This document shows, in pieces, positions 1 through 32,761 of a stretch of 32,761 nucleotides of DNA. The position numbers and the translations under genes are program-made. The DNA comes from a virus. The DNA lies in IMG/VR virus record IMGVR_UViG_3300047510_001639, positions 1 to 32,761 of that record; one strand, written 5' to 3'. The notes under the pieces are model-generated. The model did not search any database. It saw only the letters and a list, made by a program, of their open reading frames with translations, and was not told the DNA's origin. Position 1 is the stretch's first letter. Each line of letters starts with the position of its first letter.

Positions 1-86
1 CATCTTGCATGTTTGTGCCTCCATGTTATTTGACTAGCCGCTTTACATAGCAGAAGATTGCCTAAGATGAAAGCATGGAAGGCACA

Positions 87-557
87 ATGAAACTGACCAA
101 CGCACAACATGAAGAAGCACTAAGAGCTATACGAAATGGCGCGTCTGTGCATCAGATTGCAGCAAAATATAAACTCAGCATCGATGATTCAAACGAACTG
201 ATTGCTGCCGTAGCAAGAGAAACACGCGAAGGTGCGAGCAGCCATCGCATAATGCTTCGCGCTTTGTTGCGTGAGCAAGCACCGCTGGCTTTGAAGACGT
301 TGGTTGACCTCTGCCAGCCGAACTTGAACGTCGAGAATCAAATGGACTTGCAAGTTCTCAATCTCAGATTAAAGGCTGCTGAGAAGATTCTTGGCTATGC
401 AAGCCGCATGATGATTGAAGATGTCGTAACTGGTGTCGTTGAAGCTGGACGTGAAGAAGAAATGCAAGACACATTGTTTGACTTTGAATCGGTTGTGAAT
501 CCAGACGGTGGAACGACGCTCATTGCACAGCCTAAATTGAAGTTGGTTGAGAGTTGA
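87..557 (+). CDS. Small terminase subunit (probable)
   Basis: Probable DNA-recognition subunit of the packaging motor, which selects phage DNA and hands it to the large terminase. The first 40 residues read as a helix-turn-helix: an NAQHEEALRAI helix, then VHQIAAKYKLS, as in small terminases. The middle is helical and Leu/Ala-rich, suiting oligomerisation, and the last 40 residues are acidic. At 156 residues it has a typical length. It lies directly upstream of the large terminase, with its TGA at 555-557 almost touching the next ATG at 559. The start at 87 is preferred because GGAAGG lies at 77-82. An in-frame ATG at 75 adds four residues but has no visible ribosome site. The call rests on position, size and the HTH-like start, because small terminases conserve little sequence. 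Another DNA-binding protein is the main alternative. Confidence 0.7.
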   Translation: MKLTNAQHEEALRAIRNGASVHQIAAKYKLSIDDSNELIAAVARETREGASSHRIMLRALLREQAPLALKTLVDLCQPNLNVENQMDLQVLNLRLKAAEKILGYASRMMIEDVVTGVVEAGREEEMQDTLFDFESVVNPDGGTTLIAQPKLKLVES

Positions 558-558
558 A

Positions 559-1977
559 ATGCAGATTAAACTTCCGACTCCATACTCTACTTGGCAAAAG
601 CATCTTATCAATGAAAAAACTCGCTTAATTGTGCTCGCTCTTGGTACAAAATGTGGAAAAACATTAGGCGGTGCTGGTCGAATTGCGAACTTCAGTTTCC
701 AAGCACCACGCGAACAGGCTGCGCTTTATCGAATTGTCGCGCCGACCTATCAGCAGGCAAGTATCACTTACAAATATCTTGATCGATTGTTTCCGCAAAC
801 ATTACCTCAGCAATCAAATTTAACTCGTGAGCAATACAAAGCCGCGCAAAATCAATGGTTGCAACTCACGCCAGAACGCAGCGAATCTCGCATGAGGATG
901 CGCTGGAATCATAATGGCGCTCAAATTCAATGCGTTCATGCTCAGGATCCAGAACGCAGTATCGAAGGTGAAAGAACGCATGGGAATTTGATTGATGAGG
1001 CGGCGAAATGTTCCACGCAAACCTTCGCGTCAGTTATGTCAACGACATCGCAAACAGGTGGATGGATAGCGCTAACATCCACACCTCGTGGCAAGAATCA
1101 CTTCTATGATCTATACCGCCAATGCCAGGAACACATGGCTTGGGCCGAAAAGCATCAGAAACCTTACGAGCAGTTCTGTGCCACCGCGAGAACGATTGAC
1201 TCGCCTTTTGTTGACAAGCGCGTGGTCGAGCAGGCGAAGCTATCATTGCCTGATAGATTGTTCCGCCAGCTTTACCTTGCTGAGTTCATGGATGACGGCT
1301 CAGTGTTCATGGGCCATCGCGATTGCGTTGAAGGCGACCTGATTGACGTTCAAGGCAAGATGCAAGCCTGGCAGGTTCCAGATGCTAAGACACGCAAGGT
1401 CGTCATTGGTGCTGACTGGGCCAAGCGAACTGACTACGGCGTCTTTGTTGCCTTTGAAGTTGGAACCACAAGACCGCGCATCATTGGCTTCCGTCGATTT
1501 CAGGGATTGGACTACAAGATAGCCATTCGTGAGTTGTATCAGTTCACCGAGCAGTTCAACGAAGTGCTGCTGATTCGCCATGACCGCACAGGCATCGGTG
1601 ACGTCATCAACGATATGCTTTCCAACTTCACATGCCCGATTGATCCGGTCGTGTTCACCAATGAAAGCAAGTCTTCGATGGTGGACTCCTACATGGTGGC
1701 AATTGAGACGAGGAATCTTGTGCTTCCGAACTGGCCTGACCTTATCAAAGAGCATGACAACTACGACGTGAAGATGAGCGTCCTTGGAAAGCCGACCTAT
1801 TCGGCACCGCCTGGCTTGCACGACGATATTGTGACTGCTTGCTTCTTGGCTTGGACGGCCGTGCTTGAAACACAAGACCGCGTATTTGACGTGCGCTTCC
1901 TTGAAGACCTGCCGAAAACTGCGCTTTCCGTGGAGTCGTGGTACGCTAACCTCGCCGACGAAAACGATGACTTCTGA
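559..1977 (+). CDS. terL: Large terminase subunit (ATPase and nuclease)
   Basis: Motor ATPase and headful or cos nuclease that drives DNA into the prohead through the portal. Seen in the sequence: a Walker A-like loop GTKCGKT at residues 29-35, Walker B LIDEAA with D146-E147, and the coupling motif TSTPRG soon after. The C-terminal RNase H-like nuclease starts at VIGADWAKRTDYG (D286), continues with IRHDRTGIGD, and ends with HDDIVTACFLAW (D422/D423). The order and the 472-residue length are normal for TerL. ATG 559 is chosen over an in-frame TTG at 547, which would overlap the upstream gene. The next gene follows after 32 bases. The enzyme identity is secure. The packaging mechanism (cos or headful) cannot be told from this. 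Confidence 0.97.
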   Translation: MQIKLPTPYSTWQKHLINEKTRLIVLALGTKCGKTLGGAGRIANFSFQAPREQAALYRIVAPTYQQASITYKYLDRLFPQTLPQQSNLTREQYKAAQNQWLQLTPERSESRMRMRWNHNGAQIQCVHAQDPERSIEGERTHGNLIDEAAKCSTQTFASVMSTTSQTGGWIALTSTPRGKNHFYDLYRQCQEHMAWAEKHQKPYEQFCATARTIDSPFVDKRVVEQAKLSLPDRLFRQLYLAEFMDDGSVFMGHRDCVEGDLIDVQGKMQAWQVPDAKTRKVVIGADWAKRTDYGVFVAFEVGTTRPRIIGFRRFQGLDYKIAIRELYQFTEQFNEVLLIRHDRTGIGDVINDMLSNFTCPIDPVVFTNESKSSMVDSYMVAIETRNLVLPNWPDLIKEHDNYDVKMSVLGKPTYSAPPGLHDDIVTACFLAWTAVLETQDRVFDVRFLEDLPKTALSVESWYANLADENDDF

Positions 1978-2009
1978 CGCAATCCATCACCAACCGGAGC
2001 AGAGACAAG

Positions 2010-2228
2010 ATGGCCTTGGTCGTGCAGCTTAAAAAAGGCGAAGCACTCAGAGTCGGTGACCAAGTGTTGATCGTAAGCGCAAGCCGTGGTGCTCGCATTG
2101 TCCTGGACGCTCCAAAAGATGTGAAGATTGAACGGCTCGGAGTCTTGCACGATGAGGAACAACGAGATGCGGAACGACAAGGAGCGGTCATCGTCAAAAG
2201 AGCGAATGAGGCGAAAGCCAAGGAGTGA
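2010..2228 (+). CDS. CsrA-like RNA-binding protein (phage-encoded)
   Basis: This 72-residue protein reads as a CsrA/RsmA homologue, the family of small dimeric RNA binders that grip GGA-containing hairpins near ribosome sites and alter translation. Residues 3-46 follow the CsrA strand order: LVVQLKKGEALRVGDQV, then RIVLDAPKDVKIER. These correspond to the family's GE-L-IGD segment, the APK turn, and the strand carrying the key arginine (here R41 in KIER). The last 25 residues are a charged helix, as in CsrA, but longer. It lies between terminase and portal genes and overlaps the portal reading frame. The ribosome site is GGAG at 1996-1999. RNA binding is inferred from family resemblance. An alternative is a small structural beta protein that resembles CsrA by chance. 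Confidence 0.72.
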   Translation: MALVVQLKKGEALRVGDQVLIVSASRGARIVLDAPKDVKIERLGVLHDEEQRDAERQGAVIVKRANEAKAKE

Positions 2229-4752
2229 TTACTCGCTTCGCTACATCGATCCGAACGGAATGCCTTCAGATGAACCTTTCAACTCGGCATGGTCGGTTGA
2301 AACCAAGGCGTTCCTGACAAGCCAAAACCTGAAGGCTTTGTTCTTCAGCGAGGATTGGGTTTTCATTTGCGTCGATGCTTATGCTCAACCGATTTCATCA
2401 TTGCCGTTGCAGGTCATCCGCAAAGGCTCCGAAAATGGAGAAGCTGTCGAGAAGCCAGTTCAATTCCATCCAGTGTCTCAGCTTCTTGAGAATCCAAACC
2501 AGTTCGTTGATGGCGTGGCTTTGAAATACTCGCTTGCCTGCGACTACGTTCTCGGTGGCAACTCGTTCCTGTACCATGCCAAGCAAAACAAGCAGGCTTA
2601 TCACATCAGCTTTGACCGAGTGCAGTACAAACTCGATGGCAACGGCTTGCCTGAAAGTTACATCGTCTATCCAGACAATGAAGAAATCATTCCAAACGTG
2701 ACCAAAGGAATCACCATCCAGCTTTCCGAGATGGTTCACGTTCGCAGACCGAACCCAAGCTCACCAATCTGGGGCCTTTCGCCATTCGTTCCAGGCAGAC
2801 GCTCGGTGCTGTTCAATCGGTATTCGCAAGACTACCTGAACAGCTTCTACCTCAAAGGCGCTACGCCTCAAGGCATCCTTGAGATGGAACAATCAGCCAA
2901 TGAGCAGAGTGTTCTCCGATTGCTGCGCTCGTTTGAGTTGGCTCACACTGGACGACGCAACCAACGCCGCACAATGCTTTTGCCAAAAGGCGTGAAGTGG
3001 TCTGCTGCCGACCATAAGATTGCCGATCAGCAAATCGTTGACCTCGTTCGCATGAACCGCGAGACGATTCTCAACACGCTTCACATTCCAAAGCACGTCG
3101 TGTCTCTGCAAGAAGCCGGAAGTCTCGGCTCTGAAGAGCACAAGATGGCGCTAAAGTACTTCTGGACAGCAGCTCTGCTTCCAACGGCAAATGCTTTGGC
3201 TGCCTCTTTGACCAAGCATTTCCGTCAAGCCGGAATGCTGGCAGTCAATGAAGAGCTGCGATTTGACACGTCCGAAGTCGCAATTTTGCAAGATGACCTC
3301 AAGGCCAATGCTGAAACCGCAAACTTGCTGCTTTCAACGCACACTTTGAACGAAGTTCGTGCCACTGTCTTTGGCTTGCCACCATTGCCAGAAGGCGACT
3401 ACACGCCAGGTGTTGCTCAGCCGTTGCCAACGCTCAGTGCTCCTGCTGTTGAACCAACACAAGTCAAAGCAATGGACGACGAAGACGATGGCGCGGATAT
3501 GGAATACAAAGCCATTCCAGCCAAATACGAAGGCATCGACTTCAAGCCTCCACAGGATGTTGCAGACGAGGCAACGCTTGGCCTTGAAATGCGCAAGAAA
3601 TATGGCCGTGGTGGAACAGAGGTCGGCGTTGCGCGAGCTGTGCAACTGAAGAATCGTCGCACTGTACTGCCGGACACCATTCAACGTATGGTCAGCTATT
3701 TCGCTCGTCACGATGGCGAAGCAGACAACAAAGAAGACAATGGTGAACCGTCAGCCGGAGCGATTGCGTGGAAGCTCTGGGGGGGATCACCAGGCAAGCG
3801 TTGGTCTGAAAAAGTGCAAGGCCAGATGCAATCGGCTGATGAACAAGAGAAAGCACAGCAGCCTGAAGTTGAGTCAAAGGTCGAGATTGTTCAGACCAAA
3901 GAACTTGGCAAATATGCCTCGCAGGTCAAAGCAAACGAAGACAGCCTCGACGCTTACCTGAAGAAAGAGCTGCCAACAGTAACTGAAGCTGCGTTGGACT
4001 TCCTCGCTCTTGAGGCTGAGACAGCGGTCAAGACGCTGCGTTCAAGCAAAGGCATCAAGGCAGACCTTCCATCAGCCAAAGAATACAAAAAGCGTTTGGA
4101 TAAGGCGCTCAAAAGCCTTCAGAAGCAATACAATGAGAAGTTCAATGAACCTCTGGAAGCCTCAATGAGCCTTGGCTACGACCTCCAGGCCAACATGATA
4201 TTCGACAAGCCAAGCCGTGACGCTCTGCTCGCTGCCAAGCAAACAGATGCCAAAGGTCGCGCTGCTGCCTTGGAAGCTCGCAACATCGAAACCTTCAAGA
4301 ACGTCAGCAAGACAACCACCGACCGCGTGATGAAGATTGTCCAAAAAGGCATCGAAGATGGCCTTTCAGTCGATGACGTGGCAAAGCTGATTGTCGAGGA
4401 CTCAATCAAGATTGGCCCAAGCCGCGCTCAGACGATTGCCAGAACCGAAACGCTCACAGCCGTTTCTCTTGGACAGGCATCAATGATGGAGCTTGCTGCC
4501 AAGGCGATTCCTGGCCTCAAGAAGAGCTGGATTTCATCTCAAGACGAAGACGTCCGTGAGTCGCATAAAGCCGTCAACGGTGAGATTCGGGATAGTGACG
4601 AAAAATTCAGCAATGGTTTAATGTATCCAAGAGATCCGGATGCCGAACCAGGCGAGTCAATCAACTGCCGATGCGTCCTTGTGACTCTGGCACCGGAAGA
4701 CCTTGAAGATTATCGTGCTGAACTCGAAGCACTGAAGGAGAATGCAGAATGA
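2167..4752 (+). CDS. Portal protein fused to a minor head (SPP1 gp7/Mu gpF-like) domain
   Basis: A fused head protein of 861 residues. Residues about 30-400 are an HK97-type portal, the dodecameric ring for DNA entry and tail attachment, with YVLGGNSFLY, a WGLSPF segment and a long C-terminal helix region. After an acidic linker, residues about 454-553 carry a module with GLEMRKKYGRGGTEVGVARA and SYFARHDGE...AGAIAWKLWGGS, which I recall as recurring beside phage portals and proteases. Residues about 590-861 match the SPP1 gp7/Mu gpF minor head family: ARTET at 758-762, W...DEDVRESH, and a final NCRC. Separate portal and gp7 genes are more usual. The start is uncertain: ATGs at 2152 and 2167 each have a GGAG/GAGG site nine bases upstream, and 2206 overlaps the CsrA-like gene least. 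The stop overlaps the protease start (ATGA). Confidence 0.93.
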   Translation: MRNDKERSSSKERMRRKPRSDYSLRYIDPNGMPSDEPFNSAWSVETKAFLTSQNLKALFFSEDWVFICVDAYAQPISSLPLQVIRKGSENGEAVEKPVQFHPVSQLLENPNQFVDGVALKYSLACDYVLGGNSFLYHAKQNKQAYHISFDRVQYKLDGNGLPESYIVYPDNEEIIPNVTKGITIQLSEMVHVRRPNPSSPIWGLSPFVPGRRSVLFNRYSQDYLNSFYLKGATPQGILEMEQSANEQSVLRLLRSFELAHTGRRNQRRTMLLPKGVKWSAADHKIADQQIVDLVRMNRETILNTLHIPKHVVSLQEAGSLGSEEHKMALKYFWTAALLPTANALAASLTKHFRQAGMLAVNEELRFDTSEVAILQDDLKANAETANLLLSTHTLNEVRATVFGLPPLPEGDYTPGVAQPLPTLSAPAVEPTQVKAMDDEDDGADMEYKAIPAKYEGIDFKPPQDVADEATLGLEMRKKYGRGGTEVGVARAVQLKNRRTVLPDTIQRMVSYFARHDGEADNKEDNGEPSAGAIAWKLWGGSPGKRWSEKVQGQMQSADEQEKAQQPEVESKVEIVQTKELGKYASQVKANEDSLDAYLKKELPTVTEAALDFLALEAETAVKTLRSSKGIKADLPSAKEYKKRLDKALKSLQKQYNEKFNEPLEASMSLGYDLQANMIFDKPSRDALLAAKQTDAKGRAAALEARNIETFKNVSKTTTDRVMKIVQKGIEDGLSVDDVAKLIVEDSIKIGPSRAQTIARTETLTAVSLGQASMMELAAKAIPGLKKSWISSQDEDVRESHKAVNGEIRDSDEKFSNGLMYPRDPDAEPGESINCRCVLVTLAPEDLEDYRAELEALKENAE

Positions 4753-6065
4753 TAAAGTCAACGAAGGAAGCCAAGTTCAAAGCACTTGGCCAAAAAGCAG
4801 CAGACAACGCAGTGGTCATTGAAGGCTACGCCAACAAGTTCCAGTCAGACGCTTACAATGAGCGCATGGATCCATTGAGCGTCAAACTCGACCGCTTCAA
4901 GCAAAACCCAATTCTTCTGTTCAATCACGACATGAACTATCCTGTTGGCAAGGTCGTTGCCGTGGAACCTCGTGAGGATGGCTTGTTTGTCAAAGCTGCC
5001 GTCAGTCATGCTGACCACGAAAAGATTGCCTATGTGCGCGAGCTAGTTGCCGATGGTACGCTCTGCACTTTCTCTGTGCGTTTTGCTGGCGAACAAGTGG
5101 TCGAAGATCCGGAAGTCGCTGGTGGTAAGCTCATCAAAAACTGGGAATTGCAGGAGGTAAGTATCGTGTCCATTCCAGCGCAACCGGATTCCACATTCTC
5201 ATTGGCAAACGCCAAGTCGCTTGGCGAAGCTCGTCAGATGGTTCTCAAAGCCAAAGGAGCAATGGTCGCTCAAGTGGCTGCTGAGCACATCGCCAAGCTC
5301 GAAGAAGCAGGCGAAAAGAAAGAAGACCTGCTTGAGAAGATTTCCGAGCAGTCTGGCAGTGAGCCTGGACAGCTTGCTGAAGTCCTCGCTGGCAACGTGA
5401 CTCCAGTTCCAGAGCCTGTGCTGTCGGCACTCGCTTCGGTTCTTGGCATCGAATCCAACCTGCTTGCTGAACACAACGCACACGACGTTGAAGCTCAGAA
5501 GAAGATGGACGCTGAGAAGCCTGAAGAGAAGATGGAAGACAAGCCAGAAGAAAAGAAAGAAGATGAGAAAGCAGAGTATCCTTCTCTGTCTCAAGCTGTG
5601 CAAGAATGTGTTTCTGAGAAGATTCCAAAACTCATCGCTGAAGGCAAAGAGCAAGAACAAGCCGTGGCCATTGCAATCTCGATGTGTTCAAAGGAAAAAG
5701 GTTGCTCAGAGTTTCAACCAACTCGTGAGATGATGGCCAAGTGGCTTGATGATTGCGACAAAGTAAAGCAAGCTGATCAAGAAGGCACACCTCAAGAATC
5801 GGTCGCTGTACCGAACAAGGAACCAGAAGGCATGAATGACAACGCCGTTTTGATGTTGATGAAGTCGCAGCTTGAGATGCTTGGTTCCATCTCGGTCAAG
5901 CTCGACAAGCTGGCTGAAGTGTTCATGGCCGCGGCTGAAAAGCCAAAGGTTGAAGCTGAAGTGGAAAAAGAAGAGCCTGAAGCCGAAATGCCAGCAGAGG
6001 CAGCCGAGCAAATGAAGGCCATTCTTGACCGCTACGAGGCCAAGCTCAAAGGCTTGCTCGCTTGA
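4749..6065 (+). CDS. Prohead maturation protease with scaffold-like C-terminus
   Basis: HK97-family prohead serine protease (residues about 15-160) joined to a long scaffold-like tail. Candidate catalytic residues are H60 in LLFNHD and S109 in CTFSVRF, with an acidic residue in WELQEVSIVSIPA completing the site. Residues 180-240 are helical. Residues 250-275 are an extremely Glu/Lys-rich linker. Residues 277-313 hold a module with VSEKIPKLIAEGKEQEQAVA followed by IAISMC, a motif I recognise as recurring in phage head proteins. The last 80 residues are acidic and probably coiled-coil, as expected for an internal scaffold that the protease destroys during maturation. It overlaps the portal gene by four bases and precedes the capsid gene. 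Protease assignment is firm; the scaffold role is inferred. Confidence 0.92.
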   Translation: MIKSTKEAKFKALGQKAADNAVVIEGYANKFQSDAYNERMDPLSVKLDRFKQNPILLFNHDMNYPVGKVVAVEPREDGLFVKAAVSHADHEKIAYVRELVADGTLCTFSVRFAGEQVVEDPEVAGGKLIKNWELQEVSIVSIPAQPDSTFSLANAKSLGEARQMVLKAKGAMVAQVAAEHIAKLEEAGEKKEDLLEKISEQSGSEPGQLAEVLAGNVTPVPEPVLSALASVLGIESNLLAEHNAHDVEAQKKMDAEKPEEKMEDKPEEKKEDEKAEYPSLSQAVQECVSEKIPKLIAEGKEQEQAVAIAISMCSKEKGCSEFQPTREMMAKWLDDCDKVKQADQEGTPQESVAVPNKEPEGMNDNAVLMLMKSQLEMLGSISVKLDKLAEVFMAAAEKPKVEAEVEKEEPEAEMPAEAAEQMKAILDRYEAKLKGLLA

Positions 6066-6088
6066 AAATTCTGTCCGTGTGATACACT
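6062..6088 (+). promoter_or_regulatory. Putative promoter for the major capsid gene
   Basis: TTGAAA at 6062-6067 is followed by 15 bases and an extended -10-like TGATACACT at 6080-6088. The 11-base core TGTGATACRCT recurs in the gap before the tail tube gene (14601-14611). Both copies precede a short leader hairpin and a strong ribosome site. The -35 match is fair and the spacing is slightly short, so the recurrence is the main support. Confidence 0.42.
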
Positions 6089-6098
6089 GTTACTCGGA

Positions 6099-6143
6099 GC
6101 CTCATGACGAGGCGTTTAACTTTGCGGCAGTCAGCCGCTTTTT
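6099..6143 (+). other. Two tandem leader hairpins before the capsid gene
   Basis: Hairpin 1 pairs GCCTC (6099-6103) with GAGGC (6109-6113) around loop ATGAC. Hairpin 2 pairs GCGGC (6124-6128) with GCCGC (6134-6138) around loop AGTCA and is followed by five T (6139-6143) and immediately by the GGAGG ribosome site at 6144-6148. Each has a 5-bp stem and a 5-base loop. Hairpin 2 resembles a weak intrinsic terminator for readthrough from the protease gene. It could equally stabilise the capsid mRNA or hold the ribosome site open. Confidence 0.55.
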
Positions 6144-6152
6144 GGAGGAAGT

Positions 6153-7535
6153 ATGTCGAATTTTGAGAAACGGCTGGCTGAGTTTGAAAGCAAAGTTCAG
6201 TCTGCTGTCGGTGAAATTGAAAAGGCCAAGTCGGCTGGTATCGTTGGTGGAGCAACCAGCTTCAGCAACCGTAGCAACAGCGACGAGCAAAAACTTCTCG
6301 CTTCTTTCGGCGCTGCAAACGTCAAGCAGCTCCTTGAAGTGAACGTCGCTCATCCTCGCTTTGCACACGTCAACGACAATCTGAAGTCTGCTGTTATGCA
6401 GCTCAAGAAAGACATGGACATCGCTCGCATGTCGGCTCAGATTTTCGGTGGCCAACCTCAAGACCGTGGCGACGAAGACCGCGCTGCTCACGTCAAAGGC
6501 GTTCTCGAAACTCCTTTCGCTCGCATGGTTGACCTCAAGGCTCGCTTGAAGAGCTTCGGTTCCACAGTTGCTGGTGACGGCGATGAATGGGTTCCAACTG
6601 CAATCTCGGCTTCGTACATCGAAGAGTATGAGCTTGAGAAGAAACTGGCTGCTGCATTCCGCGAAATCCCAATGAGCAGCAATCCTTTCGAATTGCCTGT
6701 TCAGTACGGCGTGACCAAAGCTCGCTTGATTGGCGAAGGCGCTGCTGCAACCGACGCAAACTTCGGAACTGAGAAGATTCAATTCTCGGCACCTAAGTTG
6801 GTTGAATACTACCTGTTGCCTGAAGAACTGAACGAAGACTCTGCTCCTGCAATCCTTGAGCTGGCTCGTCAGGACGTTCTCGCTGCTCAGTTGCGCGCTG
6901 TTGAAGATGCAATCATCAACGGTGACACAACTGGAACACACATGGACGCAGACACGACTGCTGCAAGCAGCAACCGTAAGGCTTGGAAAGGCCTTCGTAA
7001 GCTCGCTCTCGAAGCAAGCTCGACTGTTTCCTTCTCCGGCGCTGGTGTCAGCAAGACTGGCCTCGACGCAATGCGCAAGCTGATGGGCAAGTACGGCACG
7101 AATCCAAAAGAACTCGCATGGGTTGTTGGCCCAAGTGCTTACGCTCAGATGTTGAACATCGACGAAGTTGCTACTGTTGAGAAGTTTGGCCCACAGGCTA
7201 CTATCCTCAGCGGCGCTCTGGCTGTGTTCCGTGGTATCCCAATCGTTGTGTCTGAGTTCATCCGCGAAGACCTCAACGCTTCTGGTGTTCAAGACGGCGT
7301 AACAGTCAACAGAACTGTTGCTCACCTTGCGAACATTCGTCGTTTCTACCTTGGACGTCGTCGTCCAATCCGCGTCAAGGTTCAGCAAGACGCTCGTGCA
7401 GAGTACGATCGTTGGCAGTTGGTTTCTTATCAGCGCGTGGACTTCAAAGGCCACAAGCAAGCTGGTCAGACCTACGCTGGCGGTGAAACATCCTCTGAGC
7501 GTTCATCGGTTCTTGGAATCAACATCCTCGCTTGA
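6153..7535 (+). CDS. Major capsid protein, HK97 fold
   Basis: Main shell protein of the icosahedral head, 460 residues. The first ~110 residues are helical and charged (FEKRLAEFESKVQSAVGEIE), as expected of a delta/scaffold domain removed by the prohead protease. The rest reads as a classic HK97-fold subunit: VDLKARLKSFG, an E-loop region, a spine-helix stretch LELARQDVLAAQLRAVEDAIINGD, the A-domain segment LAWVVGPSAYAQML, then GIPIVVSEFI and a C-terminal RRFYLGRRRPIRVKVQQDA strand. The strong GGAGG site at 6144-6148 is four bases before the ATG. A promoter-like motif lies upstream and a strong terminator downstream, so this gene probably has its own abundant transcript. The exact cleavage point is not determined. 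Confidence 0.96.
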   Translation: MSNFEKRLAEFESKVQSAVGEIEKAKSAGIVGGATSFSNRSNSDEQKLLASFGAANVKQLLEVNVAHPRFAHVNDNLKSAVMQLKKDMDIARMSAQIFGGQPQDRGDEDRAAHVKGVLETPFARMVDLKARLKSFGSTVAGDGDEWVPTAISASYIEEYELEKKLAAAFREIPMSSNPFELPVQYGVTKARLIGEGAAATDANFGTEKIQFSAPKLVEYYLLPEELNEDSAPAILELARQDVLAAQLRAVEDAIINGDTTGTHMDADTTAASSNRKAWKGLRKLALEASSTVSFSGAGVSKTGLDAMRKLMGKYGTNPKELAWVVGPSAYAQMLNIDEVATVEKFGPQATILSGALAVFRGIPIVVSEFIREDLNASGVQDGVTVNRTVAHLANIRRFYLGRRRPIRVKVQQDARAEYDRWQLVSYQRVDFKGHKQAGQTYAGGETSSERSSVLGINILA

Positions 7536-7550
7536 TGACCTCAAGCAAGG

Positions 7551-7562
7551 TATGATGAGAGC
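7551..7562 (+). promoter_or_regulatory. Putative -10 element shared with position 15965
   Basis: TATGATGAGAGC here matches TATGATAAGAGC at 15965-15976 with a single G/A difference. Both lie in the gap downstream of the two cassette genes. TATGAT is a good -10 hexamer, but no convincing -35 is visible. If initiation occurs about seven bases downstream, the new transcript would start within the terminator stem and lack its 5' half, so it would escape termination. Confidence 0.3.
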
Positions 7563-7587
7563 AGCTTAACCGCTGCTCTTTTTTTTT
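7558..7587 (+). terminator. Strong intrinsic terminator after the capsid gene
   Basis: An 8-bp stem AGAGCAGC/GCTGCTCT (7558-7565 with 7572-7579), a 6-base loop TTAACC, and a run of nine T (7579-7587). It lies 23 bases after the capsid stop codon. Confidence 0.92.
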
Positions 7588-7610
7588 GCCTTTACAAACT
7601 GAGGTTCGAG

Positions 7611-8861
7611 ATGGCGATAGTTGACCTACCGCTTGTCCAGATAAAGGAGTTTGAAACACAAACTCTTTTTCCTTTGAGAGAAGTTGGCCCTGGAACGTAT
7701 CACACGCAGTTGCAGATTGAGGGCAATTCGATTCTGTCGAGCTTGCTTGTCACGCACGTTTCTCCAGACGCCTCAATCCAGGTCAATTATTTCCAGACCA
7801 CGACAGGTGACGAGGACGAAGAACGCACACCGCTTGTGAACCACACGCCAAAGACCACAGGTTCGATGGCAGCCGACACAATCATCGTGGCTCGCGTTCA
7901 TTTGAAACCTGTCTGCGAGGTCATAATCACTGGCGGAACTGTGACCTTCGGCTTGATGGTCACAATGGTTTCAGCCTTCGCATCGGATATTGAAAGCTCG
8001 CTCTTCAAAGACGGCTACTTCGTCAACGGCACAGAGCGCGGTATTCCGCTGATGACCTTTGATGATGCTTCTGGCCAAATGAAGTTCATGAAGTCAAAAG
8101 GTGGAAATCTAATTGTTTCTGAAGAGAAGCAAGGCGATCCAATTCACCTGACACATTCTGACACTTTGCTTCCAAATGAAAGGCGCTTGATATTGGCCAA
8201 TCAGCAATTTGAAAAGTCTTTCAGGATGAGCCAATTCACGGTTGTCTCTGCAAGCGACTATCGAGTGTCTGTGCAAATCAACGGCTCTCTTGCACTTTCA
8301 AGCCGGACAACCAAATATCAACCACAATCTGACCAACTTCTTGATCCTTACAAGGTCGCGCCAAAGAACTCGCTTGTGACCATCGAGGCTGAGCGTTTAT
8401 CGAGTGATGATGATGGTAGTTTAGATGTGTACTTGCGAGGCTATGAGTTTATCAACGAAGAAGAGGAAGCCATGAGCAGTCTTACAAAGGTCGTATTCAA
8501 CGCAACAGGAGCCTTGATTCTGCCGTTCAAAGCAGTTGCCTGGGAAGACAACAACTCGGTGTCTTTGGCGGATGCTGATGGCTTGAATCTTGATGATTTC
8601 GCAGGTGTCACTCAAGACGGTATCGCTCACCTCGGCTATGGAATCATTCACAAGATTGGTGAAGTTCCAAATGCCTTGCTTGGAAAAGGCGCAGTTGCTG
8701 GTCAGCCGGTATATCTTTCCACCACTCCAGGCGAATTGTCTTTGACTCCTCCAGCATCTGGAACGGTCTTCCGCATCGGTCGTGCAGAGCCACCAAGTGG
8801 AGCGCACACTGGCGAAGCAACATCGCTGTTCATTGATCCACAAATCATCGCAGAGGCATAA
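7611..8861 (+). CDS. Beta-rich virion structural protein (decoration or fibre-base candidate)
   Basis: A 416-residue protein of mostly beta-strand character, without membrane segments or catalytic motifs. Residues 1-280 are unrecognised. Residues about 285-416 form a compact beta domain: an AVAWEDNNSVSLADADGLN segment, then LGKGAVAGQPVYLSTTPGEL and FRIGRAEP. The same pattern (a turn with GQ/GE plus Y, an ADAD-like turn, a G-PG/AGQ turn followed by YL/CFVS, then G-A) occurs in the C-terminus of the large fibre at 9063 and in the middle of the protein at 25279. Its position right after the capsid gene suggests a head-associated role such as decoration or an attachment base for the fibre. That role is inferred. 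The ribosome site is weak (GAGGTTCGAG before the ATG). Confidence 0.7.
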   Translation: MAIVDLPLVQIKEFETQTLFPLREVGPGTYHTQLQIEGNSILSSLLVTHVSPDASIQVNYFQTTTGDEDEERTPLVNHTPKTTGSMAADTIIVARVHLKPVCEVIITGGTVTFGLMVTMVSAFASDIESSLFKDGYFVNGTERGIPLMTFDDASGQMKFMKSKGGNLIVSEEKQGDPIHLTHSDTLLPNERRLILANQQFEKSFRMSQFTVVSASDYRVSVQINGSLALSSRTTKYQPQSDQLLDPYKVAPKNSLVTIEAERLSSDDDGSLDVYLRGYEFINEEEEAMSSLTKVVFNATGALILPFKAVAWEDNNSVSLADADGLNLDDFAGVTQDGIAHLGYGIIHKIGEVPNALLGKGAVAGQPVYLSTTPGELSLTPPASGTVFRIGRAEPPSGAHTGEATSLFIDPQIIAEA

Positions 8862-8862
8862 A

Positions 8863-9060
8863 ATGAGTGATTCGCAAAGACAAATATTCATCGACGGAAT
8901 ACCGATGGAATCAATAAAAGATGACCAAAAATTGGTAACCTTCTTTGAAGAATTTGATGATACCATTTACCAATCTGCAAACAGGAAGTTCGAGCAGTTG
9001 TGCGAGAAATACGACAAGAAGGCGACGTTGACCATTCTTGTTAAATTTGAGGAGTCGTGA
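8863..9060 (+). CDS. Small conserved-type phage protein, unknown function
   Basis: A 65-residue soluble, acidic protein (IDGIPMESIKDD, FFEEFDDTIYQSA) ending in KKATLTILVKFEES, an alternating beta-strand end. The start at 8863 is chosen because GAGG lies six bases upstream and the ATG follows one base after the preceding stop. An upstream in-frame start at 8782 would lie deep inside the previous gene. It is sandwiched between two structural genes, so an assembly partner or chaperone for the adjacent fibre is plausible. No family is recognised. Confidence 0.72.
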   Translation: MSDSQRQIFIDGIPMESIKDDQKLVTFFEEFDDTIYQSANRKFEQLCEKYDKKATLTILVKFEES

Positions 9061-9062
9061 AT

Positions 9063-12020
9063 ATGGCCACGCAGAATTTTCAGTTGATTCACTGGGATGG
9101 CACGAAGCAAAAACGTGTTGAATCCCAGACCATGGAACTCAAGCTCGGCAAGTTGGCCATCGGCTCGCTTGCTGACATCAAAGAAATTGGCGGAAAACTC
9201 GACATCGGTGGAGCAATCATCACCAACGTCGGTGCTCCAGTTGATGCTTCTGACCTTGCATCCAAGGGCTATGCAGATTCAGCCGCTTCTGGCGCTGTTG
9301 CTCCTGTGCAAGCAGAAGTTGACGCAGTGGAAGCTGCTCTTGCTCAAGAGTTGGTTGACCGCGCTGCTGGTGACGCTTCCACATTGGTTGACGCAAAAGC
9401 CTATACAGACGCAGAAATCCTTGCTGCTTCCGGTGGACTTGGCGGAGACATTTCCGAACTGCAATCCGATTTGGCTCAAGAGATTCTTGACCGCCAAGCA
9501 GGAGACACTGCGCTCCAAACCTCAATCACAACCTTGCAAGACCTCAAAGACGCGCAGGTTGTTTGGGTTTCTAAATCCGGCAATGACTCAACTGGAAACG
9601 GTGGTCAGCACAAGCCATTTGCAAGCCTTACTGCTGCTTTGGCATCCATCACTGATGCAACTCCAAGCAAACGCTACGTCGTTTTGATGCACGCTGGTAG
9701 CTATGCCGAAGCCGGAGCTGTTGCTCTCAAAGCGAACGTGTTCGTCGTTGGTGCTGTCAGAGACGCAGTGCGCATTACGGCAAGCAGCTTTACAATGGCT
9801 TCTGACTTCAACCAGGCAGCAGCAAACGATTGCCGTTCTGGATTCACAAACGTCGTTCTGATTGGCGCTTGCGATTTCAACTGGCAAACAGTCACGTCGC
9901 CTGCTGGAAAGCTGTACTTCAACCAAGTCACTTTCAACAGCGCAGTGACTCTGTATGGTCACAACAACGCCATCGCTCAAGCACAGTTCCATTCTTGCTT
10001 GTTCTATTCTTCCTTCACGGTCAGCGGCATCAACGTCGGCTTGCATGTGAACAACATCCACTTTGGAAACATCGTCCTCAACCAGCATCCAAATGGTGGA
10101 ATGGCGACAATCCTGAACGCTTCTGGTGGATATTGCGGTGGAACAGCAACATTGACGGCATCGACAAACGACTTCAACCGTCGCGTGTCCGTGTTTGCCA
10201 AGAACTTCAACTTCAACGCTTTGTCGGTCAATGGCCCTTCGGCTTACTGCGACCTTGATGACGACTCTGCTCCAAGACAAGCGTCGAACCTGACATCTTC
10301 TGATGGCGGAAACGTCGTTTACGTTTCAAGCACTGTCCCACACAAGTCCAACGAGCGCAGCATCGGTGACCTGGGCAAGCAGTACCTGTACACATTCTCG
10401 TATGTGTTCTCGTCAACTGACTCTGACCTGTACGTCATCTCGATGGGCAATGCTTATGCTGCCGCATCGACAGGGCGTTCGATTTTCGTTGAATCCGATA
10501 GCTACGGATTGCAACCAAACGTCAACGGCGGTGACATCAACATCACGACCGCTGAAACTTCTGGAACAGGCGTTCGCGGTAAGATTAAGCTCACAGGTCG
10601 CCAGCTCGATGTTTCGTCGATGGCAGTCAAGAACATTGCTGACGCAGTTGATGCGCAAGATGCCGTCTCGAAAGCACAACTTGATGCGGCAATCTCTGCT
10701 GAACAATCTGCTCGCTCAAGTGGCGATGCAAGCACGTTGTCTTCTGCTCAAGCGTATGCCGACCAGAAGGTTGCAGACCTTGTAAACGGAGCTCCTGCAA
10801 TCCTTGACACGTTGAAAGAGCTTTCTGACGCGCTCGGTGCTGATGGAAACTTCGCTGTCACAATCACCAACTCCATCGCTGCTGTTCAGGCTGAAGTTGA
10901 CGCTGAAGAACTCGCAAGAGCTTCTGCCGTCACTGCACTTGAAGGCGACATCGCCGCTGAAGAGACTCGCGCTCTTGCTGCTGAAGGCGCTCTCGACACA
11001 CGCTTGGATGTTATCGAAGGCTCTGGCGCTGGTTCGGTTGCCAAGGCTCAGCTCGATGCTCAAGCATATGCTGACGCTGCTGTGTTGGTTGAAAAAGGTC
11101 GTGCTGAGGCTGCTGAATCCGCGCTCCAAGGCGAAGTTGATGCCGTTGAGGCAGACTTGGCCCAAGAAATCCTCGACCGCGCTGCCGCTGTTTCTGCTGA
11201 ACAATCACGCGCTGAAGCCGCTGAACTTGCACTGCAAGGCGAAGTGGACGCTGTTGAAGCTGATTTGGCTCAGGAACTCTTGGATAGAGCTGCTGCTGAT
11301 ACAACTCTTCAAGGCAATATCGACGCCGTTGCTGGCGACTTGGCACAAGAGCTTCTCGACAGAGCAGCTGCCGACACAGCATTGCAAGGCGAAATTGATG
11401 CGGTTGAAGCTGACCTCGCTCAAGAGCTTTTGGACAGAGCCGCAGCCGTTGCAGCGGTTCAAGCTGAAGTGGACGCCGAAGAAATTCGTGCTGCTGCTGC
11501 TGAGTTGGCACTTCAAGGTGAAATTGATGCCGAGGAAACTCGTGCATTGGCTGCTGAAGCTGCTTTGCAAGGCGAAATTGATGCCGAAGAAGTTGCTCGT
11601 GCAGCGGCAGATACTGCTCTGCAAGGCGAAATCGACGCTCTGGAAGTGGTCGTTTCTGAACTCAACCTCATCAGCAAGACTGCCGATGCTGCAATCTCTG
11701 CTGGCCAAATCTGCTACATCAAGTCCAATGGCAACATCGACTTGGCTGACGCTGACTTGGATATGAGCGACGCTGCTTTGGTCATCGCTGCTGCAAGCAT
11801 CGCTTCCGGCGCTTCTGGCAAGGTTGTCATCAAGGAAGGAACCGTTGTCGGTGGCTTCTCTGGACTTGTTCCAGGCAAGAAGTGCTTCGTTTCTAAGACC
11901 GCTGGTGAAATGGTTCAGGCTTTGACGGGCTTCGCATCAGGCAACTCGGTGTATTGTGTTGGACGTGCTATCTCTGCAACAGAGATTGCGTTCCAGCCTG
12001 TCTATGAGTTTGAATACTGA
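9063..12020 (+). CDS. Large fibre protein with beta-helix and coiled-coil repeats
   Basis: A 985-residue fibre. Residues 1-75 are an attachment-like start ending IGGAIITNVGAPVDASDLAS, a phrase typical of phage fibre shafts. Residues 80-160 are an Ala-rich coiled coil. Residues about 163-400 begin VVWVSKSGNDSTGNGG and KPFASLTAALASI, the usual opening of pectate-lyase-like right-handed beta-helices, which bind or cut polysaccharide. Residues 400-530 are mixed beta. From about 540, and most regularly at 687-865, come tandem coiled-coil repeats around ALQGEIDAVEADLAQELLDR. Residues 865-985 are a beta domain shared with two other proteins here. The start at 9063 has GAGGAG eight bases upstream. 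Position between capsid and connector genes leaves open whether this is a tail or a head fibre. Enzyme activity cannot be judged. Confidence 0.85.
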   Translation: MATQNFQLIHWDGTKQKRVESQTMELKLGKLAIGSLADIKEIGGKLDIGGAIITNVGAPVDASDLASKGYADSAASGAVAPVQAEVDAVEAALAQELVDRAAGDASTLVDAKAYTDAEILAASGGLGGDISELQSDLAQEILDRQAGDTALQTSITTLQDLKDAQVVWVSKSGNDSTGNGGQHKPFASLTAALASITDATPSKRYVVLMHAGSYAEAGAVALKANVFVVGAVRDAVRITASSFTMASDFNQAAANDCRSGFTNVVLIGACDFNWQTVTSPAGKLYFNQVTFNSAVTLYGHNNAIAQAQFHSCLFYSSFTVSGINVGLHVNNIHFGNIVLNQHPNGGMATILNASGGYCGGTATLTASTNDFNRRVSVFAKNFNFNALSVNGPSAYCDLDDDSAPRQASNLTSSDGGNVVYVSSTVPHKSNERSIGDLGKQYLYTFSYVFSSTDSDLYVISMGNAYAAASTGRSIFVESDSYGLQPNVNGGDINITTAETSGTGVRGKIKLTGRQLDVSSMAVKNIADAVDAQDAVSKAQLDAAISAEQSARSSGDASTLSSAQAYADQKVADLVNGAPAILDTLKELSDALGADGNFAVTITNSIAAVQAEVDAEELARASAVTALEGDIAAEETRALAAEGALDTRLDVIEGSGAGSVAKAQLDAQAYADAAVLVEKGRAEAAESALQGEVDAVEADLAQEILDRAAAVSAEQSRAEAAELALQGEVDAVEADLAQELLDRAAADTTLQGNIDAVAGDLAQELLDRAAADTALQGEIDAVEADLAQELLDRAAAVAAVQAEVDAEEIRAAAAELALQGEIDAEETRALAAEAALQGEIDAEEVARAAADTALQGEIDALEVVVSELNLISKTADAAISAGQICYIKSNGNIDLADADLDMSDAALVIAAASIASGASGKVVIKEGTVVGGFSGLVPGKKCFVSKTAGEMVQALTGFASGNSVYCVGRAISATEIAFQPVYEFEY
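11121..11660 (+). repeat. Coiled-coil coding repeats, 18- and 25-residue units
   Basis: In-frame tandem units within the large fibre, residues 687-865, each beginning ALQGE[IV]DA or a close variant. Counting unit starts gives lengths 36, 25, 25, 25, 18, 18, 18. The 25-residue unit is the 18-residue unit plus seven residues. At DNA level the units share CAAGGCGAA-type cores with silent variation, so the repeats have diverged rather than just duplicated. Confidence 0.85.
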
Positions 12021-12027
12021 TTGACCT

Positions 12028-12057
12028 GGCGAGGTGGAGAAATCTGCCTCGCCTTTT
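12028..12057 (+). terminator. Intrinsic terminator after the large fibre gene
   Basis: A 7-bp stem GGCGAGG (12028-12034) with CCTCGCC (12047-12053), a 12-base loop, and TTTT at 12054-12057. It lies seven bases after the fibre stop. The T-run is short, so partial readthrough into the next gene is likely. Confidence 0.7.
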
Positions 12058-12073
12058 ATCAAAGGATTGAACA

Positions 12074-12877
12074 ATGACTCAGCGACTCATTGCGGTCGAT
12101 GACCAGACAGGAAAGCGCAGTCTCATCGCTGTGCCTTCTGGTGGTGGCATTGATCCAGACGTTCAAACATTCGCAGCCAACGGAACTTGGACAAAGCCAA
12201 ACGGCTGCAAGCAAGTGCGAGTCATTCTGATTGGCGGTGGCGGAGGCGGAGGTTCTGGTTCTTACGGAACAACAGGCACTCAATGCGGTGGCGCAGGGGG
12301 ATCTGCTGGCCAAGTCGTTATCAAAGACCTCGTGGCAAGCGATTTGGCTTCAACCGTTGCCGTGACCATCGGAGCAGGTGGCGCTGGCGGAGTTGCTGTC
12401 TCAACCAACGGCTACAACGGTAAAGACGGCTCAGACGGTTCGCTCACTTCATTCGGTACACATGGAAAGGCGTTTGGTGGCAAAGCTGGAGCAGGCGCAG
12501 GAAAGTTCTTGTCTGGTCGCATCACCATGCAATTCGCAGAAGGTGGCGCAGCAAGACCTGGTGGAACACGAGGCGCAGGCGGAAGAACGACTGCCGGAGA
12601 ATCGGCTGTTGACACAACAGAAGCACCAGGCTCAGGAGGCGCAGGAGCAGGCATCACGACAACTGGACTTTCTGGCGGTTCCGGTGGAGTCAATCAAGCT
12701 GGTCTTGGTGGCAACGGCGGCAACGGTGGCGCTTCCAAGGCAACTGGCGCAGGTGACGCTGGTGTCGCAGGCTCAGGCTATGGTGCAGGCGGTGGAGGCG
12801 GTGGCGCGTCAAAAGGAACGGCTTCCGGTGCTGGTGGTAATGGCGCATCCGGCTATTGTGTCGTAATCTCGTACTGA
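12074..12877 (+). CDS. Glycine-rich adhesin-like fibre-tip protein
   Basis: A 267-residue protein. Residues 30-60 read as the opening strands of a glycine-rich receptor-binding domain (FAANGTWTKPNGCKQVRVIL, then a run of seven glycines). The remaining 200 residues are more than one-third Gly with Ala/Ser/Thr, and end in a closing strand ASGYCVVISY. Such domains, rich in polyglycine segments, are found in phage adhesins at fibre ends, where variable loops contact the receptor. It follows the large fibre gene, so it may cap that fibre. A weak AAAGGA site lies upstream, and a terminator separates it from the fibre gene. The receptor is unknown; the adhesin role is inferred from composition and domain opening. 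Confidence 0.82.
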   Translation: MTQRLIAVDDQTGKRSLIAVPSGGGIDPDVQTFAANGTWTKPNGCKQVRVILIGGGGGGGSGSYGTTGTQCGGAGGSAGQVVIKDLVASDLASTVAVTIGAGGAGGVAVSTNGYNGKDGSDGSLTSFGTHGKAFGGKAGAGAGKFLSGRITMQFAEGGAARPGGTRGAGGRTTAGESAVDTTEAPGSGGAGAGITTTGLSGGSGGVNQAGLGGNGGNGGASKATGAGDAGVAGSGYGAGGGGGGASKGTASGAGGNGASGYCVVISY

Positions 12878-12888
12878 AGGAGAATCCA

Positions 12889-13098
12889 ATGAAACTGAAA
12901 CTTGTTGAACTTGACCATCTCGTTGTCTTCCTTGAACCAAAGTACGTCCTCATTGAAGGCGAAGTGGAAGTCTCTGAAGCCGAAGGTCACAAGCTGCTCG
13001 CTGCATATGCCGGTAAGCTCGAAAAGGTCGAAGAAAAGAAAGCTGTCGCTGCCAAAGCCAAGGTCATGCCAGAGGTAAAGGATGAGCCTAAACTCTAA
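12889..13098 (+). CDS. Small phage protein, unknown function
   Basis: A 69-residue protein: a beta-rich half (LKLVELDHLVVFLEPKYVLI) followed by a helix (SEAEGHKLLAAYAGKLEKVE) and a Lys/Ala/Glu-rich tail. The start at 12889 has AAGGAG six bases upstream. An upstream in-frame start would overlap the previous gene. It overlaps the connector gene by 17 bases, so the two are probably translated together. Small proteins of this make-up often lie before gp6-like connectors, but the function is not known. Confidence 0.72.
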   Translation: MKLKLVELDHLVVFLEPKYVLIEGEVEVSEAEGHKLLAAYAGKLEKVEEKKAVAAKAKVMPEVKDEPKL

Positions 13099-13711
13099 TG
13101 CGCTCTGCACAGTTGCGCAGTGCAAAACTTATCTCGACGTTCAATCTGCTGACACGTCGCAAGATGCAAAAATAGAACAGCTCATCAACGCTTCGTCGTC
13201 GATGATTGAAAACTATCTTGACCGAAAACTTATCTATAATCAGTACATTGAACTGCACGATGGTCGAGTCAATGACCGCTTGCTGTTGAAAGAATGGCCT
13301 GCTGAAAAGCCGTCAGAGATTCGCTCTGACACGCTATGGTCATTTGACAACACCACCATCATGCCTCCAGAAAATTATGAGATGGATCAGCAAACGACCG
13401 TTGTCCTCAAGGGCTACTTCTTTCCGCGAGGCAACCGAAATATCAAGGTGACCTATTATGCCGGATATGCGAGTCCTGTTTTTGGTGGCGGAGGTTTTCC
13501 GTTGCCGACAGAACTCAACCAAGCCTGCATTATGCTCGTCGCATGGCAGTACCAGCTACGAGCTGACAGACGCCTCGGCATTGCTTCAAAGGGCAAGCAA
13601 GGCGAGTCGATTTCTTATGTCAAAGGTCTTCCGACTGAAATCTCATTGATGCTTGATTTGCATATGCGCATGGAATTGCCATTTACCTCAACAGGAATCG
13701 GCAACGGATGA
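13082..13711 (+). CDS. Head-tail connector, HK97 gp6/phiE125 gp8-like
   Basis: Adaptor ring protein that binds below the portal and closes the filled head. The 209-residue sequence opens with the family signature: CTVAQCKTYLDVQSADTSQD followed by an IEQLINASSSMIENYLDRKL helix. It then has beta strands ending in KVTYYAGYASP and a C-terminal helical part (LNQACIMLVAWQYQLRADRR). It starts inside the end of the small upstream gene, with GAGG at 13072-13075. It ends ATGA-overlapped with the next joining gene. Both the sequence pattern and the position support the call. Confidence 0.88.
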   Translation: MSLNSNALCTVAQCKTYLDVQSADTSQDAKIEQLINASSSMIENYLDRKLIYNQYIELHDGRVNDRLLLKEWPAEKPSEIRSDTLWSFDNTTIMPPENYEMDQQTTVVLKGYFFPRGNRNIKVTYYAGYASPVFGGGGFPLPTELNQACIMLVAWQYQLRADRRLGIASKGKQGESISYVKGLPTEISLMLDLHMRMELPFTSTGIGNG

Positions 13712-14160
13712 TTCGCTCAGACGCCAAAGCACTTGAAGCTCGCATCATGGCAAAGCTCGAAAAGTTCTTGCCACAAAGCGAGCAGTCTCAAAAGGCCTTG
13801 TTTAAGATTGGTGTTTTGCTTGAGCGAAAAATGAAGATAAATGCTCAATCTCAAAAGATACGAGATACAGGTGCTTTGATAAACTCCATCAAATACGAGA
13901 TTGATGGAAACACTCTTTATGTTGGTTCTTTTGGCGTTCCTTATGCTAAGTATCACGAGTTCGGTGCGAACCTTGGGCCTGCTGGAATGAGAGCAATGTT
14001 TGCAGCAATGCGAGCAAGACGTGCTAAATCTGCTATGCGATATAGAGACAAGAACGTCGTTGTGAACCAATCTATTCGTGCGAGGCCTTTCGTCAGACCA
14101 GCTTTTGAAAGTAATCTAGGAGCAATCAGAAGAATCCTTGCAGAATACGGAGCACTGTGA
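13708..14160 (+). CDS. Head-tail joining/tail completion protein, HK97 gp10-like
   Basis: A 150-residue neck protein. The pattern RDTGALINSIKYEIDGN, then YVGSFGVPYAKYHEFG and RARPFVRPAFE, is that of the HK97 gp10/Mu gpG-type virion morphogenesis family. Members help finish the head-tail junction or tail end. The central Arg-rich stretch (AMRARRAKSAMRYRDK) is basic, possibly facing nucleic acid or partner rings. It begins within the stop of the connector gene (four-base overlap) and its TGA shares a base with the next start, so the three genes form a coupled neck operon. Confidence 0.87.
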   Translation: MIRSDAKALEARIMAKLEKFLPQSEQSQKALFKIGVLLERKMKINAQSQKIRDTGALINSIKYEIDGNTLYVGSFGVPYAKYHEFGANLGPAGMRAMFAAMRARRAKSAMRYRDKNVVVNQSIRARPFVRPAFESNLGAIRRILAEYGAL

Positions 14161-14600
14161 TGCCAGTTGCAAATGACTCAGAAATTCTTGATGCTCTGGA
14201 GACTCAGCTCAAAACTCTCACTTGGGCAAAGGTTGTTGAGACTGAAAATATCAAGTTGGCCTTTTCAGAACTTGGCGAGCATGAAGTTCCTTACATTCAA
14301 GTTTACGACAACGGCCAGGTCTTTGAACATCAGCGAGGCGAAGTGCTGACACGCTGGCAGGTGGCTGTTGAGCTTGTGCTTCGGTCGGCTTCAGAGAACC
14401 AAGTCAACATGAGAACACTCTTGGACAAGCGCCAAGAAGTTGAACAGTGCATCGGCTCCAAGGTGAACCTCGGCATTCCAGGTGTGGTCAATGTGCTGTA
14501 CCTTAGCAACACGCCAGACATCCAGATTGTGAAGCCGTTTTATGTGACGACTATGCTCTTTGAGGTGGTTTACCGGAAACGGTATGTGTCTGATTGTTGA
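14160..14600 (+). CDS. Tail terminator protein (probable)
   Basis: A 146-residue alpha/beta protein in the standard place for the tail terminator, which caps the tail tube and joins it to the head. The pattern fits lambda gpU-like proteins: an N-terminal helix (EILDALETQLKTL), a strand pair (VPYIQVYDNGQVF, RWQVAVELVLRS), a helix (MRTLLDKRQEVEQC) and a final strand FYVTTMLFEVVYRKRY. ATG 14160 overlaps the previous TGA; GTG at 14157 is an alternative that adds one residue. The upstream gene supplies no clear GGAG site, so translation is probably coupled. The assignment rests more on order and secondary structure than on specific motifs. Confidence 0.75.
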   Translation: MPVANDSEILDALETQLKTLTWAKVVETENIKLAFSELGEHEVPYIQVYDNGQVFEHQRGEVLTRWQVAVELVLRSASENQVNMRTLLDKRQEVEQCIGSKVNLGIPGVVNVLYLSNTPDIQIVKPFYVTTMLFEVVYRKRYVSDC

Positions 14601-14611
14601 TGTGATACGCT
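14601..14611 (+). promoter_or_regulatory. Putative promoter for the tail tube gene
   Basis: TGTGATACGCT matches the motif before the capsid gene (TGTGATACACT at 6078-6088) at 10 of 11 bases. TGATACGCT reads as an extended -10. No clear -35 hexamer is visible at 15-18 bases upstream, where the DNA is still within the preceding gene. Confidence 0.4.
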
Positions 14612-14625
14612 CTCAAATGAACTTC

Positions 14626-14640
14626 GCTCAAAGACTGAGC
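14626..14640 (+). other. Leader hairpin before the tail tube gene
   Basis: GCTCA (14626-14630) pairs with TGAGC (14636-14640) around loop AAGAC. It has the same 5-bp stem and 5-base loop geometry as both hairpins before the capsid gene, and the loop differs from ATGAC there by one base. It would lie near the 5' end of a transcript from the motif at 14601-14611. Confidence 0.5.
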
Positions 14641-14665
14641 TTCGCCTTATGTTTTGGAGGACAAA

Positions 14666-15904
14666 ATGTCGAAGAATTATGCTTCAATTTATGCAAACAC
14701 TGGTGACAGCTCGGCGCTGAACCAACGATTTTACCTCAAGGAAGAAGTCATCAAAGGAACGATGGCCATTCCAGCGGCATCGGATTACTTCTTTGCATTG
14801 TCTGGCGGCTCCATCAGCTTCAGCCAGCCAATCACTTCGTCGCCTCACCGTTCTGGCCGCCACAACAACAACACCATCAAGGAAAAGAAAGCTCTTGAAT
14901 GGTCGCTGCCAACGATGGTCAACATCGATACTGCTGCGGCACAAGGCACCGGCGCTCTTGAGCCTGCGCTGCGCGTCCTTTGGAAATCGCTGCTTGGTCG
15001 TGAAACGGTTCCAGGCGCGGTGCAATATGACTCCGCTCAAGATCCATCCGTCACGTTCAGCATCTTGGAAGTTGGCGACAAGTGGGCCAAGCAGGCTTTT
15101 GGCTGCTTTGTGGACGCTTGCGAAATCTCTCTTCCAGGCGACGGCCAATCGCAGTTGAGCTGGTCTGGAATGGGCGTTGAATCCTATTTGGTCGGCATCG
15201 GCAAATCGACAATCAGCAACAACGCTGGACAGACAGTCACAGTACAGGCTGGCGAAGGCAAACGCTTTCCAGTTGGTGCTCGCGTCATGTTGGTTGAAGC
15301 TGACGGCTCGACTCGTTCGGCTGACACGCCTGCTGGCTCGGCTCGTAAGGTTGTCTCTGTATCTGGTGACGTCATCACTCTCGACGGCGCTGCTTTGGCT
15401 GACGCTGATGGCTCATCGACTCCTCTTTATCTGTGCTACTTCGAGCCTGTCCTTGCAGGAACCGAAGGCATCGACAATCCGCAAACTGGCTTGCAAGGTA
15501 CTTTCACAAGCTCCAGCATTCCAGGCAATCCTTGCATCCGTTCGGCAACCATCTCTGTCGCAAATGGCCATGAGATTGTGAACTACTGCTGGGGAACAGA
15601 CGCAGCCTCTGGCTCCATCTTCGTTCCAGCAAGCCGCTTGGAAGTCAGCGTTTCAATCGAGCTGAACCTGAACCACGAGTTGGTTGAGTTCTATAACGCA
15701 GTGCAGTCTTTCGAAGCTCAAGACCTGAACTTCAAGCTCGGCGACACAGCGTTGCGCTTCTTGGAAATCGACCTGCCAAAGGTCGTCTTTCAAGTGCCTT
15801 CAATCGACGTGCCTGAAACTGGTTCGATTCCTGTCTCCTTCGAAGGAACCGCTTACCAGAGCGCACTTGACGCCGCTGATGAAATCGTGGTGTCATACCA
15901 GTAA
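14666..15904 (+). CDS. Major tail tube protein
   Basis: A 412-residue protein that polymerises into the tail tube. Position (after terminator, before chaperone and tape measure), beta-rich content, and the isolated high-expression cassette all point here. Seen: tube-like strands FFALSGGSISFSQPI and an ALEPALRVLWKSLLG helix, with end strands IPVSFEGTAYQ. Residues about 176-260 look like an inserted beta domain (FPVGARVMLVEADGSTRSAD, VISVSGD-type turn), which could project from the tube. The chosen ATG has GGAGG (14656-14660) five bases upstream; an upstream TTG at 14654 overlaps this site and is rejected. At 412 residues it is longer than a minimal tube protein, consistent with the insertion. 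Confidence 0.85.
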   Translation: MSKNYASIYANTGDSSALNQRFYLKEEVIKGTMAIPAASDYFFALSGGSISFSQPITSSPHRSGRHNNNTIKEKKALEWSLPTMVNIDTAAAQGTGALEPALRVLWKSLLGRETVPGAVQYDSAQDPSVTFSILEVGDKWAKQAFGCFVDACEISLPGDGQSQLSWSGMGVESYLVGIGKSTISNNAGQTVTVQAGEGKRFPVGARVMLVEADGSTRSADTPAGSARKVVSVSGDVITLDGAALADADGSSTPLYLCYFEPVLAGTEGIDNPQTGLQGTFTSSSIPGNPCIRSATISVANGHEIVNYCWGTDAASGSIFVPASRLEVSVSIELNLNHELVEFYNAVQSFEAQDLNFKLGDTALRFLEIDLPKVVFQVPSIDVPETGSIPVSFEGTAYQSALDAADEIVVSYQ

Positions 15905-15930
15905 CCAACAAGAGGACGGTATCCTTTCTG

Positions 15931-15961
15931 ACTCGATGGCCTTTGGCTGTCGAGTTTTTTT
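15931..15961 (+). terminator. Strong intrinsic terminator after the tail tube gene
   Basis: ACTCGA (15931-15936) pairs with TCGAGT (15950-15955); five further inner pairs, two of them G-T, close on a TTT loop. A run of seven T follows (15955-15961). It lies 26 bases after the stop codon. Confidence 0.9.
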
Positions 15962-15964
15962 GTT

Positions 15965-15976
15965 TATGATAAGAGC
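15965..15976 (+). promoter_or_regulatory. Putative -10 element before the tail chaperone operon
   Basis: TATGATAAGAGC matches TATGATGAGAGC at 7551-7562 with one difference. TATGAT is a five-of-six match to a -10 box. TTGGCT at 15943-15948, 16 bases upstream, is a weak -35 candidate within the terminator stem. A promoter is needed here if the terminator is efficient. Confidence 0.35.
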
Positions 15977-16010
15977 GCACAGGAGTGCATCAACCAAGAA
16001 GGAAGTCATC

Positions 16011-16463
16011 ATGGCAATCAATTTGTCTGCTATTCAGGACTCTGTTTTCACATTCATCTCATCCAAAGACTCGGCTATTGGCAATCCGCAAAACTATGCG
16101 GCATACTTGGAATCGCTTGATGAGTCGCTGCTGGCGCTGAATGGCGAACCAACACGCTTCCATCTTGCGGTTTCGTCGAAGCTCAAGGACGTGCTCGCTG
16201 CGAAAGATGGTCTGACCTCAATCGCAATGAAAGCCAAGGATGGCGGTGACATTCCACTTTACTCGCTGATGTATCAGCAAGTTCGTGTTTCTCTCAAAGA
16301 CATCAAAACTGGCGCTGAATCAATGTTCCGCAAAGGTGCTGATGGTCACGCTGCCGATGACCTCATGGCTGCCTTGGCCGCGAACGACATCTTGCCTGAG
16401 CTGTTTGCTGCATTGCAGAACAAACAACAGAACCGGAGTCCTGAAATCGCAAAAAAAGACTAA
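16011..16463 (+). CDS. Tail assembly chaperone, short form (lambda gpG-like)
   Basis: A 150-residue mostly helical protein located between the tail tube and tape measure genes, where long-tailed phages carry chaperones that coat and fold the tape measure protein during assembly. It opens INLSAIQDSVFTFISSKDSA and has helical stretches LKDVLAAKDGLTSIAMKAK and DDLMAALAANDILPELFAAL. The ATG at 16011 has AAGGAAG upstream; longer in-frame starts would run back through the terminator and are rejected. Near its end GCA AAA AAA GAC TAA holds an A AAA AAA slippery site, allowing a longer -1 product. The role is inferred from gene order and frameshift architecture, as chaperone sequences vary. Confidence 0.85.
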   Translation: MAINLSAIQDSVFTFISSKDSAIGNPQNYAAYLESLDESLLALNGEPTRFHLAVSSKLKDVLAAKDGLTSIAMKAKDGGDIPLYSLMYQQVRVSLKDIKTGAESMFRKGADGHAADDLMAALAANDILPELFAALQNKQQNRSPEIAKKD

Positions 16464-16509
16464 GCGCACTTCTTGAGTTGACCTTTGCTGACCATGCAAA
16501 GCTCAAGAA
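16451..16509 (+). promoter_or_regulatory. -1 ribosomal frameshift signal: slippery site and stem-loop
   Basis: Slippery heptamer A AAA AAA at 16451-16457, in the right phase for the zero frame (GCA AAA AAA). After a 12-base spacer comes a stem-loop: TTCTTGAG (16470-16477) pairs with CTCAAGAA (16502-16509), and CTTTGC (16483-16488) with GCAAAG (16496-16501), with a 5-base bulge TTGAC on the 5' side and a 7-base loop. The zero-frame stop TAA is at 16461-16463, within the spacer. Confidence 0.82.
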
Positions 16510-16924
16510 AGAAGGACGCAACTTTGATTGCAACGGATGCAAGGTCGCCAAGCTCAGACGCTGCCAAGAAGACAGATGGGATTTCACCGACAAGGATGCG
16601 AACATCTTTCCGATGTACGTTCAGCAAGGCGGTGAACTTTACGGTTTCTGTCCTGCCAAGGCGACTTGGGATTCCTGGACTGTCACAATGTACCGCGCTC
16701 TTGTCTGTGCTGTGGCCACTGGCGCACAATGGAACTCTGGAGGCATCTCGGAACAACCAGAATGGTGGATTGACCTGCTATCATGGTTCTCGACGCGCTA
16801 TGATATGAGCAACTTCAGCCACAAGGCTAGAATGGTGCTAGGTGATGGCGATAAAGCCAAGACTCAAGGAGTGAGCAAGAATGGCAATCAGCAAAGACCA
16901 ATTAACCGTCGAGGTCGTTCTTGA
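16457..16924 (+). CDS. Tail chaperone -1 frameshift extension (gpT-like part of gpGT)
   Basis: This open frame lacks a good start codon with ribosome site but is open through the slippery run of the upstream gene. A -1 slip at 16451-16457 would join 149 residues of the short form to 155 residues from this frame, giving about 304. The joined sequence would continue RLSALLELTFADHAKLKKEG. The extension has an unusual cysteine set: NFDCNGCKVAKLRRC (CxxC plus a third) and GFCPAK, a possible metal site. It also has an aromatic-rich part (WWIDLLSWFSTRY). It overlaps the tape measure start by 44 bases. In lambda the GT form binds the tape measure; that role is inferred here. Confidence 0.8.
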   Translation, partial: RLSALLELTFADHAKLKKEGRNFDCNGCKVAKLRRCQEDRWDFTDKDANIFPMYVQQGGELYGFCPAKATWDSWTVTMYRALVCAVATGAQWNSGGISEQPEWWIDLLSWFSTRYDMSNFSHKARMVLGDGDKAKTQGVSKNGNQQRPINRRGRS

Positions 16925-19900
16925 TTCCTCCGGTGCCATCAAAGGCATAAAAGACCTCGAAGGCCAGTTCGTTGAGTTCGACAAGATTGTTGCGAAAAGC
17001 TCAAAGACAACTGACAAGGCAGCACAATCCACTGGCAAAGTTGGAGATGCTTTTTCAAGCCTTTCGGGAACACTTTCCAGAGCTGCATTGCCTTTGCTTG
17101 CTGTTCAAGCGGCAGTGACTGCTGTCACGCAAGTATTCGGCACTCTTTCGAATACGCTTGGTTCATTCGTCAATGACTTTGCCGCTGCTGAACGTGCTCA
17201 GATACTTCTGACTCAGGCTATCGAGAACTCAGGCGGTCGCATCCAGAACACTGCCGCTGCTTGGGGCAACTATCTCGACCAGCTTCAAGAGGTCAAAGCC
17301 GTTGACGCTGACGTGCTTCGAGGACTTGTCGCGCAAGCCGTCCAAATGGGCTTCAGTGAGAAGCAAATTAAGTCACTAGTAGAAGCATCAATTGGCTTGT
17401 CAAAAGTGACTGGTGACTCTCTGGATGCCTCGTTTCAAAAGCTAATCGGAACAACACGAGGAATGGCTCGCAGTTTGACGGCCATGATTCCAGAGCTTCA
17501 GAACCTTACAGAAGATCAGCTTCGCGCAGGTGATGCTTTTGCCATCGTTGCAAGCAAATACAAATCTGCTGCTGATGGTGCCGGCTCATACACCTACGCA
17601 GTCAAGCAAGCTGGCTTGGCTGCCGGAGAGCTGAGCGAAGATGTTGGCCGTCTGATTGTTGAGTCATTGAACCTCAAAGGCGCGATGGAAACTGTGACAA
17701 GCGTCATCAATGGAGTTCGGAACGCAATCGCAGCAGTTGATGTGAATAACCTGTCTGCCAGGTTCAAAGAGTTCCTGATTGTGGCAGGCCCAATCGCAGC
17801 GACCTTGCTTGCCGTGACGGCTTACATGAAAGGCTTTGCTGCTGCCGCATTGGCTGCCGCTGCTCCAATAGCAATCGCGTCTGCGAAGATTATCGCAATC
17901 ACCACGGCGGTTCTTGCTGCAATAGCGGCCATTGAAATAATCGTCAGGAACTTGGACAAACTCGGCCAGGCTTTCAAGCTCATCGGTCAGTCAATCCTTG
18001 TTGTCGTGTTGAAACCAATCGAACTTCTTCAAAGAGCACTGGCGAAATTCTTTTCGTTGTTTGGAGACAACGCTCTTGCAAGGAACATGGAAGAAGGCTT
18101 CAAGCAAATTGGAAAAGAAATTGACAAACTGACATCTGACATCAGCGCGAATTACACCAACCTCAAAGACAACCTTGATACTGGCTTCACAGGAGAAGCA
18201 ATCAAGCAAGGCATGAACTTCATCAAAGGCTTTGGCGGTGAAACCAAAAAAGCCGATGCCTCACTGAAAGCTCTTGGAGAAACTGGAGCGCGAGTCAAAG
18301 TCATCAATGAAGAACAGCTCAAGAAAGCTGAACAGATTCTCAGAGACATTCAAAAGATGACAGACCAAATGCGCATGGAAGCAACCAGCGCAGGTGCAAC
18401 AGAACTTCAGCAGATTGACCTTAAACTCAAAGCACAAATGAAGACCATTGATGAGCGAGAGAAAGAACTTGCAACAATCAAAGGCATAAGTGCTGCACAG
18501 AAGAAAGCACAAACAGAAGCATTGACTGATGCTCGCATCGCAGCGGTTCAGCAAGCAGAAGCTGCAAGACAAGCTCTGGCAACCAAGAACTTCACAGACC
18601 TTCAAGCCGGAGCAATGAAAGAGCTTGAGTCGCTGATGCAAAACACAAACAGCCTGGAGAATGCAAACCGCTTGTCCAAGCTCGAAGGTGTTGACCTTAT
18701 TCGCGCTCAATACGAAATCGAAGAACAGAAGATTGCTGCAATCGAAGAACAGCTTTCCTTGACTGGAAAGCTCGGAGAAGAACAGCAAAAGCAAATTGAA
18801 AGAGCAAGAGCCGCGCTTGGACAAGGCAAAGACATTGCCAGCGGAAAAGCTCAAGAACAGCAAGCTCAAAAGACTGCTGACATCTATTCAGGCGTCATCT
18901 CATCAGCCGCTGGAGGAGCAGATGCGGTCGTTGGAAATGCAATCACACAACTCGGCAAAGCATTTGGGCCAGAAGGTCAATTGATTGCTTCGGCCATCAA
19001 TATTCTTCGACTCGGTGGCGACTTCATGAAGACGCTCGGAAGCGAACTTATAAAAATCATCATTGAATTGCCATTGAAACTTGCAGAAGGTGTCGTTGGC
19101 TTGGTTGAAGGATTGCTTGACGGCATCATCAATATGCTTTCAGATCCGGCCAAGCTGGCAAAGATTCAAACGTCATTCATGACACTTGGGCCAAAGATAA
19201 TCACATCCATCGCAAAAGCATTACCTTCACTTTTGAAGACGCTGCTTGATCCTGGATTCTGGATGGAATTTGCCAAGCAATTCATTCGGTCAATCTTCGA
19301 AGCGTTGAAGCAGATGGTTTATGCAGTTGGTGACCTTATCGCATCAATCTTCAATGGAGACATCTTCTCTGGAGTTGGTGACGCAGTTGAGTCGATGGGC
19401 AACGCAATCGGTGACGGTATAAAAGACGCGACCAAGGCGGTGACTGGATTCACTGAACAGCTCTTTGGCGTTCAAGAAGACACCGCTGGTCAGGCGCAAA
19501 AAGACCAAGGCGATCCAATTAAAAAAGCGTTCGACTATGGAGCCAAGAAGACCAAAAGCATTTGGCGCGACATTATGAAGTTTGTTGTTGATACGTTCAA
19601 CTTGATAAAGCAACTCATAATTGCACCATTTGAGTTCATGTTCTTGACGGTCAAAGAAACGATGAAGTTGTTGAGTTCCATCCTAGAAGGCGGAATGGTT
19701 CTTTTTGCAGCTTTGGCTGAATCGTTGATTATGACCGTTCAGGCAGCAGGCAATATACTTTCAAGCGTATTTTCCACCATCTGGGATAGTGCAAAGATTG
19801 TCTTTGAAGGAATCGTCAATCTGTTCTCAAGCCTGTGGTCGTCATTCAAAAACATCTTCATGGCAGTGTTCAACTTTGCTAGGTCAATTTTCCAAGGCGT

Positions 19901-20720
19901 GATTGACGCATTCAAGGCAGTCTTCACGTTCTTCCGCAATGTTTTTGATGATCCAATTGGTGCTTTGAAGCAATTCCTGACGGACTTCAAAAACATTTTT
20001 GCGAATATTTGGGATGCCTTCAAAGAGATTCCAATGAAGCTCTGGGATGGAATAAAGAATGGCGTTTCGGTTGTCTGGGACACTTTCAAACAACTTGGCG
20101 GTCGAATCTGGGAAGGACTGAAAGACGTCTTCGGAGAAATTGGAACGTGGTTTAAAGGTGTTGGCACAAAAATTTACGACGGCTTTGCTGAGATGTTCGG
20201 AAAGATTGCCGACGGATTTAGAAACTTCGGACGCAATATTTGGGAAGGCTTCAAAAGCATCATCAGAGAAACTGTCGGCAGGCTCGCAGATTGGCTTGGA
20301 CTTGCTGAAGGTGGAATCGTTCCTGGTACCGCAAAAGTCGCTGGTGACAGTGGAAAGAACGATGTTGTTCCTGCACTTCTTTCTCCAGGTGAAGCCGTCA
20401 TTCCTCGTTCGCTGATGGCCAATCCAGAGATCAATAAGATGATTATGGATTTGCTCAACAACAGACAGATGCCAGTGTCATCAGAAATGGGATTGCCTCG
20501 CGTTGCTTTTGCAAATGGTGGCATGGTTCCTGCGCTTGCTGGAGGAGGCGGAACGGTGTTTGGCGACACAAACGTCAACGTCGTGATGAAGATTGACAGC
20601 AAGGAACCAATCGACGAGGCTTTCTTGCGACAAAGGCTGGTGCCAGCACTCAAGGCTGAATTGAAGGCAAGCTCTCTGCGTGGTGACTTTGTTCTCAGTG
20701 CGAAAGGAGTTCGCTCGTGA
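16881..20720 (+). CDS. Tape measure protein
   Basis: At 1279 residues this is the longest gene. It sets tail length and occupies the tube lumen before DNA ejection. Domain order: residues 1-290 are helical (GLVAQAVQMGFSEKQIKSLV, TTRGMARSLTAMIPELQNLT, typical of tape measures). Residues about 297-355 are a long Ala-rich hydrophobic segment. Residues 400-700 are a charged coiled coil. Residues 700-1000 have several further hydrophobic stretches. Residues 1043-1130 are eight 11-residue aromatic repeats. Residues 1142-1180 are a GGIVPGT...NDVVPALLSPGEAVIPRS segment, a common tape-measure C-terminal module. Residues 1200-1279 are a Gly-rich then beta end. ATG 16881 has AAGGAG nine bases upstream. 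The stop overlaps the next GTG. At about 1.5 angstroms per residue this length would predict a tail near 190 nm, on the usual rule. Confidence 0.96.
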   Translation: MAISKDQLTVEVVLDSSGAIKGIKDLEGQFVEFDKIVAKSSKTTDKAAQSTGKVGDAFSSLSGTLSRAALPLLAVQAAVTAVTQVFGTLSNTLGSFVNDFAAAERAQILLTQAIENSGGRIQNTAAAWGNYLDQLQEVKAVDADVLRGLVAQAVQMGFSEKQIKSLVEASIGLSKVTGDSLDASFQKLIGTTRGMARSLTAMIPELQNLTEDQLRAGDAFAIVASKYKSAADGAGSYTYAVKQAGLAAGELSEDVGRLIVESLNLKGAMETVTSVINGVRNAIAAVDVNNLSARFKEFLIVAGPIAATLLAVTAYMKGFAAAALAAAAPIAIASAKIIAITTAVLAAIAAIEIIVRNLDKLGQAFKLIGQSILVVVLKPIELLQRALAKFFSLFGDNALARNMEEGFKQIGKEIDKLTSDISANYTNLKDNLDTGFTGEAIKQGMNFIKGFGGETKKADASLKALGETGARVKVINEEQLKKAEQILRDIQKMTDQMRMEATSAGATELQQIDLKLKAQMKTIDEREKELATIKGISAAQKKAQTEALTDARIAAVQQAEAARQALATKNFTDLQAGAMKELESLMQNTNSLENANRLSKLEGVDLIRAQYEIEEQKIAAIEEQLSLTGKLGEEQQKQIERARAALGQGKDIASGKAQEQQAQKTADIYSGVISSAAGGADAVVGNAITQLGKAFGPEGQLIASAINILRLGGDFMKTLGSELIKIIIELPLKLAEGVVGLVEGLLDGIINMLSDPAKLAKIQTSFMTLGPKIITSIAKALPSLLKTLLDPGFWMEFAKQFIRSIFEALKQMVYAVGDLIASIFNGDIFSGVGDAVESMGNAIGDGIKDATKAVTGFTEQLFGVQEDTAGQAQKDQGDPIKKAFDYGAKKTKSIWRDIMKFVVDTFNLIKQLIIAPFEFMFLTVKETMKLLSSILEGGMVLFAALAESLIMTVQAAGNILSSVFSTIWDSAKIVFEGIVNLFSSLWSSFKNIFMAVFNFARSIFQGVIDAFKAVFTFFRNVFDDPIGALKQFLTDFKNIFANIWDAFKEIPMKLWDGIKNGVSVVWDTFKQLGGRIWEGLKDVFGEIGTWFKGVGTKIYDGFAEMFGKIADGFRNFGRNIWEGFKSIIRETVGRLADWLGLAEGGIVPGTAKVAGDSGKNDVVPALLSPGEAVIPRSLMANPEINKMIMDLLNNRQMPVSSEMGLPRVAFANGGMVPALAGGGGTVFGDTNVNVVMKIDSKEPIDEAFLRQRLVPALKAELKASSLRGDFVLSAKGVRS
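20007..20270 (+). repeat. Eight tandem 11-residue aromatic repeats in the tape measure
   Basis: Residues 1043-1130 divide exactly into eight 11-residue units: IWDAFKEIPMK, LWDGIKNGVSV, VWDTFKQLGGR, IWEGLKDVFGE, IGTWFKGVGTK, IYDGFAEMFGK, IADGFRNFGRN, IWEGFKSIIRE. The consensus is [ILV]W[DE]GFK plus five variable residues. The units are diverged in DNA, so this is protein-level selection. Confidence 0.9.
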
Positions 20721-22141
20721 TTGAACTGATTCAGTATGGATACTTGGAGACTCCGTATCTAAGCGAGTTTCCGTATCTTCAGCCAGCAGCAGAGCAAGGC
20801 TTGGCTTTGCAGACAGAGTACAAACTTGGCACAGACCATCCAGTCGCTTTGCAGTTCCTTGGCGCTCTGACAAAAGACAAACCAATCGGAACTGAGTTCT
20901 CTGGACTGATTGAGAACTTTGAGAAGTCTCTCGGCTTGCAGACCACATATGACATCGGCATTGACCACGTTGTTGCGCTGCAAACTGAAGTCATCAACAC
21001 GCAAGACAAGCCTTTGGCAACTCAAAGCCAATACGTCATTGAGAAAGAAAACATCGCTGGCTTGCAGTTTGACGCCTTCATCACTCAAGACAAAGTTCTC
21101 GGCCTTGAGGCTGAGCGTCTGTTTGAAGGAAAAGAGAAAACCAAAGGCATTGAGTTCAGAGCAAGCAAAGTTCTGCCACATTACCAGTGTCCAGGCGGCG
21201 GCTATCTCAATGACGTTCCTTACTTGACACAGTATCAATATCTCGCACCGTTCTACTGCGTTCCTTGGGGTATCCAGTTCACAGCCGTCAAGGAAGAAGC
21301 GCGAGCATTGCAGTTCCGTTCGGCTCTGTACAACACAACGAACTTGCGCATCTTGGTTGATTTCCCAAGCCGTGGAACCACCGGCACTAACTGGACAGCA
21401 ACAAGCACTCAGACAAGTTCAACCAACAGCTTCTCGGTGAACAATCTCAACACCGACATCGTTGAGCAATACTGGCGAACAGCGACAGGCGTTCTGTCTG
21501 CGACAATCACTTGCGACACTGAGTTGCCTCAAGGCGTGTACCTCGACACGCTGGCCATCTTGAATCACAACCTGTCAGGTTCTGCGACCATCATCCTTGA
21601 AGGTTCAAACGATCCGAGCTTTGGAACCATTCCAGTCAACATTGAGCTTCAATATGAAGCAAACAACATGTATTACATCGCACCGACTTTGCCTCTGAAT
21701 CCATATCGCTACTGGCGATTGAACATCAGCGATCCAGGCTCAGCAGAAAACTTCATTCGCATTGGCACCATTGTGTTCGGTGCGGCTGTCATCTTCACGA
21801 ACGAGTGCTTTGTTGACCGAGTTCGCTTTGGTCAGAAGCAATTCATCGACAAGGTTTATACGGAAGGCTTCACAAACGTCAGCAACGACCGAGGCAAGAA
21901 GAAATACCTTGGCCTTGAGTTCCGCAATTTGGCTTACCAAAAGGCGAACTTCCAATCCATGCGTGAAATCTTCGACTATGCAGGCGTAACTTTGAAGTGC
22001 CTTTATATTCCAGTGCCTCAGCAAGCCAGCCGCTTTGCGGTGTTTGGAAAGCTGTCAGACATTCCGGCAGAAGAGCACAATTACAAAGCTGCTGATGCTG
22101 ATTATGTGGACTTCTCAATCGACGTGGATGAATCGCTATGA
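20717..22141 (+). CDS. Tail-tip (distal tail-like) structural protein with 14-residue repeats
   Basis: A 474-residue protein just downstream of the tape measure, where distal tail proteins sit. Residues 8-23 (GYLETPYLSEFPYLQP) are echoed at 162-178 (GYLNDVPYLTQYQYLAP). Between them, residues 29-151 are about nine imperfect 14-15-residue repeats with a [GA]LQ[TF] start and a DK or DH turn; two more starts (WGIQF, RALQF) follow at 184 and 196. Residues 205-350 are a beta-sandwich-like part (LDTLAILNHNLSGSATIILE, NDPSFG) often seen in tail proteins that hold the baseplate. The C-terminal 100 residues contain KKYLGLEFRNLAYQ. GTG 20717 is used: AAAGGAG at 20703-20709 is seven bases upstream. The distal-tail call is inferred. 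Confidence 0.75.
   Translation: MIELIQYGYLETPYLSEFPYLQPAAEQGLALQTEYKLGTDHPVALQFLGALTKDKPIGTEFSGLIENFEKSLGLQTTYDIGIDHVVALQTEVINTQDKPLATQSQYVIEKENIAGLQFDAFITQDKVLGLEAERLFEGKEKTKGIEFRASKVLPHYQCPGGGYLNDVPYLTQYQYLAPFYCVPWGIQFTAVKEEARALQFRSALYNTTNLRILVDFPSRGTTGTNWTATSTQTSSTNSFSVNNLNTDIVEQYWRTATGVLSATITCDTELPQGVYLDTLAILNHNLSGSATIILEGSNDPSFGTIPVNIELQYEANNMYYIAPTLPLNPYRYWRLNISDPGSAENFIRIGTIVFGAAVIFTNECFVDRVRFGQKQFIDKVYTEGFTNVSNDRGKKKYLGLEFRNLAYQKANFQSMREIFDYAGVTLKCLYIPVPQQASRFAVFGKLSDIPAEEHNYKAADADYVDFSIDVDESL
20801..21169 (+). repeat. Nine imperfect 14-15-residue protein repeats
   Basis: Residues 29-151 of the tail-tip protein split into units starting LALQT, VALQF, IGTEF, LGLQT, VALQT, LATQS, AGLQF, LGLEA, KGIEF. 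Lengths are 14, 14, 15, 14, 14, 14, 14, 15, then a 9-residue partial. A D-K/H-P/V turn usually closes a unit, which suggests stacked beta hairpins. Confidence 0.85.
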
Positions 22142-24105
22142 GTTCATCAAACCGCAAGCCATATCTTACGGCCACGTCAATTGACCAAGCACTGCTCAAT
22201 GCTTCTGCTGATAACCTCAGCAACCAGATTGAACTGATTGTGGACATCGAAGCACCAGATGGTTCAATCATTCGCGCTTCTGACAGAAACAAATACGTCG
22301 GTGAGCACTTCTATGAAGCGTTGACCAACTTTCCAGACGTGACCAGAACGATTGGCGAGTTTCTTGGCCAAGGCATTGTGTTCTCTGAGATGGTCTTTGA
22401 GCTTTCCAACGTCGATGGACGATACAACAAGTTCCTTCCAAGTGGCGCAAACTTTGGTGGCTGGATTGGTCGAAACGTGACCGTCTACATTGGACTTCGA
22501 GATGTTGCGTCTTCTTACGTTGCAATCTTCCGTGGCGCTGTCACTGAAGAAGGAGGCTTTTCTCGTTCAGTCAAATCAATCACCATCAAGGCTCGTGACC
22601 GACTTGAGAAGATAAACGTCAGTTTTCCTCCGGATGTTTTTCTTCAATCGACATATCCAAAGGCTGTGGATGACCTCTGGGGAACGACCATTCCTTTGAT
22701 CTATGGCGACTGGACGGTGAACATCTTGCCTGGTCTTGCAAGCGTTCCGGCAAAGGTGGTCAACGGCGCAGACATCTTCGTCAACGGCGAGGAGCTTTCT
22801 GTCACAGTGACTCTTTCACCGAATCCGTCAACTCCGGTCGTGTTCACGGCAGTAAGCCACAGGCTTGACGTGAATGACGAAATCGATGTCGCTTCAGACA
22901 ATTCTAGCTTTCCAAGTGCACTAAAAGGAAAGCATTACGTCGTGTCTGCAACAGCAAACGAGTTCACCATTGGGCCTCTTGGTGGGCCTGCAATAGTTCT
23001 CACGACTGGCAACGTCACTGGCAACCATGTTGTTACAAAGCATTCAAACGCGCCGCTTGAGAACGTGAAATGTGTTATCTCAAGTAACGCAAACACCGTA
23101 TTTGATACCAATCAAGTATGGCTGAAGAACGGCGATAGGTACTTCAAGATTCCATCAACAGACGTCAAGAACATCAGTTTAGGCAAGAGTTACTTTGAAC
23201 TTGACCAGCATAACACTTCGCTTCAGATTGATGGAAAAAAGTGGGAATACCAAACATCTGATGAAATCTTCGTTCGAGTCAAAGGCAAAGACCTGACCAC
23301 TTACTCTGAGAACTTGGTGGCCATCGCTGAAGACGTGCTTAAAACCTATGCAAGCGTTGTCACTGGTGACCTCGATACTTCTTGGACAACTTACAAGAAC
23401 AAAACATCACCATCGACTTCTGCGATTGCGAACGTCAAAGGACGAGCTTGGATTGGTGAACCGCAAAACTGCCTTGAATATGCTGTCAGCTTGCTTGAGC
23501 AAGTTCGCCTTGAGTTGTTCTTCAATCGTTCGCAGAAGATTGCACTGAGCAGCTTGCATTGGGATGAATTTCAAGCAAGTCCGACATTCGTTGTACGCAA
23601 CTTTGATGTGGCAAAAGACACGTTCGTTCCACGACTGGATGACCGAAACAACTTCAATCGCCTGCGAGCTGTTTATGCCTTTTTGCCAGATATGCAGGAA
23701 AACGCCTTTTCAACTGGATATTACAAGAACCAAGCAGCAATCACTCAAGCAGGCAAAGCAATCACCAAGGTGCTTGTGTATCCAAACCTGCATGTTGAGT
23801 CGGATGTTGTGACTCAAGCGACCGAAACGCTGAAGATTGCATCAGGATACCGTGAAATTATCGATGTCTCTCTTACCAATCGCGCCATTCTCAAGGATAT
23901 TGGTGAATGGGTCTTGTTGAACGTGCAGATTGGTTCAAGCACTTTCTCAGGAGTTCCGTGTCAAATAAGAGACATCAGCTATTCGCCAAGCGGATTGCAG
24001 CTTCCGATGAAGCTCTGGTCTTTTGCTATGCTGCCTTTTGGTTCTTGGAATCCAGGTTTTGCTGGTATTGTTGGAGGTGAGTCGGCCACCATTTCAGCCG
24101 AATGA
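22138..24105 (+). CDS. Tail hub/baseplate-like protein
   Basis: A 655-residue beta-rich protein after the distal-tail-like gene, the usual place for the tail-associated hub that plugs the tube tip. Residues 30-190 have hub-like strands: IELIVDIEAPDGSIIRASDR, VFELSNVDGRYNKFLP, RNVTVYIGLRDV and SVKSITIKARDRLEKIN. Residues about 234-291 look like an inserted beta domain (FTAVSHRLDVNDEIDVASDN...VVSATANEFTIGP). The C-terminal part (VQIGSSTFSGVPCQIRDISY, MKLWSFAMLP) fits the closing of a baseplate ring protein. No lysozyme or peptidase motif is visible. It overlaps the preceding gene by four bases (ATGA). Hub role is inferred from order and fold impression. Confidence 0.75.
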   Translation: MSSSNRKPYLTATSIDQALLNASADNLSNQIELIVDIEAPDGSIIRASDRNKYVGEHFYEALTNFPDVTRTIGEFLGQGIVFSEMVFELSNVDGRYNKFLPSGANFGGWIGRNVTVYIGLRDVASSYVAIFRGAVTEEGGFSRSVKSITIKARDRLEKINVSFPPDVFLQSTYPKAVDDLWGTTIPLIYGDWTVNILPGLASVPAKVVNGADIFVNGEELSVTVTLSPNPSTPVVFTAVSHRLDVNDEIDVASDNSSFPSALKGKHYVVSATANEFTIGPLGGPAIVLTTGNVTGNHVVTKHSNAPLENVKCVISSNANTVFDTNQVWLKNGDRYFKIPSTDVKNISLGKSYFELDQHNTSLQIDGKKWEYQTSDEIFVRVKGKDLTTYSENLVAIAEDVLKTYASVVTGDLDTSWTTYKNKTSPSTSAIANVKGRAWIGEPQNCLEYAVSLLEQVRLELFFNRSQKIALSSLHWDEFQASPTFVVRNFDVAKDTFVPRLDDRNNFNRLRAVYAFLPDMQENAFSTGYYKNQAAITQAGKAITKVLVYPNLHVESDVVTQATETLKIASGYREIIDVSLTNRAILKDIGEWVLLNVQIGSSTFSGVPCQIRDISYSPSGLQLPMKLWSFAMLPFGSWNPGFAGIVGGESATISAE

Positions 24106-24150
24106 GTTTTGTTGTATCTTTTAGCAAGTCACTATTGAAAGGAATTTCTC

Positions 24151-24846
24151 ATGGCTGTTATTTTGACCGTTTCGGAAACTCTCGGAGGAGCTGAAGTCGC
24201 TGACTCATTGGCAGGCGCTGGCACAGGCGTTGACCTTGGACAGGTCGTAAACGGTCAGTATTCGCCAATCATCGACCAGACGCTCAACACTGGCGCTCAG
24301 GTGCTTTACCTGCGCCACAACGCAGTGGTCGATCCAATCACAAACCTCAAGATTTACCTCGACAGCTATTCGCGCACTGGTTTCACTTACGGCGGCGCAT
24401 CAACGGCTTCTGGTGACTACAACAGTCTCAAGGCTGAAGGTTCTGCTTCGGACGTGACAGCAGCAGCCAAGAATAACTCAAACGGCTTGGCAGGCGGCAT
24501 TTGGATGGAGCAGCAATACGACGTTGCTACATCGAACCAGTTCGACATCGCCACAGCTCGCGGTGGAGATCCTGGAACCAAATACGTTCAAATCTTTGGT
24601 AAGTCTGCACAAGGCATCGACGAAGCTACGGCTTACGGCGTCATCAAAGAGGCTTGCCTTTACACGCCAGACAACTTGGCAGAGAACGCTCCATCGGCTC
24701 CGGTTGATGGAAAGATTGGAATCTCAACAGACAACGTGCTTGGAAACCGCGCCAAGCTGCGCTTCCGCATCTATTTACGCGAGGCTTTTGCAGACGGTGG
24801 TATCTTCCAAGCGGCATTGATTGCTCGCTTCTCGTACACAGCTTGA
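24151..24846 (+). CDS. Predicted virion structural protein, unknown
   Basis: A 231-residue Gly/Ala/Ser-rich beta protein. It has an AVILTVSETLGGAEVADSL start, a central IWMEQQYDVATSNQFDI, and an RAKLRFRIYLREAFADGGIF end. No signal peptide, membrane segment or catalytic motif is seen. It lies between the hub and fibre-like genes after a 45-base gap with an AAAGGA ribosome site. Its content and place fit a tail-tip or fibre-attachment subunit. No family recognised. Confidence 0.65.
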   Translation: MAVILTVSETLGGAEVADSLAGAGTGVDLGQVVNGQYSPIIDQTLNTGAQVLYLRHNAVVDPITNLKIYLDSYSRTGFTYGGASTASGDYNSLKAEGSASDVTAAAKNNSNGLAGGIWMEQQYDVATSNQFDIATARGGDPGTKYVQIFGKSAQGIDEATAYGVIKEACLYTPDNLAENAPSAPVDGKIGISTDNVLGNRAKLRFRIYLREAFADGGIFQAALIARFSYTA

Positions 24847-24867
24847 TGACAGGTGGAGCGTAACAAG

Positions 24868-25275
24868 ATGTTGCCTCTTATGCAGCCAAAAGAACCATTT
24901 AGAGCCTTGCGGTGGAAATTCGAGTACGCCGACAAGGCTGCTCGTGTTGGTGCTTGGGATGACTCAGCACCGGAGGAGTCTGCCAAGGCTTGGAAGCAAC
25001 CACGGCAAGGCTTGCTGTTTGCCTGTATCGAAGCCAAAGACCATTATGGTGTGATTCATCGTGTTTTTGAATGTGCTGGGCCTGAGTTTTGCAACTTGCA
25101 GTGGGAAATCGCTGCACAGTTGAATACCAAAGGCCAGCCAGGCAGGTATCGACTCATTGGCTTGACGCTTGTCTCACGTTATCATCGCGCTACTTTATTC
25201 CACAAAGGACAAACGTCGGTTGAGAAACGCGACGCTGACGACTTAGATAATCACTACTCTTACGGAAAGGTGTAA
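24868..25275 (+). CDS. Small protein in the tail-fibre cluster, unknown
   Basis: A 135-residue soluble protein with mixed charge: FRALRWKFEYADKAARVGAWDD-type start (split by Trp/Arg pairs), then LLFACIEAKDHYGVIHRVFE, GRYRLIGLTLVSRYHR and an acidic C-terminus with DADDLDNHYSYG. The start at 24868 has GGTGGAG nine bases upstream; an in-frame GTG at 24853 lies inside that site and is rejected. It is followed after three bases by the next fibre-like gene, so it may be an assembly partner or a host-takeover protein. No family is recognised. Confidence 0.65.
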   Translation: MLPLMQPKEPFRALRWKFEYADKAARVGAWDDSAPEESAKAWKQPRQGLLFACIEAKDHYGVIHRVFECAGPEFCNLQWEIAAQLNTKGQPGRYRLIGLTLVSRYHRATLFHKGQTSVEKRDADDLDNHYSYGKV

Positions 25276-25278
25276 CGT

Positions 25279-26715
25279 ATGCCAAATCCAACATCTCCAT
25301 ATGGTCGTCAGCAGCTTGATTGGCCCGACTTGGGATCAGATCCAGGCTCAACGCTTCATACGCAAATCACAACTGCAATTGGAATCTTGAGCAACCAAGT
25401 CAACAGCAGATGGTCTGGCGTTCAGACGCTTGCTGCTTCTGCAACGTATGACATCGAGCACAACTTTGATGCGGTACTTGCAAGCCTGAAAATCTTTGTG
25501 ATTGAATCCGGTACAGTTCTCAGCAAGGCTTTGCAAGATGCTTCTTATGCGTTCACCTTTGTTGATAACAACACCGTGCGCGTTCAAAACATTTCTGGCG
25601 GTTCAAAGACCTTTCAGGTTTATGTTTTCCCAAGTCACTTGAACATTCGCGCTACTGACCTTGATGCTGCGATTGATATTGACACCACTGGAAAGCTCTC
25701 AATCGGTGGCCGATTCGCTGCTGCTCAAGTAATCAATGCGCAAGACGGTTCCAACGTCACGCTTGGCGATCCTTCAGCAATGGCAATCACTTTGTCTGGA
25801 GCTGGCTTGCTTTCGGTTGATGGCATCACTGCTCCTGCTGACTCAAAAGGCAAGGTGGTCATCTATCACAACAATACAGGCGGCGCTGTTCAGTTCAACG
25901 ATTCAACCGGAACAGCAGCGAACCAGATTTACACAGGCACAGGCGCTCCATTGCAGCTCGCTGACAAAGCGTCGCTGATTGTTCGTTATGACACCGCCGT
26001 CTCGAAGTGGCGTGTTATCGGTTCAACCGGAGGTGGTGGAGCAGAACTCACGGTGACTCAGGCAAATACCTTTGTCGCTGGTGAAGCTCTCTATTTCAAC
26101 GGAACCGTCTGGGCCAAGGCACAAGCCAACGCACTTGGAACTGTGGCAATCGGTATCATCAAGTCCAGAACAGCATCGAACTTCATTCTCACATTGCTTG
26201 GTGAGATTACTCTTTCCGGTCTGACTCCAGGCGCATTGTATTACCTTGACGCCTCAACAGCCGGCGCTTTGACTATCGTTCAACCATCGGCACCGAACTT
26301 CTCTCAGCCAGTCGGTATTGCTCTCTCGGCAAGTAAGTTCCTTGTTGGCATTCAAAGAGCACTGGACTTGCGTGGGCCAGCGCCTACGGTTTCAACTGCA
26401 ACATCGCTCACGGCTGGTGGAACAATCACTCTGTCCGTGGCAGCGCATGAAGAACAGATTCTTGTTGGTACAGCGGTCGTTGGTGGCGTGACTCTGGCAG
26501 CAGCAGCATTCGGTTCAACTGCTCCAGTGAACGGCAAGAAAGTCATTCTCATTGGTAACTCGGATGACAACACCATCAGCTTGACTGCTGACATCACACC
26601 AATCGCCAAAGGCTTGTGGTTGAATGGTGACATTCAGCTTGGCAAAGGTAAGACTCTGACTCTGGTGTACAACTCGACGCTTGATGCTTATCTCGAATTG
26701 TCTCGCAACGCTTAA
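25279..26715 (+). CDS. Tail fibre/receptor-binding-like structural protein
   Basis: A 478-residue beta-rich protein. Residues 1-45 are a polar start with LDWPDLGSDPGSTLHTQITT and a short helix that could anchor it. Residues 48-125 are a first beta domain. Residues 170-255 and 380-478 look like two copies of one beta domain (TAPADSKGKVVIYHNN...LIVRYDTAVSKW and TAPVNGKKVILIGNSDDN...LTLVYNSTLDAY). Residues 258-375 are the beta domain shared with proteins at 7611 and 9063 (AGEALYFNGTVWAKAQAN, LTPGALYYLDASTAGAL, PVGIALSAS). Duplicated beta modules and position near the tail-tip genes suggest a receptor-binding fibre. No enzyme motif is seen. Confidence 0.72.
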   Translation: MPNPTSPYGRQQLDWPDLGSDPGSTLHTQITTAIGILSNQVNSRWSGVQTLAASATYDIEHNFDAVLASLKIFVIESGTVLSKALQDASYAFTFVDNNTVRVQNISGGSKTFQVYVFPSHLNIRATDLDAAIDIDTTGKLSIGGRFAAAQVINAQDGSNVTLGDPSAMAITLSGAGLLSVDGITAPADSKGKVVIYHNNTGGAVQFNDSTGTAANQIYTGTGAPLQLADKASLIVRYDTAVSKWRVIGSTGGGGAELTVTQANTFVAGEALYFNGTVWAKAQANALGTVAIGIIKSRTASNFILTLLGEITLSGLTPGALYYLDASTAGALTIVQPSAPNFSQPVGIALSASKFLVGIQRALDLRGPAPTVSTATSLTAGGTITLSVAAHEEQILVGTAVVGGVTLAAAAFGSTAPVNGKKVILIGNSDDNTISLTADITPIAKGLWLNGDIQLGKGKTLTLVYNSTLDAYLELSRNA

Positions 26716-26733
26716 TTTTCAGGAGGCTATCTT

Positions 26734-28749
26734 ATGAATTGGAAGAAGATATTCACTATCGCAGCACTGACAGGATTCAGTGCTTCGGTAGCAACCGGAC
26801 AAGGCACAGCGCCTACGATTGTTCAAGGTGATTACATCAGCAACGTGTTCGGTCAATCGAACTTCATCAAGAATCCGAATGCGAAGCTGAACACAAAAGA
26901 CGTCACAGTTTCAAACGCCACAGTGACACGTTCCACGACAACGCCTTTGGTAGCCACATCAGAGTTCAACATCACGACCTCCACATCAACAGGCTATGCA
27001 GATTGGGCAACACGCACCTTTGATGCAGGCATGAAGAACCAAAACTGTGAAGCGCGTTTTACTTACAGAGGCTTTTCTGTAGGCAGTACATCGATTCAAG
27101 TCCGCCAAGGTTCAAACACAGTCGCACAGCTTACGCTTACGGCATCGACAGATCCTCGTATTGCAAGCATCAACTTTCCATGTGGCGACCTTTCAAGTGC
27201 TACGACCTTGCGAGTACAGCAGGCAACAGCATCACTGACAGGTACAAATGAACTTAGCGGTCTGTATCTCGGACTTGCAACAAACCAAGCGAACGTTGCG
27301 CAGGCTGAATTGGTTGTAAAGGCGCGAGTCACAACAAACCAAGCATTAACAAGCACAGCGACCGACGTTATTTTTAACACCGAAGATTTAGACGTTTATG
27401 GAGAATTTAACACAACGACAGGCGTATTTACTGCACGACGTGCTGGCAATTACATGATTAACGCACATTTGGGAACTACATATGGAACTTGGAACAATTC
27501 GGAATATTTTGAAATACAGCTAGTGAAAAACACAACAAGCATTTCCTCTAATTACAACATGGTGGAAGCAGCGGTTGGCACCAGACAGTTTGTGAGTGCA
27601 AACGCAAACAGCGTAGCATTAGCCGTTGGTGACACCATTCGAGTAAAAGCGTTAGAAACATCTGGGGCGTCTTATTTATTAGACGGTGGAGTGCCAGCAA
27701 ACTATTTAGAAATCTACCGCTTTCCCACGTCCTCAGAACTTGTCGTGACGCCTGAGAGGCAGAATACTTGGGGATCTGTGAATTACACGGGTACAGCGGG
27801 TTCACTTACAGTAAGAAGCGGTCAAGTGGCATCAAACACATTTGACACATTTAGCGGCGCAGCATTTACAAGCGCAAGAACTTTAAAAGGCAAGTGTAAA
27901 GCACCTGTATCTGGTGACAACGTAGGATGTCAAATTGAAAATATGCCAGTTGGAAATTATGAAGTATCTATTTCTGGACTTATGTTTCAAGATCCTGGAA
28001 CAACAACTGTCGGGTGTTCTCACCGCATTTTTGAAACGACAACATCAACGCAGGTAGCATCGCAAACAGCTTCACGCGCAACTTCTTCAGGTGGTGTGTT
28101 GTATCAAGGAAGAACTATCAAAGGTGTGTTTAATAACACGTCCTTAGCGAATAGAAATTTTGTCATACAAGCTGCTAAAACATTTGTTCTTGATGGAACT
28201 ACTCAAGGTCAGTGTTTGCTTTTCATAAACACATCCGGAGACATTAGTGACGTAAATTTCACCATCACACCCCTCGACCAACCATCAAACTCTGCGCTGT
28301 ACGTTCAAGGGCCTGTTTTGGGGGCGCAAACAGGTGCGGCTATCAGCAGCGGCTATGTTGGGGAAACTATTGTTGCAGAAAATAATGCTTTTGTTCAAAC
28401 TGGTATGACAAACAGCACGACTGTCGCTTTTTTGAATATAACACTCACGCCGGGTGTCTGGCTTATAAGCGCAAGCCAAACGGTAGCCCAAAATGGATCA
28501 ACCGGAACCGCTTTTAGTTCAACTTTATCAGACGTATCTACAAGTGGAAATACTGTAACAGGTATTGGATTAAGTGTAACTGATAACAACGGCTGGCCAC
28601 CGAATAACGTGACTGGTTTGACTATCACACATCCATCATTCATCTACTCTACGGCGACGTCGAAGACCATTTACTTAAACAGTTTTGCGCTATTTACTGC
28701 TGGAACGCCGTCAAGAAAAGGCACATTACGCGCCATTCGCCTCAACTAA
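26734..28749 (+). CDS. Exported protein with C1q-like domain, possible phage-encoded surface protein
   Basis: A 671-residue protein that opens with an apparent signal peptide: MNWKKIFTIAALTGFSASVA then TGQ, i.e. KK, a hydrophobic core and a plausible cut near residue 22. Residues about 40-190 are a beta sandwich (FIKNPNAKLNTKD...NQNCEARFTYRGFSV) that resembles carbohydrate-binding type modules. Residues about 205-335 resemble a C1q/TNF-like jelly roll (DVYGEFNTTTGVFTARRAGN, then YLEIYRF). Residues 350-500 and 500-671 are further beta sandwiches. Cys is more frequent than in neighbours, suiting a disulfide-bearing exported protein. Leu TTA codons and A/T-rich stretches appear after about 27350, unlike upstream genes. 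A strong AGGAGG site lies upstream. Virion fibre versus lysogenic surface protein is unresolved. Confidence 0.72.
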   Translation: MNWKKIFTIAALTGFSASVATGQGTAPTIVQGDYISNVFGQSNFIKNPNAKLNTKDVTVSNATVTRSTTTPLVATSEFNITTSTSTGYADWATRTFDAGMKNQNCEARFTYRGFSVGSTSIQVRQGSNTVAQLTLTASTDPRIASINFPCGDLSSATTLRVQQATASLTGTNELSGLYLGLATNQANVAQAELVVKARVTTNQALTSTATDVIFNTEDLDVYGEFNTTTGVFTARRAGNYMINAHLGTTYGTWNNSEYFEIQLVKNTTSISSNYNMVEAAVGTRQFVSANANSVALAVGDTIRVKALETSGASYLLDGGVPANYLEIYRFPTSSELVVTPERQNTWGSVNYTGTAGSLTVRSGQVASNTFDTFSGAAFTSARTLKGKCKAPVSGDNVGCQIENMPVGNYEVSISGLMFQDPGTTTVGCSHRIFETTTSTQVASQTASRATSSGGVLYQGRTIKGVFNNTSLANRNFVIQAAKTFVLDGTTQGQCLLFINTSGDISDVNFTITPLDQPSNSALYVQGPVLGAQTGAAISSGYVGETIVAENNAFVQTGMTNSTTVAFLNITLTPGVWLISASQTVAQNGSTGTAFSSTLSDVSTSGNTVTGIGLSVTDNNGWPPNNVTGLTITHPSFIYSTATSKTIYLNSFALFTAGTPSRKGTLRAIRLN

Positions 28750-28765
28750 CCTCTAGGAGGCATTC

Positions 28766-29683
28766 ATGCGTCTACTGCTTGCTTGCCTCTTACTTTCCTC
28801 TTGCGGGTTTCCAGACCCGCGAGATCCTTCTCTCTCACCAGACACACTTGCAGCAATCAAACTCAAAGCCTCAGAGACTGCACAATGGGCACCGTGGTGT
28901 GAAACATGGCCTAGCAAAGACAACTGCTCAGATGGAGATGCGCTCGCACACGGTATTGGCTACCTTGCAGCAGTCGGTTTCAAGCCTTCCATTGCCGCAC
29001 TGTCACAGTCAGTAAAAGACGGTCAACTTCATCGTTCACCTTCAAGAACAGACACAGACAACACAGCTTCGCGTGACCAGTTCCTCGGCTTCATGGCGGC
29101 GCAGTTATCCGGTGAAACCAGATGGCTGGACGTCAAGCGATTCATCAAAGACAACGGACGCATCTGCAAAGACGCGACTGACACGCGATGCGAACTCACT
29201 CCGGTCGTCCACGCCATGATGTCGCACGTCCATCACTTTCTTGGCTATGACCGTGACGCGACGATGCTGTTCAACGAACTCGTATATCCGAAGACCTTGC
29301 TCGCGCAGTCGGTAGGCGTTCCGACAGGCTATCAGCTTAACCTGGTCGTCAATGCTTCATGGCTGGCCTATAAGACCGGAAACGAGACACGCAGCACATA
29401 TCTGGCAGCACAGAACGCCTACCTCAGACAGCCGTTGAATCCGTGGTTCTGTATCGTTGTCCGTGGACCGGACGAGGAATGTGCGACACTCGCATTGGCG
29501 TTGTGGCCGGATGAGCCAGAACACAAGAATCAGTGGTCTATCGAAAGAGACACATCAACAGACGCCATTCAGCACAGCGTTGGTTGGGAGTTCCTCTTTA
29601 TTTCTGCTCTGCTTGGAGTTGATCTGAACTCGCTGGAGTATTCCGGCAAACGCTACTCCAAAGGTAATCTTCAACCTCATTGA
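28766..29683 (+). CDS. Predicted lipoprotein, unknown function
   Basis: A 305-residue protein opening MRLLLACLLLSSCGFPDP, a short lipoprotein signal with lipobox LSSC (modified Cys at 13). The mature protein would be lipid-anchored. The body is helical and Cys/Trp/His-rich (APWCETWPSKDNCSD, NGRICKDATDTRCELT, FCIVVRGPDEECATL, HAMMSHVHHFLGYD), with a SRDQFLGFMAAQL phrase. Its helix-rich layout with conserved-looking polar turns could be an alpha/alpha-toroid, but that is only an impression. AGGAGG precedes the ATG. It follows the other exported protein with a 16-base gap, so the two may act together on the cell surface. Superinfection exclusion, surface change and envelope disruption are all possible. 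Its last 29 codons overlap a minus-strand gene. Confidence 0.78.
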   Translation: MRLLLACLLLSSCGFPDPRDPSLSPDTLAAIKLKASETAQWAPWCETWPSKDNCSDGDALAHGIGYLAAVGFKPSIAALSQSVKDGQLHRSPSRTDTDNTASRDQFLGFMAAQLSGETRWLDVKRFIKDNGRICKDATDTRCELTPVVHAMMSHVHHFLGYDRDATMLFNELVYPKTLLAQSVGVPTGYQLNLVVNASWLAYKTGNETRSTYLAAQNAYLRQPLNPWFCIVVRGPDEECATLALALWPDEPEHKNQWSIERDTSTDAIQHSVGWEFLFISALLGVDLNSLEYSGKRYSKGNLQPH

Positions 29684-29804
29684 GCAAAATCTTTGCATGT
29701 TGCTTCACGGCCATTCCCATATCATCGGAATCGACTGAAGCCTTGAGCGTGATTCGCATGCATTCGAGTTCGGTTTCGGTGAGTTCATCCATCCAGCTTG
29801 TCAT
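29598..29804 (-). CDS. Small minus-strand protein, unknown (overlaps lipoprotein gene)
   Basis: A 68-residue helical acidic protein (MTSWMDELTETELECMRITL, then a KQHAKILLNEVEDYL helix). On the minus strand its ATG (29804-29802) is preceded by GGAGG at 29815-29811 with six bases between, the best ribosome site in this stretch and the reason to accept the gene. A longer in-frame start at 29915 lacks such support. It overlaps the upstream minus-strand gene by 20 bases, and its 3' end runs 86 bases into the end of the convergent lipoprotein gene. Size and helical make-up would suit a regulator or an inhibitor, but no function is assigned. Confidence 0.6.
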   Translation of the reverse strand: MTSWMDELTETELECMRITLKASVDSDDMGMAVKQHAKILLNEVEDYLWSSVCRNTPASSDQLQAEQK

Positions 29805-30048
29805 CGCAGACCTCCACAAAGGACTTGAGATTGGCAAGAGAGATATAGTGTCTTTCACAATAGTACGCCAAGAGCTGTCCGAATCGGAAGCCTCTGTGCG
29901 TGTAATTCTCAACATTCAAGTCCATTTCCATATCCCACATTTGAACGCCTCGACGAAGGCCAAGGCTGAATGACCTTGCCTTACCGTAGGAAGAGAATGG
30001 TACACTGACGTTTAGTTCGCCAGTCGAGCAAATGACGACGTATTTCAT
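29785..30048 (-). CDS. Small minus-strand protein, unknown
   Basis: An 87-residue protein with a strand-like start (MKYVVICSTGELNVSVPF), a basic middle (YGKARSFSLGLRRGVQMWD) and a helical end (LLAYYCERHYISLANLKSFV). It is the first gene of a two-gene minus-strand unit, with a 20-base overlap to the next gene. Its start is 80 bases from the divergent + strand gene at 30128. Its ribosome site is weak (TTGAG). The composition looks like real protein, while the competing + strand frame here has no start site. Location between lysis-type and exported genes is typical of accessory ('moron') genes. Function unknown. Confidence 0.5.
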   Translation of the reverse strand: MKYVVICSTGELNVSVPFSSYGKARSFSLGLRRGVQMWDMEMDLNVENYTHRGFRFGQLLAYYCERHYISLANLKSFVEVCDDKLDG

Positions 30049-30127
30049 AACTCAATCGTATGGTGCGGCGCTTACCTTGCCTAGTGTCAAACGTTCGACT
30101 GGCCTTTCACTCGCCTTGGAGGAAAGA

Positions 30128-30385
30128 ATGAAGAACAATCATCAAGAGCATTGGCCTGAATGGATTCTCAGAGTTGTTCTTCTTGGCATCGCAGGATTTG
30201 CCGTTTCTTACCTCAAAGACATTGGCCGTGAGACAGCATCGCTTTCCACGCAGTTTCTTGAGCTGAAGTACGAAATTAAGCGCCTGGCAGAGAACCAGAT
30301 TGAGATGAACACTCAGTTCGCCAACAAGCTTGAAAAGATTGACCAACGTGTGAATGACCTCGAACGTAAAGGAGTGAAGCGATGA
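30128..30385 (+). CDS. Small membrane protein with coiled coil (holin/spanin-like candidate)
   Basis: An 85-residue protein: a polar N-terminus, one membrane segment at residues 12-29 (WILRVVLLGIAGFAVSYL), then a 50-residue coiled coil (LELKYEIKRLAENQIEMNTQ, then LEKIDQRVNDLERK). N-terminal anchor plus coiled coil is the layout of inner-membrane spanin subunits and some phage lysis accessory proteins. The start at 30128 has GGAGG six bases upstream; a longer in-frame start at 30032 would run through an area used by the opposite gene. It overlaps the next gene by four bases. A lysis role is inferred from layout and place. Confidence 0.7.
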   Translation: MKNNHQEHWPEWILRVVLLGIAGFAVSYLKDIGRETASLSTQFLELKYEIKRLAENQIEMNTQFANKLEKIDQRVNDLERKGVKR

Positions 30386-30639
30386 CTGATGTGAAAGAAT
30401 CCAAGGAACTCTTGATTGCTTTGGTAAAACTCGGCAAACTTGCAGCCAAACAACTCGGTGATGGTGTGGACTTGAGCGATGCGGTCGCCATTGCGAAGGC
30501 GTTGGCTGATGAAGAGTTCCGCAAGGCTTTGGTTGATGGCTTCTCTGGCTTGTCTGCTATTCCTGCTGAGGCAAAAGACATTGACGCTGCTGAAGCGGTT
30601 GCTTTGATTGGCGTGTTGTATGCCGAAATCCAAAAGTGA
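30382..30639 (+). CDS. Small phage protein of recurrent type, unknown function
   Basis: An 85-residue soluble helical protein: ESKELLIALVKLGKLAAKQL, then DGVDLSDAVAIAKALADEEF, and GFSGLSAIPAEAKDIDAAEA. I recognise this pattern (kLGkl..kql.DG.d..Da, ...IPaE.kDid..E) from small proteins near the ends of phage tail or lysis modules, but I know of no assigned role. It starts ATGA-overlapped with the membrane protein, and the next gene starts inside its end, so the three form a coupled operon. Acting as a cytoplasmic partner for one of the flanking membrane proteins is a guess. Confidence 0.72.
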   Translation: MTDVKESKELLIALVKLGKLAAKQLGDGVDLSDAVAIAKALADEEFRKALVDGFSGLSAIPAEAKDIDAAEAVALIGVLYAEIQK

Positions 30640-31123
30640 CGCAGCGAAGAAATGGCTTCGCCGGATAGGATGGATTTCCGGTCTATTGGCTAGGTTCATG
30701 CCTGCTAAGGTCAAGGTATTGATGGTTGCTGTGAGCACCATCGCCGGAGGCTTGGTTGCACTGCTTGACAGATGTGACCAGCAAGATAAGTCTCCGGCTT
30801 CTCCTGTGCCTTCAGCCTCGCCTGTTCCAACGCCTGCCATCACACCATCACCAACTCCTCAACCAACTCCTACAAAACCACCGCTTCCAGAGCTGAAAGC
30901 ACCTCGCTTTGTGAAGGCTGGTGAACTGTTCAAAGTTGAGTTGTGCAATGTTGGCAATCGCTATGAAGTGAGCTTATTCGCTGAAGACAATCGCTTGGCT
31001 TACATTGGCTTTGGCAAGCCTTGCATGTTTGTTCATGTGAAGTTGAACCAAAAAGGCAAAAGAGAATTGATGGGAATTGGGCCAAACAACTTGCGCGTGT
31101 TCGCGGATGTGGTAGTGGAATAA
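30620..31123 (+). CDS. Membrane-anchored protein with Pro-rich linker and beta domain
   Basis: A 167-residue protein with a basic amphipathic start (AKKWLRRIGWISGLLARF), a membrane segment at residues 31-49 (VKVLMVAVSTIAGGLVALL), a Pro/Ser/Thr-rich linker at 57-95 (PVPSASPVPTPAITPSPTPQ), then a beta domain at 96-167 (LFKVELCNVGNRYEVSLFAE, ending LRVFADVVVE). C109 and C135 could form a disulfide outside the cytoplasm. A Pro-rich linker across the periplasm suits spanin-type or anchored surface proteins. It overlaps the preceding gene by 20 bases. ATG 30620 is used because the TTG at 30608 has no better site. Not recognised as a known family. Confidence 0.72.
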   Translation: MPKSKSDAAKKWLRRIGWISGLLARFMPAKVKVLMVAVSTIAGGLVALLDRCDQQDKSPASPVPSASPVPTPAITPSPTPQPTPTKPPLPELKAPRFVKAGELFKVELCNVGNRYEVSLFAEDNRLAYIGFGKPCMFVHVKLNQKGKRELMGIGPNNLRVFADVVVE

Positions 31124-31160
31124 GCGTTCAATCAAATGGTGCCTCCATTAGTTGAGCCAG

Positions 31161-31197
31161 CCGACAGTGTGATTATCCCGTCCACTGTCGGTTTTTT
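31161..31197 (+). terminator. Intrinsic terminator after the membrane-protein operon
   Basis: A 9-bp stem CCGACAGTG (31161-31169) with CACTGTCGG (31183-31191), a 13-base loop, and six T (31192-31197). It lies 38 bases downstream of the stop codon at 31123 and separates this operon from the final two genes. Confidence 0.9.
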
Positions 31198-31249
31198 GTT
31201 GCCATGATTTGCCTGATTATCGAGTAAGCTCATTTTAGAGGTGTCTTAA

Positions 31250-31546
31250 ATGAGCAAAAGACATGCGCTTCGCATTTACGAAGTCACGTTCTCGCATGGA
31301 GAAACACCGCAAACAATCCGAATCGAAGGCAGCGCCATTTCTGGATATGCGCTTGGTGATGGCGGCGGTTCTTCGTGCCTGGCTGTTTATGGCGAAGACG
31401 GAAAGACACCTGTCCTGATGGTCGCTTGGGATTCATTCATCTTGGCGAGGCTTGCTTCAGAAGTTGAAGTTCTCAAAGTGAAACGCTCACGCAAAGTCAT
31501 TGACCTGGAGGCACAAGCCGATGACGACAAAGAAGCTGACGCCTGA
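31250..31546 (+). CDS. Small protein before the phosphoesterase, unknown
   Basis: A 98-residue protein: a beta-rich N-terminal half (LRIYEVTFSHGETPQTIRIE, then LGDGGGSSCLAVYGEDGKTP), a helix (WDSFILARLASEVEVLKVKR) and an acidic tail. It has GAGG upstream and overlaps the phosphoesterase gene by 26 bases, so it is likely translated with it. The 126-base gap before it holds a terminator and no clear promoter. No family recognised. Confidence 0.7.
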   Translation: MSKRHALRIYEVTFSHGETPQTIRIEGSAISGYALGDGGGSSCLAVYGEDGKTPVLMVAWDSFILARLASEVEVLKVKRSRKVIDLEAQADDDKEADA

Positions 31547-32756
31547 ACAACGCAAAAAGCTGGAATCAGTGGTTGAGGCGTATAACGATGTTACGCGCTT
31601 CAAAAGCGTTGACGATTGCGCAAAGCACTTCCAAGTCTCTGACCGACACTTCAGACGCTTACTTGCTGAAGCCAAACAGGCTGGATTCAAGCTCAAGCCT
31701 CGACAGCTTTTGAACGAAGCAATCAAAGACCACGAGACACGGTCGGAGAACAAGTACGCCAGAGAGAACATGGTTCTCAAGGCACAGCTCAAGCAATTGC
31801 GTGAACAACTGGACGCCAGCCACGAAGATTCCATCTCAAATGAGCGTTTAGTACGCATCATACGAAACGCAGCAGATACAGAGCCACAGTGCGATAAAAG
31901 CTGGTTGACGTATAAAGGCAAAGGCGACTCTTCCAAAAGCGTTCCTGTGCTGTTTTTGAGCGACCTTCATTTCGATGAAGTGGTCGAACCTGCGCAGGTA
32001 GAGTTCGTAAACGAGTACAATCGAGAGATTGCCACAAAAAGAATCAAAGCAGTGTTCAACAATGCACTCGACCTGCTGACGAAAAAGCTCAAGGCAAGAT
32101 ATGCAGGAGCCGTGGTTGCACTTGGAGGCGACCTTCTCTCAGGCAACATCCACGAAGAGCTTGCTGAGACAAACGAGGCGACAATCCTGGAAAGCGTGTT
32201 GGCCTTGACTGAGATTCTTCACGCTGGCCTTCAACAGATGGTTGATGAGTTCGGCAAGCTGTACGTTCCATGCGTTGTTGGAAATCATGGCCGCATCCAC
32301 AAGAAGCCACGCGCCAAGTTCCGTGTTCAGCAGAACTATGAATGGATAATTTATCAGCTTCTCGCACAACGCTTTGCAGGTGATGCGCGAGTCACGTTCG
32401 AGATTCCAGACAGCACCGATGTCACTTTCAAGATATTCAACACGACGTTCCTGCTGACTCATGGCGACCAGTTTAAAGGCGGTTCAGGCATCTCTGGAAT
32501 CTTCACTCCATTGATGCTTGGTGCTTCAAGGAAGCTCAAGCGTCAGCAAGCGGTTCAAAAGCCTTTTGATGTGATGATGGTCGGACACTTTCATTCGTAC
32601 ATTCACACCAACAGCCTCATAGTCAACGGCACTTCGAAAGGCCTGGACGAGTATGCTTATCAGATGAACTTTGGCTTTGAAGAACCACAGCAGGCAATGT
32701 TCTTGGTGCATGAGAATCACGGCATCACAATCCGAATGCCAGTGCTTTGCAAGTAA
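31521..32756 (+). CDS. Calcineurin-like metallophosphoesterase with N-terminal HTH
   Basis: A 411-residue protein. Residues 10-58 read as a helix-turn-helix (VEAYNDVTRFKSVDDCAKHF, then QVSDRHFRRLL). Residues 75-110 are a coiled coil. Residues 140-411 carry the two-metal phosphoesterase motifs: D148/H150 in LFLSDLHFDE, GGD at 202-204, GNH at 254-256, THGD later, and H356/H358 in VGHFHSYIH. All metal ligands appear intact. The third motif is GNHGR rather than the more usual GNHD/E. The family cuts phosphodiesters, phosphoproteins or nucleic acid; the substrate cannot be inferred. Phages often carry such a gene beside structural or packaging genes. ATG 31521 has GGAG ten bases upstream. The window ends five bases after its stop. 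Confidence 0.9.
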   Translation: MTTKKLTPEQRKKLESVVEAYNDVTRFKSVDDCAKHFQVSDRHFRRLLAEAKQAGFKLKPRQLLNEAIKDHETRSENKYARENMVLKAQLKQLREQLDASHEDSISNERLVRIIRNAADTEPQCDKSWLTYKGKGDSSKSVPVLFLSDLHFDEVVEPAQVEFVNEYNREIATKRIKAVFNNALDLLTKKLKARYAGAVVALGGDLLSGNIHEELAETNEATILESVLALTEILHAGLQQMVDEFGKLYVPCVVGNHGRIHKKPRAKFRVQQNYEWIIYQLLAQRFAGDARVTFEIPDSTDVTFKIFNTTFLLTHGDQFKGGSGISGIFTPLMLGASRKLKRQQAVQKPFDVMMVGHFHSYIHTNSLIVNGTSKGLDEYAYQMNFGFEEPQQAMFLVHENHGITIRMPVLCK

Positions 32757-32761
32757 TCACT

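Follow-up and report, generated by a model that had tools for sequence, protein, structure and literature searches.

Matching promoter-like, leader-hairpin and terminator elements flank the capsid and tail-tube genes in a family of phages

Tailed phages require hundreds of copies of their capsid and tail-tube proteins, and few of the products of neighbouring genes. In T7, the gene for the major capsid protein (gene 10) stands in a unit of its own, made of the phi10 promoter, a ribosome site and the T-phi terminator, which became the basis of the pET vectors (PMC7205610). In the Pseudomonas phage LUZ100, the capsid gene has a local promoter and, directly downstream, a strong terminator, as seen by ONT-cappable-seq (PMC10134795); in the Listeria phage CKA15, promoters are predicted ahead of the gene for the major capsid protein, and the tail-tube gene is followed by an intrinsic terminator (PMC12282133). 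At the RNA level, 5'-terminal stem-loops of the ompA/papA type are known to stabilise mRNA (reviewed in PMC3997798). Here we consider a viral record 32,761 bases long, a fragment (32.8 kb) which we refer to in its entirety as the window, and argue that its capsid and tail-tube genes are probably separate late units, each with its own promoter, leader hairpin and terminator (Table 1).

The names that a first-pass annotation, made from the letters alone, had given to the two genes are right, as judged by PHROG matches and by AlphaFold and Foldseek. Both genes begin with ATG, at 6153 and 14666. T5-like capsids are distant relatives of the capsid gene product by tblastn. The AlphaFold2 model of the tail-tube protein is confident (pLDDT 86), and Foldseek matches it to the tail tubes of P74-26 (8ed0, E=7e-15) and T5 (9iny, E=8e-15); among solved structures its best relatives come from SH-Ab15497, P74-26 and T5, each being a tail tube or major tail protein. 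Searching genomes with the tail-tube or capsid protein found no prophage relatives, and phage records gave no match to the tail-tube protein and only distant ones to the capsid and terminase. The phage family carrying both units therefore appears to be uncultivated, its relatives being uncultivated contigs.

Table 1. Positions of the genes and sequence elements discussed in the text
Feature	Position	Strand	Remarks
Possible -35, capsid gene, TTGAAA	6062..6067	+	15-nt spacing kept in relatives
Extended -10 promoter, capsid gene, TGTG-A-TACACT	6078..6088	+	exact motif match; TRTGnTAnnnT form in relatives
Capsid leader hairpin 1, GCCTC-ATGAC-GAGGC	6099..6113	+	compensatory stem changes in L177, L168; loop ANGAN kept
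Capsid leader hairpin 2, GCGGC-AGTCA-GCCGC	6124..6138	+	invariant in leaders of relatives
CAGTCAGCCG, alternative partner of capsid codons 7-10	6128..6137	+	10-bp pairing
Shine-Dalgarno stretch, capsid gene, TTTTGGAGGA	6140..6149	+	exact copy
Major capsid protein, 460 aa	6153..7535	+	PHROG_10 and others 'major head protein', E=6e-18
CGGCTGGCTG, capsid codons 7-10	6171..6180	+	complement of 6128-6137
-10-like element abutting capsid terminator, TATGAT	7551..7556	+	kept as TAnnAT in closer relatives
Intrinsic terminator, capsid gene	7557..7580	+	G+C-rich stem, then T run
Third strong terminator	12028..12053	+	behind 987-aa tail-fibre-like gene
Extended -10 promoter, tail-tube gene, TGTG-A-TACGCT	14601..14611	+	exact motif match; TRTGnTAnnnT form in relatives
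Tail-tube leader hairpin, GCTCA-AAGAC-TGAGC	14626..14640	+	NNGAN hairpin recurs in tail-tube leaders
Shine-Dalgarno stretch, tail-tube gene, TTTTGGAGGA	14652..14661	+	exact copy
Major tail tube protein, 412 aa	14666..15904	+	AlphaFold2, Foldseek, PHROG_290 match
Intrinsic terminator, tail-tube gene	15930..15956	+	G+C-rich stem, then T run

The annotation had pointed to a motif, TGTGATACRCT, ahead of each gene, and a scan of both strands found these two exact copies and no other in the window. The motif is not enriched in the window when two mismatches are allowed (10 found, 13.9 expected), whilst the composite of promoter and hairpin with an A-N-G-A-N loop occurs twice against an expectation of 0.02; the signal is thus the composite. 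Across some 100 related contigs this composite stands almost exclusively upstream of capsid and tail-tube genes; relatives keep the pair ahead of these two genes, the conservation for which the annotation had suggested looking. One could argue that the likeness of the two leaders is mere chance, combined with features general to strong expression such as AT-rich -10 elements, small hairpins and strong ribosome sites. The poor showing of the loosened motif would suit this reading, as would the fact that the shared ten-base ribosome-site stretch is not conserved as such; the low composite expectation, the recurrence before the same genes and the covariation of the hairpin stem speak against it. 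We find it scarcely credible, the relatives and the covariation ruling it out.

What kind of promoter might this be? Extended -10 promoters, read by the main sigma factor (TRTGn-TATAAT), carry TRTG one base before the hexamer and have a weak or absent -35. The class is defined by TRTG at -17 to -14, then one free base and TAnnnT, a form that both window sites, TGTG-A-TACACT and TGTG-A-TACGCT, show; the pattern across relatives is TRTGnTAnnnT, with versions such as TGTGATACACT, TGTGTTACACT, TGTGCTACACT and TATGATACAGT in capsid leaders and TGTGATACGCT, TATGATACGCT, TGTGATACATT and TGTGATACTCT in tail-tube leaders. Variation falls mainly on the free base and the inner positions of the hexamer: in the capsid promoters of relatives 'n' is A, T or C, and TRTG, TA and the final T do not change. 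Counted over non-redundant leaders, the pattern is present in 11/18 closer capsid leaders (p about 2e-13) and 6/9 closer tail-tube leaders (p about 8e-9), whereas other genes have it in 4/335 of their leaders. Hexamers of plain TATAAT type show no enrichment in the closer leaders. Even in L195, whose capsid is 47% identical, GTGGTAAGCT lies upstream of both genes, so that both promoters deviate from those of the window in the same way. The possible -35 of the capsid gene overlaps the stop codon of the upstream gene and has a counterpart in the L195 capsid leader (TTGACT at an equal 15-nt spacing); for the tail-tube gene no -35 could be made out. Both window sites thus share with the extended -10 class the placing of TRTG one base 5' of the hexamer and the weak or absent -35, but their hexamers, TACACT and TACGCT, are unusual for it. 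Because of the motif's form, we infer that the main host sigma factor reads both sites. That form, together with the pattern of variation, argues against a promoter for a phage single-subunit RNA polymerase, and in this respect the annotation's 'phage-specific way' was not borne out as worded, since the motif reads as an ordinary host-type extended -10.

The hairpins described in the annotation, with a 5-bp stem and a 5-base loop (ATGAC and AAGAC), are indeed present before both genes, and comparison with relatives bears out the leader hairpin as an RNA structure. Stems vary between leaders and the G-A at loop positions 3-4 is kept: L177 has the stem GCACA/TGTGC with the loop ATGAG, the tail-tube hairpin of L169 has AGTCA/TGACT with AGGAA, and the stem GCTCA/TGAGC is found with the loops ATGAT (L168), AAGAC (tail tube) and AGGAT (L195). 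In L195, hairpins with the AGGAT loop accompany the promoters of both genes, and stem pairing thus extends to a relative with a capsid only 47% identical. In an alignment whose rows were hand-picked for pairing, 29 cells are altered on both sides of the stem versus 9.8 in shuffles; an alignment of capsid hairpin 1 unselected for pairing has 3 pairs changed on both sides (0.5 in shuffles), and that of the tail-tube hairpin has 2. Hairpins with an NNGAN loop, at -70 to -20, occur in 11/27 distinct tail-tube leaders, where shuffles give 0.4, in 8/57 capsid leaders, where they give 1.0, and in 7/335 control leaders of other genes. Several distant relatives have the tail-tube hairpin without a clear promoter, and the full set is missing from most of the distant relatives. 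An Rfam search over 5900-16200 returned no credible family match.

What could this hairpin do? A transcript is expected to start about 7 bases after the -10 hexamer; on this assumption, the 5' end would be separated by about 3-5 nt from capsid hairpin 1, and by about 7-9 nt from the hairpin of the tail-tube leader. Hairpins near the 5' end protect messages in E. coli (PMC3997798), and the position of the capsid hairpin fits such protection, the tail-tube hairpin being a less good fit for its simple form. The conserved loop, on the other hand, argues for recognition by a protein. Most likely, then, the hairpin would protect the 5' end of the message, bind a protein via its loop, or do both. A further alternative, which we hold to be a serious one albeit of minority weight, is that the hairpin is the site of a specific RNA-binding protein, of phage or host, which regulates both messages jointly - for example by repressing translation, or by loading an antitermination or protection factor - and that the promoters are incidental. 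A loop A-N-G-A-N that is kept while the stems differ is the signature of sequence-specific loop recognition, two leaders that are not linked have the hairpin in common, and before the tail-tube gene of distant relatives it persists where the promoter is not clear. However, no candidate protein was found, the stem varies in length, and some relatives have no hairpin. A host operator of the CsrA/RsmA type, with A-N-GGA-N in the loop, would be a special case, to which the AGGAN or CGGAT loops after an A in L195, L044, L045, L169, L178, L221 and L017 bear a resemblance. We consider it very unlikely: the loops of the window and its close relatives (AAAGAC and ATGAC) contain no GGA, so the core requirement of CsrA is missing from the window's own group and is found only in distant relatives.

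The ribosome-site stretch that the annotation saw as shared is exact at both genes, and these are its only exact copies in the window; relatives keep just the Shine-Dalgarno core, and we therefore do not regard the longer stretch as a special shared element. Some leaders elsewhere place this site within structure. In one subgroup the capsid leaders (L044:1420-1590, L045:2712-2882 and L048:1392-1562) bear TTCCTTTGAAGGAA or TTCCTCAAGGAA; either would mask the Shine-Dalgarno site, which again points to control of the capsid gene at translation. In several distant relatives a hairpin of the form TGCC-ARGGAG-GGCA, with the Shine-Dalgarno within or beside it, lies directly 5' of the start codon (capsid leaders of L016, L017, L020, L175 and L178; tail-tube leader of L017). 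A scan of viral contigs for the promoter plus CTCAANGANTGAG gave 25 stretches, 9 or 10 of them being capsid or tail-tube leaders of this family; the others are mostly a Shine-Dalgarno inside CTCAAGGAGTGAG directly before a start codon, or chance. Indeed, in unrelated viral contigs (L228, L229, L235, L246 and others) CTCAAGGAGTGAG hairpins with the Shine-Dalgarno in the loop adjoin start codons, downstream of TTGAC-type promoters.

The capsid leader holds a second hairpin, absent from the annotation, which is invariant in 11/11 leaders save for one loop insertion (L168); the search pattern AACTTTn{0,3}GCGGCAGTCAGCCGC finds 13 stretches of viral contigs, every one upstream of this capsid gene. 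The loop and 3' arm of hairpin 2 can pair instead with codons 7-10 of the capsid gene (CAGTCAGCCG with CGGCTGGCTG, including one G-U), at -16.1 kcal/mol versus -9.5 for hairpin 2 itself, and minimum-energy folds of the capsid leaders contain this longer pairing. Within the coding sequence, no stretch invariant at nucleotide level among six diverged relatives is longer than AACGGCTGGCTG (12 nt, the next being 8), which has CGGCTGGCTG as its core; it holds a CGG codon, rare in the capsid gene, that is kept in all; taken blind to position, a run of this length is of modest significance (P=0.04). Synonymously recoded versions pair with an energy as favourable as that of the real gene in 0.4-2.9% of trials for each sequence (p=0.004-0.03, the sequences being related to one another). 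Complementarity between leader and coding sequence over the whole leader was uninformative, and the test was then restricted to hairpin 2; the fold of the entire capsid leader is only moderately more stable than those of shuffles (z=-1.9). An attenuator or terminator role for hairpin 2 was rejected, as the T run that follows is not conserved (GCCGCG, GCCGCGATA and GCCGCTAC in relatives).

As the long pairing can form without the 5' arm of hairpin 2, and this arm is nevertheless invariant, we read the two structures as alternative states, which suggests two-state control of capsid translation. Hairpin 2, forming early, would leave the ribosome site free, and the longer structure, forming later, would partly close it; competition with the stabler pairing would probably confine translation to transcripts that are newly made or are being actively translated. 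Or could hairpin 2 and the invariant codons instead reflect protein binding or a constraint at codon level, with no switch? We place this reading only a little short of an even chance. Being invariant, hairpin 2 offers no covariation by which to prove its pairing, and codons 7-10 could be kept for another reason; however, the invariant coding stretch exactly complements the loop and 3' arm of the hairpin, the rare codon within it is retained throughout, and the folds of lowest energy contain the long pairing.

Just 3' of each gene comes a G+C-rich stem with a T run, the strong terminator that the annotation had placed there. That of the capsid gene is conserved in relatives with a variable loop, and most closer relatives have a tail-tube terminator at the same place with a different sequence. 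Only three strong terminators lie on the + strand of the window; since the third stands behind another gene, having a terminator does not by itself set the capsid and tail-tube genes apart, and the annotation's view that no other gene has the set holds for the full set and not for this part of it. No matching promoter-hairpin set follows the third terminator. Two further elements were lacking from the annotation. Abutting the capsid terminator is a -10-like element, which is TATGAT, TACAAT or TATAAT in closer relatives; a start about 7 bases past it falls inside the 5' arm of the terminator, so that the transcript would escape termination, and the genes 3' of the capsid may thus have a promoter embedded in the terminator. 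Ahead of the ORF at 16011, a partial third unit spans 15943-16011, comprising TTGGCT-16-TATGAT (the -10-like element at 15965), a GCAC-AGGA-GTGC hairpin and a ribosome site; it is kept with changes in L040-L042 and not in L043.

Taken together, both genes have a promoter-like element on one side and a terminator on the other, in line with the separate units that the annotation had proposed, and the following scenario can be put forward. The RNA polymerase of the host, carrying the main sigma factor, would start at the extended -10 in the gap before each gene, giving a transcript that begins a few bases 5' of the A-N-G-A-N hairpin; each message would be translated from a strong Shine-Dalgarno site and end at the intrinsic terminator just past the gene. 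In this way the two abundant virion proteins could gain short and perhaps stable messages of their own, apart from those of low-copy neighbour genes. We also entertain a joint reading, tentative and on balance doubtful, in which the A-N-G-A-N hairpin is a family-specific element whose bound protein would co-regulate both messages, and the capsid leader is a two-state RNA; there, the early hairpin 2 would yield to the pairing with codons 7-10, limiting translation temporally or by feedback.

Here, one phage group would meet its copy-number need by placing the same promoter-hairpin-terminator unit on both genes, a unit kept over large divergence. To our knowledge, little is known of RNA-level control of virion protein ratios in tailed phages, for which the conserved loop and the possible capsid switch are testable candidates. 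The elements could also serve as compact parts for expression design.

How does this locus compare with those already described? The likeness to T7 gene 10 lies in a strong promoter directly 5' of the capsid gene, a strong ribosome site, and a strong terminator directly 3'; as sequence elements, promoter and terminator enclose the capsid gene with no gene in between. The T7 unit, however, uses a promoter for the phage RNA polymerase and is not known from T7 genes other than the capsid gene, whereas the window has a sigma70-type promoter, a tail-tube gene with an equal set, and a leader hairpin with a conserved loop. LUZ100 likewise has promoter and terminator around the capsid gene, there demonstrated by transcript mapping, but this is a T7-like podovirus with a phage-RNAP promoter, and no matching tail-gene unit is seen in the accessible part of its report (PMC10134795). 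CKA15 is unrelated and contractile-tailed, and no shared leader hairpin is seen in the accessible part of its own (PMC12282133). With the ompA/papA type, the locus shares a hairpin near the 5' end of what would be a highly expressed message; that effect is generic to structure, whereas here the loop sequence is conserved and the tail-tube hairpin lies several bases further in. No description of host-type promoters used in this way for both genes, of the shared leader hairpin or of the alternative pairing was found in the searchable open literature. The unit of promoter, capsid gene and terminator is already known from T7 and LUZ100; what is different here is that the promoters are of host type, that both genes share one leader hairpin, and that the capsid leader has an alternative pairing.
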